Positions 1 through 64,000 of a stretch of DNA of 64,000 bases are shown here, one piece after another. The translations under genes and the position numbers were made by a program. The stretch comes from Thalassobius sp. I31.1 (GTDB lineage Bacteria > Pseudomonadota > Alphaproteobacteria > Rhodobacterales > Rhodobacteraceae): the NCBI RefSeq assembly GCF_003031585.1, contig NZ_PWAA01000011.1:1-64000 (forward strand). Direction: 5' to 3'. The stretch's first letter is position 1. Each line of letters opens with the position of its first letter. The notes under the pieces were generated by a model that was given only the letters and a program-made list of their open reading frames with translations, ran no database searches and had not been told where the DNA came from.

Positions 1-297
1 ATCAGACGGCCGACCCTGCGATGGCCAACACAGAACCCAAGCTCTTTCAGTTCTTCAGTCATTCGAGGCCGTCCATAGCTGCCAGGAGATAGACGGTGCT
101 GTTCTCTGATGTGTGCCAACAAAATCATATCGTCACGTTGGCCCCTCTCATGCTTGTAAACAAGCACTGCCGGGCAGTGGTTGGCTCATGGGGCGCGATC
201 GCCAGGCCCGCAGGCCCCGCGATGTCACCTTCAAAACGCGGCATAAAACTTCGATGGGGAAGGCCTTCTTCATCCTATCAATAAACGCAAATCTCAT
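1..297 (-). pseudogene. IS3-family transposase OrfB, N-terminal part, frameshifted and cut by window edge
   Basis: This is the start of the DDE transposase subunit (OrfB) of an IS3-type element. The ATG at 297 overlaps the orfA stop (ATGA), and the start MRFAFIDRMKKAF is typical of the HTH_21/OrfB N terminus. The reading frame stops at 148-150. The family-typical continuation (LLAHIREQHRLSPGSYGRPR) is found in another frame from about 147 down to 1, so a single indel lies near 150-190. The catalytic core would lie beyond the window. This copy is probably unable to make OrfAB unless the apparent indel is an assembly error. Confidence 0.7.
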
Positions 298-590
298 TGC
301 TTTTGACTCGCAAAGAAGGCCGTCGCTTTTTTTAAGATTTCGCGCTCCTGCTTGAGAACCGCATTTTCTTTGCGAAGCCGTTCAACCTCGCGCACGAGAT
401 CTGCATCAGGAAGTGACGCATCTTCAGTATCCTGCGCGACTTTAATCCATTTGTTCAGCGTGGAAACGCCCATCCCTAAATCAGACGCAACCTGACGTCG
501 TGTCAAACCGCTCGTTAAAGCAATGCGCACCGCATCACGCTTGAATTCTTCGCTGTGTCCGTTTGCCATTTCCGTTCTCCTTTTCGGCAA
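294..590 (-). CDS. IS3-family transposase OrfA (helix-turn-helix subunit)
   Basis: OrfA is the DNA-binding part of the IS3 transposase. Its 98 residues contain an HTH_Tnp_1 domain (about residues 10-55, with GLTRRQVASDLGMGVSTLNKW) followed by a leucine-rich coiled coil (about 62-92). The length is typical for the family. A run of seven A on the coding strand (327-333) followed by G near the 3' end is a classical -1 slippage site. It would make the OrfAB fusion by shifting into orfB, whose ATG overlaps the orfA stop. The gene is intact, but the neighbouring orfB carries a frameshift. Confidence 0.88.
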   Translation of the reverse strand: MPKRRTEMANGHSEEFKRDAVRIALTSGLTRRQVASDLGMGVSTLNKWIKVAQDTEDASLPDADLVREVERLRKENAVLKQEREILKKATAFFASQKQ

Positions 591-626
591 AATACCAAGT
601 TAAAGGAACGGAACAAATACGGGACA

Positions 627-1317
627 AGTCCAGACAGGTGTTTCGCCAATTGACCCACGGCTGGATAACCCTCTGAATACGCTTTACCACTGTCGAAATA
701 ATCTTCCAGGACGGCATCAAGCTGTGCGAGTTGGTCCGCGTTACTCTTTTTTCGGGTCAGGAACTGCCGATTGTAGAACCGGTTAACATGGCTAAGCAGC
801 AGATCGAGCTGCGATATCATGACATCCTGGCTAAAGGCATCGATCCGGTCAGAATATTCTTGATTGAGTTGCTGCATGAGGGTCAGCAGCAGGTGTTCTT
901 CACGATCAGATAAATGCAGTGCTTCATCCACCTCATATGAAAAGAAACCATACTTACGGATCTTTTCCGACAGCGGATATCCCGATAAAAAATCGGGGTA
1001 ACAGCAAGCATCCAGCCGGTTATGTCGTCATCAGGATGAGCCTGCATCGCCATCACTTGATGCGGTTTAACGAGGGCAAGAACGCCCTCGTCAAAATCGT
1101 AGCTGCGGTGCCCGTAATGCACTTTGTTTTGAATCCCACGCTTCAGAGAGACCGTGTAGAAACCATATGAAAACCGAACCAATTCCACATATTTGCTAAA
1201 GTCCAGATCATCTAGCCGGATCAGGCTGACAAGCGGATGCAGCGGCTTTGCCAATTCCAGATTGCGATGCAATTCTGAGATTGTGGCGACATGCTGGATT
1301 TCGGTATGATTTGTCAT
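627..1317 (-). pseudogene. AraC-family transcriptional regulator, frameshifted and truncated by the IS
   Basis: The N-terminal part (from ATG 1317) encodes a cupin-like effector domain of AraC-type regulators. The sense frame shifts near 1000: one added base would join residues ending GWMLAV to the frame reading HPDFLSGYPLSEKIRKYG, which then continues into MDEALHLSDREEHLLLTLM from 931. The start of the AraC helix-turn-helix (VGQLAKHLSG) is visible just before the IS boundary at about 626, where homology stops. The gene therefore carries two lesions, a single-base deletion and loss of most of the DNA-binding domain. It cannot make a functional regulator. The target it once controlled is unknown. 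Confidence 0.8.
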
Positions 1318-1347
1318 ATGGCACTACACTATCACTATTTTCGTGTC

Positions 1348-2190
1348 TTAGTTCAACGCGTCTTCAAAGTTCGAAATCGGGCCGATTTCAACATAAGAGA
1401 ACAGAGCATAGCCATCGCGTTTTGGGGCCAAACTGGTCCCGTCAATGCCCGCATTGACCAGAATACCGGCCTGAACCGTTTCCGGAAGGTTCATTCCATT
1501 GGGACGAAAGTGACCATTGCCAAATTCGCTGACAGGTTCATTTATCCCGTTGCCAAAAACTTCCATGCCCTGCTGCAGCGCCTGTTCATGCCATTGGCCA
1601 TCAGTGAAATAATACGCGCGCAGCTCATCATTGATCCGGGCAACACGCAATTTCATCGGGCCGGTGTCTTCTTCGGGCAGCAAATACAAAGTGGAAAGCG
1701 AATGCATCCCAAAATCATACATTGGGTTTTCTTCTTTTGGAATATTCATCGGCCGCGTAACCTTTAGCTCACGACCGTAAAAACGGTTCTGAAACCCGAT
1801 ATTGAACATGAGCCAGTTTTCATTGCCCTGCGTGCCGCCCGGCGCACGGACAAGCAAACCAGCAGAAGAGAAATTGCCTTCTGGCAGGCCTTCTTCGCCA
1901 TCTTTGCGATGCATGGAAACTTCTGTTTCGATCATGAAATCGCCAGTCACATCCTTATAAAGGAGCGGCCCCTGGCTGTCAGAAAACCATCCGATGCCTT
2001 CGCCGTCTCCAACGACTCTGAGGCGTCCGTCTTCTATCATCAGTTCTTCATGCTTTGTTGGGTCGTTGTCTTCGAGTGATGCGATCATGTCATCAGCAGA
2101 ATAGCGAAGAGCACGCGTTTCATCCGCGAAAGCGATTGTGTTCGTCATAAGAATTCCTCCGGCAGCGATAATAGTCAATAAGTTGTTCAT
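1348..2190 (-). CDS. Secreted concanavalin A-like (DUF1349-type) protein
   Basis: The product is a predicted exported protein of 280 residues. The start at 2190 is chosen because it opens directly on a signal peptide (MNNLLTIIAAGGILMTNTIAFA, cleavage about residue 22); the frame is open further upstream but has no signal-like sequence there. The body has the jelly-roll pattern of concanavalin A-like lectin/glucanase folds, with alternating beta strands such as DFMIETEVSM and SSAGLLVRAP and a late AGILVNAG strand, resembling DUF1349 or 3-keto-disaccharide-hydrolase-like proteins. No catalytic residues could be assigned. It stands alone on the minus strand next to the broken AraC gene, which may once have regulated it. 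Function is unknown. Confidence 0.6.
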   Translation of the reverse strand: MNNLLTIIAAGGILMTNTIAFADETRALRYSADDMIASLEDNDPTKHEELMIEDGRLRVVGDGEGIGWFSDSQGPLLYKDVTGDFMIETEVSMHRKDGEEGLPEGNFSSAGLLVRAPGGTQGNENWLMFNIGFQNRFYGRELKVTRPMNIPKEENPMYDFGMHSLSTLYLLPEEDTGPMKLRVARINDELRAYYFTDGQWHEQALQQGMEVFGNGINEPVSEFGNGHFRPNGMNLPETVQAGILVNAGIDGTSLAPKRDGYALFSYVEIGPISNFEDALN

Positions 2191-2694
2191 CAGTTTGGCC
2201 CTTTCGTTTGAGCTGTTACTGCTGACCAACGTATTCCCTGCCGCTACTGACGTCTCTGGACGAGATGTAGCCGGAGTCGTTAAGATGTAGCCGAATAGGT
2301 TTCCTGAAAGCGGCCATCGGGGCAAACGCCGTGAATTCACAGTTTGTCCGCATGACCGACGTTTCAGCCAGCAAAAATGCTGCAAGATGCACGAATGACT
2401 GTTTCGACGGGCCGCACCGCAGCATTCGGTGGGGTTGGTCAAAGGCCGCTAAGGGCCGTAAGTGATTGCACCTTTCGCGAACTATATTTGTACTTCTGCA
2501 CAACAGGAACTGGCGGCTTTGAGCCCAAAGCACCGAATGTTGTGCGGCACCCTATCCACCTGTGTTTCTGAGTGCTTTACTCACCGAAGAATGGGTAAGT
2601 TGGGGTCGGCCAGGTATCTGGCCCACTAACCACAATTTTTCCCAATGTTTTTGAAACCGTGCCGAAAGTCCCGGCACTGATTAAGGAGCTTTGG
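2191..2694 (+). other. Gene-poor stretch upstream of the endonuclease gene
   Basis: No convincing gene was seen here. A minus-strand open frame (2216-2533) has no ribosome binding site, and its composition (many Arg, Cys, Ser, His) does not look like a real protein. An AAGGAG ribosome binding site at 2683-2688 belongs to the endonuclease gene that starts at 2695. Confidence 0.5.
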
Positions 2695-4032
2695 ATGGCC
2701 ATAGGATACCAGCCTGATTTCATTGGAGAGACGTTACACATTCCGATGCCAAAGATCGCCGACGAGCAGCTTTTAAAACAAGCTCTGTCGCGCACAAGTT
2801 TGCGAAGCAGCCTTTTTTCTGACCATTTGAACTACACCCTGATCATGAACCGAGACACCAGGCAGTTGATATGTTCGGCGCACAACGTCGATCAAAACGA
2901 AAACATCGAACAGAAAGAGCTGACCGAGGAGGAAAGAAAGAGATTTGACGGATCGAAGGGATGGACGTTCGACGGTGACATAGGTCCTCAGTTTCAGCTG
3001 GGCGATGAGTATTACAAAGACAAAGTCCAGAGTTTTGGGGTGAAGGTCGAAAACCCCTACGACAAAGGCCACATGGTGATGCGTAAAAATGCCATGTGGG
3101 GCAGCTCACTGGAGGAAATGGATGAGGCAGGAAAGGCAACGTACATATATGCCAACGCAGCGCTGCAACATAAGAACCTGAACCGTAGCGAATGGCAGGC
3201 CATAGAGATGGATATCGTTGGTGATCTGAATTTGGACAGCAATGGCCGGCTTTGCGTGTTCACGGGACCGATCTGGGGCCCCTTGGATCGCATTGTTCAT
3301 CATGTGGAAACCGGCGATATCGGACGAGTTCCGTCCGGTTTTTTCAAGGTGATCTGTTTCCACATGAAGGATCCGCCGGACGATGACCCTCTGGGCGTAT
3401 TGACGTTTGCGGTCTTTCAGGATCGCCAAGTCATAGCCCAGCAGAAAGGAGGGCGGATTGTTAAAACCGATCAACGGTATCAGATCACCATCATGGAACT
3501 TGAAGCTCTGACCGGACTCAAGTTTGACAAACGGATACGTGATCGCAATCCGCTAATCTACCAAAAGAAAACTGCGGAAAAGGAAAATGTGATTGTCCGT
3601 CATTTGCCTGAGAACATTCCAATCGCCAATAAAGACGATATAATCTTGCAACTGACGGCGCGGCGGCAACACGTGTTGCCTTTGCCAGACCGGCCGGTCG
3701 CCATCAATGCGGCCATGATCCGGCCCAAAGAGAACAGCAAGATCGGCGAGTGGGTCACGCTTTTTAACAGAACCGAAGATGATGTGTCGGTAGAGGGTTG
3801 GGGCCTGCGAGACATGAAAGGGCGGTCAATCGAGCTCAAAGGGTACATCGCACCGGCAGGGACAATGCGCATTGCGAACGAGGCGCTGGGGAATATCCGT
3901 TTGACGGATACTGGGGGCAACCTGATCTTGCGCGACGCAGACGGTCAGCAGGTCGATCATGTCAGCTGGACAGGACCCGCGATCAAGAAGGTGGCGCGCG
4001 GGACGGCGTATCAGTTTGAAGTAGGACAATGA
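2695..4032 (+). CDS. DNA/RNA non-specific endonuclease (NUC1) with C-terminal lamin-tail domain
   Basis: This is a predicted metal-dependent nuclease of the NUC1/endonuclease G family, 445 residues long. The start at 2695 follows an AAGGAG box by six bases; a longer frame to 2659 lacks such a site. The catalytic motif is DKGHMVMRKNAMWG, with the general-base His at about residue 126, a variant of the usual DRGH. The downstream Asn-rich segment (ANAALQHKNLN) fits the family's metal-binding region. Residues about 330-445 form a second domain (EWVTLFNRTEDDVSVEGW, then a VDHVSW end), which matches the lamin-tail (LTD) fold often attached to nucleases. No signal peptide is visible, so export would need another route. 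It sits among mobile-element debris, which suggests acquisition. Confidence 0.8.
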   Translation: MAIGYQPDFIGETLHIPMPKIADEQLLKQALSRTSLRSSLFSDHLNYTLIMNRDTRQLICSAHNVDQNENIEQKELTEEERKRFDGSKGWTFDGDIGPQFQLGDEYYKDKVQSFGVKVENPYDKGHMVMRKNAMWGSSLEEMDEAGKATYIYANAALQHKNLNRSEWQAIEMDIVGDLNLDSNGRLCVFTGPIWGPLDRIVHHVETGDIGRVPSGFFKVICFHMKDPPDDDPLGVLTFAVFQDRQVIAQQKGGRIVKTDQRYQITIMELEALTGLKFDKRIRDRNPLIYQKKTAEKENVIVRHLPENIPIANKDDIILQLTARRQHVLPLPDRPVAINAAMIRPKENSKIGEWVTLFNRTEDDVSVEGWGLRDMKGRSIELKGYIAPAGTMRIANEALGNIRLTDTGGNLILRDADGQQVDHVSWTGPAIKKVARGTAYQFEVGQ

Positions 4033-4101
4033 GCCCGCTGCAGAAAGCGCTCAGGCTCGTTGCGTTCAGCTCTTACGTAATCAATCTAAAGGTGCGAGGA
4101 C

Positions 4102-4758
4102 TTAACTGACAACTCTTTGTGGAAGGACGGAATGGGTGCGACGAAATACTCTTGCGCAGGTGCCAAGAAAGAAAGCGTAAAGCCGGAGGAGTGCCCGCGG
4201 AAGCTTTGTCACGCGATCTTTAAGTTCACTAGGTCCAACACTTTGCTGACGCAGCGAATGACCGGAAAGCGGCATGCAGCTGCAGCATAGAGAATTGCGA
4301 ATGAACGGCAGGAAACGATTGTTTAGAAGCAGGTGTTTGCGCAGGATAAAGCGCCTTGCTGCCTCTTTGTCTCCGCCATAAAGAACGCACGCATTTTCCA
4401 AGATCATTTCAATCGCTTCAAGACGATCTGCGATCGCGGGCATAGGCTGCGTGTCACCTTTATATTCGTTATCAAAAGCGGCCTCCGAAACGATTTCGGC
4501 TATGGCTTTGCAGAGGGCTTCGTCAGACAGAGTATCCATTTTGCTGATCTCTGATGTCATATCAGGGCCTTGATTTTCATCGTTGCTATCCTCATGCACG
4601 TTGATCAGTCCAAGCACATTCCGGATATTTCTCTGAATAAACGCTGTATCACCCACATATTCGGGGATGGCTTCCATGGATTTTGCCTCAAATTCCGGGG
4701 CTGCAACTAGGTTGAGATTGGCCAGGGTCTGAATATCTTTCCGGTCACGATCCAGCAA
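4102..4758 (-). CDS. Hypothetical protein, possibly degraded antitoxin-like (MbcA/ParS/Xre)
   Basis: This is a 218-residue frame with a TTG start at 4758; internal ATGs lie at 4677 and 4560. The N terminus (KVARLLDRDRKDIQTLA, partly upstream of the TTG) could be a small helix-turn-helix. Residues about 110-148 (LEAIEMILENACVLYGGDKE then AARRFILRKHLLLNNR) loosely resemble the toxin-binding C-terminal domain of MbcA/ParS/Xre antitoxins. After that the sequence loses any family resemblance and turns Cys- and Arg-rich, so the 3' part may be frameshifted. No toxin gene lies beside it. Its 5' end abuts the junction of the transposon fossil at about 4780. It may be non-functional. Confidence 0.35.
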   Translation of the reverse strand: MLDRDRKDIQTLANLNLVAAPEFEAKSMEAIPEYVGDTAFIQRNIRNVLGLINVHEDSNDENQGPDMTSEISKMDTLSDEALCKAIAEIVSEAAFDNEYKGDTQPMPAIADRLEAIEMILENACVLYGGDKEAARRFILRKHLLLNNRFLPFIRNSLCCSCMPLSGHSLRQQSVGPSELKDRVTKLPRALLRLYAFFLGTCARVFRRTHSVLPQRVVS

Positions 4759-4779
4759 GCGGGCAACCTTATTCGCCGA

Positions 4780-5226
4780 CTAGTATCGGATAAGACTAAG
4801 TTGGCACGTGAAGCTGGCTGTATTAACGCGCCCGCACCAGCGATACACCCTTTTCAAATTGTGATGGACACAGGATCCGGCTTGTGGAACCAATTTGTTC
4901 CGACAGCAATCCTGTCACTAGGTGCAATGTTTAAGTATGGGCGGACAAAGTCGCCATCAGATAAGGCCTTTATCGAGCGCTTTTTTAAGACAATTGCAGA
5001 CGACATTGTCCTCGTGTTCCATGCGTCAGCGCGACGGTGGGGACGGTTCATTGAGCTTGTAATTCAGTCAATGGCCCAGGCGAAGGCCTCTGGGAAAACC
5101 GAACTGAGTAATAGCGACCTTGCAGATACATTTCGCCGGTGGACCGGGGCGGTCGATGGAGGAAATGTTTTTTTGGTAGAGACACATATCGGATCCAGGT
5201 TGATAAACTTTATCAATCCTGGATAG
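4780..5226 (+). pseudogene. Transposon fossil: DDE integrase fragment fused to TniB-like ATPase tail
   Basis: The open frame joins two partial proteins of a Tn7/Tn5053-like (TniA-TniB) transposon. The first part (DKTKLAREAGC, VMDTGSGLWN, GRTKSPSDKAFIERFF) matches the C-terminal half of an rve/DDE integrase, including the second catalytic Asp region and the IERFF element. The second part (ARRWGRFIELVIQSMA, LADTFRRWTGAVDGGNVF) resembles the C terminus of TniB/TnsC-type AAA ATPases. The switch is near residue 83 of the 141-residue frame (TTG at 4801). The homology is open upstream to about 4780, where it stops abruptly. An internal deletion removed most of both genes, and this frame has no expected function. 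Confidence 0.65.
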
Positions 5227-5247
5227 GCCTCTTCAAAACCTGAACAA

Positions 5248-5284
5248 ATGAACCCGCGATGTTATTCATCGTGGGTTCATTTTT
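5248..5284 (+). terminator. Rho-independent terminator after the transposon fossil
   Basis: A 14-base stem (5248-5261 with 5267-5280, one wobble pair) with loop TTATT is followed by a T run to 5284. It lies just downstream of the fossil frame and runs into the first direct repeat. Confidence 0.75.
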
Positions 5285-5412
5285 GCCTGTCGAAAACGGG
5301 GTAATTTCGACATTTCGGAGCCGAATTTCAAAGTTTCAAAATTAGAGTGTTGAAAGTAAATAATTATATTGGTTTTAGGGCGATTTTTCGTGAAAAATTA
5401 CGATTTTCTACA
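5274..5412 (+). repeat. Diverged direct repeat, copy A
   Basis: This stretch matches 7230-7366 in the same orientation, with clear but imperfect identity from GGTTCA at the start to TTTTCTACA at the end. Near its left side is a perfect dyad, TGTCGAAA (5288-5295) and TTTCGACA (5305-5312), around a GC-rich spacer. TGTCG-type ends are typical of Tni/Tn7-like elements, and the transposon fossil lies directly to the left, so this may be a transposase-binding end region. Confidence 0.75.
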
Positions 5413-5786
5413 CCGGGGCGGGTGAGCTCGCCCCAGACGCTGATTAAGCCACAGGCAAAAGAAAAACGAGCGGTAAACGAACAGAGCATAGTCATGCGAA
5501 CCTAACGGGGCCCTTTTTTAAGGGCACCTCTTTTTTGCCACACCCAAAGACATGAGGTTGAAGAACACAGTTCCTTTACATTAAGATGAACAAGGGCGTC
5601 ATTTGCCTCGCGTTTGCCCGATGGCCCCTGTAAATACTGCATAAATCATCCGGCGAAGCGCCCCGCTACCAACTGTAGCGTGCCTTCGGTTCGTGCCTTG
5701 GTAATTGGGCGATGATCACCCAGGTAAACCAGGTAACGTAGAGGGACTTTTCTTTCATTGACCGAGTGCAAATCATTATTATTTAG
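5413..5786 (+). other. Non-coding stretch before the sulfotransferase gene
   Basis: No gene is supported here. Small hairpins are visible: GCCCTT/AAGGGC at 5510-5525 followed by a T run (5531-5536), which could terminate plus-strand transcripts, and CGCTAC/GTAGCG near 5670. Nothing matches a known RNA family by eye. Confidence 0.45.
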
Positions 5787-7137
5787 TTGGAAACCAGGGT
5801 CTCATCAGAATGCACACTCACGCAGGAACGGATATTAAATTTGGCACGTTGCGTCTTACACATTGGTTGGCACAAGACGGGTACGACGTCTATCCAACAA
5901 AATGCATTCAAAAATCGGGACAAATTGGAAAAACTGGGCATCCATTATCCCAGCTGGCATCAAAATCATGGTGCGGCTTTGGTATCTGCATTTCGGAATG
6001 ACGAGGGATATTATTTTGCTGAGACATTTGTCCCACCTCCAGCAAAACATGTGTGTACTGCACATTCAGTTTGGGGGCAGCAGGTGTTTGACAAGGCGAT
6101 TGCAGAAGCCGATGGCAGAACGCTTTTGTTGTCGGGAGAAGATCTGACATTGCTTCATCAATCTGAAATTGATGCGCTGGCAACGGAATTGCAGTCTGGT
6201 TTTGAAACTGTAGATGTGGTCGCTTATGTGCGAAACCATCATGACTATTTGCATAGCACTGTGCAGCAGTTGGTTCGTATGGGTTTTTCAGTTCCAAAGG
6301 TATTGGAAATGGCAAAAGCTGCACCTGCAGATCTGGACAACCTCCGCGTAATGAATCCTATTCCGGAATATGGTTCCAGATTACAGAGTTGGGTCTCAGC
6401 GTTTGGGGCGAACAATGTTCATATCCACAATTACGATCTGCTGCGCGGCTCTGGACAAGACGTTGTGAAACATTTTTTTGGAACGCACTTCGATGCCAGC
6501 GTAAAGTCGATTTTTTCGGAAAATTCGAAGAACACAAGCAACACAAGCTTTTCTGCATCGGCCATATATGCCTTGAATTCATTACATCAAGACATCCCCC
6601 TGATGAGGGAAGGAAAACCCAACGCGAAATTCCTTTTTAATGCGCAACGTTTCTATTCTCAATTGACAGGGCCGGCTTTCCTGGCAGGTAAGCAGTTTGA
6701 AGAGCATTGCAATAATGGGCGAGACAGAGACAGAGATGTTCTGGAAAAGCTACTTTCCCGGGAATCTTTGGATCGCATGTCAAGACCCGCCAGCCTGGTC
6801 AGATTGCCCACAAATGCGATTACCGGAAGATGTAGTGGATACACTTGCAAGTGTTGCTAAAGTCGCCGTTGGCAGTCAGGCCAGAGAAAAATTTTTCGCG
6901 GCTTTAAATGCGTTGACAACTCGTCCTGATGACGACGTTGCTCTTGGAAACCTGCATGTGGCTTTGTTTAATTTAAATGATCCCGTCGGGCTGCGCTCTT
7001 GTGCAAGCTGGTTGGTGCGTCATGAATACTTTTCTTTGGCACATCTTTATCTCCAGAAAGCGCAAAAAGTTGGTGCAACAGCTGCTTCATTGTCGAAGCT
7101 GAAGGCCAAAGTGCGCATTCATATTCCAACGACTTAA
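5787..7137 (+). pseudogene. Sulfotransferase-family protein, frameshifted
   Basis: The N-terminal frame (5787-6860) encodes a PAPS-dependent sulfotransferase-like protein. Its 5'-phosphosulfate-binding loop HIGWHKTGTTSIQ is at residues 25-37 and a second conserved region YVRNHHDYLHS near 150. Homology-like sequence stops near 6780-6830. A second frame, open to 7137 and shifted by one base, carries a helical C-terminal region (VVDTLASVAKVAVGSQAREKFF onwards), so one indel seems to have split a single gene. Two separate genes are possible but less likely, as the second frame has no ribosome binding site. The start is uncertain: TTG 5787, or TTG at about 5840 right before the P-loop. Base composition is AT-richer than in core genes (26 G/C in the 60 bases from 6241). 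Flanking direct repeats suggest transfer. Confidence 0.65.
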
Positions 7138-7229
7138 TAGCAGAGAGGCTTGTAATCTTTTACTGATCTTCAGGCGGCAGACGATGACCGAAATCAGAAG
7201 ACATGACACTTGCGACGTCGTTTGTGACA

Positions 7230-7366
7230 GGTTCACTTGTGCCTGTCGAAAAAGGGTAATTTCGACATTCTGGTGTAAGATTTTGAACTTTCAAAGTTAA
7301 GATATTGAAATTAAGTGATTATATCTATTTTGAGTGATTTCCCGTGAAAAACCAGAATTTTCTACA
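7230..7366 (+). repeat. Diverged direct repeat, copy B
   Basis: This is the second copy of the repeat at 5274-5412, in the same orientation. The dyad TGTCGAAA (7244-7251) / TTTCGACA (7260-7267) is fully kept, while the AT-rich remainder has drifted. The two copies bracket the sulfotransferase gene. Copy B ends about 50 bases from the 3' end of the HTH-less LuxR gene. Confidence 0.75.
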
Positions 7367-7388
7367 GATGAGCCTGATTGCGAGAAAC

Positions 7389-7412
7389 CCGGGGGCCGAT
7401 GGCCCCTTTTTT
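7389..7412 (+). terminator. Rho-independent terminator
   Basis: The stem GGGGCC (7392-7397) / GGCCCC (7401-7406) is followed by six T. It is oriented for the plus strand, downstream of the sulfotransferase gene, and lies against the 3' end of the convergent truncated luxR gene. Confidence 0.7.
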
Positions 7413-7413
7413 C

Positions 7414-7914
7414 TCAGGTGACGGGCTTGCCTGCGTGGGTCAGCGTAATCGACAGGGTTTTCAGCGCGGCGATTTCAGCGTCAGACAGGGCATCAGTGTC
7501 GCGGGTCAGTTCATGAAGCTGCACAAGGATCCCGGTGATTGCAGACACTTCCTCAGCTGTGAAATCACGATCACCGCGCGCGAAACTTGCGACGGAACGT
7601 GAATCCTGCAGTTCCAGGGCATGGACAAAGCCAAATTTCAGACCATGTTCTGCAGCTTCCGTCAGAACGCCGGCCTCATCAGATCCGGCAAGATTTGCCC
7701 AGGTCTCTGTTCCGTTGTTTTCAAATCCCCAGCGCACAGTCGGATCCTGCATCACGAGGCCCTTGCGCGTATAAATGTCGATCCATTCGCGGCTGTAGGT
7801 CTGGAACAGGAACATGGGCGTTGTAAACCGGATGTGCAGAGCAATCGCATAACCGGCGAGGCAGAGATCGTCCAGTGTGCGCAGGAGTGGCGAAATTGTT
7901 AATTCTTGGGACAT
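7414..7914 (-). CDS. LuxR-type autoinducer-binding protein lacking the HTH domain
   Basis: The 166-residue product is an acyl-homoserine-lactone-binding domain with almost no DNA-binding region. The family's ligand-pocket residues are all present: Trp44, Tyr48, Asp57, Pro58, Trp72 and Gly95. The sequence reaches the first residues of the GerE-type HTH (LSDAEIAALKTL...LTHA) and then ends, where a full LuxR has about 50 more residues. It is transcribed away from a full luxR and luxI. By analogy with the truncated TraR-like protein TrlR of Agrobacterium it could form inactive heterodimers or titrate the signal. The truncation point lies beside a terminator hairpin and a mobile repeat, so it may also be a disrupted receptor. 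Confidence 0.8.
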   Translation of the reverse strand: MSQELTISPLLRTLDDLCLAGYAIALHIRFTTPMFLFQTYSREWIDIYTRKGLVMQDPTVRWGFENNGTETWANLAGSDEAGVLTEAAEHGLKFGFVHALELQDSRSVASFARGDRDFTAEEVSAITGILVQLHELTRDTDALSDAEIAALKTLSITLTHAGKPVT

Positions 7915-7990
7915 TTGTCAGGGCTCTGCGTATTTTGGTTGCATAAAAGATGTGTTTACACCTATTCAGTTATCTATGGCATGTCCTGAA

Positions 7991-8007
7991 GGAAGGATAA
8001 ACCTTCC
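7991..8007 (+). promoter_or_regulatory. Dyad GGAAGG-N5-CCTTCC upstream of luxR
   Basis: A perfect six-base inverted repeat with spacer ATAAA lies in the divergent region between the two luxR-type genes, about 35 bases before the luxR start. It could be an operator or a 5'-UTR hairpin. No known regulator is assigned. Confidence 0.35.
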
Positions 8008-8040
8008 CAAAGGGTAATGATTGGCGAGAAATTTCATTAG

Positions 8041-8649
8041 ATGATAGATAAGGCATACCTGGATTTTCTCACTACTCTTGCGCCGTCCGGGTACTACCTG
8101 GCGATGAGAGTTGGGTTTGCTTTTCCCGTCGCCGAGGCGAATACTCTGCCTTCTGAATGGGTTAATCGGTACACAAGCAAGGGCTATATGATGATGGATC
8201 CGGTTATCCGCTGGGTCTATTCAAATTCCGGCACCGTGCGTTGGTCCGATATACCTGTAGACGACCCAAGGTTGATTTTGCAGGATGCAAAGAAATTCGA
8301 TTTGAATTACGGCCTTGCGATCAGCTGTCAGGGTGAAGGCGAAGATGGGCAGCGCAGCTTTGGCAGCTTTTGCCGGTCAGATCGTGAGTTTTCGGATGAT
8401 GAAGTGCGGATTTTGCATCAGATCATGGGGGAGCTGCATGAAAGCTTCTCGCCACCCAAAAACCTGACCAAAGCAGAGCTGGAAGTTCTGATCATGGTGA
8501 AGGATGGGCTGTTGATGAAGCAAATCGCCGATGATCTGGGGATTTCCCTGGGCGCTGTTAAACAACGTCTGAAAAATGCGAAATTCAAACTGCGCGCGAA
8601 AACAAGCAGTCATGCTGCGGCGCTGGCAATTCAGTTTGGATTGATCTGA
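8041..8649 (+). CDS. luxR: LuxR-family quorum-sensing transcriptional regulator
   Basis: This is a 202-residue acyl-homoserine-lactone-responsive regulator. The autoinducer-binding domain (about 5-130) keeps Trp40, Tyr44, Asp53, Pro54, Trp68 and Gly91. The C-terminal GerE-type helix-turn-helix (about 140-200; LTKAELEVLIMVKDG, then LMKQIADDLGISLGAVKQRL) is complete. The start is fixed at 8041 by an in-frame TAG directly upstream, so the protein is shorter at its N terminus than most LuxR proteins (230-250 residues). It lies 137 bases upstream of luxI on the same strand and is the likely activator of luxI. It is paralogous to the HTH-less protein encoded divergently. Confidence 0.9.
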   Translation: MIDKAYLDFLTTLAPSGYYLAMRVGFAFPVAEANTLPSEWVNRYTSKGYMMMDPVIRWVYSNSGTVRWSDIPVDDPRLILQDAKKFDLNYGLAISCQGEGEDGQRSFGSFCRSDREFSDDEVRILHQIMGELHESFSPPKNLTKAELEVLIMVKDGLLMKQIADDLGISLGAVKQRLKNAKFKLRAKTSSHAAALAIQFGLI

Positions 8650-8747
8650 AACGCAGCGCGTTATCGCAAAAACCTTAATATTTTGTAAAAATAATTAGAT
8701 TTTTCTATCAACCCAAGATGGATAAATCTGGTTAACAATTCTCCTTC

Positions 8748-8765
8748 AACTGGTTTTAATCAGTT
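8748..8765 (+). promoter_or_regulatory. Candidate lux box upstream of luxI
   Basis: The imperfect inverted repeat AACTGGTT-TT-AATCAGTT (one mismatch between arms) lies 21 bases before the luxI start. Its size, symmetry and CTG/CAG core are like LuxR-type operators. This close to the start codon it would overlap the promoter or the transcript leader, so it is a candidate only. Confidence 0.45.
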
Positions 8766-8786
8766 CATCATAACAGGAGAATTCAC

Positions 8787-9392
8787 ATGAAAAATGTAAC
8801 CTTTAACCTGACCTCTCTGCACAACCATAATGATGCGTTCTGGGGGTACCTTAAGTTGAGAAAGCACTTCTTTGTAGATCAGCTGGGCTGGGATATTCCA
8901 CATGACAACCAGTTCGAAATGGATCAGTACGACACGCCCGTTGCCTGGTACTCACTGGTTCTGATGTATGGAAAGGTTGTTGGGGGCGCGCGGGTTATGC
9001 CAACCACGGCACGTTGGGGGCAGCACAGCTATATGCTGAAGGATGCTGTCGATGGCAAGCTTGTGGATATCCCGCCAGTGGTTCTTGAAAATGCAATTGA
9101 AAGTGATGGGGTCTGGGAATGTACCCGTCTTGTGATCAGCGATGAACTGAACACCCATGCTTTGCGTTCCGAATGCCTGTCGTTGATTGTTTCCGGTCTT
9201 GCAGAAACGGCCCGTTCGCAGGGGGGGCGTGAGTTGATGTCACTGTCGCCGTTGGCGTTGATGCGGGCTTTGCGTCAGCTCGGGTATGATGCTGGTCGCA
9301 TTGGCGAACCTTACCTGAATCCGGGCGATGGCCGCAAATATGCGGTGCTGTCTATGCCGGTTGAACGTCGGGTGGATGAGCAAGCCGCCTGA
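8787..9392 (+). CDS. luxI: Acyl-homoserine-lactone synthase (LuxI family)
   Basis: The enzyme makes an N-acyl-homoserine lactone signal from S-adenosylmethionine and an acyl-carrier-protein thioester in the cytoplasm. The 201-residue length is typical. The invariant residues are visible: Arg25, Trp35, Asp46, Asp49, Arg69, Glu111 and Arg114. A strong AGGAGA ribosome binding site at 8775-8780 fixes the start. It is downstream of luxR on the same strand and ends before a strong bidirectional terminator. Expression is probably controlled by the adjacent LuxR through the dyad at 8748-8765. Acyl chain length cannot be told from the sequence. Confidence 0.93.
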   Translation: MKNVTFNLTSLHNHNDAFWGYLKLRKHFFVDQLGWDIPHDNQFEMDQYDTPVAWYSLVLMYGKVVGGARVMPTTARWGQHSYMLKDAVDGKLVDIPPVVLENAIESDGVWECTRLVISDELNTHALRSECLSLIVSGLAETARSQGGRELMSLSPLALMRALRQLGYDAGRIGEPYLNPGDGRKYAVLSMPVERRVDEQAA

Positions 9393-9502
9393 GTATTCCT
9401 TGATCGGGGTTACAGGCTGTACGCAGAATCTTCCCGGCACCGTCGGGAAGACAAAGTAATGAGTACCAGGTGATTTACAGCAATGCAGACACCATTAAAG
9501 AA

Positions 9503-9533
9503 AGCGCCCCTGATATCAGGGGCGCTCTTTTTT
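9503..9533 (+). terminator. Bidirectional terminator between luxI and ilvH
   Basis: A perfect 24-base palindrome (9503-9526, AGCGCCCC core) is followed by a T run on the plus strand. A T-rich run on the other strand serves the convergent ilvIH operon. It overlaps the ilvH stop codon region. Confidence 0.85.
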
Positions 9534-10092
9534 ACTTGCCGCGGGACAGGGCGGCGACGCCTGTGCGTGCAATACGGCCCAGGCCTAGGGGACGCATAAG
9601 ATCCGCGAAAGCATCGACTTTGTCCGGGGTGCCGGTGATCTCAAACACAAAGCTTTCCAGCGTGCTGTCGACCACCTGTGCGCGGAAGATATCCGCCAGG
9701 CGCAGGGCCTCAACCCGCGCATCACCGGTGCCATGTACGCGCATCAGCGCCATTTCACGTTCAACTGAATCACCTTCAACCGTCAGATCGTGGACCTCAT
9801 GCACAGGCACAATCCGGCCCAGCTGGGCTTTGATCTGTTCGATCACAGCAGGCGTCCCGGTGGTCACAATTGTGATGCGGGACAAAAGCCCTTCCTCATC
9901 AATCGCCGCCACAGTCAGGCTGTCGATGTTATACCCGCGTCCGGAAAACAACCCGATCACACGGGCCAGAACACCGGCTTCGTTGTCCACAACCACCGCC
10001 AGAGTATGGGTCTCGATGATCTCAGAGTTCGGATCTTTCAGGTCATAGGCGGACTTCTTTGAAGTGCCTTTTTTGATATTTAATGCAGACAT
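9532..10092 (-). CDS. ilvH: Acetolactate synthase small (regulatory) subunit
   Basis: This is the regulatory subunit of acetohydroxyacid synthase, which binds valine for feedback inhibition and activates the catalytic subunit. It acts in valine, leucine and isoleucine synthesis. The ACT domain starts at about residue 28 (HTLAVVVDNEAGVLARVIGL, then FSGRGYNIDSLTV), followed by the ALS_ss_C domain. The start at 10092 (MSALNIKKG) has an AAAGG box upstream; a longer frame to 10155 would overlap ilvI. It lies 13 bases downstream of ilvI in the same operon. It is also called ilvN. Confidence 0.93.
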   Translation of the reverse strand: MSALNIKKGTSKKSAYDLKDPNSEIIETHTLAVVVDNEAGVLARVIGLFSGRGYNIDSLTVAAIDEEGLLSRITIVTTGTPAVIEQIKAQLGRIVPVHEVHDLTVEGDSVEREMALMRVHGTGDARVEALRLADIFRAQVVDSTLESFVFEITGTPDKVDAFADLMRPLGLGRIARTGVAALSRGK

Positions 10093-10105
10093 TTGTAAGC
10101 CTTTC

Positions 10106-11872
<1,767 letters not shown>

Positions 11873-11921
11873 CTTCTTCTCCATTCCTGCGGACCCTCCG
11901 GTCCGCCCGCTTAAGCGTAAT

Positions 11922-11950
11922 AAAAAACCCCGGGCTTTTCAGGTCCGGGG
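11922..11950 (-). terminator. ilv attenuator hairpin
   Basis: On the minus strand CCCCGG and CCGGGG (arms within 11928-11950) form a stem followed by TTTTTTATT, an intrinsic terminator located before the ilvI start. Upstream segments can pair differently: GCGCATGG, over the end of the leader peptide frame, is complementary to CCATGCGC just before the terminator, and GGTCCGG is complementary to CCGGACC inside it. This mutually exclusive pairing is what transcription attenuation needs. Confidence 0.8.
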
Positions 11951-11975
11951 CGCATGGTTTTAAATCTGGTTTCCG

Positions 11976-12038
11976 TTACCGGACCATGCGCCAATTCCCA
12001 ACAATGACCACTAGAGCGAGCATCAGTTTTCTTCCCAT
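11976..12038 (-). CDS. ilv operon leader peptide (20 residues)
   Basis: A short frame reads MGRKLMLALVVIVGNWRMVR and stops. Residues 5-13 are almost all Leu, Val, Ile or Met/Ala, the pattern of leader peptides that sense charged tRNA-Leu, -Val and -Ile. The stop codon lies inside the region that pairs in the alternative RNA structures, about 26 bases before the terminator stem. Slow translation of the LALVVIV codons would favour the antiterminated form and expression of ilvIH. This is inferred from sequence, by analogy with the ilvB and ilvGMEDA leaders of enterobacteria. Confidence 0.8.
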   Translation of the reverse strand: MGRKLMLALVVIVGNWRMVR

Positions 12039-12177
12039 CGGGTTTCATTACCTGGCGGGACTTTATGGCGCGGTGAAAACGGGGTCAACAGGCAAAATGC
12101 GTAAGAAAGTGTCTCTGGGTGAAGAAAATCTTTCCGAAAGTTGCTAATTTTGGATTTTACGGAAAATTTTCGCAAAT

Positions 12178-12915
12178 TCAGGTCAGCTTTTGTGCCAGAT
12201 TCTGACTGTACTCTGGTTCGCTTTGCCTGCAGGTCGCAATTTCAAACGCCAGACAGGCTTTCTCTTCCGCAGCACTTAGCGCCACGCCCGGCAGGCGTTG
12301 CTGATCAAAAAAGGCACAATCCCCCCGACTTTCGTCCCAGTCGATCAGGGCAGGGGGTAATCCATCCGCAACCAGCACATTGATTTCCCCCAGATCCCCG
12401 TGCACAGGCACCACAGGCTGATCCGCAATAGCAGCAAAGGCACGCCGGATCTTTTGGTGCAGATCACCGGGCAGGGCGCGCATGTACACATCTCCGCCCA
12501 GATCCTGCGTCAGAAGGTCGGCGCGACTGGCAAACCCCGGACGTTGGGGAAGCGCGCGGCTCGCCTGATGAAATTCAGTCACAGCGCGGGAAATATCGGG
12601 CATGTATCCCTCTGCGCAGAGATGGCCGGACAAATAGCTTTCCAGCGTGAACCCGCCGTTTATATACATACCACTCGCTGACCTGTGCAGTTGTGGGGTA
12701 CGAAAACCGGCCTGGCCCGCCAGCGACATCAATCCGGTCATCCAGTTGACCTGCGCCCCTGAACGCGGGGTTGACTTAGCAACATAGAGATTGCCGTCAA
12801 TTTCCACCTTCCAGACCTCATTCCGAAACCCACCGGTAAGCAGATGCAGAATGGTGGCTGTGCCAAATCCGGATAAATCAGGAGGGGACGTCATGGGTAT
12901 GTATTCGTTCTTCAA
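12178..12915 (-). CDS. Aminoglycoside phosphotransferase (APH)-fold kinase
   Basis: The product is a protein-kinase-like phosphotransferase of the APH family, 245 residues long; an alternative start is at 12894 (MTSPPDL). The catalytic loop HGDLGEINVLV (near residue 170) and the metal-binding DWDE (near 192) are present. The N-lobe has a glycine-rich turn (LTGGFRNEVWKV) and the ATP-binding Lys (LYVAKST). APH-fold enzymes phosphorylate choline, homoserine, fructosamine, antibiotics and other small molecules, and the substrate cannot be told here. It is monocistronic upstream of the ilv leader region. Confidence 0.75.
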   Translation of the reverse strand: MKNEYIPMTSPPDLSGFGTATILHLLTGGFRNEVWKVEIDGNLYVAKSTPRSGAQVNWMTGLMSLAGQAGFRTPQLHRSASGMYINGGFTLESYLSGHLCAEGYMPDISRAVTEFHQASRALPQRPGFASRADLLTQDLGGDVYMRALPGDLHQKIRRAFAAIADQPVVPVHGDLGEINVLVADGLPPALIDWDESRGDCAFFDQQRLPGVALSAAEEKACLAFEIATCRQSEPEYSQNLAQKLT

Positions 12916-13218
12916 AGCGCGAGAATCGCAGTTTTCCGTTTGCGCAATTATTTACGGATGAAATGGCCCGCAGGAACAGGAAAGACGCATTGAAGGCAGG
13001 TTTTCGCTGTTTTCCTCAAGAAAAGAAGAAATTCCCATCTGTCAGTTTTGGTTATATTTTCTTACCAAAATATGCAAGGCCCTGTCGCGAAACAACGGGA
13101 ACGTGGCGTTTTGCCCGAAATATAGGCTTTTCCGGAAGGCGGAGTCGTCGTAGGGTCACGGCACCTTAAAGTTCCGCACGGCGAATGTTGCGGGCGCAAT
13201 TCAACGGGAGAGACGTTA
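12916..13218 (+). promoter_or_regulatory. Upstream region of the TRAP operon with a TTTTGGT/ACCAAAA dyad
   Basis: The roughly 300 bases between the divergent kinase gene and the TRAP operon hold no gene. A perfect seven-base inverted repeat, TTTTGGT (13046-13052) and ACCAAAA (13064-13070), with an 11-base AT-rich spacer, could be an operator for a solute-responsive regulator. A GGGAGAG ribosome binding site lies just before the ATG at 13219. Confidence 0.4.
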
Positions 13219-14301
13219 ATGGATCGTCGTTCATTTCTGAGAACATCTGCACTTGGTGGCACCGCTGCTGCTGCTTCTACACTGGCCGCACCTGCTTACG
13301 CGACCGGCAACCGCACACTGACCATGGTTACGACATGGGGCCGTGGTCTCGCTGGCGTTTTTGACGCGGCTGAGCGCGCTGCAAACTCTATCAACGCAAT
13401 GTCCGACGGCAGCCTGACTGTTGAAATCAAAGCGGCTGGCGAACTTGTGGGTGCGCTGGAAGTGTTTGACGCTGTGACCTCTGGTCAGGCTGACATGTAT
13501 CACGGAGCCGACTATTATTTTATTGGTCAACACCCTGCCTACGCGTTTTTTACAGGCGTGCCTTTCGGTATGACGACCCAAGAGTTCAACACTTGGTACT
13601 ATCAGCAGGGTGGTATGGAACTGCATGATGAGCTTGGTGAAATCTTTGGTTTGAAGTCCTTTGTTGCTGGTAACACAGGCGCACAGGCTGGAGGTTGGTT
13701 TAACAAAGAGATCAACAGTGCTGACGATTTTGCTGGCTTGAAGATGCGTATGCCAGGACTTGGCGGGCAAGTGATCAGCAAATTGGGTGCGTCGGTTCAG
13801 AACATTCCAGGGGCAGAAGTGTACCAGGCTTTGGCATCTGGCGCAATTGATGCCACTGAATGGATCGGTCCGTGGGCTGATGAGAAGGCCGGTTTTTCTG
13901 AAATTACAAAGAATTACTATACGGCCGGTTTTCATGAACCAGGTGTTGGGCTTAGCCTTGCGACAAATCGCGATGTATTTGAGGACTTGTCGCCTGCACA
14001 TCAGCGGATAATTGAAATTTCTGCAGGTGAATGTAATCAGTGGAGCTATGCACAATTCTTATCCAACAATGGTCCAGCTCTGTCTCGTCTCAAATCGTCG
14101 GGGGTTAAGACACTCGAGTTTCCTGATAGTGTTTGGGATGCATTTGGAGAAAAGACTGTAGAGGTAATGAACAGTTACCGTGATGACGAGATTTTTGCAA
14201 AAGTTCATGACAGTGTAAACGATGCAATACGCAATACATCTGGCTGGCTATCTATTTCTGAAGGTGTTTACACAGCTCAACGTAAACGTATTTTTGGCTA
14301 A
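13219..14301 (+). CDS. TRAP transporter solute-binding protein (DctP family, TakP-like)
   Basis: This is the periplasmic binding protein of a tripartite ATP-independent transporter. It opens with a Tat-type signal (MDRRSFLRTSALGG, cleavage after an AxA near residue 29). The body matches the alpha-keto-acid-binding TakP subgroup: the FNKEINSADDFAGLKMRMPG element, the solute-anchoring Arg, and YQALASGAIDATEWIGPWAD, in which the Trp region helps hold carboxylate and cation. 2-oxoacids are therefore the likely substrates (inference). It heads an operon with the small and large permeases. Composition shifts within the gene: 38 G/C in the 60 bases from 13321, but 23 and 25 in the 60 bases from 14161 and 14221. 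Confidence 0.88.
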   Translation: MDRRSFLRTSALGGTAAAASTLAAPAYATGNRTLTMVTTWGRGLAGVFDAAERAANSINAMSDGSLTVEIKAAGELVGALEVFDAVTSGQADMYHGADYYFIGQHPAYAFFTGVPFGMTTQEFNTWYYQQGGMELHDELGEIFGLKSFVAGNTGAQAGGWFNKEINSADDFAGLKMRMPGLGGQVISKLGASVQNIPGAEVYQALASGAIDATEWIGPWADEKAGFSEITKNYYTAGFHEPGVGLSLATNRDVFEDLSPAHQRIIEISAGECNQWSYAQFLSNNGPALSRLKSSGVKTLEFPDSVWDAFGEKTVEVMNSYRDDEIFAKVHDSVNDAIRNTSGWLSISEGVYTAQRKRIFG

Positions 14302-14430
14302 GCCATAATGGCTGCTTAATGTACTCCGGGCCTGGAAACGGGCCCGGGGGTTTCCAATGTTCGACCCGGACCAACCGGGCAACAAAAGACGCATGGGCGG
14401 GGGCCTATGCACTGACTGCAGGGGGAAGGT

Positions 14431-15354
14431 ATGCTTGATGGCATTACCTGGTTCTTAACGAACCTCGCTATGGCGTTTTACAATCTTGGTTATGCGCTGA
14501 CACATCCGGGGAGCTGGCTGTCTTGGCTGCCCTATATCAATGGAAACATGCCCGAAGTAGAGATCAAGCAATCGCTGATGCGCTTTATCTATTACGGCGG
14601 CTCGATTGAATTTTTCTTTGTGATCTTCACAGCCTTCCTTGTGCTGACCATCATCGGTATCTTCCGAAACGAATTTATGTGGCGACTTGTGCGCATCACC
14701 GAAGGTTTGGCCAATGGGTTGGGCCGGATCGCGGCTTGGGCCGGTTTGATCATGGTGCTGCAGCAAATCATGATCGTCTTTATGCAGCGGATCTTTACAG
14801 CATCCACCATCCCTTATTTCTTTGGCGAAGGCATGAACAAAGATGTCAGCTGGTGGGCTGAGATGCTGAAGTTTGAAAACGCCATTATCGTCACGCTTTG
14901 TGCGACCTACACCTTCGTGCAGGGCAGCCATGTACGTGTGGATCTGATCTATTCCGGTGTGAAATTCCGTACGAAACGTTTGATCGACATGTTCGGTGCG
15001 CTGATCTTCATGCTGCCTGCCGCAGTCCTGACCTGGATGTATGGCTGGTATTTCATGTGGCGCCACCTGGTGGTTCCGAAGCCATCGGCATCAGACAGTC
15101 TTGATAAACTGCTGAACAAAGCCCGCGCCATTCGCTGGAACGTGGAAACCATCGGTTTCAGCCCGTCCGGCTTTGACATGTATTTCCTCTTCAAGATCCT
15201 GCTGGTCGCGTTTGCAGGTCTCGTGTTTATCCACGGCTGGTCTTTCTTCTGGCGCTCTTATCTTGAGTTCCGTGAAGGGCCTGACAGTGAGGGTAAATAC
15301 CTTGACAGAGACACGCTCGGTGAGGGCGAAGAAGCCTACGAAGGCACCCATTAA
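14431..15354 (+). CDS. TRAP transporter small permease (DctQ-like)
   Basis: This is the small membrane subunit of the TRAP system, 307 residues long, which is larger than the usual 160-200. It has an N-terminal extension with an amphipathic or membrane segment (LTNLAMAFYNLGYALTHPG). Four or five membrane helices follow, including FFFVIFTAFLVLTIIGIF, IAAWAGLIMVLQQIMIVFM and a C-terminal LLVAFAGLVFIHGW. The VRVDL element inside the DctQ domain (SHVRVDLIYSGV) is the family hallmark. A GGGGAAGG site precedes the start. It lies between the binding protein and the large permease, 16 bases before the latter. Confidence 0.85.
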   Translation: MLDGITWFLTNLAMAFYNLGYALTHPGSWLSWLPYINGNMPEVEIKQSLMRFIYYGGSIEFFFVIFTAFLVLTIIGIFRNEFMWRLVRITEGLANGLGRIAAWAGLIMVLQQIMIVFMQRIFTASTIPYFFGEGMNKDVSWWAEMLKFENAIIVTLCATYTFVQGSHVRVDLIYSGVKFRTKRLIDMFGALIFMLPAAVLTWMYGWYFMWRHLVVPKPSASDSLDKLLNKARAIRWNVETIGFSPSGFDMYFLFKILLVAFAGLVFIHGWSFFWRSYLEFREGPDSEGKYLDRDTLGEGEEAYEGTH

Positions 15355-15370
15355 GGCAGGATGAAGAGAC

Positions 15371-17725
15371 ATGTTTTTTGGACTTGATGGCGTAGAAGTC
15401 GGCCTGATTATCGTTTTCCTCAGCCTGTTTGCCGGGATTCTTTCCGGCTTTCCGGTGGCCTTCGCAATTGGCGGGGCCGGGGTTATTTCTTTTGCAATTA
15501 TTGCGGCGCTGGACAGTTCCGGCCTGCTTGTACACGCGGCGGTGGACACCAGTTCAGACGCCTATAAACAGCTGACAAATTCGGGGCTTCACCCGGATAC
15601 GATCAGCCTGTTCAGATATCCTGATCTGCCAACGATCGCAGAACCTGTGTTTACACGCGGCTGGGAAACGGCGCTTGATCGCAATATTTCCTTTATCGTC
15701 AACCGGATGAACGAACGTGTTCTGGCTGGTCAGTCGATTGAAACCCTGCTGGCCGTTCTGATGTTTGTTCTGATGGGCATCACACTGGAACGTTCCAAGA
15801 TCGCGAATGATCTGCTGACAACCATGGCAAAGGTCTTTGGCCCGCTGCCAGGTGGTCTGGCGGTTTCCGTTGTTGTTGTGGGTGCTTTCCTTGCGGCGTC
15901 CACCGGGATTGTGGGTGCAACTGTTGTGACCATGGGCCTTCTGTCCCTGCCAACCATGCTGCGCAATAACTACAGCCCGGAACTGGCAACCGGTGTGATC
16001 GCGGCCTCTGGTACACTTGGCCAGATCATCCCGCCGTCTATCGTGATTGTTCTGCTGGGCACGCTTGCCGGTGATCTGTATTCCGCAGCCCAGGAAGCCC
16101 GCGCACAGGAGGCTGGCTGTTCTGATGCGCTGACTTACCTTGGCGAAGCTGCGGTTGTTTCCGTGGGCACGCTGTTCCAGGCGGCTCTGTTGCCAGGGAT
16201 CCTGCTGGCGCTGCTTTATGCGCTGTATGCCTTTGGCTATGCTATGTTCCGCCCACATCATGCGCCTGCGGTGCATATTGCCGGTTCCGGCGGTGGCGCA
16301 ACAACACGCGCGCACAGCCTGACCTGGTTCCTCGCGGTTCCTCTGGGCATCATCGGTTTTGCGATTGCAGCAAGCACCTTTAACGTATCTGGTTCCCAGG
16401 CGATCATCGTCGACAGCTATTCTGACGTTGGCGCCAGCGCGTCTTTGCGGACAAATGTCAGCGAACAATGTCAGGCGTCTATGATCGGTCTGCATGGTCA
16501 GGAGGCCTGGGATATTGCCCTGGCGGAACAGACAGCGATTGATGAGGTCGGTGGCACACAGCAATCTGTGGCGCTGACCCCTGAGCAGATCGAAGAAACC
16601 CGTCTTGCTAAGATCGCTGCGGCTGCACCGGTTGGGTCCGGCATCATGGCGTTTGTTGTGCTCTTTGGTCTGGTTCTGGCGTTTGCCCGTGGTGTTGAAC
16701 TGCACGGCGACCGTAAGCCACTGATCATCGGTGCGATTGGCCTGTTGGGGATGCTGGCGGTGGATACACTGTTTATCACGCCTGTGACGTCCCCTGGTAT
16801 TACCTTCCTCTGGCTGGTGATCCCGGGTGTTCTGGCGATCTATGGTGCGCGTGAAGCGGCGATTATGCTGGGCCGTAATGATCTGATCCGGGTGGTTTTC
16901 CCACCGCTGGTTCTGATCGTGGCGGTGCTGGGGTCCATCCTTGGTGGCATCACCAACCCGACCCCTGCGGCAGCACTTGGGGCAGGGGGCGCGATCATGC
17001 TCGCGGCCTTCCGCAAGCTGCAGGATCAGGGCGGCACGGGCCGTGGCGTTCTGGTGACGGCTTTCGCAATCGTGGTCATGATCCTTGTGGGCGTGAACTT
17101 TGATCTGCGTATGGGCCGGGCCGAAGTGCCGCTGGAAGATATGATCGCTTACGCTGTTGCCATGGCGGCCTGGATCACTGTGATTGTTGGTCTTCTCTGG
17201 GCGTGCTGGGTTCTGTGGCGCGGGGCGGTTCTGTCGCCTGTGGTGCGGGAAACCGCGAAAGTCACAAGCATGGTGTTCACCATTCTGATCGGTTCACAGC
17301 TGCTGAACCTTGTGGTGATCTCTTTCGGTGGCGAACATTATATTCAGCAGTTCCTGAAAAGCTTTGACGATGAATTCACCGTCTTCCTGATCGTGATGCT
17401 GGTGCTGTTTGTTCTGGGCTTTGTGCTTGATTTCCTTGAGATCATTTACATCGTGATCCCGATTGTCGGCCCTGTAATTTACGGCGGCACAATGGACCCG
17501 AAATGGGTGACAATCATGATCGCTGTGAACCTGCAGACCAGCTTCCTGACACCGCCCTTTGGCTTTGCGCTGTTCTATCTGCGCGGGGTGGCCCCGAAGG
17601 AAGTCACCACAGGCCATATCTACCGTGGGATCATTCCGTTTGTGCTGATCCAGGTGCTGGGGCTGTGGCTGCTCTGGCAGTTCCCAGGCGTGGTCACCAT
17701 CGTGCCCAACCTGATTGGGCACTGA
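15371..17725 (+). CDS. TRAP transporter large permease (DctM-like), extended
   Basis: This is the sodium-driven transport subunit of the inner membrane. At 784 residues it is nearly twice the usual 430. The DctM core is recognisable: LSGFPVAFAIGGAGVISF near the N terminus, then ASTGIVGATVVTMGLLSLP and ASGTLGQIIPPSIVIVLLG in the first half, and a second half from about residue 630 (VFTILIGSQLLNLVVI, VLGFVLDFLEI, TPPFGFALFYLRG). Two insertions explain the size: a soluble segment at about 50-110, and a region of about 300-560 with several extra membrane helices around a periplasmic or cytoplasmic loop. It is the last gene before a strong terminator. Confidence 0.87.
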   Translation: MFFGLDGVEVGLIIVFLSLFAGILSGFPVAFAIGGAGVISFAIIAALDSSGLLVHAAVDTSSDAYKQLTNSGLHPDTISLFRYPDLPTIAEPVFTRGWETALDRNISFIVNRMNERVLAGQSIETLLAVLMFVLMGITLERSKIANDLLTTMAKVFGPLPGGLAVSVVVVGAFLAASTGIVGATVVTMGLLSLPTMLRNNYSPELATGVIAASGTLGQIIPPSIVIVLLGTLAGDLYSAAQEARAQEAGCSDALTYLGEAAVVSVGTLFQAALLPGILLALLYALYAFGYAMFRPHHAPAVHIAGSGGGATTRAHSLTWFLAVPLGIIGFAIAASTFNVSGSQAIIVDSYSDVGASASLRTNVSEQCQASMIGLHGQEAWDIALAEQTAIDEVGGTQQSVALTPEQIEETRLAKIAAAAPVGSGIMAFVVLFGLVLAFARGVELHGDRKPLIIGAIGLLGMLAVDTLFITPVTSPGITFLWLVIPGVLAIYGAREAAIMLGRNDLIRVVFPPLVLIVAVLGSILGGITNPTPAAALGAGGAIMLAAFRKLQDQGGTGRGVLVTAFAIVVMILVGVNFDLRMGRAEVPLEDMIAYAVAMAAWITVIVGLLWACWVLWRGAVLSPVVRETAKVTSMVFTILIGSQLLNLVVISFGGEHYIQQFLKSFDDEFTVFLIVMLVLFVLGFVLDFLEIIYIVIPIVGPVIYGGTMDPKWVTIMIAVNLQTSFLTPPFGFALFYLRGVAPKEVTTGHIYRGIIPFVLIQVLGLWLLWQFPGVVTIVPNLIGH

Positions 17726-17754
17726 TCAGATCAGTGACGGCAGAAAATAAAAAA

Positions 17755-17780
17755 GCCGCCCTTTGGGGCGGCTTTTCTTT
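17755..17780 (+). terminator. Bidirectional terminator after the TRAP operon
   Basis: The stem GCCGCCC (17755-17761) / GGGCGGC (17766-17772) with loop TTTG has a T run after it on the plus strand and an A run before it. It can therefore also end the convergent bpt transcript. Confidence 0.85.
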
Positions 17781-17807
17781 TGGGATCTTGCCGGAAAGGC
17801 TGTGAAC

Positions 17808-18641
17808 TCAGCCGCTCATCACATCGGGCAAGGTCAGTTTTGCCACCTGTTCAGCAATCGGATCGCTGGCCAGCGGGTGGTGTTCAAACTCTTCCGTAAA
17901 TGCGGCCGGATCGTCCAGAGGTTCCCAGGTGCCATTGCGGTACACCTCAAGTGCGGGGAACCTGGCTTTGTAATCCATCTTCGGGCTGCCCGGCACCCAA
18001 TAGCCCAGATACACATAGGGCAGGCCGGCTGTGCGTGCGATTTCGATGTGATCAAGGATCAGCCATGTGCCGGGGCTGAATTTTTCACGGTCCGGATCAA
18101 AGAAAGAATAGACCATCGACAACCCATCCTCCAGCACATCCGTCAGACAGACCGCCTTCAGCAGGTCTTCGGTGCCCTCAGGATCAGGTGTGGTATATTC
18201 AATGACGCGTGACCGGATCGGGGTTTCTTCAATCATCGCGGCGAATTCAAAAATATCCATATCCGCCATGCCACCATCGGCGTGACGGGTTTCCAGATAC
18301 AGGCGGAACAGATCAAACTGTTCTTCTGTGGCCCAGGGGGCAGTCGCGCGGCGCGTCAGATCCGCATTGCGTTTCAGCACACGTTTCTGACTGCGGGTGG
18401 GTTTGAAATCATCGACCCGGATGCGCGCCGACATACAGGCATTACATTCCGCACAGGACGGCCGGTACAGCACGTTCTGGGATCGACGGAACCCCTGCCG
18501 TGACAGCGTGTCATTTAGCTGCATCGCACTTTCACCCTGCAGGGCAGTGAACAATTTACGTTCCACCCGCCCATCCAGATATGGACAGGGCTGCGGTGCG
18601 GTGACGTAAAACTGTGGCGCGATTGGCAGGGAATGGCGCAT
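17808..18641 (-). CDS. bpt: Aspartate/glutamate leucyltransferase
   Basis: The enzyme transfers leucine from Leu-tRNA to N-terminal Asp or Glu of proteins, marking them for ClpSA/ClpP degradation (bacterial N-end rule). The N-terminal ATE_N domain carries the Cys cluster [15 protein letters not shown] (near residue 60), and the ATE_C domain has the GNAT-like core ([19 protein letters not shown]). The start at 18641 ([14 protein letters not shown]) matches the usual family start; an upstream in-frame start at 18680 would add 13 residues. It is a monocistronic gene, convergent with the TRAP operon. Confidence 0.92.
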
Positions 18642-18817
18642 CTCTACAGGTATCTCCCCGGATGGTTCGACTGAGCACACAGGATAGCCGGTGGTTATCT
18701 TCTATGTAGCAATTGAACAGAGCTTAACAAGAGCCCATTGAAACGCCAAGCATTTTGCCACGGCAGGGTTAAGAGGCCTCAGTTTGATCCGTGTTTTATA
18801 TAAATCATCCTGACGCG

Positions 18818-18842
18818 AAAAAACCCGCAAGGCTGCGGGTTT
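18818..18842 (-). terminator. Rho-independent terminator after the DUF2852 gene
   Basis: Arms AAACCCGCA (18821-18829) and TGCGGGTTT (18834-18842) form the stem. On the minus strand a T run follows, placing it 20 bases after the DUF2852 stop. Confidence 0.85.
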
Positions 18843-18861
18843 CATCTGGGTTTCAGGCAGA

Positions 18862-19296
18862 TCAGGCTTCGATTGGTTCGTCTTTTTCCAGGTCTGCTTC
18901 TTCTTTGGCACGGCGGGCGCGATCATCCAGGAAGTCATCAAATTCCGTTTTATCGCGGGCTTCGCGCAGGCGGATCATGAAATCTTCAAACGCGCGTTGT
19001 TCGTCTTCCAGGCGGGCAATTGTATCGGCCTTGTAAGTGTCAAAAGCGGAATTGCCCGAACTGTGGAAACCGTGTCGGCGTTTATGAGGGCGGCGGGAAG
19101 AGGCGCAACTGCCTGAAAACATGCGTTTACTCCAGATCATATAAGCAAGAAGGGCAAGGCCGACGGGCCAGGCAAAGATAAAACCAAGGACCATCGCTGC
19201 GATCCAGGCCCCTTTGCCCCGGTCATCAAGCCAACCTTCCGCACGGGAGAACCAGTTGCCGGAACTCTCGGAAGGGGTGGCGGTTGCAGTATGCAT
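18862..19296 (-). CDS. DUF2852 domain-containing membrane protein
   Basis: This is a 144-residue protein of unknown function found widely in alphaproteobacteria. One membrane helix (about residues 30-54, WIAAMVLGFIFAWPVGLALL) is followed by a basic linker rich in Arg, His and Ser. A charged, probably coiled-coil C-terminal half (about 88-144) has the DUF2852 pattern FDTYKADTIARLEDEQRAFE. The C terminus is very acidic and lysine-rich. It has its own terminator, and a divergent-looking AT-rich region lies upstream. No reaction can be assigned. Confidence 0.8.
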   Translation of the reverse strand: MHTATATPSESSGNWFSRAEGWLDDRGKGAWIAAMVLGFIFAWPVGLALLAYMIWSKRMFSGSCASSRRPHKRRHGFHSSGNSAFDTYKADTIARLEDEQRAFEDFMIRLREARDKTEFDDFLDDRARRAKEEADLEKDEPIEA

Positions 19297-19410
19297 ATTT
19301 CATCTCCGTTGTGGCGTTCTGTTGAATGTAAATCATGTTTACATCTTCAAGATTGGCATGACGGCAGCAGATTTCAAGGAAAAATGTAAAAGGTTTTTAC
19401 ATTTCCTGAT

Positions 19411-19881
19411 TTATGACGTGAAATCAGTGTGTTCTGTTTTTGTGATTTCTGATAGTACCGCAGGGCTGATTGCGAAAATATGGCGTGGCGTGCCTGCAGC
19501 GGCCCAGACAACATCAAAATCAGACAGGCGTTTGTCGAAAAATGTATTGGGGGCGCTCAGGTGACCAACAGGGGACACACCACCAATCGCAAACCCCGTC
19601 ATCTTGCGCACTTCACCCGCATCTGCGCGCACCAGTTCTTCACCCGCAAGGGCGGACGCCTTCACCGGATCCACCTGATTGCCGCCTGCGGTGATAAACA
19701 GAAACAGGCCGCCACTTTCCGCACCTGCAAAAATGATGGATTTTGCGATCTGGTCTATTTCACAGCCTGCGGCCCCCGCGGCTTCTGCTGCGGTGCGTGT
19801 GCCTTCGGACATCTCTTTAATCTCAACCACAACACCGGCATCTTCCAGTGCGGCGCGCACGCGTTTTAAGCTTTTGCTCAT
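19411..19881 (-). CDS. YbaK/EbsC-family aminoacyl-tRNA deacylase
   Basis: This is a 156-residue single-domain protein of the YbaK/ProX superfamily, which clears mischarged tRNA such as Ala- or Cys-tRNA-Pro. The conserved Lys of the active site lies in CEIDQIAKSIIF (near residue 46), and the typical GFAIGGVSPVGH loop is near 97. It is a stand-alone trans-editing protein, not fused to ProRS. The exact substrate cannot be told from sequence. It is divergently placed before glnE. Confidence 0.87.
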   Translation of the reverse strand: MSKSLKRVRAALEDAGVVVEIKEMSEGTRTAAEAAGAAGCEIDQIAKSIIFAGAESGGLFLFITAGGNQVDPVKASALAGEELVRADAGEVRKMTGFAIGGVSPVGHLSAPNTFFDKRLSDFDVVWAAAGTPRHIFAISPAVLSEITKTEHTDFTS

Positions 19882-19975
19882 ATCTGCTCTCCCTCAGTTC
19901 CCCGCAAGGAAACCGATTGCCGCAGAAATGGCAAGACGGCTTGACGATCCATCCGCTTCGCGCCCATTTTCAGGC

Positions 19976-22795
19976 ATGAGTTTTGTATACCGACTGACCC
20001 GCCACCCGATTCCCTTTGACACTGATCGGGGGGGCGAGGCGCTGGCGCTTTTTCCTGACACCGACGCCGTGCTGCATCCGTTGCTTGCAGGGGCCGGGGG
20101 CTGTTCCCCGTATCTTATGGGGTTGATGCAAAGGGAAAAAACCTGGCTGGCCGATGCCCTGGCGGGGGATCCGGATGCTGCTTTGCAGGCTGAATACGCC
20201 CGCCTGCGCGAAATCCCATGGGATCAGATGGCGGATGAGTTGCGCCGGGGAAAGCGCCGGGTCGCGCTTTTGACGGCACTGGCAGATCTGGGCGGGGTCT
20301 ATTCTTTGGAACAGGTCACAGGCGCCTTAACAGAATTTTCATATCTCGCGACTGATCTTGCGATGAAAGCCGCACTTGCCCATGAAATCCGCCGGAAAAA
20401 GCTGCCGGGCATGACAGATCAGGATCTTGAAACCGGTTGCGGGATGGTTGCGCTGGCCATGGGCAAGATGGGCGCAGGGGAGCTGAACTATTCCTCTGAC
20501 ATCGACCTGATCTGCGTCTTTGACGAAGAACGCTACGCGCCGGAAGATTACCATGACGCGCGCGCGTCCCTGATCCGCGCGACCCGCAAAATGGCCGCGA
20601 CCCTGAATGACCTGACAGGGGAAGGCTATGTCTTTCGCACCGATCTGCGCCTGCGCCCTGATCCTTCTGTGACGCCGGTCTGCCTGTCGATGGAAGCGGC
20701 CGAACGCTATTACGAAAGCGAAGGCCGCACCTGGGAACGCGCCGCCCATATCAAAGCCCATCCCTGTGCCGGCGATCTTGAGGCAGGCGCACGCTATCTG
20801 AAACGCCTGACACCGTTTATCTGGCGCAAACATCTGGATTTCGCGGCGATCCAGGATGCCCATGACATGCGCCTGCGTATTCGGGATCACAAAGGTCTGG
20901 GCGGGGCGTTTTCGCTGCCGGGGCACAATATGAAGCTGGGGCGGGGTGGTATTCGCGAGATCGAATTTTTCACCCAGACCCGCCAGATTATCGCCGGTGG
21001 GCGCGATCCCGACCTGCGGTCGCGTGAAACCGTGCCGGGCCTGCGGGCGCTGGTGGCAAAAGACTGGGTGCCTGAAGCTGCTGCAGAACTTCTGATCACC
21101 CGTTACCGCGATTTCCGCGAAGTGGAACATCGCCTGCAGATGATCAATGACGCCCAGACCCACAGCCTGCCGACCTCAGACGAAGGCTTTCAGCGCCTGG
21201 CCTGTTTCATGGGCGAAAGCGATGTTGAGGCCTTTAAATCCCGTCTGAGCGCTGATCTGCAAGAGGTGCATGACCTGACCGAAAGCTTCTTTGCACCGGA
21301 TGGTGTCAAGGCGAACAGCGGGCCGGAACTGTCAGAAACTGAAGAAGAAATCCTGTCCCGCTGGCCTGGATATCCCGCGCTGCGTACCTCGCGTGCGCAG
21401 GAAATTTTTGCCCGCGTGCGCCCGGAAATCCTGTCACGGATGCAAAAGGCCGCTGATCCCGCCGAGGCCCTGACACAGTTTGACGGTTTCCTTGCGGGCC
21501 TGCCGGCAGGGGTGCAGCTGTTTTCACTGTTCGAAGCCAACCCGCAGCTGATTGATCTGCTGGTCGACATCTGTGCAACCGCGCCCGCACTGGCGAAATA
21601 TCTGTCGAAGAACGCCAAGGTTCTGGATGCGGTGATTGGCGGATCCTTCTTTAAATCCTGGCCCGGTGCAGAGGTAATGTTCACTGATCTGTCAACGGCA
21701 CTTGCGGAACAGGATGATTACGAGGCACAGCTAGATCTTGCCCGTCGTCTGATGCAGGAATGGCATTTCCGCATTGGGGTTCATCACCTGCGCGGGCTGA
21801 TTTCTGCGTCAGAAGCCGGGCGCGAATACGCCGATCTGGCCGAAGCGCTTGTACGGGCGCTCTGGCCGTTGGTGGTGGCGGAATTCACCCGCAAACATGG
21901 CACGCCCCCTGGCGCGGAACAGGGTGGCGGGGCCACTGTCTTGGCCATGGGATCGCTTGGCGCACAGGCGTTGAATGCCCGCTCTGATCTGGATTTGCTG
22001 GTGATCTATGATGCAAAAGATGTCGAGGAAAGCACGGGCAATGCCCAGGGCAAACGCGCCCTTGCAACCCGCCCGTATTATGCCCGCCTGACCCAGGCCT
22101 TCATCACAGCCCTGACCGCGCCCATGGCAGAAGGGCGGCTGTATGAGGTCGATATGCGCCTGCGTCCTTCCGGGCGTTCTGGTCCTGTGGCAACCTCGAT
22201 TGACGCCTTTGAAAGCTATCAGCGGGACGAGGCCTGGACCTGGGAACATATGGCCCTGACCCGTGCCCGTGTGATTGCGGGCAATGAGGAACTGGGGGCA
22301 CGGCTGGAAGGCTTCCGCGGTGACCTGATCAGAAATCACGCAACGGATTCCCAGATCCTTCAGGATGTGGCCGACATGCGCCAGCGTCTGGCCGATGCCT
22401 TCCCACCCGGGCGCGGCTGGAACCTGAAACGCGGGCCGGGGGCTTTGCAGGATATTGAACTGCTGGCGCAGCTTCTGGCGCTTGCCGGGCAATCCGATGC
22501 GCGTGACACCGAAAGTCAGATTCGCGCCGGGCAGGTTCTGTTGCAGGACAGCGAAGTTGACGATCTTATCAAGGCCCGCAGCCTCAACTGGGATCTGCGC
22601 ATGGCGGAACGTCTGCTGACGCCGGGCGCACTGGATGAAGACGAAATTGGCGAAGGCGGACGCAATTTCCTTGTAAATGCCTGCAAATCTGTCGGAATTG
22701 ACGCGCTGAAGTCGCAGATGGAAACGCATAAATCCCGTGTCGCGGCGATTTTCGACCGCGTGCTGACAGGAACCGGGCAATTGCCCCAGAAATAA
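19976..22795 (+). CDS. glnE: Bifunctional glutamine synthetase adenylyltransferase/deadenylase
   Basis: GlnE adds and removes AMP on glutamine synthetase in response to PII, coupling ammonia assimilation to nitrogen status. Two nucleotidyltransferase domains are visible. The N-terminal deadenylase domain has the motif GAGELNYSSDIDLICVFD (about residue 165). The C-terminal adenylyltransferase domain has GSLGAQALNARSDLDLLVIYD (about 660). Both keep the DxD pair. The start at 19976 (MSFVYRLTRHP) matches the family; an in-frame ATG at 19928 is possible. Length is 939 residues, normal for alphaproteobacteria. A small conserved gene follows after 11 bases. Confidence 0.93.
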   Translation: MSFVYRLTRHPIPFDTDRGGEALALFPDTDAVLHPLLAGAGGCSPYLMGLMQREKTWLADALAGDPDAALQAEYARLREIPWDQMADELRRGKRRVALLTALADLGGVYSLEQVTGALTEFSYLATDLAMKAALAHEIRRKKLPGMTDQDLETGCGMVALAMGKMGAGELNYSSDIDLICVFDEERYAPEDYHDARASLIRATRKMAATLNDLTGEGYVFRTDLRLRPDPSVTPVCLSMEAAERYYESEGRTWERAAHIKAHPCAGDLEAGARYLKRLTPFIWRKHLDFAAIQDAHDMRLRIRDHKGLGGAFSLPGHNMKLGRGGIREIEFFTQTRQIIAGGRDPDLRSRETVPGLRALVAKDWVPEAAAELLITRYRDFREVEHRLQMINDAQTHSLPTSDEGFQRLACFMGESDVEAFKSRLSADLQEVHDLTESFFAPDGVKANSGPELSETEEEILSRWPGYPALRTSRAQEIFARVRPEILSRMQKAADPAEALTQFDGFLAGLPAGVQLFSLFEANPQLIDLLVDICATAPALAKYLSKNAKVLDAVIGGSFFKSWPGAEVMFTDLSTALAEQDDYEAQLDLARRLMQEWHFRIGVHHLRGLISASEAGREYADLAEALVRALWPLVVAEFTRKHGTPPGAEQGGGATVLAMGSLGAQALNARSDLDLLVIYDAKDVEESTGNAQGKRALATRPYYARLTQAFITALTAPMAEGRLYEVDMRLRPSGRSGPVATSIDAFESYQRDEAWTWEHMALTRARVIAGNEELGARLEGFRGDLIRNHATDSQILQDVADMRQRLADAFPPGRGWNLKRGPGALQDIELLAQLLALAGQSDARDTESQIRAGQVLLQDSEVDDLIKARSLNWDLRMAERLLTPGALDEDEIGEGGRNFLVNACKSVGIDALKSQMETHKSRVAAIFDRVLTGTGQLPQK

Positions 22796-22806
22796 AGGAC
22801 CGGCAG

Positions 22807-23094
22807 ATGCAGGATCTCTCCGTGCTCGACCCCAAAGGTCTATTCAAAGATGTCTACATTATAGAAGGCATCACTGCGGGCGAATGCCGGTCTGTCTTTC
22901 TTGACTGGGCAATCTCGCGCAAAGATGACCTGGATGAGAAATCTGCGCTTCAGGCTCTGCATGACATCTATGCCCTGGCAGAACCCGATCACCCGATGTC
23001 AGAGGTTCTGCGCGCCGCCCTTTCGGCCGGTCAGAAAAAGCCCCGGCGGCGTGGTGGGGCCATGGCCCGTGTACGCCCGCCGCTGGAAGAATAA
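22807..23094 (+). CDS. Small conserved hypothetical protein
   Basis: This is a 95-residue soluble protein with a good ribosome binding site (AAAGGA) 11 bases after glnE, so it is probably co-transcribed with it. The N-terminal part is acidic and helical (GITAGECRSVFLDWAI), and the C terminus is very basic (KKPRRRGGAMARVR). I do not recognise a named family. It looks genuine because codon use matches the neighbours and the spacing is operon-like. Confidence 0.7.
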   Translation: MQDLSVLDPKGLFKDVYIIEGITAGECRSVFLDWAISRKDDLDEKSALQALHDIYALAEPDHPMSEVLRAALSAGQKKPRRRGGAMARVRPPLEE

Positions 23095-23137
23095 AACAAG
23101 GCTTTCCGCGCCGGTTCGGATCAAGTAAGAGGGGCCT

Positions 23138-24349
23138 ATGACTGATATTTCCTCCTCCGAGTCCCGCCCCGTTCTGCGCATGAAACCCAAGATGGACACG
23201 CGCCGCATCCGCTTTGGCGCGCCCTGGGTCTGGGCCAATGAACTTGTGCTTGACCGCCGCAGTAAAAAGCTTGCGCCGGGCACAATTGCCACGCTTGAAG
23301 ACAATGACCGCAACCCGCTTGGCACTGTGGCCGTGAACACAAGTTCCAAGATCGTCGCCCGTATGCTGGATCGTGATCCGGATGTGGCGATTGATGCGAA
23401 ATGGTTTGGCAATCGCGTGCAACGTGCTGTTAAGATGCGCGAAAACATGTATGACGCGCCTTTCTATCGCCTGATCCACGCCGAAGCAGATGGCTTCCCT
23501 GGCGTGATCGCAGACCGCTTTGGTGACACGATTGTTGTCCAGCCAAACGCCGCCTGGGCTGAGATGCATTTTGATCTTCTGAAAGATGCCCTTGCCGGTA
23601 TCGACGGCGTCAAAAACATCGTGAAAAACGCCGCAGGCCGCGCACGTGCAACCGAAGGTCTGGATGATGTGTCCGGCGTTGTGCTGGGCGAAGTCACCGG
23701 CCTGATCCCGGTTGAAATGAACGGCGCTACCTATATGGCTGATTTGCTGGGCGGTCAGAAAACCGGCTTGTTCTTTGACCAACGCGAAAGCCATGCCTTT
23801 GGCGCGCGCATGTCAAAAGGCGCAACCGTTCTTGACGTGTTTTCCCATGTTGGCGGCTTTGGCCTTGCGGCGCTTGCGAGTGGCGCGAAATCTGCTGTCT
23901 GTGTTGATGGATCCGCGCCTGCGCTGGAACTGGCGCAAAAGGGTGCCGAAGCGATGGGCGCGTCTGATCGCCTTGAGATCCGCAAGGGCGATGCCTTTGA
24001 TGTGATGGAAGATATGGTTGCGAATGGCGTGAAATTTGACGTGGTCATCTGTGACCCGCCAGCTTTCGCACCATCCAAACCCGCCCTTGAAAAAGGCCTG
24101 CGTGCTTATGAACGTGTGGCACGTCTGGCCGCGCAACTGGTGGCCCCGGGCGGTTATCTGGGCCTGTGTTCCTGTTCCCACGCGGCCGATGCGTCACGTT
24201 TCCGCGAAGCCTGTGACCGCGGTGTTGGCAAGGCTGGCCGTTCAGCGCAACTGCTGCACACCGGATCTGCCGGGCCGGATCACCCACAGCATCCGTCGCT
24301 GGCGGAAAGCGGCTATCTGAAAGCGATGTTCTGGCGTCTGGACGGCTGA
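23138..24349 (+). CDS. Class I rRNA methyltransferase, RlmI-like
   Basis: The product is predicted to methylate cytosine-5 of 23S rRNA, using S-adenosylmethionine. An N-terminal PUA-like domain (about residues 15-90) precedes an EEHEE-like linker and a Rossmann methyltransferase domain (about 190-403). Motif I is VLDVFSHVGGFGLAAL, and the catalytic-site motif IV reads DPPAFAPSK, followed by LGLCSCSH with a Cys. Length is 403 residues, typical for RlmI/YccW. The stop codon overlaps the ATG of the downstream PIN gene (TGATG), so the two are translationally coupled. Confidence 0.87.
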   Translation: MTDISSSESRPVLRMKPKMDTRRIRFGAPWVWANELVLDRRSKKLAPGTIATLEDNDRNPLGTVAVNTSSKIVARMLDRDPDVAIDAKWFGNRVQRAVKMRENMYDAPFYRLIHAEADGFPGVIADRFGDTIVVQPNAAWAEMHFDLLKDALAGIDGVKNIVKNAAGRARATEGLDDVSGVVLGEVTGLIPVEMNGATYMADLLGGQKTGLFFDQRESHAFGARMSKGATVLDVFSHVGGFGLAALASGAKSAVCVDGSAPALELAQKGAEAMGASDRLEIRKGDAFDVMEDMVANGVKFDVVICDPPAFAPSKPALEKGLRAYERVARLAAQLVAPGGYLGLCSCSHAADASRFREACDRGVGKAGRSAQLLHTGSAGPDHPQHPSLAESGYLKAMFWRLDG

Positions 24350-24897
24350 TGCGCGCGCTGCTGGATGCCTGCGTGCTGTATCCGACGGTGATGCGCGAAG
24401 TGCTGATTGGCGCGGCGGAACAGGGGTTGTATGAACCCATCTGGTCCGCCCGCATCCTGGAAGAATGGGCGCGGGCGGCAGCACGTGTTGCGCCTTTAAG
24501 CGAACCCATCGCACGCGGCGAAATCGCCTTGCTGTCCTCATATTGGCCCCGCGCATCTGTGCGCGTGGATCAGGGACGTATGGCGCGATACTGGCTGCCG
24601 GATGAAAACGATATTCATGTTCTGGCGGCAGCATCAGAAGCCTCAGCAGATCTGATTATCACCATGAATGCAAAGGATTTCCCCCAACGCATTCTTGCTG
24701 AAGAAGGCCTGTCCCGCCAGGATCCGGACGGGTTTGTTGTCGGCCTGTTTCATGCAAACCCCGGTGTGATGCAAGAGATCGCGGATCGCGTGCATGCAAA
24801 GGCGGAAGAGCTGTCAGATCAGCCCTGGGACAAACGCAAACTGTTCAAAAAAGCCCGCTTGCCCCGGTTTGGCAAAGCTGTGTCCAATCAGGCCTGA
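24349..24897 (+). CDS. PIN-domain protein
   Basis: This is a 182-residue protein with a PIN-like nuclease fold. The first acidic residue is in MRALLDACVLYPTVMREVL, the second acidic cluster is near SARILEEWAR, and the third is in PDENDIHVLAAASEASADLIIT followed by NAKDFP, as in PIN toxins such as VapC. However, it is longer than VapC (about 130 residues), and no antitoxin gene lies beside it. It is translationally coupled to the RlmI-like methyltransferase gene, so an RNA-processing role in ribosome maintenance is an alternative. It overlaps the convergent protease gene by ten bases at the 3' end. Confidence 0.75.
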   Translation: MRALLDACVLYPTVMREVLIGAAEQGLYEPIWSARILEEWARAAARVAPLSEPIARGEIALLSSYWPRASVRVDQGRMARYWLPDENDIHVLAAASEASADLIITMNAKDFPQRILAEEGLSRQDPDGFVVGLFHANPGVMQEIADRVHAKAEELSDQPWDKRKLFKKARLPRFGKAVSNQA

Positions 24898-25583
24898 TCA
24901 ACCCGGGACCAACGTGCCTCCAGCTTTTCAAGTGCTTTGATGCGCTGATCGGTTTTCGGGTGGCTCAGAAACCAGGCAGGCATGGCGCCGGCGTTGGATT
25001 TGGTCAGGGCTTCCAGTTTGGAAAACAGGGATTTCTGATGCGCAACACCAATGCCGGATTTATGCAGCAGCGCCGCAGCCCAGGCGTCGGCCTCATATTC
25101 ATCATCTCGTGACAGGCGCGCCAGCAGCAGGTTCATCACCATTCCTGCAATCCAGGGGCCAATCACCGGAATGATCCGGCTGAACACCATCGCCAAAGCC
25201 GTGCGCATCGCGTTTTGTCCCGAAAAATCAATGCTGCGACGGCGCGCATGGCCCAGGGCGACATGGCCCAGCTCATGGGCAATCACACTGGCCATTTCTT
25301 CGCCGGTGACCTGGCCTTCTTTAAACTTGCGATAAAACCCGCGCGTGATGAAAATCCGCCCATCGGGTGCTGCCAACCCGTTCACCGGATCAATTTCATA
25401 GATGAACACCGGAATGCGCGGCAGATCCAGCGACCGGGCCATTTTACGCGTCCAGCTCTCCAATTCAGGGTCTGCCAGTTCGGTAGAGTTTTCATCCAGC
25501 ATCCGATGCGTACGCCAGACCGAAAACCGGTACATGACAATACCCACAAGCAGGGCGAGAAGGATGGGGGCGAAACGGATCAT
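24888..25583 (-). CDS. M48-family zinc metalloprotease
   Basis: This is a 231-residue membrane protease of the HtpX/Oma1/BepA superfamily. An N-terminal membrane helix (LLALLVGIVMYRF) is followed by the zinc-binding motif HELGH (residues 103-107) and the third ligand region (EYEADAWAA). A hydrophobic segment between them (MVFSRIIPVIGPWIAGMVMN) may insert into the membrane. It probably takes part in envelope protein quality control (inference). It is the last gene of the minus-strand operon that begins with the MoxR ATPase. Confidence 0.87.
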   Translation of the reverse strand: MIRFAPILLALLVGIVMYRFSVWRTHRMLDENSTELADPELESWTRKMARSLDLPRIPVFIYEIDPVNGLAAPDGRIFITRGFYRKFKEGQVTGEEMASVIAHELGHVALGHARRRSIDFSGQNAMRTALAMVFSRIIPVIGPWIAGMVMNLLLARLSRDDEYEADAWAAALLHKSGIGVAHQKSLFSKLEALTKSNAGAMPAWFLSHPKTDQRIKALEKLEARWSRVDQA

Positions 25584-25606
25584 AGGTTATATATGGGGGC
25601 AGGGCG

Positions 25607-26791
25607 TCAACGCGACAACTCTTTCATCCCGCGTTCAATGCCTTTCAGGGTCATGGGGACCATGCGGTCTTCAAAAATCTCCTGAATCATGCGGATGGAT
25701 TGGGTGTAACGCCAATGCGTCTCTGGGATCGGGTTGATCCACATATGTGACGGCCATTGTTCCCGCGCGCGTTCCAGCCAGACCTGACCGGGTTCGTCAT
25801 TCCAGTGTTCATTCGCACCGCCTCGATAGGCGACTTCATAGGGCGACATCGACGCATCGCCCACGAAAATACATTTATAATCAGACCCATAGGTGCGCAG
25901 AATGTCATGTGTCGGCATCTGTTCATTCCAGCGTCGGGCATTGTCACGCCAGACACCCTCATACAGGCAATTGTGGAAGTAGAAATATTCCAGATGTTTG
26001 AATTCATTGCGCGCGGCGGAAAACAGTTCTTCCACCACTTTGATGTAAGGGTCCATTGATCCGCCCACATCAAAGAACATCAGAACTTTCACCGCATTGC
26101 GTCGCTCGGGCCGGGTTTTCACATCCAGATAGCCATTTTCAGCGGTGGCCCGGATGGTGCCATCCAGGTCCAGCTCATCCGCCGCCCCGTCACGCGCCCA
26201 TTTGCGCAGGCGTTTCATGGCAACTTTGATGTTGCGGGTGCCCAGTTCCACACTGTCATCCAGGTTCTTAAACTCGCGCTTATCCCAGACCTTGACCGCG
26301 CGCTGATGACGGCTTTCTTTTTGGCCAATGCGCACGCCTTCGGGATTATAACCATAGGCGCCAAAGGGCGATGTGCCCGCTGTGCCAATCCATTTATTGC
26401 CGCCCTGATGGCGTCCTTCCTGTTCTTTCAGGCGCTCTTTCAGGGTTTCCATCAGCTTATCAAAACCACCCAGGGCTTCGATTTCGGCTTTTTCTTCGGC
26501 GCTCAGGTGTTTTTCAGCCAGCTTTTCCAGCCAGTCACCGGGGATATCCACCGCATCCATCACCTGATCCAGGCTGATGTTTTCAATCCCGGAAAAACTG
26601 GCAGAAAACGCCCGGTCAAACCGGTCAAGATGGCGTTCGTCTTTCACCATCACGGTGCGGGCGAGGTAATAAAACCCTTCGGGATCATAGATCGTCAGCC
26701 CGGCTTTCATGCCTTCCAGAAAGCTCAGATATTCCCGCAGGGACACAGGAACACCGTTTTCACGCAGCTTTTCAAAGAAGGGCAGAAACAT
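25607..26791 (-). CDS. VWA-domain protein, CoxE-like
   Basis: The 394-residue protein pairs with the MoxR ATPase encoded upstream in the same operon. It starts with a helical CoxE-type region, followed by a von Willebrand A fold. The metal-ion-dependent adhesion site reads FFDVGGSMDP instead of the textbook DxSxS, so the first Ser is replaced by Gly. The later DASMSPYE element may complete the site. MoxR-VWA pairs act in metal insertion, protein maturation or envelope stress; which of these applies is unknown. The ATG at 26791 touches the preceding gene's stop, suggesting coupling. Confidence 0.82.
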   Translation of the reverse strand: MFLPFFEKLRENGVPVSLREYLSFLEGMKAGLTIYDPEGFYYLARTVMVKDERHLDRFDRAFSASFSGIENISLDQVMDAVDIPGDWLEKLAEKHLSAEEKAEIEALGGFDKLMETLKERLKEQEGRHQGGNKWIGTAGTSPFGAYGYNPEGVRIGQKESRHQRAVKVWDKREFKNLDDSVELGTRNIKVAMKRLRKWARDGAADELDLDGTIRATAENGYLDVKTRPERRNAVKVLMFFDVGGSMDPYIKVVEELFSAARNEFKHLEYFYFHNCLYEGVWRDNARRWNEQMPTHDILRTYGSDYKCIFVGDASMSPYEVAYRGGANEHWNDEPGQVWLERAREQWPSHMWINPIPETHWRYTQSIRMIQEIFEDRMVPMTLKGIERGMKELSR

Positions 26792-26962
26792 TTACAGGAT
26801 CCCGGAACGATCAACGCCAATGGTAATCAGCAGGCCCAGGATCATGCCCAGAATGCAAAACAGCCCGGTCAGCCAAAGCTTGTCAATCCGCGCGCCATTC
26901 ATGCGGTTCGCACGACGCAGGCCCAGAAAGGCACCAATCAGGCCAAAGAAAATGATGAACAT
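26792..26962 (-). CDS. Small two-helix membrane protein (56 residues)
   Basis: This short gene sits between the DUF2927 and VWA genes. Its ATG overlaps the stop of the upstream gene (TGATG) and its stop touches the VWA start. It encodes two hydrophobic helices (MFIIFFGLIGAFLGL and LTGLFCILGMILGLLITIGV) joined by a short basic loop (RRANRMNGARIDK), a hairpin membrane protein. The tight coupling on both sides argues that it is real. I do not recognise a named family. Confidence 0.78.
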   Translation of the reverse strand: MFIIFFGLIGAFLGLRRANRMNGARIDKLWLTGLFCILGMILGLLITIGVDRSGIL

Positions 26963-28341
26963 CAGCTGTCTCCGCTAGTGACGGCGGCTGGTGCCAGAGT
27001 ATCAATCTCATGCAGCCGCCTTTGTATTGTATCCATGCTGCCGTAACCATAACGGCCCCAGGCAATGGCGTTCTGCCGTGTCTCACTGGCCTGTTCGGCC
27101 TGGCCCAGCATGTCCTGGGCGCGGGCTTTCAGCATCAGCATGGACGACAACAAAATCGCATTCTGTGCCTTTTCCACCACCGGGCGCGCGCCGTCAATCA
27201 GATCAATCACGCCCGCGGCATTCCCGGCTTTCAGGGCCGCAAATGCCAGGCGCTGCGCCACATGGGCGGTCTGCAATTCGGATCCGGGCAGGGCAGCATA
27301 AATATCGCCCGCCGCCAGCAATGCCCTGGTCGATCCCGCGTGATCACGACCCGCCAGAAGACGCCCCTGGGCGTAATGACTAAAGGCCTTCAGTTGCGGG
27401 CTGAGATTACGGTTTTGCGCGATGGCAATCGCCGTTTCCGCGGCCTGCAGCCGCCGGGTCGCAGAGGCACTGGAATACAGCGCCGTTTCAATGGCCTGAT
27501 TCCAGTCGGCAGGGGCAATTTCGGTGTTGCCGCGCCCGGCCTCAAAGCTGCCTTCGGGGTTAATGCGTTCCAACAGCGACGGCAGACGCGCTGCCACCTG
27601 TTCGCGTGACATGCCAGACCGCAGCAGCGGATCATAGGTCAGACGCAGCATCAGCATATCAAACCGCGTCAGCACCACGTGGAAATTGTCATCGTTGAAC
27701 ACGCTGTCATTCAACCGCCAGAGATCATTCAGTGGCCCCAGTGCCTGGGCAAGTTCTTCATGCAGGCAATCACGCACATCCTGTGGCGCCTGGTTTTCCG
27801 GAATGAAAATCGCCACATGTTCGCGCTGTTGCAGCGCCGCCCAGGATGTGCGTTCCTGCGCACGCTGGCGCTGATATTCCTGCCAGCTGCTGACGCCGGG
27901 CACAACGATGCAAACCGCAGTGGGCACGGCCCGGCGGATCACGCGGGCAGGCAGGAATTCGACCGTGATATTGGCCCGGGCTTCACCCGAAATCTGGGAA
28001 ATCTGCACACCGGCCTCGCGCCGCAGGCGGGCCAGAAGTTCAGACAGGTCGCGTTGGTTTACCTCTGACGGCGTGCCCGCCATGCGCAAAGTGACCGGGC
28101 CTTCAAACCGGGTGAAAACCGGCAGGGCCTCGCCGTTTTCCAGACGAAAGGTCAGATCCAGGAAATCCTGCGCCAGCGCCCGGTTCGAACGGGTTGCTGT
28201 GGCGGTGGTTGCGCCCTGAAACATCCGCATCGCGGGCAGGGTGTCGGGGGCAGGGCTGTTGGACGGGGCCGTGACACAGGCCGACAGCACAAGGGGAAGC
28301 GCAAGGCTGCCCATGATATGTCTGAAATCTGCGATCTTCAT
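26962..28341 (-). CDS. DUF2927-domain lipoprotein with TPR-like C terminus
   Basis: This is a 459-residue predicted outer-membrane or periplasmic lipoprotein. The lipobox LSAC puts the lipidated Cys at residue 22. The DUF2927 domain (about 55-270) resembles a metallopeptidase-like fold and includes CLHEELAQALGPLND, where the HExxQ-like helix lies. The C-terminal third is Ala-rich, with regularly spaced helices typical of TPR repeats. It is in the operon with the MoxR, VWA and M48 genes, so a joint envelope function is plausible (inference). Confidence 0.8.
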   Translation of the reverse strand: MKIADFRHIMGSLALPLVLSACVTAPSNSPAPDTLPAMRMFQGATTATATRSNRALAQDFLDLTFRLENGEALPVFTRFEGPVTLRMAGTPSEVNQRDLSELLARLRREAGVQISQISGEARANITVEFLPARVIRRAVPTAVCIVVPGVSSWQEYQRQRAQERTSWAALQQREHVAIFIPENQAPQDVRDCLHEELAQALGPLNDLWRLNDSVFNDDNFHVVLTRFDMLMLRLTYDPLLRSGMSREQVAARLPSLLERINPEGSFEAGRGNTEIAPADWNQAIETALYSSASATRRLQAAETAIAIAQNRNLSPQLKAFSHYAQGRLLAGRDHAGSTRALLAAGDIYAALPGSELQTAHVAQRLAFAALKAGNAAGVIDLIDGARPVVEKAQNAILLSSMLMLKARAQDMLGQAEQASETRQNAIAWGRYGYGSMDTIQRRLHEIDTLAPAAVTSGDS

Positions 28342-28392
28342 AGGCCTGCCTCCCTTATTGTTCTTATATAGGTGTGTCGGGGATGATTGCGA

Positions 28393-28839
28393 TCAGCCTC
28401 GCTGATATTTGATGAAATCCGAAAGCACACCGATGCGATCATAAAGCTTGCGGGCGTTTTCGTTGAAATCCTGGGTCAGCCAATAGACTGAAGGCGCGCC
28501 GGCTTTGTCGGCCTCGGCGTAAACCGCCTCAATCAGGGCGCGGCCGATCCCCAGACCACGCACATCCGCATCCGTCCAGAGATCCTGAAGATAACAGGTG
28601 TTTTCAATTTTCCAGCCATGCCGGTGATAGAGGAAATGCGTCAGGCCAACAGGTTTGCCCTTATGTTCGGCAATCAGGCAGGAAAAATCCTGCGGATCAT
28701 CGCCCAGCAGTCGCGCGAAAGTAGACTTATAAATCGCGTCGCCCAGTTCCGTTTCATAAAACGCCAGATAATCTTTCCACATGCGACGCCATTCAGCCTC
28801 GTCAGAGACCATCAGGGCGCGGATCACAAGTTCAGTCAT
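28393..28839 (-). CDS. GNAT-family N-acetyltransferase
   Basis: The 148-residue protein has the acetyl-CoA-binding signature of the GNAT fold: beta strand TCYLQDLWTDADVRGLGIGRALI, with the R/Q-x-x-G-x-G/A loop, followed by SVYWLTQDFNENARKLYDR. The substrate is unknown. It lies 5 bases after the MoxR gene on the same strand and is therefore part of that operon. Confidence 0.87.
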   Translation of the reverse strand: MTELVIRALMVSDEAEWRRMWKDYLAFYETELGDAIYKSTFARLLGDDPQDFSCLIAEHKGKPVGLTHFLYHRHGWKIENTCYLQDLWTDADVRGLGIGRALIEAVYAEADKAGAPSVYWLTQDFNENARKLYDRIGVLSDFIKYQRG

Positions 28840-28844
28840 ATTGC

Positions 28845-29684
28845 TTACCTCTGGCTGCGGGCCATGAAGGCCAGGCGTTCAAACAGATGCACATCCTGTT
28901 CATTTTTCAACAGCGCCCCATGCAGACGCGGCAGGGCGGATGTGGCATCAGATTTCAGATCTTCGGCGGACAGATCTTCCGCCAGCAGCAATTTCAGCCA
29001 GTCCAGAACCTCAGATGTGGATGGTTTCTTTTTCAGGCCGGATTGTTCGCGGACTTCATAGAATTGGGTCAACGCCTGGGTCAGCAGGCTTTCTTTGATG
29101 CCCGGGTGATGCACCTCAACGATCTTGCGCATGGTGTCCATATCCGGGAAACGGATGTAGTGGAAAAAGCAGCGACGCAGGAACGCATCCGGCAGTTCTT
29201 TTTCATTGTTGGACGTGATGATCACCACCGGGCGGTTTACGGCTTTTACGGTTTCGCCGGTCTCGTAAACATGGAACTCCATCTTATCGAGTTCCTGCAA
29301 AAGATCGTTCGGAAATTCGATGTCGGCCTTGTCGATCTCATCAATCAGCAGCAAAGATTTCTGTTCCGCTTCAAAGGCCTGCCACAGCTTGCCCTTGCGA
29401 ATGTAGTTCTTCACATCATGAACGCGTTCGTCCCCCAGCTGACTGTCACGCAGCCGCGAAACCGCGTCATATTCATACAGACCCTGCTGGGCTTTGGTGG
29501 TGGATTTAATGTGCCATTCCAGCATCGGCAGCTTCAGAGCATCAGCCACCTGTTTGGCAAGTTCGGTCTTCCCGGTGCCCGGTTCGCCTTTCACAAGCAG
29601 CGGACGTTGCAGCGCCACAGCCGCATTCACCGCAACAGTCAGATCGTCGGTGGCAACATAAGAATCGGTTCCGGTGAATTTCAT
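28845..29684 (-). CDS. MoxR-family AAA+ ATPase
   Basis: This is a 279-residue AAA+ chaperone-like ATPase. Walker A is GEPGTGKT (residues 33-40), Walker B is LLLIDEIDKAD (near 100), and the sensor-1 region is VIITSNNEKELPDAFLRRC. The start at 29684 (MKFTGTDSYVATDDL) matches family starts; the frame is open another 26 codons upstream without a ribosome binding site. It probably remodels or inserts metal into a client together with the VWA protein of the same operon, of which it is the first gene. Confidence 0.9.
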   Translation of the reverse strand: MKFTGTDSYVATDDLTVAVNAAVALQRPLLVKGEPGTGKTELAKQVADALKLPMLEWHIKSTTKAQQGLYEYDAVSRLRDSQLGDERVHDVKNYIRKGKLWQAFEAEQKSLLLIDEIDKADIEFPNDLLQELDKMEFHVYETGETVKAVNRPVVIITSNNEKELPDAFLRRCFFHYIRFPDMDTMRKIVEVHHPGIKESLLTQALTQFYEVREQSGLKKKPSTSEVLDWLKLLLAEDLSAEDLKSDATSALPRLHGALLKNEQDVHLFERLAFMARSQR

Positions 29685-29946
29685 AATCTCAGGCCTTCTG
29701 TTCGCCGGGCAGGGCAGTGCACCGGGGGAATTTCGCGCGACAATAGCAGAAGCAGACGGCACGACAACACCTCAACAGGGGCTAACTCAACTTCCTGGAA
29801 CTGTTTCTAGACAAGCTGAACTGATGGGTGTAATGCAGACCCCAGAGAGAGGGAGCCGGAAGGCGGACTCGGGACCTGGGGGAAATGACGCACCCCCGAT
29901 CACTGGCGAGTTATGCCCCGGCCATAATTGATTAACGGGAGCGGGT

Positions 29947-30369
29947 ATGAAAGCTGAAGTTTTCCTGCCAGAGGATTATCAACCGGCTGAAGATGAGCCG
30001 TTTATGAATGATCGCCAACTGGAATATTTCCGACGGAAACTGATCGCCTGGAAAGATGATATTCTGGAAGGCAATAAAGACACAATTGAAGGTCTGCAGG
30101 ACAATACACGTAACATCCCTGATGTTGCGGATCGTGCATCTGAAGAAACCGATCGTGCGCTTGAACTGCGCACACGGGATCGGGAACGTAAACTCGTCAA
30201 TAAAATCGACAGTGCGCTGCGGCGTATTGAAGAAGGCGAATTCGGCTATTGTGACAAAACCGGGGAACCTATTTCCCTGAAACGTCTCAATGCCCGTCCG
30301 ATTGCGACCATGACCCTGGAAGCCCAGGAACGTCACGAACGTCGCGAGAAAGTGCATCGCGACAGCTGA
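29947..30369 (+). CDS. dksA: DksA/TraR-family RNA polymerase-binding factor
   Basis: DksA binds the RNA polymerase secondary channel and, with ppGpp, adjusts rRNA and stress gene transcription. The 140-residue protein has the N-terminal coiled coil with the functional tip (DVADRAS near residues 59-65, the DxxDxA motif). The zinc-finger region has only one Cys (Cys102, GYCDKTGEPI) in place of the classical four, as I recall for alphaproteobacterial DksA. It is transcribed alone, with a terminator 26 bases after the stop. Confidence 0.92.
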   Translation: MKAEVFLPEDYQPAEDEPFMNDRQLEYFRRKLIAWKDDILEGNKDTIEGLQDNTRNIPDVADRASEETDRALELRTRDRERKLVNKIDSALRRIEEGEFGYCDKTGEPISLKRLNARPIATMTLEAQERHERREKVHRDS

Positions 30370-30394
30370 TCTGCTGTGACAACTGATTTAAAAA

Positions 30395-30417
30395 GCCGGC
30401 CTTGCGCCGGCTTTTTT
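30395..30417 (+). terminator. Rho-independent terminator after dksA
   Basis: The stem GCCGGC (30395-30400) / GCCGGC (30406-30411), extended by AAAA/TTTT, is followed by six T. Confidence 0.85.
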
Positions 30418-30510
30418 ATTGGCGATTGATCTGTGTCAAACCGTGTATCTGTTAACTATGTTTCTTCCAGAGGTTGAGCGCGGGGATGCGCGAAATCTTA
30501 TGAGGACAGA

Positions 30511-30957
30511 ATGAAAGCGTTAAATATTGTGGCCGCTTTACTTGGCGGTTTGGTGAGTACCTCTGCGATCGCTGCAGGGGATCCGGAAAAAGGTGAACAA
30601 TTGTTTGGCCGCTGTGTGGCCTGCCATGTGATCATCGACAATGACAATAATCTTCTGGTGGATGGGGGCATCACAGGCCCGAACCTTTATGGGGTGATTG
30701 GTCGTATTGCCGGAACTGAAAATGATTACCTGAACGGCGGACCACGCCTGCCGGTTGGGATGTTTACAGATTCCATGAAAGACGCGGGGGCCGCGGGCCT
30801 TGTCTGGACGGAAGAAAATCTTGCGGCCTTTGTTGCAAACCCGATTGGGTTTGTGCGGGAATACACCGGAAATGACCGGTCTCGCGTGAATATGAGCGTT
30901 CGTTTCCCGCAAGGGGGCGAAGACATCGCGGCCTATCTCGCGACGTTTACGCAATAA
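30511..30957 (+). CDS. Periplasmic class I c-type cytochrome
   Basis: This is a 148-residue electron carrier with a signal peptide (cleavage after AIA-A, about residue 22), the heme c attachment motif CVACH at residues 35-39, and a likely axial Met in RVNMSVRF near the C terminus. The spacing and the GITGPNLYGVIGR element fit the cytochrome c2/c550 fold. A segment between heme and Met (DYLNGGPRLPVGMFTD) is longer than in minimal cytochromes. The partner oxidase or reductase is not in the window. Confidence 0.88.
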   Translation: MKALNIVAALLGGLVSTSAIAAGDPEKGEQLFGRCVACHVIIDNDNNLLVDGGITGPNLYGVIGRIAGTENDYLNGGPRLPVGMFTDSMKDAGAAGLVWTEENLAAFVANPIGFVREYTGNDRSRVNMSVRFPQGGEDIAAYLATFTQ

Positions 30958-30963
30958 AAGACG

Positions 30964-30988
30964 CGCCCGGGGTGATCCCGGGCGTTTT
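30964..30988 (+). terminator. Bidirectional terminator between the cytochrome gene and xthA
   Basis: Stem CGCCCGGG (30964-30971) / CCCGGGCG (30977-30984) is followed by TTTT on the plus strand and an A-rich run on the other side. It serves both convergent genes. Confidence 0.85.
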
Positions 30989-30989
30989 C

Positions 30990-31769
30990 TTATGCGGCCA
31001 GTTTTACCCAGACCGGCACGTGATCGCTGGGTTTTTCATACCCACGAATTTCTGAATCGATCTGGCAGTCTTCCAGAAGATCGGCGCAATCTGACGACAG
31101 CAGGAAATGGTCAATCCGGATCCCGTCGTTGCGGTTCCAGGCCCCGCGCTGGAAATCCCAGAAGGAATAGGTTTCAGGGGCTGCGTTACGTGCGCGCAAA
31201 GCATCGGTAAACCCAAGGTTCAGCAGGCGACGCCAGGCCGCGCGGCTTTCCGGGCGATACAATGCATCTTCTGTCCAGTTTTCCGGATGCTTCGCATCTT
31301 CGGCCTGGGGGATGATGTTGTAATCGCCGGCCATCAGGAAAGGTTCTTCAAATTCCAGCAGCTGACGGGCGCGGGCTTCCATCCGTTCCATCCAGGCCAG
31401 CTTGTATTCATATTTCGGCCCGGGCACCGGATTGCCATTGGGCAGGTACAGCCCGCAGATCCGCACGGCTTTTTCACCCATCACGGTCGCTTCGATCCAG
31501 CGCGCCTGTTCATCGCTGTCGTCACCTGGCAGACCGCGGCGGATATCTTCCAGCGGCAGCTTTGAGAGGATCGCAACCCCATTGAAACTTTTCTGCCCAT
31601 GGGTTTCCACCTGATACCCCATGTCTTCAAAATGCTCGCGCGGGAAGTTTTCATCGACAGATTTGATTTCCTGCAGGATCGCCACATCCGGTTTGCGCAT
31701 CTCCAGCCAGTTTGTCAGGGCGTTCAGCCGGGCTTTGATGCCGTTGATATTATATGTGGCGATGATCAT
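30990..31769 (-). CDS. xthA: Exodeoxyribonuclease III
   Basis: This is an apurinic/apyrimidinic endonuclease and 3'-exonuclease of base-excision repair, 259 residues. The endonuclease/exonuclease/phosphatase fold motifs are present: MIIATYNINGIKAR at the start, the metal-binding Glu in LQEIKSVDENFP, the GLYLPNG and GDYNI elements with catalytic Asp and Asn, and the closing SDHVPVW with the catalytic His. It stands alone and is divergent from a small secreted-protein gene. Confidence 0.94.
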   Translation of the reverse strand: MIIATYNINGIKARLNALTNWLEMRKPDVAILQEIKSVDENFPREHFEDMGYQVETHGQKSFNGVAILSKLPLEDIRRGLPGDDSDEQARWIEATVMGEKAVRICGLYLPNGNPVPGPKYEYKLAWMERMEARARQLLEFEEPFLMAGDYNIIPQAEDAKHPENWTEDALYRPESRAAWRRLLNLGFTDALRARNAAPETYSFWDFQRGAWNRNDGIRIDHFLLSSDCADLLEDCQIDSEIRGYEKPSDHVPVWVKLAA

Positions 31770-32083
31770 GGCGCTCTCCTTATGTCTTTCCTGTTTCGCC
31801 GGGTTTGGCCGCTATTGCAAGGGGTGGGGGATGTGAACCAGCGGTTAAAGGCGCGTGCGTGTGATATGCATAAGATGTACATGGAAAGTGCATATGTTGT
31901 GCATGCGATATTCCGGCGCTTTTGGCGTATTTCAACCGCTCACAGCCCTGTGTGCATGCGTGAACAGACCTCACGGTTCTGTGTCTTGAAGGTGATCTGA
32001 AGCACCCCCAAATCAATCACATCGGAAGCAACAAGACTTCCACCGAAATGAAACAACACCCAGACCCTTGAAAGGTTAACGCT
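31770..32083 (+). promoter_or_regulatory. Divergent intergenic region with four TGCAT motifs
   Basis: This is the region between xthA and the small secreted-protein gene, without a supported gene. TGCAT occurs at 31867, 31889, 31900 and 31953, with spacings of 22, 11 and 53 bases, close to whole helical turns. This could be a cooperative binding region for an unidentified regulator. An AAAGG box precedes the ATG at 32084. Confidence 0.35.
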
Positions 32084-32395
32084 ATGAAAACTGTAATCGC
32101 ATCCATCCTCGCCCTGACTGTTGCTGCTCCTGCTTTTGCGGGCGCCAAAGATGTTGAGGCACATTTCGCACAGGACAACACCGGTATTGAAAGCGTTGTT
32201 GTTGAACGCTCAAGCCCGGTCACCGCAGAAGCCGTTGAAATCTTTGCGTATCTGGCGCTTGAAGCTGGCACAGGCATCGAAACACAAGCCAACCCATCCG
32301 TCGGTGCAACCCTGTCCTCTAAGGGTGGCGTGAACCCGGTAGCCGCCGCATGGTTCGCAGGCCAGCTGGCATCTGAGAATGCATCTGACCGGTAA
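32084..32395 (+). CDS. Small secreted protein of unknown function
   Basis: This is a 103-residue protein with a clear signal peptide (MKTVIASILALTVAAPAFA, cleavage after residue 19). The mature part is Ala-, Glu- and Ser-rich, with no Cys. It includes an acidic start (KDVEAHFAQDN) and a Gly/Ala-rich end (SKGGVNPVAAAWFAGQLA). No family is recognised. It has its own ribosome binding site and a strong terminator, so it is a monocistronic gene of an exported protein. Confidence 0.78.
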   Translation: MKTVIASILALTVAAPAFAGAKDVEAHFAQDNTGIESVVVERSSPVTAEAVEIFAYLALEAGTGIETQANPSVGATLSSKGGVNPVAAAWFAGQLASENASDR

Positions 32396-32426
32396 GGTCA
32401 AAAGTTAATATCTTTGATGAGACACA

Positions 32427-32456
32427 AAAGGCCCGGAGAAACCTCCGGGCCTTTTT
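32427..32456 (+). terminator. Rho-independent terminator
   Basis: Stem GGCCCGGAG (32430-32438) / CTCCGGGCC (32443-32451) with loop AAAC is followed by TTTTT. It ends the small secreted-protein transcript. Confidence 0.88.
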
Positions 32457-32487
32457 GTATTGACGTAAGAGCATTGAAAATAAAGAG

Positions 32488-32551
32488 TTTTCTAGTTTTC
32501 TAGTTTTCTAGTTTTCTAGTTTTCTAGTTTTCTAGTTTTCTAGTTTTCTAG
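32488..32551 (+). repeat. Tandem array of eight TTTTCTAG units
   Basis: Eight perfect, uninterrupted copies of the octamer TTTTCTAG fill 64 bases between the terminator at 32427-32456 and the 3' end of the Fe-S carrier gene. Each unit holds a CTAG tetramer, a word usually rare in bacterial genomes. The perfect repetition suggests a slippage-prone microsatellite; the copy number may vary between strains. Confidence 0.97.
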
Positions 32552-32575
32552 TTTGAGGCGCACTAAGTCGCTGCT

Positions 32576-32908
32576 TTACATGGAAAAACTTGTACCGCAC
32601 CCACAAGCGCTGGTCGCATTTGGGTTCTCGATGGTGAAGCGCGCGCCAATCAGCTCATCGGTGAAATCAATCACCGCATTGGCGAGAAACGGCAGAGAGA
32701 CAGCGTCAATCACAACCTTCTGCCCATCGCCTTCCAGCACCAGATCATCGTCAGACGCGTCATCCAGCTTAATCTCATACTGAAACCCGGAACACCCCCC
32801 GCCTTCCACGGCAATACGCAGCGCCTGAGGCGCGTCAGCGGCCTCATTGATTTCAGCCAGGCGCTCAAATGCGCGTTTTGTCACGCTCGGGGGCAGTGTC
32901 AGGGACAT
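32576..32908 (-). CDS. erpA: A-type iron-sulfur carrier (ErpA/IscA family)
   Basis: This 110-residue HesB-family protein carries and transfers Fe-S clusters. The three ligand cysteines are Cys39 (GGGCSGFQY), Cys102 and Cys104 (CGCGTSF). The start at 32908 (MSLTLPPSVTKRA) has a GAGG box; a longer frame to 32992 lacks one. It is the stand-alone type without a neighbouring suf or isc cluster, which favours ErpA over SufA/IscA, though the subgroup is not certain. It is divergent from dgt, with 85 bases between the starts. Confidence 0.85.
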   Translation of the reverse strand: MSLTLPPSVTKRAFERLAEINEAADAPQALRIAVEGGGCSGFQYEIKLDDASDDDLVLEGDGQKVVIDAVSLPFLANAVIDFTDELIGARFTIENPNATSACGCGTSFSM

Positions 32909-32993
32909 TTTGGACCTCAGTTCGCGGTATCTTTTTACTTCTTCTTTAATATAAGGGTGTGGATAACTGGCGACAACAGCGAGATCGGGCAAA

Positions 32994-34163
32994 ATGACAT
33001 TAAAACCATATGCTTCGCATCCGGATCAAAGCAGGGGGCGTTTATTTGCAGAGGAAGAAAGTGCATTTCGTTCATGTTTTCAAAGAGATCGAGACCGGAT
33101 CATTCACGCATCTGCCTTCCGGCGTCTGAAACATAAAACCCAGGTTTTTGTTGAACATGAAGGCGATTATTACCGCACGCGCCTGACCCATTCGATTGAG
33201 GTCGCCCAGGTCGCCCGCACAATCGCAGGCGCTTTGGGGCTGAACACGGAACTGACCGAAGCCGTCGCGCTGGCGCATGATCTGGGACACACGCCCTTTG
33301 GCCACACCGGCGAAGATGCGATGGAAGAGATGATGGCGCCTTTTGGCGGCTTTGATCACAACGCCCAGGCCCTGCGGATTGTGACATCGCTGGAACGCCA
33401 TTATGCGAAATGGGATGGTCTGAACCTGACATGGGAATGCCTGGAAGGGATCGCCAAGCACAATGGGCCGGTCACAGGTGATCTGCCTTATGCGCTGAGT
33501 GATTACAACGCGTTACATGATCTGGAACTCGGCACCTGGGCCTCTGCCGAAGCCCAGACCGCAGCGATTGCCGATGACATCGCTTACAATCATCACGACT
33601 TGCAGGATGGTCTGCGTGCCGGGCTGTTTACGATGAAAGACATCGCGGAACTGCCTCTGTTGAAGCCCTGTTTCGAAGAAGTTGACGCGCTGTATCCGGA
33701 CCTTGACCAGGATCGTCGCCGCCATGAAATCCTGCGCCGGTTCTTTGGTGTTCTGGTGGGGGACGTGATTGACGTGGCGCGCGAGAACATAACCACGCTG
33801 AACCCGCAATCTGTGGAAGACATCCGTCATGCGGGCCGGGGGATGGTTCTGTTTTCTGATGCGGTTTTCCAGGATCTGAAGACCGTGCGTGAATTTCTGT
33901 TCACCCGCATGTACCGCGCCCCAAGTGTTGTGGAAATGCGCAAAAAGGTAACGCAGGTGGTCAAAGATCTGTTCCCGTATTTCCTTGAAAACCCACAGGA
34001 ACTTCCCGACAACTGGCAGCGCGACATCTCTGATCCGGTTGATAAAGTGATGCTGGCCCGCCTTGTCGCGGATTATGTATCCGGCATGACAGATCGCTTT
34101 GCGCTGACAGAACATACGCGCCTTATCGCGCCTTCCAGATCTGAAGATAACACCAGAGGATAA
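32994..34163 (+). CDS. dgt: Deoxyguanosinetriphosphate triphosphohydrolase-like protein
   Basis: This is an HD-domain dNTP triphosphohydrolase of the Dgt/SAMHD1 family that cleaves dNTP to nucleoside and triphosphate. Length is 389 residues. The metal-binding residues lie in YRTRLTHSIEVAQVAR and LAHDLGHTPFGHTGE. The N-terminal DRDRIIHASAFRRLKHKTQVF signature is the type-2 Dgt pattern. The ATG closely follows TGAC-rich leader sequence divergent from the Fe-S carrier gene. Its 3' end overlaps the convergent membrane-protein gene by 41 bases. Confidence 0.9.
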   Translation: MTLKPYASHPDQSRGRLFAEEESAFRSCFQRDRDRIIHASAFRRLKHKTQVFVEHEGDYYRTRLTHSIEVAQVARTIAGALGLNTELTEAVALAHDLGHTPFGHTGEDAMEEMMAPFGGFDHNAQALRIVTSLERHYAKWDGLNLTWECLEGIAKHNGPVTGDLPYALSDYNALHDLELGTWASAEAQTAAIADDIAYNHHDLQDGLRAGLFTMKDIAELPLLKPCFEEVDALYPDLDQDRRRHEILRRFFGVLVGDVIDVARENITTLNPQSVEDIRHAGRGMVLFSDAVFQDLKTVREFLFTRMYRAPSVVEMRKKVTQVVKDLFPYFLENPQELPDNWQRDISDPVDKVMLARLVADYVSGMTDRFALTEHTRLIAPSRSEDNTRG

Positions 34164-35151
34164 GACCGGCGTTGATCAGCCAGAAGGCCAGCAATGCAAT
34201 GGATCGGGCCGGGGATTGCCCGAACTCAAGCGGTGGGTATTGTCCGGGCAGTGCCGCGTCGGGGATGTATTGGGCATGATACAGCATATATGACCCGCTG
34301 CGCAGATCGGGCCAGACTTGCAGTACCCATGACAGAAACGCGAATGTGAATATAGCCAGCAGTATTCTTCTGAGATCCGGAAAGCCCTCTGGGGAAACAA
34401 TCGCGGCAGCAAGCAATGGCAGCAGTAAGTAGGTGAAGCCAGTGGAGTAATGAACCGGCCGGACTTCGGTTACGGGGGGCAGGGTGTCCAGGAATATTTT
34501 GATTTCTACAAGAACATCGGGCAGCAAATTAAACAGCAGAAGGCTGAGAGACAGAATAAACATATCGGATGCCCCTGATCTCTGCGCTGTTTTCCAGATA
34601 AATGCGGCGCCACAGATCATACAAATCGTAAGTGTCAGGGTGTTCGAGATGGTCAACCAGGGAAGGGCAAGAATAGCCAGCGGAAGTCCGGCGACAGTCA
34701 CAACTCGCACGAGACTGTTCCCCCGGTAAGGTTGAAGTACAAGCAAACCTGCCGCCAGCATCAACAGCACGAAAATCACTTCGCCATAATACCAGCGGGT
34801 AGCAATGTCGGCGACGGGCGGACCAATCAAAGAAAGCCCGCCCCCGATAACAGACCAGATCAGCACTGCATATCCGGCAGATCTGAAACCTCTGGTGGCT
34901 GCAAAGCTGAACGCTGCCAGGCAGGCCAGCAGGGCGCAGATGAAACTCAGGAGATTCCAGATAGCACCGTACAGCTGTTGAAAGGGTTCTCGCGACATCT
35001 GCTCTGTGATCATCCCGTCGATACTCATTTGCATAACCTTCACCGACCAGGCGTAATCAATGACAAATGTAGTAGAAGACAGAATGAAATAAACGATAAA
35101 CGTCGCAAGGCTGACTCGTAGGGCAGCGATACTGATATCAGACCAGGGCAC
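34123..35151 (-). CDS. Polytopic membrane protein of unknown function
   Basis: This 342-residue protein has about nine or ten predicted membrane helices, for example FIVYFILSSTTFVIDYAW, LLSFICALLACLAAFSFA, VIFVLLMLAAGLLVL and SIALLAFWLINAGLILWCYL. I do not recognise a family. Codon use is less biased and somewhat AT-richer than in the flanking argS and dgt genes. The last 41 bases overlap the end of dgt on the other strand. A ribosome binding site is not obvious. The continuous run of hydrophobic segments supports that it is real. Confidence 0.7.
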   Translation of the reverse strand: MPWSDISIAALRVSLATFIVYFILSSTTFVIDYAWSVKVMQMSIDGMITEQMSREPFQQLYGAIWNLLSFICALLACLAAFSFAATRGFRSAGYAVLIWSVIGGGLSLIGPPVADIATRWYYGEVIFVLLMLAAGLLVLQPYRGNSLVRVVTVAGLPLAILALPWLTISNTLTLTICMICGAAFIWKTAQRSGASDMFILSLSLLLFNLLPDVLVEIKIFLDTLPPVTEVRPVHYSTGFTYLLLPLLAAAIVSPEGFPDLRRILLAIFTFAFLSWVLQVWPDLRSGSYMLYHAQYIPDAALPGQYPPLEFGQSPARSIALLAFWLINAGLILWCYLQIWKAR

Positions 35152-35282
35152 TGGAAAACTCCTTTATGAATGGTTAACCAGTGACAGGGCGTTTGCCGGG
35201 TGTCAATTTCAGACTGCGCAACCGACATTGACCCCACGCGCTGACATGTTAAACCACGGCTAACTGATAAAGGACGCCTGAA

Positions 35283-37028
35283 ATGAACCTCTTTGCTGAT
35301 ATTCGTGCGCTTGTGATTGATTGCCTGGATGCAATGGTTGCGGAGGGTGCACTGCCTGCTGGCCTGTCTTATGACAATGTCACCGCAGAGCCGCCGCGCG
35401 ATGCGGCGCATGGGGATATGGCGACCAATGCGGCGATGGTTTTGGCGAAGGCTGCGAAATCCAAGCCGCGCGATATTGCTGAAACCCTGGCGGCGAAACT
35501 GGTCGAAGATCCGCGCGTGACCTCTGCTGAAGTGGCTGGTCCGGGGTTCCTGAACCTGCGTCTTGATGCGGCGATCTGGCAGGGACTGGTGGGTAAGGTT
35601 CTGGAAACAGGCACTGATTTTGGCCGTTCTGACATGGGTGCGGGTCAGAAGGTGAACGTGGAATATGTTTCTGCGAACCCGACCGGGCCGCTGCACGTTG
35701 GTCACACCCGCGGCGCGGTTTTTGGTGATGCGCTGGCGTCCTTGCTGGATTTCGCAGGCTTTGACGTGACCCGTGAATATTACATTAATGATGGCGGTGC
35801 GCAGGTGAATGTCCTCGCCCGGTCTGTCTATCTGCGGTATCTCGAAGCCCACGGTCAGGAGGTTGCGTTCGAAGACGGAACCTATCCTGGTGATTACCTT
35901 GTGCCCGTTGGTCAGGCGCTGAAAGACAAAGTTGGCGACGCCTGGGTTGGGCAGCCGGAAGATGTCTGGCTGCAAGAGGCGCGTGAATTTGCGACCGAAG
36001 CCATGATGGATCTGATCCGCGCTGATCTGAAAGCGCTTGGCGTTGAAATGGATGTTTTCTATTCCGAGAAATCCCTGTACGGCACCGGCCAGATCGAAGC
36101 CGCGATTGACCGTCTGCAAAACGATGGCCTGATCTATGAGGGCGTGCTTGAGCCACCAAAAGGCAAAAAGCCGGACGATTGGGAACCGCGCGAACAGACC
36201 TTGTTTAAATCCACAGAACACGGCGATGATGTTGACCGTCCGGTGAAGAAATCTGACGGCTCCTGGACCTATTTCGCGCCGGATATTGCTTATCATTACA
36301 ACAAGGTAGAACGTGGTTTCGACCTTTTGATTGACGTCTTTGGCGCCGATCACGGTGGCTATGTGAAACGGATGAAAGCCGCTGTATCTGCCCTGTCCGG
36401 TGGCAAGGTGCCGCTGGATATCAAGCTGACGCAGCTGGTGAAACTGTTCAAAAACGGTGAGCCGTTCAAAATGTCGAAACGGGCGGGCACCTTTGTCACC
36501 CTGCGTGACGTGGTTGATCAGGTTGGCCCGGATGTGACCCGTTTCGTGATGCTGACCCGGAAGAACGATGCACCGCTGGACTTTGATTTCGACAAAGTGC
36601 TGGAACAGTCAAAAGACAATCCGGTTTTCTATGTGCAATACGCCCATGCGCGGGTGAATTCTGTGCTGAAGAAAGCCACAGCAGCAGGCGTGCCTGTGGA
36701 TGATGCAGCGCTTCAGGCGGCAGATTTGTCCGCTCTGGATCACGAAGCAGAACTGGCCGTTGCGAAGAAAATCGCATCTTTCCCACGTCTTGTGGAAACC
36801 GCTGCGCGTACGAATGAACCACATCGTGTTGCGTTTTACCTGTATGAACTCGCGTCAGATTTCCATGCGCTTTACCACATGGGCAAAAACGACGAAGGGC
36901 TGCGGGCCTTGCAGGAAGGCAACATTTCGCTGTCTCAGTCGAAAATCGCGCTGGCCCGTGCAGTTTCCGTTGTTATTTCTGCCGGCCTTGGTATTCTTGG
37001 CGTCAAACCGGTAGATGAAATGCGTTAA
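35283..37028 (+). CDS. argS: Arginyl-tRNA synthetase
   Basis: This class I aminoacyl-tRNA synthetase is 581 residues long. The N-terminal additional domain (Add-1, about 1-90) is followed by the HIGH-type motif HVGH (residues 138-141; [14 protein letters not shown]) and the KMSKR loop ([10 protein letters not shown] near 398). The C-terminal DALR anticodon-binding domain starts near 455. The full KMSKR is notable because many ArgRS have a degenerate version. It starts a row of plus-strand genes (SPOR protein, nagZ, scpA, scpB). Confidence 0.96.
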
Positions 37029-37138
37029 AGCGGGCCCGACAAGAGGTCTTTGCACTCGCTGCCGGAGGTTTGAGGCAGAGAGTTCCGCTTATGTGAACCC
37101 GGGAAACACCGGGGCAGGGCGGACGGAAAGGCAAGTTT

Positions 37139-38269
37139 ATGTCGGGATATGATTACCCTGATTCCGCAGAGCATTTTACCCATCATCCGGGACTGCAGGG
37201 CGTGCGCCGTAAGGTGACGCCGCGCAGGGTCGTGCCGCAGCAACAACATATTCATCCGGCCCATGGTGGTCCGCAGGCGCATTATGCAGAACCTGGTTAT
37301 GCTTCGCAGATGGCGGCGCATGACCCTTATGCACAACAGCAGTTTGCACAGCCTCAGCCCGCCGCCCCGCAATATTATGCAGAAGATCCGGGCTATGCGC
37401 CTGTTGATCCTGTGCCTGCGCAGGCTGCGGTTCAGTCTTCGCCGGTTTACTATCTTGGCGCGCTTCTGTCTCTGGGTCTTGTCGCCGCTGCCGGTGTCTG
37501 GGGTTATCAGCTTGCGATGCGTGATGTGAATGGCATTCCGGTTGTGCGTGCGCTTGAAACAGAAGGGCGCATTCAGCCGACAGATCCTGGTGGTCGCCAG
37601 GCCGCGCATCAGGGGCTTGCTGTGAATGAAGTTCAGGCCAACGGCGAGGCAACTGCTGCCGCTGATCAGCTGATCCTGGCCCCACCGCCGATTGATCTTC
37701 TGGATGGTGATCAACCGGTTGCCGCGATTGTGACCGCGTCTATTTCCACAGCACCTGCATCCCGCAACAGCATTGAAATCGCTGTGGCAAATGTCGTTTC
37801 TCAGATCGAAGGTCAGGCTACAACTGCCGAGAATATCGAAGGGCGCATTCCTGCGTCTGTGCCTGGTGTATCCCGTTCCCCGGTTCCGGGCCTGCGTCCG
37901 GCGCTTGATCTGAACAGTTATAATCGTCAGCCGGTCGAGGTTGCAGCCGCGACGGATGCCGCTGCGGTTCAGCTGGCGGCGGCTGCCTCTGTGGATGCCG
38001 ACCCGTCCAGCATTGTTCCGGGCACCTTCCTTGTACAGCTGGGCGCGTTTGACAGTGAAGATATTGCTCGCAGCCAATGGGATTCCATATCTGCACGGTA
38101 TGGTGACTTCTTTGAGGGAAAACAGCGCGTTGTTCAGATATCTTCACGTGGTGGGCGTGACTTTTACCGTCTGCGCGCCGCTGGATTTGCTACGATGTCT
38201 GATGCGCGTCAGTTCTGTTCAGAAGTCATCGCACGGTCAGGCAATTGTATCCCGGTTGTCGTACGCTGA
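37139..38269 (+). CDS. SPOR-domain membrane protein
   Basis: This 376-residue bitopic inner-membrane protein has a Pro/Gln/Tyr-rich cytoplasmic N-terminal region (1-100) and one membrane helix (about 103-126, YYLGALLSLGLVAAAGVWGY). A long, low-complexity Ala/Pro-rich periplasmic linker leads to a C-terminal SPOR domain (about 290-376, FLVQLGAFDSEDIARSQW ending in NCIPVVVR). SPOR domains bind denuded septal peptidoglycan, so it probably acts at the division site. Its stop overlaps the nagZ start (TGATG). Confidence 0.9.
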   Translation: MSGYDYPDSAEHFTHHPGLQGVRRKVTPRRVVPQQQHIHPAHGGPQAHYAEPGYASQMAAHDPYAQQQFAQPQPAAPQYYAEDPGYAPVDPVPAQAAVQSSPVYYLGALLSLGLVAAAGVWGYQLAMRDVNGIPVVRALETEGRIQPTDPGGRQAAHQGLAVNEVQANGEATAAADQLILAPPPIDLLDGDQPVAAIVTASISTAPASRNSIEIAVANVVSQIEGQATTAENIEGRIPASVPGVSRSPVPGLRPALDLNSYNRQPVEVAAATDAAAVQLAAAASVDADPSSIVPGTFLVQLGAFDSEDIARSQWDSISARYGDFFEGKQRVVQISSRGGRDFYRLRAAGFATMSDARQFCSEVIARSGNCIPVVVR

Positions 38270-39285
38270 TGGCACTTTCTCATGACACGGGGGCTTATAT
38301 CTTCGGTTGCGAAGGTCTGACCCTGACCCAATCTGAGGCCGCGTTTTTTAAAGAAGCGCGGCCTGTTGGTTTCATCCTTTTTACCCGCAATCTGGACAAT
38401 CCTGATCAAATCCGGCGTCTGACCTCTGATCTGCGCGATGCGGCGGGTCATGATGCGATGGTGCTGATTGACCAGGAAGGCGGGCGGGTGGAACGTATGG
38501 CCGCGCCACATTGGTCCACCTGGCTGCCGCCGCTGGATCAGATCGCGCAGGTAACCGCAAAACACGGGCATCAGGCAGCGGTTCGGTCAATGTATCTGCG
38601 CTATCAGGTGATTGCAGCGGAACTGCTGGCTAGTGGCATCGATGTGAACTGCGTGCCTTGTTCTGATGTGATCCGCGATGAAACCCACGCTGTTCTGCGC
38701 AATCGCTGTTATGGCGAAGCCGTTGATCTGGTTTCTGAAATTTCCCGCGCGGTGGCGAATGCCAATCTTGATGCAGGCGCTTTGCCTGTGATGAAACATA
38801 TGCCGGGGCATGGGCGTGCGACGCTGGATAGTCACCTGAAACTGCCCCATGTCACGGCGGCAGCGGATGATCTGCAGAATGTGGATTTCGCGGTGTTTAA
38901 GGCGCTTTCTGATCTGCCTTTGGGCATGAGTGCGCATATCGTTTACGAAGCCCTGGGGCAGAGCGGCCCTGCAACAACATCAGCTGAAATGATCCGCCTG
39001 ATCCGCGAAGATATCGGCTTTCTAGGCCTTCTGATGACCGATGATCTGTCGATGGAAGCCCTGTCCGGCACGCCGGGTGAACGCAGTGCCGCGTCAATAC
39101 AGGCCGGTTGTGATGTGATCCTGCACTGCAATGGTGAGCTTGCCGAAATGGAAGATGTTGCCGCCTCTGCCGGTCGTATGACCAATCGCGCGCGCAACGC
39201 CGCGAATGCAGCGATGGATTTGCGTGCAAATGGCGCCCCCGTTGACATTTCGCAGGCGATGGCTGAACTTAACACGCTGATTTAA
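38269..39285 (+). CDS. nagZ: Beta-N-acetylhexosaminidase (NagZ)
   Basis: This glycoside hydrolase family 3 enzyme of peptidoglycan recycling removes GlcNAc from anhydromuropeptides in the cytoplasm. At 338 residues it is of normal length. It contains the signature KHMPGHGRATLDSHLKLP (near residue 176), with the catalytic His, and the nucleophile Asp in LLMTDDLSMEAL (near 250). The start at 38269 overlaps the stop of the SPOR gene. The association of a septal SPOR protein with NagZ links division and wall recycling (inference). Confidence 0.93.
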   Translation: MALSHDTGAYIFGCEGLTLTQSEAAFFKEARPVGFILFTRNLDNPDQIRRLTSDLRDAAGHDAMVLIDQEGGRVERMAAPHWSTWLPPLDQIAQVTAKHGHQAAVRSMYLRYQVIAAELLASGIDVNCVPCSDVIRDETHAVLRNRCYGEAVDLVSEISRAVANANLDAGALPVMKHMPGHGRATLDSHLKLPHVTAAADDLQNVDFAVFKALSDLPLGMSAHIVYEALGQSGPATTSAEMIRLIREDIGFLGLLMTDDLSMEALSGTPGERSAASIQAGCDVILHCNGELAEMEDVAASAGRMTNRARNAANAAMDLRANGAPVDISQAMAELNTLI

Positions 39286-39309
39286 TCCCTTTCTCTGCGG
39301 AAGCTTTTG

Positions 39310-40113
39310 ATGGCCGAACAGAACACATCTCTTTTCGATCAAAGCGATGCAGATCGCGTCGCGCGTCGCCTTGCGGCGGAAGCTCTGATTGTGGATGTGG
39401 AGGGGTTTGAAGGCCCGCTTGATCTTTTGCTGACCTTGTCACGGACGCAAAAGGTGGATCTACGCCGGATTTCCGTGCTGGAACTGGCGCATCAGTATTT
39501 AACCTTTATCGAAACCGCGAAAGAACTGCGGATCGAACTGGCGGCGGATTACCTGGTGATGGCGGCCTGGCTGGCCTTCCTGAAGTCGCGCCTGCTTTTG
39601 CCACCTGACCCCAGTGAAGAAGGCCCTTCCGGTGAAGAACTTGCCGCACACCTGGCCTTCCAGCTGGAACGCCTGGAAGCCATGCGTAAATCTGCGGCGC
39701 GGCTTATGGCACGCGATCAAAAGGGCCGGGATTTCTTTGTGCGTGGTCAGATCGAAACCGTGGAACGCGTGCGCAAGGTGGCCTATACGGCGACGTTGTT
39801 GGACCTGATGCAGGGCTATGCCCGCTTGCGGACCCGCGATGATTTCCGCCCCTTTGTGATGGATCGCGATGCGGTTTTCACGATGGAACAGGCGCTGGAT
39901 CGTCTGCGCAGTCTGATCGGTTATTCCGGCGACTGGACAGAGCTTGTCAATTACCTTCCAGAAGGTTGGGCGGAGGATCCTGAAAAACGCCGATCCGCCA
40001 CGGCTGCGACCTTTGCCGCAAGTCTTGAGCTTGTCAAAGAAGGCAAAATTGAATTGCGTCAGGGGGATGTTTTTGCCCCCATTCAGATCAGGAAACGATC
40101 CGATGAACGATGA
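39310..40113 (+). CDS. scpA: Segregation and condensation protein A
   Basis: ScpA is the kleisin subunit that bridges SMC heads in chromosome condensation. Its 267 residues start with the family-typical N-terminal segment (ALIVDVEGFEGPLDLLLTLSR, then TQKVDLRRISVLELA), which binds the SMC neck. The winged-helix C terminus (LELVKEGKIELRQGDVFAPI) binds the SMC cap. The ATG at 39310 directly follows a TTG that could also serve. Its last 11 bases overlap scpB. Confidence 0.94.
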   Translation: MAEQNTSLFDQSDADRVARRLAAEALIVDVEGFEGPLDLLLTLSRTQKVDLRRISVLELAHQYLTFIETAKELRIELAADYLVMAAWLAFLKSRLLLPPDPSEEGPSGEELAAHLAFQLERLEAMRKSAARLMARDQKGRDFFVRGQIETVERVRKVAYTATLLDLMQGYARLRTRDDFRPFVMDRDAVFTMEQALDRLRSLIGYSGDWTELVNYLPEGWAEDPEKRRSATAATFAASLELVKEGKIELRQGDVFAPIQIRKRSDER

Positions 40114-40798
40114 TATAGATGACATGAATATTCCGGCACAAAAGTCTGACCGAAAAGAAGAATCTTTGTTTGAGGCCCCGCCTGAGGCCGAACAGGAACG
40201 CATGGTGGAAGCCTTGCTGTTTGCTTCTGCAGAACCTCTGACCATCAAGGAACTTCAGGGGCGCTTGCCGCATGGCTGTGATGCGGCCGAAGCGATTGCC
40301 TACTTGCAGAAACGCTATGAAGGGCGCGGTGTGCGGATTGTGCGTACGGGCGATGCCTGGGCCATGCGCACAGCTCCGGATCTGTCGTTTCTTATGCAGA
40401 AAGAAGTGGTCGAAACCCGCAAACTGTCACGCGCCGCGATCGAAACCCTGGCGATCATTGCCTATCATCAGCCCGCCACCCGGGCAGAGATTGAAGAAAT
40501 CCGGGGGGTTTCCGTTTCCCGTGGTACGATTGATCAGCTGCTGGAAATGGAATGGATCCGTATTGGCCGCCGTCGCATGACACCTGGTCGTCCGGTGACT
40601 TTTGTTGTGACACAGGAATTTCTTGATCAATTCGGTTTAGAAAGTGCGCGTGATCTTCCTGGCCTGAAAGAGCTGCGTGCAGCCGGCCTTCTTGATAACC
40701 GTCCGCCGCCTGGTCTGATGCCAGGACCTATGGGGGATGAAAGCGAAGTGATTGACGATGAGGATCACGAACAAAGTGAATTGTTTGAGGATGAGTAA
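40103..40798 (+). CDS. scpB: Segregation and condensation protein B
   Basis: ScpB is the KITE subunit partnering ScpA and SMC. Its 231 residues contain two winged-helix domains, with the signature EALLFASAEPLTIKELQGRL at the start and the strongly conserved KLSRAAIETLAIIAYHQPAT, RAEIEEIRGVS near residue 115. An acidic tail follows (DDEDHEQSELFEDE). The start at 40103 is preceded by AGGAAA and overlaps the scpA end, so the two are coupled; a longer frame upstream is only the scpA coding region in another frame. Confidence 0.94.
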   Translation: MNDDIDDMNIPAQKSDRKEESLFEAPPEAEQERMVEALLFASAEPLTIKELQGRLPHGCDAAEAIAYLQKRYEGRGVRIVRTGDAWAMRTAPDLSFLMQKEVVETRKLSRAAIETLAIIAYHQPATRAEIEEIRGVSVSRGTIDQLLEMEWIRIGRRRMTPGRPVTFVVTQEFLDQFGLESARDLPGLKELRAAGLLDNRPPPGLMPGPMGDESEVIDDEDHEQSELFEDE

Positions 40799-40834
40799 TC
40801 TGTATATTAGATATGTTCCCCGGAGGTTGATGGT

Positions 40835-41035
40835 ATGAATGCAAATATGATTTTTCGCCTGTTGCTGCGTTTCGGCCCGCAGTTGTTTGCGCAGTTCAAC
40901 AAGCGTCGCAACACGCAGCAGGACGGTGATGTGGCACAGCCAGGTCAACCAAATCAGCCACCTGGACCAAATGGCCAGAACCTGCAACAAAGTGCGCGTA
41001 TGCTGCAACGCCTGATGCGGATGTTCCGGATCTAA
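40835..41035 (+). CDS. Small basic hypothetical protein (66 residues)
   Basis: This short gene lies 36 bases after scpB, with a CGGAGG ribosome binding site (about 40821-40826). The product has an amphipathic N terminus (MIFRLLLRFGPQLFAQFNKR), a Gln/Pro/Asn-rich middle (QPGQPNQPPGPNGQN) and a basic, Met-rich end (RMLQRLMRMFRI). No family is recognised. The good ribosome binding site and operon position support it. Its stop overlaps by four bases the end of the convergent MFS gene. Confidence 0.65.
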   Translation: MNANMIFRLLLRFGPQLFAQFNKRRNTQQDGDVAQPGQPNQPPGPNGQNLQQSARMLQRLMRMFRI

Positions 41036-42189
41036 GCTGTTTCTATGTTCTGCATCTGACGCAGGCGGGCGATTGTGGCTTCCAGCGCGCCCAGAACGGC
41101 AAGTCCGGCAGAGAGATACATGCAGCCTTTCAGTCCGGCCCATTCAAAGCCGGGCCGGAAAACCAGAGTCGCTCCAAAGACGCTGAGATACATGATCATC
41201 GAATTCAGCCCCAGGATCGCACCACGTTGTGACGGATCAATTGCGGTCAGGCGTGACACGGTCAGGGTCAGACCCGCGTGCTGGAACATACCCCAGAAGA
41301 AAACACCCACCAGCAAACCAGTATAATACAGATCAACTGTGGTCAGGGTGGTGTAGAAGACGGCGAGGCAGCTGAAGACAGCGATCAGCCCGCGACGCGG
41401 ACCGACCTTATCAAGCCAGGGATCAGCGAGCATCGACAAAGCAAACCCCAGACCATAGGACAGGGTCAACAGCCCCGCATCGCTGACCTGCAGGCCCATG
41501 TTGCGTTCCAGATGCGCGCCCAGGTAGTTGTAGATCCCGTAGAACCCACCGCCCAGCATCAGCACCGCAAAGAGACCGGGGATGACTTCGGGCAGGCGCA
41601 GGGCACGCAGAGGTGATGTCACCTGACCACGTGCAGGCGCTGTTTCAAGGCGCAGACGGGCGATGCCCAGGGTTGCAAAACCCAGGCCGACCGCCAGCAA
41701 TACATACACCATGCGCCAGCCTGCAAAATCTGTGATCCAGGCAGACAAGGTGACACCGCCCGCCATGGACAGCGTCCACCCGGTTAATACGCGTCCGATA
41801 ACCTGTGCTTCCCGTCCTTTTGGTGCCAGATGCGCCGCAAGGGCATAAGTTGCGGGCAGGGCGCCGCCTGCGGCGAGACCTGCGATCGTCTGTGCTGCGA
41901 TCAATATGAACAAATTGTTTGCTAGTGCAGTGACCGCCAGAGCGAGGGTCATGATCAGAAGCGCCACTTTCAGTGCCCGGTCTGCGCCGAAGCGATCTAC
42001 CAGCGGGGCAAAGATCACGGCGGAAAAGGCCACTGCCAGCCCATACAATGCCATGGCCGAAAGGACGTCGGTTGCTTCTGTCAGACCGATGCCCATGGCG
42101 ACCGCTGCGGCGATGGGGGACAGCACAAGAGAGTTAGACCCGACGATGCCAACGGTGCACATCAAAAGGGTCACAGGGGAACGCAGCAT
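41032..42189 (-). CDS. MFS transporter
   Basis: This 385-residue major facilitator superfamily permease has about 12 membrane helices. The loop 2-3 signature region (APLVDRFGADRALKVALLIM) and the motif in helix 5 (RVLTGWTLSMAGGVTLSAWI) are those of drug or metabolite exporters of the DHA1 type. The start at 42189 (MLRSPVTLLMC) has an AAAGGCGAG site; a longer frame to 42267 crosses the neighbour's promoter. It is divergent from an Lrp-type regulator and likely controlled by it, as for amino-acid efflux systems (inference). Confidence 0.87.
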   Translation of the reverse strand: MLRSPVTLLMCTVGIVGSNSLVLSPIAAAVAMGIGLTEATDVLSAMALYGLAVAFSAVIFAPLVDRFGADRALKVALLIMTLALAVTALANNLFILIAAQTIAGLAAGGALPATYALAAHLAPKGREAQVIGRVLTGWTLSMAGGVTLSAWITDFAGWRMVYVLLAVGLGFATLGIARLRLETAPARGQVTSPLRALRLPEVIPGLFAVLMLGGGFYGIYNYLGAHLERNMGLQVSDAGLLTLSYGLGFALSMLADPWLDKVGPRRGLIAVFSCLAVFYTTLTTVDLYYTGLLVGVFFWGMFQHAGLTLTVSRLTAIDPSQRGAILGLNSMIMYLSVFGATLVFRPGFEWAGLKGCMYLSAGLAVLGALEATIARLRQMQNIETA

Positions 42190-42233
42190 GATCTCGCCTT
42201 TACTGAACGTGTTTCGAGATGTTATGCCTAAGC

Positions 42234-42248
42234 CCGAATAAAATTCGG
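42234..42248 (+). promoter_or_regulatory. Perfect dyad CCGAAT-AAA-ATTCGG between the MFS and Lrp genes
   Basis: A perfect inverted repeat with six-base arms lies in the 76-base divergent gap, 18 bases before the Lrp start. Lrp/AsnC regulators commonly bind AT-rich 15-base dyads near their own gene, so this is a candidate operator for both genes. Confidence 0.5.
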
Positions 42249-42265
42249 CAACAGGGGTATTTCGC

Positions 42266-42811
42266 ATGAAGCAGGAAAAAACAGATAATCTTCAGCCAGG
42301 CGGTGCCTCAGCCCCGCGCTTTGATGCGATTGACCGAAAAATATCCGCCGCGCTGGTGAAGGACGCCGGGCGCAGTTTTGCGTCATTGTCAGAGGAAATA
42401 GGCCTGTCGGCAGCGGCACTGCATGAACGCGTGAAACGCCTGCGTGCGAATGGGGTGATCCGGCGGACACAGGCGGCACTGGACGGTGCGAAAATCGGCA
42501 AGCCTTTGCTGGCCTATATTCATGTGACCACAGCTGGCTGGGGGATTACGCCGGGGCTGATGAAGATCGCGCAATTGCCCGAGGTTGAGGAAGTGCAGAC
42601 CGTGACCGGGGACATCAGCGTGATTATGAAAGTGCGCGTGTCACATTCCCTGGCGTTGCAGGGGTTGCTGGCGCGGCTTTACAAGTTGAAAGAAGTCCGC
42701 GCGACCAGCAGCCATGTTGTGCTGTCCACCCACCAGGAACGTCCTGTGCAGGCAGAAATCACCGAGGATCTGGGCAGTGAAGTGGCTGTGGGAATTATCC
42801 CAGAGGTTTGA
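42266..42811 (+). CDS. Lrp/AsnC-family transcriptional regulator
   Basis: This is a 181-residue feast/famine regulator. The N-terminal winged helix-turn-helix (about residues 18-75, DAIDRKISAALVKDAG, then SFASLSEEIGLSAAALHERV) is followed by a RAM/ACT-like effector domain (about 85-160; LLAYIHVTTAGW, then VEEVQTVTGDISVIMKV). The effector is probably an amino acid. It is divergent from an MFS exporter, with a perfect 15-base dyad between them. Its 3' end overlaps the convergent dcd gene by 17 bases. Confidence 0.9.
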   Translation: MKQEKTDNLQPGGASAPRFDAIDRKISAALVKDAGRSFASLSEEIGLSAAALHERVKRLRANGVIRRTQAALDGAKIGKPLLAYIHVTTAGWGITPGLMKIAQLPEVEEVQTVTGDISVIMKVRVSHSLALQGLLARLYKLKEVRATSSHVVLSTHQERPVQAEITEDLGSEVAVGIIPEV

Positions 42812-43913
42812 AATGTTTGGACAGTTTCAGGCCCTGGCCCTGGTAGTTGGACGCAATACCAGCGCCATAAAGGGTTTCCGGTTCTGACGCCATTTTTTCA
42901 TAAACCAAACGCCCGACAACCTGACCATGTTCCAGGACAAAGGGGGCTTCGTGGCAGCGGACTTCCAGCACGCCGCGCGACCCGGCACCACCGGCTGAGG
43001 AATGGCCAAATCCCGGGTCAAAGAAGCCCGCGTAATGCACGCGGAATTCACCAACCATAGCCAGATATGGTGCCATTTCGGCTGCGCAGTTTGGTGGAAT
43101 GGTCACGGCTTCGCGGCTGACAAGGATGTAAAACGCGCCAGGATCCAGGATGATGCGCCCATCATTCGTGTGGATGGGTTCCCAGTAGTCAGCGGGGTCG
43201 TAATGGGCGATATTGTCCAGATCAATCACGCCGGAATGGGGCTTTGCACGGAAGCCCACCAGGTTGCCGCTATCTGGTTTCAGATCCACAGAGAACCCCA
43301 GGCCATCGCTGATCAGCGCATCACCGGATACCAGACGATCTGCGGCGTGAATGGCACGCAGATCATCATCTGACAGTACAGATTGCCCTTGCCGAAACCG
43401 AATCTGGTTCAGTCGCATACCCGGACGCACAAGAACGGAAAAACTGCGCGGGCAGATCTCGGCGTAAAGCGGGCCGGAATACCCGGCGGGAATACGGTCA
43501 AACTCTGCGCCGCCATCGGTGACAACCCGGGTCAATAGATCAAGGCGGCCGGTAGAAGATTTGGCATTGGTAACGGCGGTGATGTCATCAGGCAGGTTAA
43601 GGCCTTCCATCAGCTCAACTACGTAAACGCAGCCTTTTTCCAACACGATACCCGGTGTCAGGGCGATCTCATGCATCTCAAATTCGCCAAGGCGATCTGC
43701 AACTTTATTCCCGGCACCGGCCAGGAAAGAGGCACGCACGCGCCAGGCCCGCAGCCCAAGACGCAGATCAAGAGAGGCAGGTTGCACCTGGCCATCCACA
43801 TAGGGCTGTGTTGCTGTGATCTGCCCGGCCTCAGACATGTGCTGAATCAGGTGATCAGGCAGAACGCCAATTCTGCTGTCGTTTGTATCAGGTGACAGAG
43901 AAGCAGAAGCCAT
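42795..43913 (-). CDS. dcd: 2'-deoxycytidine 5'-triphosphate deaminase
   Basis: This dCTP deaminase-type enzyme feeds dUMP/dTTP synthesis. At 372 residues it is about twice the classical Dcd length (about 190). Two trimeric-dUTPase-like beta domains are seen in tandem: the first with VTNAKSSTGRLDLLTRVVTD and GYSGPLYAEICP (near residues 125-170), the second from about residue 215 with PGAFYILVSREAVTIPP and GFFDPGFGHS. This long form is what I recall for alphaproteobacteria such as Rhodobacter. The gene stands alone, upstream (in its own direction) of nothing but the Lrp gene end. Confidence 0.88.
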   Translation of the reverse strand: MASASLSPDTNDSRIGVLPDHLIQHMSEAGQITATQPYVDGQVQPASLDLRLGLRAWRVRASFLAGAGNKVADRLGEFEMHEIALTPGIVLEKGCVYVVELMEGLNLPDDITAVTNAKSSTGRLDLLTRVVTDGGAEFDRIPAGYSGPLYAEICPRSFSVLVRPGMRLNQIRFRQGQSVLSDDDLRAIHAADRLVSGDALISDGLGFSVDLKPDSGNLVGFRAKPHSGVIDLDNIAHYDPADYWEPIHTNDGRIILDPGAFYILVSREAVTIPPNCAAEMAPYLAMVGEFRVHYAGFFDPGFGHSSAGGAGSRGVLEVRCHEAPFVLEHGQVVGRLVYEKMASEPETLYGAGIASNYQGQGLKLSKHFKPLG

Positions 43914-43977
43914 GGGCGATATCCTTTCAGAACAGTCTGATCTTGCTCCGCCCGGGCGGAATCAGCGCCAGAATAAA

Positions 43978-44014
43978 CAAACGGCCCGCTACCACAAGGG
44001 CAGGGGCCGTTTTG
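43978..44014 (-). terminator. Terminator downstream of tRNA-Pro
   Basis: On the minus strand AACGGCCC and GGGCCGTT (43980-43987 with 44004-44011) form a stem followed by TGTTTATT. It lies directly after the tRNA 3' end. Confidence 0.65.
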
Positions 44015-44021
44015 TTCGTGG

Positions 44022-44095
44022 TCGGGCTAGCAGGACTCGAACCTGCGACCTTCCGTCCCCCAGACGGACGCGCTACCAGGCTGCGCCATAGCCCG
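44022..44095 (-). tRNA. tRNA-Pro (anticodon GGG)
   Basis: A full cloverleaf can be drawn: acceptor CGGGCTA/TAGCCCG with discriminator A, D stem GCGC/GCGC, anticodon stem TCCGT/ACGGA around loop CTGGGGG (anticodon GGG), variable AGGTC, and T stem GCAGG/CCTGC with loop TTCGAGT. The 3' CCA is not encoded. The anticodon reads CCC and CCU proline codons. Confidence 0.95.
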
Positions 44096-44157
44096 AACTG
44101 ACACCTTACATAGCGGTTTTATGGCCGGGGGCAAGATGGAAATTTCGAAAAATAAGA

Positions 44158-45321
44158 TCAGCGGCTGGCCATACGGTTGCGCAGGGTTTCAAGGCGGGTC
44201 GTCGCCACTTCGAGTGCCGGGCCAGCGGATACAAGCATTGGAAATGCCGTGTTCAGAATGACCGTCAGCACCGGTTGTTCGCGAAGAAAAACAGCATCGT
44301 CAGCCGGGTCTTCCGGAACAGCAGCTGTTTCGATTGCCATCGGGATGGCAGCATCCGGGATATTTTCGTCCGGTGCATCGGTATCAGTAACCTGCGCTGT
44401 GACCGGATCTGTCTGGTCAGGATCGGACGGTTCAGGGGCGCGGGCGCCCTCTGGTTCTTCGGAAGTCCCGGCCGTTCCGGTTGACGGAACAACCGTGTCC
44501 CCAGGGGCTTCCGACTGGGGAACTTCCACAGAGGCAGCGACCATTTCATCGGGAGCGGGTGTTTCAGCGGGCGTTGGTATCTCTGTTTCAATCGCGGCAT
44601 GCGCGGGAAGGTCTGATAGCTGATCGTCAGCGACAATCTGGTTTTCCTGCACAGGCGTTTCCGGAACAGTTGGTTCCATCAGCGAAAACAGATTTGGTTC
44701 ATCGGTCACATCGCTGACCTCTTCAGAATGAACATCCGGGCGTTTCGCGGGCTTTTCAGGCAAAGAAACAGCTGCTTCTACCGGTTTCTCTACTGAGAGA
44801 GGAACCGGGTCAGGTGTCCCTGGCAGAGACAGCTGTGCCGGTTCGGAAACTTGTTCTGGCAGTGATGTTTCCGGCGTATCAACCGCGGCATTTACCGGAG
44901 ATTCGTTATTCACGATTGCGCCTTCGGATGCCTCCGGAATGACCGTAGATTCGACAGCAGCATCAGGATGAAGATCGGCCAATGCAGGCTCCGGCTGTGA
45001 TTTCGTGGGTGTGACGTCCGAATCCTGCTGGCCGGATCCAGTTTCCTCCAGAGGACGGGACAAGGCCTGCACGGCCTTTATCCCATCCGTTTTCAGAAAC
45101 CGGGCAGCGTCTTTGATCGACATATTGTCTTCATGCAGCAGCTTTTTGAGGCCGCCAAGCAAAAACATGTCAGCGGGACGGTAATAGCGTCGACCACCCG
45201 CACGTTTCACAGGGGAAACCTGCCGGAATTTACTTTCCCAAAATCTCAGAACATGGGCAGGTGTATCCAGCCATTCTGAAACTTCTCGTATTGTGCGGAA
45301 AGCATTGGCCGACTTTGCCAT
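44158..45321 (-). CDS. MerR-family regulator with long acidic tail
   Basis: The first 80 residues form a MerR-type winged helix ([40 protein letters not shown], then [11 protein letters not shown]). The remaining 300 residues are low-complexity, rich in Pro, Glu, Asp, Thr, Val and Ala, and probably disordered. Only a short C-terminal helix (about 355-387) looks ordered. Typical MerR proteins are 110-180 residues. The gene lies directly after ihfA in the rpmF-plsX-fabH-ihfA row, as is usual in Rhodobacterales. The target is unknown. No effector-binding Cys is visible in the tail. Confidence 0.85.
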
Positions 45322-45337
45322 AATTCATTGTCCGTGT

Positions 45338-45640
45338 TCAGGAATTTCCGCCCCGTTCTACACGGGATTTCATCAGATGCGAAGGACGGAATGTCATCAC
45401 GCGGCGCGGATGAATCGGAACTTCTTCTCCGGTCTTCGGATTACGGCCAACGCGTGCGGACTTGTCGCGTACAGAAAATGTACCGAAGGAAGAGATTTTT
45501 ACAGACTCACCTTCGACCAGCGCATCAGAAATTTTTTGCAAAATGGTTTCGACAAGCTCGGATGATTCATTTCGTGACAAACCGACTTCGCTAAATACGG
45601 CTTCGTTCAGATCCATTCGCGTTAAAGTGTTGGTGCTCAT
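45338..45640 (-). CDS. ihfA: Integration host factor subunit alpha
   Basis: This DNA-bending nucleoid protein is 100 residues long. The HU/IHF signature [20 protein letters not shown] (residues 64-83) is complete, with the intercalating Pro in the beta arm. The [21 protein letters not shown] start is typical of the alpha subunit. It forms a heterodimer with IhfB. The gene is 155 bases downstream of fabH and 16 bases upstream of the MerR gene. Confidence 0.94.
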
Positions 45641-45795
45641 GATTTTTCCTTGTAACCCACATTCTCTCGCAGACAGTTTATGTCGCGTGGAAATTCAAAG
45701 TCAACATGTGCACTGGGTAGTTATTTTGCAAAAAGCCAGCAAAGAGCTTTTTAAAGTGCAAAAGATTCAGCCGCAGGTTTGTGGGGTTTTGGCTG

Positions 45796-46770
45796 TCACC
45801 ACCGAAGCGCGACAGCGCCCCAGGCAAGACCACCACCGATGGCTTCTGTTACCAGAAGGTCACCCTGCTTGATCTGACCATTTTCATGACCAACAGACAG
45901 GGCCAGCGGAATAGAGGCAGCAGAGGTGTTGCCATGATCCTGAACCGTTACGATGACTTTATCCATCGACAGGCCCATTTTCTTAGCTGTGCCCTGAATA
46001 ATGCGGATGTTTGCCTGATGCGGAACAATCCAGTCGACGTCAGTTTCAGCGACGCCCGCTTTCTCAAGCGCCTCGTGGGCGGTTGATGTCAGTTTTTCGA
46101 CGGCCTGACGGAACAGGGGATTGCCTTGCATACGCAGTTTTCCTGATGTGCCTGTGGTGGAAACACCGCCATCGACATACAGCATCTGGCGATACCGGCC
46201 ATCGGAATTCAGATCACAGGCCAGAATGCCACGATCATCGGATGTGCCCGCGCTTTCCTGCGCTTCCAGGACCAGCGCACCTGCACCATCACCAAACAGC
46301 ACGCAGGTCGAACGATCGGTCCAGTCCATAATGCGCGAAAATGTTTCGGCACCAATAACGATAACACGTTCGGCCTGGCCAGAAACGATCAGCGCATTGG
46401 CATTGGTCAGCGCATAGACAAACCCGGCGCAAACCGCCTGTACGTCATAGGCAAAGCCCTGTTCCATGTTCAGTTCATTCTGCACCATGGTGGCGACAGA
46501 GGGGAACGTCAGATCCGGGGTAGAGGTTGCGACAACAATCGCGTCGATCTCGGAAATATTCAGGCCGGCGTTTTGCAAAGCGTGGCGGGCGGCAATGGTC
46601 GCCAGCTGCGAGGTTGTTTCACCTTCGGCGGCAAAATGACGACGTTCAATCCCGGAACGCGAACGGATCCATTCATCGCTTGTGTCCAGCGTCTCTTCAA
46701 ACTCAGCGTTTTCAACGACGCGTTTTGGCAGGTAATGCCCGACACCACGGACCACGGCTCTTATTGTCAT
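45796..46770 (-). CDS. fabH: 3-oxoacyl-ACP synthase III
   Basis: This condensing enzyme starts fatty-acid synthesis by joining acetyl-CoA and malonyl-ACP. At 324 residues it shows the catalytic triad: Cys114 (AVCAGFVYAL), His in WIVPHQANIRII (near 250) and Asn in HGNTSAASIPLAL (near 280). It lies 6 bases after plsX on the same strand, a conserved pairing of lipid initiation enzymes. Confidence 0.95.
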   Translation of the reverse strand: MTIRAVVRGVGHYLPKRVVENAEFEETLDTSDEWIRSRSGIERRHFAAEGETTSQLATIAARHALQNAGLNISEIDAIVVATSTPDLTFPSVATMVQNELNMEQGFAYDVQAVCAGFVYALTNANALIVSGQAERVIVIGAETFSRIMDWTDRSTCVLFGDGAGALVLEAQESAGTSDDRGILACDLNSDGRYRQMLYVDGGVSTTGTSGKLRMQGNPLFRQAVEKLTSTAHEALEKAGVAETDVDWIVPHQANIRIIQGTAKKMGLSMDKVIVTVQDHGNTSAASIPLALSVGHENGQIKQGDLLVTEAIGGGLAWGAVALRW

Positions 46771-46776
46771 TCGGTT

Positions 46777-47928
46777 TTACCCGCCATTTGTAGTTGGTTG
46801 GGACGCATCTTCAGATGTCGCCTCGGTAGCTGCATCATTCTGGCGCGGCGGAGTCACAGATGCAACCCGCGCGGCCAGCTTTTCAGAAAAGCCGGATTCG
46901 CCAAGGGTGAACGCCAGTTTGATCGCGGCCGAAATACCTGTGGCATCAGCCGACCCATGGGATTTCACGACAGTGCCGTTCAGACCAAGGAAAACGCCAC
47001 CGTTGACCCGACGCGGATCAATGCGCTTTTGCAGACGCTTCAGCGAGGTCAGGGCAAAAAGGGCACCAAGGCGGGACAGGGGGGAGTGTTTAAAGGCGCT
47101 CCTGAGCGCACCACTGATGAAGGATGCTGTGCCTTCGCCGGTTTTCAGGGCGATATTGCCGGTAAACCCGTCGGTGACAATCACATCAGCCCGGTCAGAC
47201 GGGATGTCGCCGCCTTCCACAAAACCAACATAGTCGATATTGGCCTGATCCGCGGCGTCAGTAATCAGCTCATTGGCGGCTTTCAGCTCAGCCCGGCCTT
47301 TATGTTCTTCGGTTCCGACATTCAGCAGGCCAATGCGAGGGCGTGAAAGGCCCAGGCCGTTACGTGCATAAGACGCGCCCATCAGCGCATATTGCAGCAG
47401 GTCATGTTCATCCGCGCGAATATCTGCGCCCACATCCAGCATGACATTAAAGCCACCGGGGTTGGTAGAAGGCCAGAGGCAGGCAATTGCCGGACGATTC
47501 ACACCAGGCAGTTTGCGCAGGCGGATCATAGACAAAGCCATCAGCGCACCGGTGTTGCCACAGGAAACCGCCACGGCTGCTTCGCCATTGCGAACTGCGT
47601 CGACAGTGGACCACATAGAGGTCTTCTTGCCGTTTCGCATCACATGGCTGGGCTTTGCATCCATCGTGACAACGTCTTCTGCGTGGCGCACTTCCACCAC
47701 ATCCGCCAGATGGCGTTTCTTTTTCAGAAGCTTTGTCAGGGTGGGTTCGTCACCATGCACAATAAACCCGATATCCGGGTTCTTGGCAGCGGATTGCGCA
47801 ATGCCAGAAATCACGGCAGCGGGGCCGCGGTCTCCGCCCATGGCGTCAACTGAAATGATGATACGTCCGGATGTATCTGCGGAAGGGGCGTTACTGGCTA
47901 TATTTTGTGATGACAGATCTGTCGTCAT
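46777..47928 (-). CDS. plsX: Phosphate acyltransferase
   Basis: PlsX converts acyl-ACP to acyl-phosphate for phospholipid synthesis. The N-terminal IIISVDAMGGDRGPAAVISG (near residue 20) is the family signature. The start at 47928 is chosen for its GGAG box; the frame is open to 47970. An N-terminal extension of about 20 Ser/Asn-rich residues precedes the core, and the C-terminal 25 residues are also low-complexity. The gene is between rpmF and fabH, the widely conserved order. Confidence 0.94.
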   Translation of the reverse strand: MTTDLSSQNIASNAPSADTSGRIIISVDAMGGDRGPAAVISGIAQSAAKNPDIGFIVHGDEPTLTKLLKKKRHLADVVEVRHAEDVVTMDAKPSHVMRNGKKTSMWSTVDAVRNGEAAVAVSCGNTGALMALSMIRLRKLPGVNRPAIACLWPSTNPGGFNVMLDVGADIRADEHDLLQYALMGASYARNGLGLSRPRIGLLNVGTEEHKGRAELKAANELITDAADQANIDYVGFVEGGDIPSDRADVIVTDGFTGNIALKTGEGTASFISGALRSAFKHSPLSRLGALFALTSLKRLQKRIDPRRVNGGVFLGLNGTVVKSHGSADATGISAAIKLAFTLGESGFSEKLAARVASVTPPRQNDAATEATSEDASQPTTNGG

Positions 47929-48020
47929 AGTCAGGCTCCGGTTCGCATGCTCTCCGGGAGAAGCAGTCAAGAAAAAGGCGCGACCTGCAAATCAGGGCGC
48001 GCCTGTAATCTCAGATGATC

Positions 48021-48230
48021 TTATGCAGCGTCTTCGCCGTCAAGATCAATTTCGTCAGCCTGAGCGACAACTTCACGGTCGTCGTACTGGCCACAAGCGC
48101 CACAAACGTGGTGTGGGCGTTTCAGCTCACCACAGTTCGGGCATTCTGCCGGGTTACCCGCTACAAGCGAGTCATGGGAGCGGCGTTGGCCCCGGCGTGA
48201 CCGGGTGATCTTACTTTTTGGGACAGCCAT
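48021..48230 (-). CDS. rpmF: Ribosomal protein L32
   Basis: This 69-residue large-subunit protein starts [20 protein letters not shown]. It has a zinc-ribbon region with Cys pairs (CPNCGE and CGACGQY), so it is the zinc-binding (C+) type. The acidic C-terminal tail ([11 protein letters not shown]) is typical of alphaproteobacteria. It is followed by plsX and preceded by the yceD-type gene. Confidence 0.95.
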
Positions 48231-48431
48231 GTCACAACCTCAAGTTCGTGGGGCGTGTCATATAGCCCCTGTTAAATCTGGTGCTTCGGGATCTGCCTGT
48301 CTGTGACTCTGCCACAGAATAAGCCCTGAAACGAAGCCGGGAACATAGAGAGATTTCCCGGTTGTGCAACCCTTTACATGTAGAAATGCCCTGCGTACAG
48401 CCGCCTTTTCGTAAAGAAGGGTAAAAAAATG

Positions 48432-49010
48432 TCAGCTTTCGCCTGAATCACCGTTTTGGATCTTGTTTTTCAGGCCTTGAAGCGCAGAAAATGGGTTCAG
48501 ATCCGCATCCTGCAAAGGTGCAACACCTTTTGGTGCTGCCTGTATCGGGGCGGATTCTGTATCAGCACCAGCCGCGCGCGGATACAATGGCAGCGCAAGT
48601 GCCAGGGCTTCGGTCATGATTTCACCCACATCAATGGTCGCGCCCAATGGTTCCTGGGTTTCATCCGGGTCCATTTCAGTTTCGCTGTCCTCATCAGGCG
48701 TTTCATAATTGGCAATAAAGCGCCGCGTGACCTTTTCATCAATCCGGGTCTTCACCGGTGCCAGTGTCGAAATGCAGGGCTGTTCAATCGTTGCCCCCAG
48801 TTCGGCTGTCACGACCCAGTCTTTCTTACCGGCCGCTTTGATCGTGCCTTTGAAACGCAGTTTGTTCAGACTGATCAATCCCAGAATCTCTGCAATCGGA
48901 GCGCAGTCCGCGACATCTGGCTTCAGTTCAAATGTCAGTTCCTGACTGCTTTTCAAAGCCCGGGTTTCATAGCTGTGGCTATAGGGGGGCTGTTGCGCTG
49001 TGTCATTCAT
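48432..49010 (-). CDS. YceD/DUF177-family protein
   Basis: This 192-residue protein of the DUF177 family is nearly always next to rpmF. The family is linked to 23S rRNA accumulation or processing in some bacteria and plants. The conserved central part (about residues 60-130, LRFKGTIKAAGKKDWVVTAE, then QPCISTLAPVKTRIDEKVTR) is present, including the conserved Cys. The stretch DSETEMDPDETQEP is acidic. About 200 bases without a gene separate it from rpmF, so rpmF may have its own promoter. Confidence 0.88.
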   Translation of the reverse strand: MNDTAQQPPYSHSYETRALKSSQELTFELKPDVADCAPIAEILGLISLNKLRFKGTIKAAGKKDWVVTAELGATIEQPCISTLAPVKTRIDEKVTRRFIANYETPDEDSETEMDPDETQEPLGATIDVGEIMTEALALALPLYPRAAGADTESAPIQAAPKGVAPLQDADLNPFSALQGLKNKIQNGDSGES

Positions 49011-49184
49011 CCGCTCATCCTTCGCTCATGCGGCTGGCAAAGCTTGCAGTGCGCCGCGTCATTCGCTAAGTCCGATAAAAGGCAAATCTCTCTTATGCAA
49101 GGGCTGTGCAACGCACTATAGTCCTGAAATACACAGAGAATGGAATAAAAACGCCCGACAGGGGCAGGGAACAGCGGAACATAT

Positions 49185-49649
49185 ATGATGGCAGGGCTCA
49201 GAAAATTGATGAAACCCCTGGTGGCTCTGGCTTTTGCGGCTGTGCTTGCCGGTTGTAGTGCGCAGTATCGCAATCACGGTTATGCACCGATGGAAGGCGA
49301 CCTTGAACAGGTTCTTGTTGGTGTGGATACCCGCGAAACCGTGGCGTCTGTCGTTGGACGCCCGACGTCGGCGGGCCTGCTGGAAAGCGGTGGCTGGTAT
49401 TATGTCGAAAGCCGCTGGCGTCAGTTTGCCTGGAAAGCCCCTGTGGAAATTGACCGCGAAGTTGTCGCGATCAGCTTTGATGGCGATGGTGTTGTGGAAA
49501 ATGTCGAACGCTTTGGCCTGGAAGAGGGCAATGTTGTGGTTCTGTCGCGTCGCGTCACAGACACCAACATCAAAGGCGTGTCCTTCCTGCGTCAGCTGTT
49601 TGGCAACTTTGGCAACTTTGCCGCGGATCAGTTCCTGGGCGACGGATAA
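49185..49649 (+). CDS. bamE: Outer-membrane protein assembly factor BamE
   Basis: This small lipoprotein of the BAM complex inserts beta-barrel proteins into the outer membrane. The signal peptide ends in a lipobox LAGC, with the lipidated Cys near residue 23. The SmpA/OmlA domain (about 35-115) contains the typical VGVDTRETVASVVGRPTSAG and the beta hairpin SGGWYYVESRWRQF. An ATG pair at 49185/49188 gives two near-identical start options. It is divergent from yceD and ends at a strong terminator. Confidence 0.9.
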   Translation: MMAGLRKLMKPLVALAFAAVLAGCSAQYRNHGYAPMEGDLEQVLVGVDTRETVASVVGRPTSAGLLESGGWYYVESRWRQFAWKAPVEIDREVVAISFDGDGVVENVERFGLEEGNVVVLSRRVTDTNIKGVSFLRQLFGNFGNFAADQFLGDG

Positions 49650-49670
49650 TATCAGCCTGATAACAAATTC

Positions 49671-49698
49671 AGCCCCGGCCAATGTGCCGGGGCTTTTT
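49671..49698 (+). terminator. Rho-independent terminator after bamE
   Basis: Stem AGCCCCGGC (49671-49679) / GCCGGGGCT (49686-49694) is followed by TTTTT. Confidence 0.9.
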
Positions 49699-49777
49699 GT
49701 ATAAAACCCTTGCATCGTCAGCGTTCTGTCACATCTATAGGATAAGTTACCGTTTAAAAGGTTCCGAAAGGCAGCAG

Positions 49778-50506
49778 ATGCTTCGCTTAAACAAAGGTCG
49801 CTATATCGCCCGCGAGGGACGAAGTCTGGCGGATGTGCAGGCCGCACAGGCCCTGCGACAGCGTTGTTTTCGCGGTGATGCACCAGACGCAGATCATTTT
49901 GACGACATCTGCACACATATCCTGATTGAGGACCGCACCAGCGGCGATCTTGTCTGTTGTTTCCGCATGTTACCGATCCGGGATGGCAGCGAAATTAACC
50001 TGAGCTATTCCGCGCAATATTATGAATTATCAGGACTTTCCGGGTTTGATGGCCCGATGGTTGAAATGGGGCGTTTCTGCATGGATCCGGCCTGGACCGA
50101 TCCGGATATTCTGCGCGTCGCCTGGGGCGCGATGACCCGGTATGTCGATGAAAACGGGGTCGAGATGCTGTTTGGCTGTTCCTCCTTTCAGGGGACAGAG
50201 GCTGCGGAATACTACGATTCCTTCGCACTGCTGCGCGACCGTCACCTGGCGCCGAAACGGTTTCTTCCCCGCGTGAAAGCCCCAGGTGTCTTCCGTTTTG
50301 CCCAGCGATTGCGGCGCAAGCCCGATGCAAAACGTGCCATGAAAACCATGCCGCCGCTGTTGCGCACTTATCTTGTGATGGGCGGCTGGGTGTCTGATCA
50401 TGCGGTGGTTGATGCGGATATGAACACGTTGCATGTGTTCACTGGGCTGGAAATCCGTGCCATTCCCCCGGCGCGCGCTCGTCTTTTACGCATGGGTGCC
50501 ACCTGA
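49778..50506 (+). CDS. olsB: L-ornithine N-alpha-acyltransferase (OlsB)
   Basis: OlsB makes lyso-ornithine lipid from ornithine and 3-hydroxyacyl-ACP, the first step to phosphorus-free ornithine lipids. The 242-residue protein has a GNAT-like fold with family elements RQRCFRGDAPDADHFDDICTH, EMGRFCMDP and FGCSSFQGTEAAEYYDSFAL. The start at 49778 (MLRLNKGRYIAREG) has an AAAGG box eight bases upstream. The acyltransferase OlsA is not adjacent. Confidence 0.9.
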   Translation: MLRLNKGRYIAREGRSLADVQAAQALRQRCFRGDAPDADHFDDICTHILIEDRTSGDLVCCFRMLPIRDGSEINLSYSAQYYELSGLSGFDGPMVEMGRFCMDPAWTDPDILRVAWGAMTRYVDENGVEMLFGCSSFQGTEAAEYYDSFALLRDRHLAPKRFLPRVKAPGVFRFAQRLRRKPDAKRAMKTMPPLLRTYLVMGGWVSDHAVVDADMNTLHVFTGLEIRAIPPARARLLRMGAT

Positions 50507-50545
50507 TACGTTGACCTTTCTCATGGCGCAGGCTAGCTGCATGTC

Positions 50546-52366
50546 ATGGCACGTACACCTCTTCTTCAGCTCTCCGATATTTCCCTGACCTTTGGCGGGG
50601 ATCCGATTTTTGACAACCTTGATCTTGTGGTTCAGCCCGGCGACCGTGTGGCGCTGGTGGGGCGCAATGGATCGGGTAAATCCACGCTGATGAAGATCAT
50701 GGCGGGGATTGTTGAGGCCGACAAAGGCCTGCGCGTGGTGTCGCCCGGTGTGTCGGTTGGCTATATGGAACAAGACCCGGATCTGTCAGGTTTTGAAACC
50801 CTTGGTGACTTTGCACTTTCTGACCTTGAACCATCCGAAGCCTGGCGCGTTGAAATGGCCGCTGAAGGGCTGAAGTTTAACCCTGATACGCCGGTTGCCA
50901 CGGCTTCTGGTGGGGAACGTCGCCGGGCGGCTTTAGCGAAACTTCTGGGCGAAGCGCCGGAACTGATGCTGCTGGATGAACCGACAAACCACCTTGATAT
51001 TGAGGCGATCACCTGGCTTGAAAACCAGTTGAAAGAAACGCAATCCGGCTTTGTTCTGATCAGCCACGACCGTGCATTTCTGCGTGCGCTTTCCCGTGCA
51101 ACCCTTTGGGTTGACAGAGGAATGACGCGCCGGATGGAAAAGGATTTTTCCCATTTCGAAGCCTGGCGCGACAAGACCTGGGAAGAAGAAGACATTGCGC
51201 GCCACAAGCTGGATCGCAAGATTAAATCCGAAGCCCGCTGGGCGGTTGAAGGTATTTCCGCGCGCCGCAAACGCAACCAGGGCCGCGTGCGTGCGTTGCA
51301 GGAATTACGATCTGAGCGTTCCGGTCAGATCCGCCGTCAGGGCGTGGCAGCGATGGAACTGGACGCCGGGACAAAATCGGGCCGTAAGGTGATTGAAGCG
51401 CAGGGTATTTCCAAAGCGTTTGAAACCAAGACGATCCTGAACTCTTTTGATCTGCGTATCAATCGCGGGGATCGCGTGGCCTTGCTGGGCCCGAATGGGG
51501 CGGGCAAAACCACGCTTTTGAAAATGCTGATCGGTCAGATGCAACCTGACAGCGGGTCTGTCAGCCAGGGCACCGGCCTTGAAATGGCATTCTTTGATCA
51601 GACCCGTGAGGGGTTGGATGGCGACAAAAGCCTTTGGGATAACCTGTCTCTGGACCCAACGCTTGGTGTTTCGGGCCGGTCTGATCAGGTGATGGTGCGC
51701 GGTGCGCCACGTCATGTCGTGGGTTATCTGAAAGATTTCCTCTTTGATGAACGCCAGGCCCGCGCGCCCGTGCGGTCCCTGTCCGGCGGTGAAAAAGCCC
51801 GGCTTTTGCTGGCACGTCTGATGGCGCGGCCGTCGAACCTGCTGGTGATAGATGAACCGACCAACGATCTGGATGTCGAAACGCTTGATCTGTTGCAGGA
51901 TCTGCTCGACAGCTATGACGGTACAGTGATCCTTGTATCGCACGACCGGGATTTCCTGGATCGCGTTGCCGCCACAACCATCGCCATGGAAGGCGATGGC
52001 AAAGCGACGATTTATGCCGGGGGCTGGTCCGACTATCAGGCGCAGCGCGCTGAGGGGCAGGGCGAGGAAAAACCTGCAAAAGCGAAAGCGAAAGCAAAGC
52101 CCAAAGCAGAGGTAAAACCTGCGGCGCAACCCTCACAAAAGAAACTGTCTTACACCGAACAGCACCGTCTTGATGCGCTGCCGGCAGAGATCGAACGTCT
52201 GGAAGCCGAGATCACGAAGCTGACGGTGTTCATGTCTGACCCGGATTTGTTTTCTAAAGAGCCGGTCAAATGGCAGAAAGCATCTGAGGCCATGACAGAA
52301 CGCCAGGAGGCTTTGTCTGCGGCAGAAGAAGAGTGGATGGAGCTGGAAGAAAAAGCCTCTTCCTGA
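50546..52366 (+). CDS. ABC-F family ATPase (Uup-like)
   Basis: This cytoplasmic ATPase has two ABC domains and no membrane segments, in 606 residues. Walker A motifs are GRNGSGKST (near 39) and GPNGAGKTT (near 318); signature motifs are ASGGERRRAALAKL and LSGGEKARLLLARL. The inter-domain linker is rich in charged residues. The C-terminal region has an Ala/Lys-rich stretch (AKAKAKAKPKAEVKPAAQP) before a coiled coil (about 535-606), which is the Uup type of ABC-F proteins that act on ribosomes or DNA. It lies 39 bases after olsB and is followed by a terminator. Confidence 0.9.
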   Translation: MARTPLLQLSDISLTFGGDPIFDNLDLVVQPGDRVALVGRNGSGKSTLMKIMAGIVEADKGLRVVSPGVSVGYMEQDPDLSGFETLGDFALSDLEPSEAWRVEMAAEGLKFNPDTPVATASGGERRRAALAKLLGEAPELMLLDEPTNHLDIEAITWLENQLKETQSGFVLISHDRAFLRALSRATLWVDRGMTRRMEKDFSHFEAWRDKTWEEEDIARHKLDRKIKSEARWAVEGISARRKRNQGRVRALQELRSERSGQIRRQGVAAMELDAGTKSGRKVIEAQGISKAFETKTILNSFDLRINRGDRVALLGPNGAGKTTLLKMLIGQMQPDSGSVSQGTGLEMAFFDQTREGLDGDKSLWDNLSLDPTLGVSGRSDQVMVRGAPRHVVGYLKDFLFDERQARAPVRSLSGGEKARLLLARLMARPSNLLVIDEPTNDLDVETLDLLQDLLDSYDGTVILVSHDRDFLDRVAATTIAMEGDGKATIYAGGWSDYQAQRAEGQGEEKPAKAKAKAKPKAEVKPAAQPSQKKLSYTEQHRLDALPAEIERLEAEITKLTVFMSDPDLFSKEPVKWQKASEAMTERQEALSAAEEEWMELEEKASS

Positions 52367-52385
52367 TTTACACTCACTTAGTATC

Positions 52386-52418
52386 AAAAAGGCCGGAGCA
52401 TTTGCCCCGGCCTTTTTT
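52386..52418 (+). terminator. Bidirectional terminator
   Basis: Arms AAAAAGGCCGG (52386-52396) and CCGGCCTTTTTT (52407-52418) form the stem. It serves the ABC-F gene and the convergent liv operon. Confidence 0.88.
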
Positions 52419-52427
52419 GTTGTCGGT

Positions 52428-53735
52428 TTATTCCTCGGGGATCAGCCCGCGTGGACTGAAGCGCAGGATCAGCAACAAGACAATCCCAATCATCATCAGA
52501 CGCATATGTGGTGCGTTGTTGATCAGGTGATCTTTCAGCCAGACACCATCCGCCAGCGGCCAGGTGACAAATTCCATCATCCAGAGGCCCAGCTGTTCGC
52601 CCCAGTCCCAAAGCAACAGGATCAGGAAGCCGCCCAGGATCGCACCCCAGTTGTTGCCGGATCCGCCAATGATCACCATCACCCAGATCAGGAAGGTAAA
52701 GCGCAGAGGTTGATAGGATGTCGGGATCAATGTGCTGTCCATCGTCGCCCACATCGCACCGGCCAGACCACAGATGGCAGAGCCGAGAACAAAGATTTGC
52801 AGATGGCGACGGGTCACGTCCTTGCCCATGGCTTCGGCGGCGACCTCATTGTCACGGATCGCGCGCATCATGCGGCCCCATGGTGAATTCAGCGCCTGTT
52901 GGGACAGCCACATCAGGATCGCAAGAACCACAACGAAAAGCCCGGTATAGCAAAGCTTTACAAAGACGGTAGAGGCCAGGATCGGGTCATTGATACCAAC
53001 GGCCTGTGCGGTTGCCAGGAAGCTTTCAGATGCCTGAAGGTTGACCTCATAAGGCACAGGGCGCGGGATGCCGACGACGTTTTTCACACCGCGGGACAGC
53101 CAGTCTTCGTTCTTCAGGATCGCAATGATGATTTCCGCAATACCAAGGGTGGCAATCGCCAGATAGTCAGACCGCAGACCAAGGGCGGTTTTGCCGATGA
53201 TCCAGGCGGCACCTGCGGCCATCAAAGCCCCCATAGGCCAGGCAAGCAGCACAGGCAGACCAAGGCCACCAAGATAACCGGTCGCTGCGGAATCCACAGA
53301 TTCAATCGCAGAAACGGCCGGATCAAAGAGGAAACGGAACAGGAAGAAACCAACAACCAAAAGCCCGATCAGGGCAAGGTTGCGGGATTTTCCCGGGGTC
53401 ATGCGTTTCATCAGTTGCACAGCACCCAGAATAGTGGCTGCGCCGGTGATCAGGGCAACAACGACACGCAGCCCGCCAGCAGCGATGGCTTCGGTTGTGG
53501 GGGGCATGGAAATCAGCACAGTGGACAGCGCACCCAGGGCAACAAACCCCATGATGCCGACGTTCAGAAGCCCGGCAAGCCCCCATTGCAGGTTCACCCC
53601 CAGCGCAAGGATCGCAGAGATCAGACCAAGGTTCAGCAGATACAGGGCCGCGTTGGGCCCCTTGACCATACCAGTGAGGATAAAGACCACGCCGATGATG
53701 GCGAACAGCGCGATGTTCTTGTAATTCATGGTCAT
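52428..53735 (-). CDS. livM: Branched-chain amino-acid ABC transporter permease LivM
   Basis: This inner-membrane permease of a HAAT-family importer is 435 residues long, which is longer than the usual 320-360. Extra residues near 80-150 (an insertion with two added helices around LIGLLVVGFFLFRFLFDPA) account for the size. The family signature region is WGLAGLLNVGIMGFVALGA, and the coupling helix contains MMRAIRDNEVAAEAMGKD. Its start overlaps the end of livH by four bases (ATGA). Confidence 0.9.
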   Translation of the reverse strand: MTMNYKNIALFAIIGVVFILTGMVKGPNAALYLLNLGLISAILALGVNLQWGLAGLLNVGIMGFVALGALSTVLISMPPTTEAIAAGGLRVVVALITGAATILGAVQLMKRMTPGKSRNLALIGLLVVGFFLFRFLFDPAVSAIESVDSAATGYLGGLGLPVLLAWPMGALMAAGAAWIIGKTALGLRSDYLAIATLGIAEIIIAILKNEDWLSRGVKNVVGIPRPVPYEVNLQASESFLATAQAVGINDPILASTVFVKLCYTGLFVVVLAILMWLSQQALNSPWGRMMRAIRDNEVAAEAMGKDVTRRHLQIFVLGSAICGLAGAMWATMDSTLIPTSYQPLRFTFLIWVMVIIGGSGNNWGAILGGFLILLLWDWGEQLGLWMMEFVTWPLADGVWLKDHLINNAPHMRLMMIGIVLLLILRFSPRGLIPEE

Positions 53736-54742
53736 AGCGCTTTCCCCTTAAACAGACCGGTGGGACGGAACAGCAGCACGATAATCAGGATCGTAAAGCT
53801 GACCGCAAATTTGTAATCAGTCGACAGAAGCTGCACGAGGCTGGAGGGTTCCAGACCTTCGGGCGCGAGATAACCCAATACTTTCTTGAAAGCATAGGTG
53901 ATTGTGACCTCGGAAAACGCAATCACAAATCCACCGGCAATTGCGCCCAGCGGATTGCCCAGACCGCCAACAATGGCGGAGGCAAAAATAGGCAGCAGAA
54001 GTTGGAAATAGGTGAAAGGTTTGAAGCCTTTATCAAGCCCGTACAGCACACCCGCAGTGGTCGCCAGCGCGGCAACGATGATCCAGGTGATCATCACCAC
54101 ACGTTCCGGATTGATGCCAGACAACAGCGCCAGATCCTCATTGTCGGAATAGGCACGCATGGATTTACCGGTGCGGGTTTTGTTCAGGAACCAGAACAGC
54201 GCCGCAACAACCACAATCGCGGTAACAATGGTGATGCCCTGGGATGTCTTGAATGCCAGGCCTTCGGACAGGCCGGTCGCGTTCTTGAAATCACGTGCCT
54301 TGATGATGAACCGTGCGCCGTCAGAAAACCGCTGATCATTCGGCCCGATGATGAAACGCACAACGCCGTTCATCACAAACATCACGCCAAGCGAGACGAT
54401 CAGGAAGATCACAGGCGCGGCTTTCTGTTTGCGGTAGAACCGATAGATCGTGCGATCTGTCACAAGCAGCAGCGCAATCGTCGCCAGAATGCCAAAGGGC
54501 AGGGCAAGCAGGGCAGTTGGCAGCGGGCCAAGACTGACGCCCCAGCTTTGCAAAAGCCAGGTGACAAGGATTGTCGCCATGGCCCCAAACGCCATTGTAT
54601 CGCCATGGGCGAAGTTTGAAAAACGCAGGATCCCATAGATCAGCGTGACCCCAAGCGCGCCCAGGGCAAGCTGGCTGCCATAGGCGATCGCCGGGACAAG
54701 TACAAAGTTTGCAAGCGCGACAAGCGCGTTAATCAGATCCAT
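53732..54742 (-). CDS. livH: Branched-chain amino-acid ABC transporter permease LivH
   Basis: This second permease subunit is 336 residues long with about eight membrane helices. The GALGVTLIYGILRFSNFAHG element and the coupling loop MRAYSDNEDLALLSGINPERV are diagnostic. The neighbours in the transcript are livM downstream, with a four-base overlap, and two small secreted-protein genes upstream. Specificity for leucine, isoleucine and valine cannot be told from amides or urea by these permeases alone. Confidence 0.92.
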   Translation of the reverse strand: MDLINALVALANFVLVPAIAYGSQLALGALGVTLIYGILRFSNFAHGDTMAFGAMATILVTWLLQSWGVSLGPLPTALLALPFGILATIALLLVTDRTIYRFYRKQKAAPVIFLIVSLGVMFVMNGVVRFIIGPNDQRFSDGARFIIKARDFKNATGLSEGLAFKTSQGITIVTAIVVVAALFWFLNKTRTGKSMRAYSDNEDLALLSGINPERVVMITWIIVAALATTAGVLYGLDKGFKPFTYFQLLLPIFASAIVGGLGNPLGAIAGGFVIAFSEVTITYAFKKVLGYLAPEGLEPSSLVQLLSTDYKFAVSFTILIIVLLFRPTGLFKGKAL

Positions 54743-54852
54743 TCATTCTCTCGCAGTCCTGGCGCGCAGGAAAACATCTGACGCCTTCAGGTTCAGAGTC
54801 TTTTAACGCATTGCCGGGGGCTGCGAGAAGAGGAAATTTAACGGTTTTGGCT

Positions 54853-55197
54853 TTAGTCGATGATTGCGTCGCCACAAACACCGTAATCATTGCCCGCATG
54901 TGGGCCCTGAACCGCAAGATCATAGTCATGCGTGTCAAAATGCACGACAAATGTCATCACATTCTGGTCTTCGATATGCATGAACGTCAGGGAATTCACG
55001 CCAGGAAAGATCATCGCATCGCCGTCGATTTTATCCGTGTGAATATAGCCCTGATCTGCGCCACCGGCGCGGGACAGTGTAACTTCGGAACCATCGCGAT
55101 CAGACACGCAGGTGATTTGAAAATCATCACCGGTGAGGGGGCTGGCATGGGCAGTGGTGGTCAGACAGATCGCAGTTACAGCGAGAAGATATTTCAT
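54853..55197 (-). CDS. Small secreted protein, paralogue 1, inside the liv region
   Basis: This 114-residue exported protein has a signal peptide cleaved after AHA (near residue 18). The mature part has two Cys (near 30 and the C terminus), probably a disulfide, and the conserved block DAMIFPGVNSLTFMHIE, then VVHFDTHDYDLAVQGPHAG. It is clearly related to the gene at 55537-55881, with near-identical DNA in the 3' half and divergent signal peptides. No named family is recognised. It lies on the same strand between livF and livH. Confidence 0.8.
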   Translation of the reverse strand: MKYLLAVTAICLTTTAHASPLTGDDFQITCVSDRDGSEVTLSRAGGADQGYIHTDKIDGDAMIFPGVNSLTFMHIEDQNVMTFVVHFDTHDYDLAVQGPHAGNDYGVCGDAIID

Positions 55198-55536
55198 AGT
55201 TAATCCTGCTCAGATCGTTAATTCAAAATAAGAGAGCCGGAAGAAAAATCTTTCCGGCTGAATTTGTAACGGGATACCTGGAACATACATGGCAACGCGA
55301 AAGGCGTTTGCTGCACTCGATACAGCTAGGCTGCAATTACGGCGGAAGTTGTCTGGAAGAAAGGCCGGAGAGAGGTATTTCCTGAAAATTCAATCAAAAA
55401 TACAACACAATAGCAGGTTTCTGGTGGTCGTAAATCTGCCCGCAGGTCAGCCATTACCAAATGATCCGGGTATTTAAGGGAATCTGATTCTCCCCCGGGG
55501 CAGAGTAAATCTGAGGGAGAAACAGAGTACGGCAGA
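55198..55536 (-). other. Gap between the two secreted paralogues
   Basis: These 340 bases hold no supported gene and are AT-richer than average. A hairpin (AGCCGGAA/TTTCCGGCT near 55232-55255) followed by T-rich sequence could end a minus-strand transcript or mark its 5' leader. No clear third copy of the paralogue is seen. Confidence 0.45.
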
Positions 55537-55881
55537 TCAGACGTCACAATTCCCGTGATCGTTTCCCGCATGCGGGCCCTGAACGGACAGATCATAATCA
55601 TGGGTGTCGAAATGCACGACAAATGTCATCACGTCATCGCCTTCGATATGCATAAATGTCAGGGAATTCACACCAGGGAAGATCATCGCATCTCCGCTGA
55701 TATCCGTGGTTTCAATTATCCCCTGAAACGATGAACCCATCCGGGTCAGGATAACATCTGAACCATCCCGGTCAGATGTGCAGGTAATCGTGATGTTCTC
55801 ACCGGTTGGCGCAAAAGGGTTGGCCCATACAGGTGTTACGGTTGCTGTGCCGAGAAGCGAAAGCAGCAGAAAGTTTTTCAT
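55537..55881 (-). CDS. Small secreted protein, paralogue 2, inside the liv region
   Basis: This second member of the pair has 114 residues. The signal peptide (MKNFLLLSLLGTATVTPVWA) differs from that of paralogue 1, but the mature part shares TCTSDRDGSDVILTR, the DAMIFPGVNSLTFMHIE block and VVHFDTHDYDLSVQGPHAG. Two Cys are conserved (near residue 34 and at the C terminus). Unequal conservation (a similar 3' half and a diverged 5' part) suggests duplication with later gene conversion. Function is unknown; the position next to a periplasmic-binding-protein transporter hints at a role in the periplasm. Confidence 0.8.
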   Translation of the reverse strand: MKNFLLLSLLGTATVTPVWANPFAPTGENITITCTSDRDGSDVILTRMGSSFQGIIETTDISGDAMIFPGVNSLTFMHIEGDDVMTFVVHFDTHDYDLSVQGPHAGNDHGNCDV

Positions 55882-56119
55882 ATGTATTTCCAGTCATGCA
55901 AGCAGTTCGCAGAGCAGATGTTCTCTCAGCATATCAGAAGATCAGAGCCCGTCTTACGCTGACCGGATGACTCATGACTGTCAGGCACTGTGGTGATCAG
56001 CTACCTGGGAAATGTGGCATAATTATTGTGGTGCTATGGTCCGAAGATGGCTGTTTGCGACAGCATGGCGGAATGCAGCAGATGCACCGGGGGCTATGTG
56101 CCCGCCGGTGATATTAGTA

Positions 56120-56833
56120 TCAGCCGCCAAGGAAGCTTTTGCGCACTTCCGGATCCGCCAGAAGGGCCTGACCAGTGTCGGTGAAACGATTGCGTCCCTG
56201 AACCAGAACGTAACCTTTGTCAGCAATTTCAAGGGCCTGTCGGGCGTTTTGTTCCACCATCAGAATGGAAATTCCGGTGCAGGCAACTTCAATAATACGA
56301 TCAAACAGCTCATCCATCACAATGGGGGACACGCCTGCGGTGGGTTCGTCCAGCATCAGAACGGTTGGCTTTGTCATCAGCGCACGGCCCACAGCAACCT
56401 GCTGGCGCTGACCACCGGAAAGTTCACCTGCGGGCTGATTGCGTTTATCACCCAGGATCGGGAACAACTCGTAAACCTGCTCAACCGTGTCACGGAAATC
56501 ATCCGTGCGGATGAACGCGCCCATTTCCAGGTTTTCTTCCACGGACATCGAGGTAAAGATATTATGGGTCTGCGGCACAAACCCCATGCCTTTGGCAACG
56601 CGATCCTGTGGGGAAAGCTTTGTGATATCTTCACCATCCAGGCGCACAGCACCTTTGTTCAGGTTCAGCATACCAAAGACAGCTTTCATGCCGGTGGATT
56701 TGCCCGCGCCATTGGGGCCGACGATCACGGCAATCTCGCCCTTGTCGACAGAAATCGTGCAGTCATGCAGAATATCCGGCCCTTTGCCATAACCGCCGGT
56801 CATGCCATCGCCGATGAGGAAAGGTTCAGTCAT
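56120..56833 (-). CDS. livF: Branched-chain amino-acid ABC transporter ATP-binding protein LivF
   Basis: This ATPase subunit is 237 residues long. Walker A GPNGAGKST (near 38), signature LSGGQRQQVAVGRALM and Walker B VLMLDEPTAGVSP are present. The start at 56833 is chosen because it overlaps the stop of the upstream secreted-protein gene (ATGA), giving coupled translation; a longer frame to 56980 is only that gene read in another frame. LivF pairs with LivG to drive the LivHM permease. Confidence 0.93.
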   Translation of the reverse strand: MTEPFLIGDGMTGGYGKGPDILHDCTISVDKGEIAVIVGPNGAGKSTGMKAVFGMLNLNKGAVRLDGEDITKLSPQDRVAKGMGFVPQTHNIFTSMSVEENLEMGAFIRTDDFRDTVEQVYELFPILGDKRNQPAGELSGGQRQQVAVGRALMTKPTVLMLDEPTAGVSPIVMDELFDRIIEVACTGISILMVEQNARQALEIADKGYVLVQGRNRFTDTGQALLADPEVRKSFLGG

Positions 56834-57483
56834 TGTGTGTACTGCCTGATAAGGTTGAGTGATTGAACGTGGTGATCGAAAAGGTAATCTGCCGCCTTCG
56901 GGTCGCCACTGTTTGTTGTAAAGGTGTATCGAATCTGTGCGGCAGAAATTGGCGTATCTGATACGCCGTCTTCGTCCCAATAGGTCAGAGCGATAAATGG
57001 TGAATAAGTGTAATCTTCCAGCTCAAAGAAAAACGACACTGCCGGGAGGCCATCAACATTGGTTTCAACTTGTTCCAGTATGATTATCTGTGACTGGTGC
57101 AGTCCGAACTGCTCAGCAATCGCGGCTGGCAAAGACGCCCCAAGCGAGTTTAGGTCTGGGTGTACATATCGGTTATAGTCGAGCGTGCCAAGTATCGACC
57201 AGCGCGAGCTTTCACCATTGTAGCTGAAGAGTGGCGGGTTTCCGAAGGTCCGGTCAGAAAAGTTTCTCCAGCCCTGATCATATCCGCAGAAATCATATCC
57301 TAGGGTGGCACCGTAGTGACAGGTTTCATAGTCCTGTACGTAATCCCAGAAAAACCCTTCATATTGCACAATTTCCCGTTCCTGAGCCGCACTCGGGAGA
57401 GCCATTATCAGGGTAAGCGCAGACGCACTTGTCAGTCCGGAGATAAATCGGAATGAACGATATGTGCTCCTGTTCTCAGGCAT
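56830..57483 (-). CDS. Secreted protein of unknown function between livG and livF
   Basis: This 217-residue exported protein has a signal peptide (positive start MPENRSTYRSFRF, hydrophobic SGLTSASALTLIMALPSAA, cleavage near residue 34). The mature protein is rich in Tyr, Phe and Asp (QYEGFFWDYVQDYETCHYGA) and has two Cys, near 56 and 66, likely a disulfide. Its start overlaps the livG stop by eight bases and its stop overlaps the livF start by four, so it is translated with the transporter. No family is recognised. Its composition is AT-richer than livG and livF, suggesting a later insertion into the operon. Confidence 0.82.
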   Translation of the reverse strand: MPENRSTYRSFRFISGLTSASALTLIMALPSAAQEREIVQYEGFFWDYVQDYETCHYGATLGYDFCGYDQGWRNFSDRTFGNPPLFSYNGESSRWSILGTLDYNRYVHPDLNSLGASLPAAIAEQFGLHQSQIIILEQVETNVDGLPAVSFFFELEDYTYSPFIALTYWDEDGVSDTPISAAQIRYTFTTNSGDPKAADYLFDHHVQSLNLIRQYTQ

Positions 57484-58258
57484 TTTCTTTTGTCTTATTT
57501 TTCAGACCAGTGCCAAGATAGGCCTCGATCACCTGTTCGTTGGCTTTGATTTCATCCAGCGTGCCTTCGGCCAGGACTTTGCCCTCTGCCATACAGATCA
57601 CGGGGTCGCAGATGCGGCCGATGAAATCCATGTCGTGTTCAATGACGACAAATGTGTAATTGCGTTCTTTGTTCAGGCGCAGGATGGCGTCGCCGATGGT
57701 GTTCAGCAGGGTGCGGTTCACGCCGGCACCGACTTCGTCCAGAAACACGATCTTTGCGTCCACCATCATGGTGCGGCCAAGTTCCAGCAGTTTTTTCTGA
57801 CCGCCAGAGATCTGACCAGCCTTGTGGTCTGCCAGATGTTCAACGGTGAGGAATTCCAGCACCTCATCGGCTTTCGCGCGCAGGGCACGTTCTTCATTGG
57901 CGATGCGTTTGCGGCCAAACCAGGTGTTCCACAGGGTTTCCCCGGATTGCGCGCCCGGCACCATCATCAGGTTTTCGCGGCAGGACATGCTTTCAAATTC
58001 ATGGGCAATCTGGAAGGTGCGCAGCAGGCCCTTGTGAAACAGTTCGTGCGGGGGCAGGCCGGTGATGTCTTCACCCTGCATGGTCACGCGACCGTTGCTG
58101 GGTTTAAGAACGCCTGCGATCACGTTGAAAAGGGTGGTTTTTCCAGCGCCATTCGGGCCGATCAATCCGGTGATGGATCCTTCAGCAATACTCAGGCTGG
58201 CACCATCGACGGCATAAAATCCGCCAAAGTTTTTCTCAAGCCCCTCTACGGTGATCAT
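57476..58258 (-). CDS. livG: Branched-chain amino-acid ABC transporter ATP-binding protein LivG
   Basis: This ATPase subunit is 260 residues long. Walker A GPNGAGKTT (near 33), signature ISGGQKKLLELGRTMM and Walker B IVFLDEVGAGVN are present; the Walker B region has Glu-Val in place of the usual Glu-Pro. The C-terminal LivG extension (AEGTLDEIKANEQVIEAYLG) is complete. The gene is downstream of livK, separated by a terminator hairpin, and overlaps the secreted-protein gene that follows. Confidence 0.92.
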   Translation of the reverse strand: MITVEGLEKNFGGFYAVDGASLSIAEGSITGLIGPNGAGKTTLFNVIAGVLKPSNGRVTMQGEDITGLPPHELFHKGLLRTFQIAHEFESMSCRENLMMVPGAQSGETLWNTWFGRKRIANEERALRAKADEVLEFLTVEHLADHKAGQISGGQKKLLELGRTMMVDAKIVFLDEVGAGVNRTLLNTIGDAILRLNKERNYTFVVIEHDMDFIGRICDPVICMAEGKVLAEGTLDEIKANEQVIEAYLGTGLKNKTKENA

Positions 58259-58307
58259 CCCGTAACCCCTTATGCGTCGACCGGTTCTTTCCCGGTACAG
58301 TCAGTAA

Positions 58308-58337
58308 AAACAGCCCGGAACGCGGTCCGGGCTGTTT
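58308..58337 (-). terminator. Terminator hairpin between livK and livG
   Basis: Arms AAACAGCCCGGA (58308-58319) and TCCGGGCTGTTT (58326-58337) form a stem followed by TTTT on the minus strand. A partial terminator here would give more binding protein than membrane subunits, a common arrangement. Confidence 0.82.
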
Positions 58338-58357
58338 CAGATCTTTATCAGACCAGA

Positions 58358-59554
58358 TTAGCGATATTCAACGGTTACGTTTGCGCCGTCCTGAACTTCG
58401 ATGATGCGGTAGGAACCACCGCTTTCGCCGCCACCGATCAGTTCAACTGCGGAACCACCAACATAGTCGATGTCGCCGCCGTTGCGCAGGATCTCAAGAC
58501 CTTTGGCCAGTTCACCAGGGTAGATTTTCTCGCCAGGTGCGTTTGCCATTTCCATGATCTTGCTGCCGTAATCAGCCGCATTGGAAGAACCAGCGGCTTC
58601 CATTGCGAACATGAACAACGCAGCTGCGTCATAGGTTTCGGATGTGAAAGAAGAGGTGCTGTCAAAGCCGTTTGCTTCGCCAATCACCGCCATACGTTCC
58701 GCAGAGTCGCCACCAACACCAGCGATCAGACCGAAGGAACCGTTCAGATCAGGGCCAACGTTTTCAGGAAGGCTGTCACCGATCATGCCGCCTGGCAGTG
58801 CGAACTGCTCATATGCGCCGGAATCGAGAGATGCGTTGATGATGCCCAGACCGCCCTGGTCAAGGTAACCGGCAACCACCAGAATGTCGCCGCCAGCAGA
58901 CGCAAGTGCGCCGATTTCAGCGGAATAGTCTGCTTTGCCGTCTTCATGTGCTGCAGAGATGGTGATCTCGCCGCCAGCAGCCTGGTAGGCAGATGCGAAA
59001 GATTCAGCCAGACCTTTACCATAGTCGTTGTTGGTGTAAGTCAGGGCCGCAGATTTGAAACCACGTTCCATCAGGATGTCGGACAGGATCTGGCCTTCAC
59101 GCGCATCAGACGGTGCGGTGCGGAAGAACAGGTCGTTGTCTTCAGCGGTGGACAGGGCAGGCGAAGTTGCGGAGGGTGAAATCATCACCATGCCGTTCGG
59201 GATCGCCACGTTCTGCAGAACTGCGCCGGTCACGCCGGAACAGTCAGCACCGATCAGGCCGGAGATGCCGTCAGAAGAGATCAGCTTTTCCGCGTTGGAA
59301 GTCGCAAGGCCGTTGTCGATACAACCGGAATCAGCACGGATGCCTTCAACCATGTGACCGTCAAGAATGCCGCCAGCCGCGTTGACTTCAGCAATCGCAG
59401 CTTCAGCACCACCAGCCATATGCGGGGACAGGGTTTCAATCGGGCCGGTGAAGCCAAACAGAATGCCCAGTTTCACAGCACCATGGCCGTCAGCATAAGC
59501 CGCGCCAGCACCCATAATTGCGGTGGCAGCAGTCGCCATCAGCAGCTTTTTCAT
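58358..59554 (-). CDS. livK: Branched-chain amino-acid-type ABC transporter substrate-binding protein
   Basis: This periplasmic receptor is 398 residues long. The signal peptide (MKKLLMATAATAIMGAGAAYA) is cleaved near residue 21. The Peripla_BP_6 fold follows: LGILFGFTGPIETLSPHMAG at the start, the ligand-binding SPSATSPALS loop (near 130) and an SETYDAAALFMFAME element late. A GGGAGAG ribosome binding site is strong. The first gene of the operon usually sets the substrate; amino acid or amide is likely, but the exact ligand is unknown. Two Cys (near 77 and 100) may form a disulfide. Confidence 0.9.
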   Translation of the reverse strand: MKKLLMATAATAIMGAGAAYADGHGAVKLGILFGFTGPIETLSPHMAGGAEAAIAEVNAAGGILDGHMVEGIRADSGCIDNGLATSNAEKLISSDGISGLIGADCSGVTGAVLQNVAIPNGMVMISPSATSPALSTAEDNDLFFRTAPSDAREGQILSDILMERGFKSAALTYTNNDYGKGLAESFASAYQAAGGEITISAAHEDGKADYSAEIGALASAGGDILVVAGYLDQGGLGIINASLDSGAYEQFALPGGMIGDSLPENVGPDLNGSFGLIAGVGGDSAERMAVIGEANGFDSTSSFTSETYDAAALFMFAMEAAGSSNAADYGSKIMEMANAPGEKIYPGELAKGLEILRNGGDIDYVGGSAVELIGGGESGGSYRIIEVQDGANVTVEYR

Positions 59555-59788
59555 GTGTCTCTCCCTAATGAGGTTTTTTATTGGGGGTGATTTTAGCCAA
59601 ACCTAATCAAAAGGAAACCCCGCTGGTCGCGTTTGATCGGAATAGGCAGGAAATATAGGCTGAACTTTGCTTTACGCCTAAAGTAAGCGGCAGATTTCTG
59701 TGCGGAAATGTCGAATTTATTCGCAGATTAAAAGCAGTCGGGCCCGCAGATTAATGCGGACCCGGTAGTCAGATCAGTGATTCTGTTG

Positions 59789-60790
59789 TCAGATGCTCAG
59801 ACGTACTGCTCGGCTGCCGCGTTCGCGGTAAGGCGTGGTGTTGTAATGCGAACGGTAGCACTTCGAGAAATGGCTCGGGCTGGCAAAACCACAGGCCAGC
59901 GCCACATTGATCACGCTCATATCGGTCTGCATCAGCAGGTTGCGTGCTTTCTGCAGCCGCAGCTCCATATAATAACGCTTGGGCGACCGGTTCAGATAGC
60001 GACGGAACAGACGTTCCAGCTGACGTGTGGACATGCCTACGTCTTTCGCCAGCACAGAAGGGCTGATCGGTTCTTCTATGTTCTGTTCCATCATCTGAAT
60101 GACGGCAGAGAGTTTCGGGTGCCGTACACCGATACGGGACGGCACGGACAGGCGTTGCGTGTCCTGGTCAGTCCGGATAGACGAATAGATCAGCTGATCC
60201 GCCACTGCGTTCGCCAGATCTTCCCCGTGATCAGATGCAATGATTTTCAGCATCAGATCAATCGAGGAGGTGCCACCGGCGGTAGTGTAGCGGTTGCCAT
60301 CCATGACAAAAACAGATTTTGTCAGCTCAACCTCGTCAAATTCCTCGGAAAAACTGTCCTGGTTTTCCCAGTGAATCGTGGCCTTTTTACCGTCAAGCAA
60401 CCCGGCGCGCGCCATAACGTAACCTGCGGTGCAAAGCCCTGCCATAATCGCACCACGACGCGCCTCGCGGCGGACCCAGTTCAGCAGACGTTTTGTGGTT
60501 GCTGCCTGTACATCAATACCGCCGCAGAGAAACAGCACGTCATCACGCAGCATTTCTTCCAGATCACCGTCAAGATTAAATTCGGCCCCGGCCGAGCAGG
60601 AAACCTTTTCGCCACCTTCGCCGATCAATGTCCATGTGTAGATTGGCCGGTTGGCCATACGGTTGGCAATGCGCAGAGCTTCGACGGCTGCGGCAAAGCC
60701 GAGCAGTGAAAAATTCTCCAGCAAAACAAAGACAAACCTGCGGGTCTTTGCGTCTGCATCGACCTCAACTGTCTGGGGTATCTCTGCCAT
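59789..60790 (-). CDS. GlxA-type AraC-family transcriptional regulator
   Basis: This 333-residue regulator has an N-terminal DJ-1/PfpI-like domain (about 15-190; a Cys in GLCTAGYVMARAGLLDGKKA) and a C-terminal AraC helix-turn-helix pair (about 225-325; LAKDVGMSTRQLERLFRRYL, then VINVALACGFASPSHFSKCY). Relatives such as CdhR, GbdR and ArgR control catabolism of carnitine, betaine or arginine. The adjacent liv transporter, read in the same direction downstream, may be a target (inference). It is divergent from the DAHP synthase gene. Confidence 0.9.
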   Translation of the reverse strand: MAEIPQTVEVDADAKTRRFVFVLLENFSLLGFAAAVEALRIANRMANRPIYTWTLIGEGGEKVSCSAGAEFNLDGDLEEMLRDDVLFLCGGIDVQAATTKRLLNWVRREARRGAIMAGLCTAGYVMARAGLLDGKKATIHWENQDSFSEEFDEVELTKSVFVMDGNRYTTAGGTSSIDLMLKIIASDHGEDLANAVADQLIYSSIRTDQDTQRLSVPSRIGVRHPKLSAVIQMMEQNIEEPISPSVLAKDVGMSTRQLERLFRRYLNRSPKRYYMELRLQKARNLLMQTDMSVINVALACGFASPSHFSKCYRSHYNTTPYRERGSRAVRLSI

Positions 60791-60972
60791 GGGCTTCCCT
60801 TTGTGTTAACCATTTCACGGAAGCAGTATTCTGCGTCCGCCGCAAGACGTTTCAGCCCTCTCCTGAAACGATAATGCCAAATTTGCGCTCTGCCTGCAAA
60901 TTCAGCGGTTGGCAAGCCCCCATTTAGGCTTTTATAGAGGAGGTCTTAATAAAAATTGCGGGAGCAAAAGCA

Positions 60973-62343
60973 ATGACACGGCAATGGCAAAAATCTGACT
61001 GGCGCAACAAGCCCCGGATTCAGATGCCGGATTATCCGGACCAGGAGGCACTGAACGCTGTGGAGGCCCAGCTTGGCGTGTATCCTCCGCTGGTTTTTGC
61101 CGGTGAAGCCCGCAAACTGAAAAACGCACTGGCAGATGTATCGCGCGGCGATGCCTTCCTGCTGCAGGGCGGCGATTGTGCGGAAAGCTTTGCGGAATTC
61201 TCGGCAGACATGATCCGTGACACATTCAAAGTGATGTTGCAGATGGCGATGGTCCTGACCTGGGGCGCGAAAGTGCCTGTGGTTAAGGTGGGACGTCTGG
61301 CGGGTCAGTTCGCGAAGCCACGTTCGGCCCCCATGGAAACAGTGGATGGCGTTGAACTGCCGTCTTTCCGTGGCGACATCGTGAATGAACTGGATTTCAC
61401 ACCGGCGGCACGTATTCCAAACCCTTCAAAGATGTTGCAGGCCTACACACAGTCCGCGGCAACGCTGAACCTTGTGCGTGCGTTCAGCCAGGGTGGTTAT
61501 GCGGATGTGCATCAGGTGCATTCCTGGACCCAGAGCTTTGTTGAGGGTGAAAACGCTGCGCGTTACCGTGATATGGCGGACCGCATTCAGGATACGCTTG
61601 ATTTCATGAAGGCCGCAGGCGTGGACAGCGATCGTGCACATACGCTGCAGACCGTTGATTTCTACACCTCCCACGAAGCACTGCTGCTGGAATATGAAGA
61701 GGCGCTGTGTCGTATTGATTCTACATCCGGCAAGCCTGTTGCAGGTTCCGGCCACCTGATCTGGATTGGCGACCGTACCCGCCAGCCAGACGGTGCCCAT
61801 GTGGAATTCTGCCGTGGTGTGCAGAACCCGATTGGTCTGAAATGTGGCCCGTCCATGGAAGTGGAAGACCTGAAAGTTCTGATGAACAAGCTGAACCCGG
61901 AAAACGAAGCCGGCCGTCTGACCCTGATCGCGCGCTTTGGTGCCGGTTCTGTGGGTGACCACCTGCCACGTCTTGTAAAAGCTGTGCAGGAAGAGGGTGC
62001 AAATGTTGTCTGGTCCTGTGACCCGATGCATGGCAACACCATCAAATCTGCCTCTGGCTTCAAGACCCGTCCGTTTGAAAGCGTGATGCGTGAAGTTCAG
62101 GAATTCTTCAACATCCACAAAGCCGAGGGCACAATCCCGGGCGGCGTGCATTTTGAGATGACCGGCAAAGATGTGACCGAATGCACCGGTGGTGTCCGCG
62201 CTGTGACCGATGAAGATCTGTCCAGCCGCTACCACACCGCCTGTGATCCACGTCTGAATGCGTCACAATCTCTGGAACTGGCCTTCCTGATCGCGGAAGA
62301 ACTGTCTGCGAACCGTAAGGCGCTGCAGGCAAAAGCCAGCTAA
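60973..62343 (+). CDS. Class II 3-deoxy-7-phosphoheptulonate synthase
   Basis: This is the first enzyme of the shikimate pathway, joining phosphoenolpyruvate and erythrose-4-phosphate. At 456 residues it is of the plant-like class II (AroA-II) type. The start [19 protein letters not shown], the metal-binding Cys in [17 protein letters not shown], the [12 protein letters not shown] element and the CDPMHGNT motif with the metal His are all present. A GGAG site lies upstream. It is monocistronic with a strong terminator. No ACT-like feedback domain is seen. Confidence 0.94.
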
Positions 62344-62365
62344 GTCTTCTGAGATCTGAACAAAA

Positions 62366-62406
62366 GAAAACCGCAGCACTTTAAGAGTGTTGCGGTTTTC
62401 TCTTTT
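62366..62406 (+). terminator. Rho-independent terminator after the DAHP synthase gene
   Basis: A 15-base stem (62366-62380 with 62386-62400, one wobble pair) with loop TTAAG is followed by T-rich sequence on the plus strand; the A-rich left side can serve the convergent PAS gene. Confidence 0.88.
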
Positions 62407-62454
62407 GCACCTTCTTATCTGCCCGATGGTCTGGTGCCTGCGTGAATATTTAAG

Positions 62455-63183
62455 TCATCTCTGATCGTTATCGGTTACCAGCCTCAGGTAAGACGCCGTT
62501 TTTGACGGCGCGCCTGTAAAGGCCTGGCTGTCTTCTGCAAACCCCGGCTGCTTTTGTGCGTCATCTGTCTGGAAAACCACTTCAGGTTTCTCTGGTGTGG
62601 GTTGTGGGGCAGGGCGACGGGTGATTTCTGGTGCTTTGACCTGAATTGGGCGGCTCTGGATGTCTGAGACATCAAAGCGGCGCGGTGTGCGTCCGACTTG
62701 CCCCTGTGCCACAAGGCAGCCCAGAATACGGGACACATCACCAAGATCGCTTTTCAGGGGCAGAAGCAGCATCCGCGCCGTCAGGTCCGGTTTGCCAAAC
62801 CCTTTTTCCCCTGTCAGGTGAATTTCAGCCGTTTCCGGGCCCTGAAACACATCTTCCAGCGCCGCAGTTACCTTTTTGCGGCTGTCCGGGGTGAAGAATG
62901 ACGTCAGGGGCATCCCGCGCACTTCCATCCCGATCAGATCGACCAGATGAAGACCTGCAAGACGGAACCGCGCAAGGCCCGGGGCGATGCGTTCCAGAAT
63001 GAAAGCATGTTCCAGAACGCCTTCGATGCCACGGGGATCTACATCCGTGCGTAAAGGCACAACCCGGCCATGCCGCAGACCTTCCCAATAGGCCTCAACC
63101 TGTTTCAGGGCGGACCAGGTCATTTGTCCTCTGTAATCTGAAAGCGTGACAACTTCGTTATTCCCATCGTTGTTCTGTGTCAT
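62455..63183 (-). CDS. PAS-domain (PAS_5/DUF1457) protein
   Basis: This 242-residue cytoplasmic protein has one PAS_5 domain (about residues 20-165; WSALKQVEAYWEGLRHGRVV, then FRLAGLHLVDLIGMEVRGMP). The C-terminal 80 residues are Pro/Gln/Ser-rich and probably disordered. PAS_5 proteins are common in Rhodobacterales and Rhizobiales and lack an output domain, so the partner is unknown. No known ligand residues could be assigned. Some relatives regulate cell envelope or motility genes, but that cannot be shown here. Confidence 0.82.
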   Translation of the reverse strand: MTQNNDGNNEVVTLSDYRGQMTWSALKQVEAYWEGLRHGRVVPLRTDVDPRGIEGVLEHAFILERIAPGLARFRLAGLHLVDLIGMEVRGMPLTSFFTPDSRKKVTAALEDVFQGPETAEIHLTGEKGFGKPDLTARMLLLPLKSDLGDVSRILGCLVAQGQVGRTPRRFDVSDIQSRPIQVKAPEITRRPAPQPTPEKPEVVFQTDDAQKQPGFAEDSQAFTGAPSKTASYLRLVTDNDQR

Positions 63184-63330
63184 CGGCCTGTTCCGTCTGA
63201 TACGCTGAGGCCGGTCGTTGGCCCCGGAAGATTGTTTACAGGGCTGTGTTCTGTTAACCCTGCCAGCAGAATGGTTACTGGTATGTTAATATCGCATAGT
63301 TTTACGAAAAATGGTGGGAAACCTTAGGAA

Positions 63331-64000
63331 ATGGTTAACTCGATGACAGGCTTTGCCTCCGGCCAGGGGGCATCAGATGGGTTCAGCTGGACGTGGGAAT
63401 TGCGTTCTGTAAATGCACGCGGGCTTGATCTGCGCCTGCGGGTGCCGGATTGGCTGCCGGGCCTGGAACAGAAGCTGCGCGCGACGGTCGGGGATGCGCT
63501 GACGCGTGGTGCAGTGACCCTGAACCTGCGCCTGTCACGTGAAGAAAATACCGGCCAGGTACAGCTTGATACCCAGGCGCTGCAGGCCGCTCTGAAAAGC
63601 CTGTCAGCCATTGAACTGGAAGCACGCGCCGTCGGGGTTGCGCTGGCGACACCCACCGCGATGGATCTGATGAAGCTGCCGGGCATTGTGCAGGCGGCTG
63701 CGGATGTAACAGAACCAACTGTTCTTGCCGCAGTTGTGCAGGCCGATTTTGTGCCGGTGCTGGCGGATTTCCTTGCGATGCGGGTGCGTGAGGGCGCAGC
63801 GCTGGAACAGATCATTTCCGGTCAGCTGGATGAGATCGAAACTCTGGTCACAACCGCACAACAACAGGCCAAAGATCGTCTGCCCCAGATGGAAACTGCG
63901 TTGCGGGACAATCTGAATCGCGTGCTGGCGAACAGTGATGGCCTGGATGAGGCCCGCCTTGCCCAGGAAATCGCGGTTCTGGTGGTGAAATCCGATGTGA
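63331..64000 (+). CDS. yicC: YicC-family endoribonuclease, 5' part
   Basis: The gene runs off the window after 223 codons. The start (MVNSMTGFASGQG) and the block LRSVNARGLDLRLRVPDWLP are the YicC N-terminal signature. YicC is implicated in RNA decay in other bacteria. The ATG at 63331 is chosen; the ATG at 63343 (MTGFAS) is a close alternative with better spacing from the AGGA box. The missing C-terminal DUF1732 domain would lie just beyond the window. Confidence 0.88.
   Translation, partial: MVNSMTGFASGQGASDGFSWTWELRSVNARGLDLRLRVPDWLPGLEQKLRATVGDALTRGAVTLNLRLSREENTGQVQLDTQALQAALKSLSAIELEARAVGVALATPTAMDLMKLPGIVQAAADVTEPTVLAAVVQADFVPVLADFLAMRVREGAALEQIISGQLDEIETLVTTAQQQAKDRLPQMETALRDNLNRVLANSDGLDEARLAQEIAVLVVKSDV

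Follow-up and report, generated by a model that had tools for sequence, protein, structure and literature searches.

The window, as we call the whole 64,000-nucleotide stretch of DNA analysed here, carries a 166-residue HTH-less LuxR homologue that is probably a CerN-type AHL receptor without a DNA-binding domain, which would release the neighbouring full LuxR from DNA and pass the signal on by titration. On sequence grounds, its gene (7414..7914, minus strand) is real, conserved and functional. What is new is the breadth: proteins of this kind (N) and LuxRs of one clade (M) form a widespread, reciprocal two-protein module, usually with LuxI. It is also quite possible, although we lean slightly against it, that N-M represents a second AHL architecture in the host's family, with reception and DNA binding split between divergent genes and N as the operative receptor, that it had a single origin before most genera separated and extends over at least 75 genera, and that it includes a sub-lineage in which N stands before fliG, perhaps on one transcript.

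The locus and its truncated receptor

The HTH-less gene lies back to back with its full-length, CerM-type LuxR partner (M, 202 aa, 8041..8649, plus strand), on whose side a LuxI-type AHL synthase follows (201 aa, 8787..9392, plus strand; PF00765, 43.5 bits), and the two luxR-type genes share a divergent intergenic region of 126 bp (7915..8040). M matches both the autoinducer-binding domain PF03472 (64.5 bits) and the GerE/HTH domain PF00196 (34.3 bits); N matches PF03472 only (42.7 bits, cut-off 23), and a search for PF00196 up to E = 1 found none. The first-pass annotation, which had described a truncated 166-residue receptor beside a full LuxR-LuxI pair, is confirmed by both ORF calls and Pfam, and its statement that the six ligand-pocket positions are kept holds for all of them (TraR W57, Y61, D70, P71, W85 and G113) in both window LuxR proteins. 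It had also remarked that the full LuxR is short at its N terminus, which is true; a profile of 29 partner LuxRs likewise has 202 positions, and the shortness looks like a family trait.

Window N and window M are 34% identical over residues 13-151. The C-terminal end of N lies 29 residues past LHELT, the closing motif of the binding domain, and in the N homologues the end falls a median of 24 residues past this anchor (range 5-43, for the 65 of 71 homologues in which the anchor was found). An AlphaFold model of window N (pLDDT 89.1, pTM 0.85, 35-row alignment) has the LuxR ligand-domain fold, with structural matches to an RhlR fusion (7r3e, Z 14.7), a Yersinia enterocolitica activator (5l09, Z 14.2), LasR (6d6n, Z 13.4) and TraR (1h0m, Z 11.5); the C-terminal tail is modelled as a short strand (157-160) in window N and as a helix in the Cereibacter-type N.

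All 126 bases of the intergenic region are the same in G002, a genome of the same genus, despite a dS of 0.12-0.17 in the three genes (NG86). Within it, just upstream of N, lies a weak copy, matching at 10 of 15 scored bases (7926..7942, minus strand, position mapped by hand), of an element, GCAACC-NN-AAAGCGAGT, whose relatives recur at almost the same position immediately 5' of N genes. Of 65 intergenic regions, 41 had an element scoring at least 10 (39 of these on the N strand), against a mean of 16.6 and a maximum of 23 regions in 30 Markov resamplings, an excess that arises partly by construction because the pattern was derived from those same regions. This element may be a promoter, a leader or a binding site. 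Its likeness to the CerM site TNT(N5)AAGACA(N2)T is partial and too weak for use, and a palindrome picked out by eye (GGAAGG-N5-CCTTCC, 7991-8007) was dropped, as it is not retained in the G001 alignment. The near-duplicate loci L050, L156, L157 and L159 were left out of these element and k-mer counts and of the covariation test described below.

Elsewhere in the window, 2659-4032 encodes a single protein with a DNA/RNA non-specific endonuclease domain (PF01223) and a lamin tail domain (PF00932), and in 5787-7137 two same-strand ORFs overlap, a first one of 357 aa that includes a P-loop-like HIGWHKTGTTSIQ and a second of 146 aa; together they may represent a single sulfotransferase-like gene split between two frames (named by eye; no Pfam match). 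Three more LuxR-LuxI pairs are found in the host genome, L001 (contig C63), L012 (C33) and L006 (C6); the LuxR of the last, a full-length protein with a C-terminus that appears HTH-like by eye, gave no match to GerE at a threshold as loose as E<=10.

Conservation of the HTH-less form and its pairing

With window N as the query, matches were found in 258 of 394 genomes of the host's family (E<=0.001, full-length relatives counted). From the loci taken (60, then 20, six named, 19 partner loci and one locus of the own genome), 85 HTH-less genes were classed as N (50 + 16 + 5 + 14), corresponding to 84 distinct loci, as L160 and L209 are one record. N thereby occurs in no fewer than 76 of the 394 genomes; two of these belong to a single genus, and the count is a lower bound, since classification covered selected fetched loci only. 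Among 385 genomes of the class, two matched at E<=1e-25, both of them family members, so that no homologue was seen there beyond the host's family, and a search of viral_contigs with this single protein as the query confirmed no relatives. A strict C-terminal tail motif, L..[MLQ]S[IV]..T[HR], occurs in 42 of the 85 N and in 0 of 96 full-length LuxRs. As a defining feature of N the conserved tail was dropped, because it is missing from the Cereibacter group and others and because in some N little follows the final helix; the tail identifies just a sub-lineage.

Orthologues of window N in two other genomes of the genus (99% and 75% identity) have the same end point. Compared with G002 (NG86), N has a dN of 0.005 and a dS of 0.17, giving a dN/dS of 0.03-0.04, alongside 0.006 and 0.12 for M and 0.009 and 0.14 for LuxI; in the G001 comparison N and M are saturated at synonymous sites, so that neither has a ratio. 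Other genome pairs gave dN/dS values of 0.07 to 0.17 for N, similar to those of M in one group and higher than those of M in Cereibacter (starts were placed by hand for the N of G001 and the M of L085, L122, L156 and L157). Since N changes faster than M between L122 and L157 (81% vs 94% identity; NG86 dN/dS 0.12 vs 0.04), the constraint on N is real but sometimes looser than that on M.

No HTH remnant was found 3' of the 85 N genes (600 nt, three N-strand frames, E<=10) with a profile made from these same LuxRs; its recovery of 96 of 96 LuxRs shows only that the scan ran, because these control proteins were picked by matching the profile. In the trees, barring the unsure root, the N rows include no protein with an HTH. 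The first-pass annotation had proposed surveying related genomes for conservation of the truncated form under Ka/Ks constraint, and had named a full-length orthologue in close relatives with relaxed selection on this copy as the sign of a recent pseudogene. The truncation is kept across homologues, and neither the full-length orthologue (in the two other genomes of the genus) nor relaxed selection was found when sought. The case against a pseudogene lies in the same gene end in relatives, the low dN/dS against G002 and the lack of a downstream HTH.

N is tied above all to its LuxR partner. An M-type LuxR is present in the fetched region of 84 of the 85 N genes, divergent from N in 81 (read by hand from region listings) and on the same strand in three (L120, L198 and L199), with N alone at L111; at L128, where N forms the last part of an ORF called too long, its orientation was set by hand, and the pair is counted within the 69 divergent regions. 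The reverse search gave 82 M-type matches in 78 of the 394 genomes (E<=1e-60), and 77 of these adjoin an N (63 in survey loci and 14 of 19 in partner loci, matched by hand). Five M-type LuxRs have no N neighbour (L193, L194, L196, L205 and L207, of which L207 lies close to the end of its contig) and would be informative on whether M functions by itself. For 70 of the 85 N genes, profile search detected a LuxI in the region fetched, and 14 of the 15 regions without a match still contain M; the linkage of N is therefore to LuxR. Across 54 loci, distances were correlated for N-M (r 0.53), N-LuxI (0.47) and M-LuxI (0.34), and the N-M partial correlation given LuxI was 0.45, a value as high being reached in 0 of 1000 permutations; this covariation could come partly from shared inheritance of a linked block.

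Only the ligand domain entered the trees, over 130 columns and with 168 rows in one tree and 163 in the other (the smaller set without L001, L002, L004, L006 and L018); the quick method used leaves the root unreliable. M forms one clade (70 rows, SH-aLRT 99-100), inside which window M falls with the Cereibacter partner (SH-aLRT 99). The N rows share one tree region, not one clean clade (two to three changes are needed), and two of them, L080 and L084, branch with GtaR-type (G) and M rows (support 89). Window N, like L122, L156 and L157, falls in the N part of the tree, a placement to be read with the unclean N clade, the 130 columns and the use of C. johrii and G053 as stand-ins for C. sphaeroides in mind. 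The GtaR-type LuxRs (16 rows) are one clade in the 163-row tree (SH-aLRT 92) and need two changes in the other.

W57, Y61 and D70 are present in all 85 N, and 80 of the 85 N and 78 of the 89 M keep the full set of six pocket positions; with these positions kept, N and M could both bind AHL, and the case for N is no weaker than that for M. Position 57 of M is W in 86 of 89 and F in three (L122, L156 and L157), and W57F reads as a trait of the Cereibacter-type lineage, not of the M family. As 86 of the 89 partners have W57, this substitution is not the general cause of a full LuxR ignoring AHL.

Of the 76 N genomes, 47 were searched for fliG, and 22 of them carry it behind N in the same orientation (L053, L058-L060, L062, L065, L067-L071, L073-L075, L077, L081, L082, L087, L091, L092, L100 and L101), consistent with the motility phenotype of CerN. 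Taking the longest ORFs, between which intervening genes are possible, the N-fliG gap is 26-113 bp in 13 loci and 266-886 bp in eight, with an overlap in one, which suggests that N and fliG are co-transcribed where the gap is short. The window's genus is without this linkage, its sole FliG match being on a different contig.

Probable antagonism, signal relay and alternative roles

The closest experimental guide is Cereibacter sphaeroides WS8N, whose CerN has no HTH, according to the sections of PMC11655674 (2024) on which this and the following statements draw. Mutants in cerN or cerI do not swim, deletion of cerM brings swimming back, and the phenotype is one of flagellar motility via CtrA. 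CerN and CerM were pulled down together when AHL was present and, in vitro, the binding of CerM to DNA was weakened by CerN plus AHL, and less so by AHL alone. CerM binds DNA without AHL, and CerN relays the AHL signal by taking CerM off DNA (PMC11655674).

Applied to the window, LuxI (8787-9392) would produce AHL, and while cells are sparse the full LuxR (8041-8649) would occupy target promoters without it. Rising AHL would be bound by the HTH-less protein, AHL-bound N would pair with M through their common ligand-domain dimer surface, and the mixed N-M complex would release DNA. The HTH-less protein would thus be the main reader of the signal, handing it on by titration. From this analogy we infer AHL binding by the window proteins, the heterodimer and its surface, the AHL-free DNA binding of M and the target genes; N is most likely an AHL-dependent antagonist of the neighbouring LuxR. 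The earlier idea of a built-in antagonist is well supported in its core, with conserved truncation, purifying selection, near-obligate pairing with M and the CerN relative in its favour, and gives way in its choice of TrlR as precedent, CerN/CerM being nearer. The accompanying proposal that N sets a quorum threshold is one of two possible signs of the effect; it assumes an AHL-dependent full LuxR, yet in Cereibacter CerN transmits the signal.

Whether N is a brake in the sense of TrlR or a relay in the sense of CerN depends on AHL-free DNA binding by the window LuxR. The relay is favoured because the nearest studied relative acts so, and the brake is its main rival because the pocket of the window LuxR is intact. 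In a brake, M would need AHL to bind DNA and N would form dead heterodimers that raise the quorum threshold. We consider this unlikely, although it has an experimental precedent in TrlR (described in the portions of PMC13043044 and PMC11655674 consulted) and window M, having W57, may itself bind AHL, as may many of the 78 of 89 M with all six positions. It is at odds with the behaviour of CerM on DNA, with GtaR of R. capsulatus, related to CerM and likewise relieved by AHL according to PMC11655674, and with the identity of TrlR to TraR (88%, as given in that part of PMC11655674) vs 34% for N and M, from which the N-M split looks far older than that between TrlR and TraR.

It is improbable that N acts chiefly as a co-factor, stabilising M or helping it to fold and so supporting it, with antagonism secondary. 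A notable fall in the CerM level in the C. sphaeroides cerN mutant (reported in the same sections of PMC11655674) points in this direction, and near-obligate N-M pairing fits a stabiliser equally; suppression of the cerN phenotype by cerM deletion, however, makes the net genetic effect one of antagonism. Still more improbable is a signal sink, in which N would buffer free AHL and contact no other protein: the pocket is conserved in most N, as such a sink would have it, yet N should then track LuxI, whereas nearly all LuxI-less N regions keep M, N-M distances covary beyond LuxI, and CerN was pulled down with CerM (PMC11655674, same sections). That N is a recently truncated LuxR becoming a pseudogene, or a frameshifted full LuxR, has the absent DNA-binding domain and nothing else in its favour, and we set it aside as next to impossible in view of the dN/dS against G002, the lack of any HTH-like stretch within 600 nt 3' of the 85 N, the occurrence of the HTH-less form in so many genomes (class N being defined by the absent HTH) and an N region of the tree into which HTH-bearing proteins could enter only through its unsure root.

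If N relays the signal as CerN does, luxRI loci of the family that are read as ordinary LuxR-LuxI may run the opposite logic, with a LuxR active without signal and an HTH-less protein reading it. CerN/CerM have so far been described in one species; the N-M pair looks ancient. For the wider N-M family our literature search, which lay mostly outside subscription journals, found no description; the three papers it found that mention both CerN and CerM with quorum sensing are PMC11655674, a correction to it and one on an unrelated subject.

Comparison with known systems

Roseobacter luxRI loci of 'D topology' have two luxR and one luxI in the strains listed (PMC3824088, of which we draw on part), a layout that fits the N-M-I loci with fliG behind N; the window locus is unlike it in having no adjoining fliG. 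The terms 'HTH' and 'truncat' are absent from that portion of the text, and the missing HTH therefore seems to have gone unremarked in the 'D topology' work. GtaR/GtaI of Rhodobacter capsulatus and LuxR1 of Dinoroseobacter shibae belong to the same wider LuxR branch, and synteny with these two species is reported for gtaR only (both from the sections of PMC11655674 cited above). GtaR-type proteins are full-length receptors, not accompanied by an HTH-less gene at any locus seen, and form a separate tree group; the host genome has such a pair on contig C33 (L012, L211), named from its place in the tree.

TrlR and TraR of Agrobacterium resemble the window in having a LuxR-type protein without a DNA-binding domain, and TrlR works via mixed dimers (PMC13043044 and PMC11655674, each in part). 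TraR needs AHL to bind DNA, and TrlR is nearly identical to it, whereas window N, over residues 13-151, is no near-identical truncated copy of its partner.

For the comparison with CerN/CerM, Cereibacter johrii JA192 (L156) and G053 (L122, whose N is 98% identical) stood in for C. sphaeroides. The Pfam scores of G053 (65.7; 46.2/40.2; 128.9/61.8; 282.8) lie within 3 bits of those in the consulted part of PMC11655674 (66.1; 47.5/42.9; 128.1/63.4; 281.5), with which it also agrees in gene order and in CerM W57F, and the N and M of both stand-ins fall among the N and M tree rows. At L156 and L122, N and M diverge, and behind M come a CerR-type LuxR and then LuxI; the window locus is a three-gene version without the CerR-type gene that Cereibacter has between M and LuxI. 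Window M has W57, and Cereibacter CerM has F57, for which the authors propose a lowered AHL affinity (PMC11655674, in the sections used); identity to the Cereibacter-type proteins is 36% for N and 39% for M, and the PF00765 score of LuxI is 43.5 bits in the window vs 282.8 in the G053 stand-in. The same sections leave open whether CerN arose by ancient duplication or fast evolution. Shared with the window are an HTH-less ligand-domain protein divergent from a full LuxR of one clade (as seen in the stand-ins L122, L156 and L157), a luxI at the same locus and an intact WYDPWG pocket in the HTH-less member (PMC11655674, as above). CerN/CerM is the nearest known system, nearer than TrlR.
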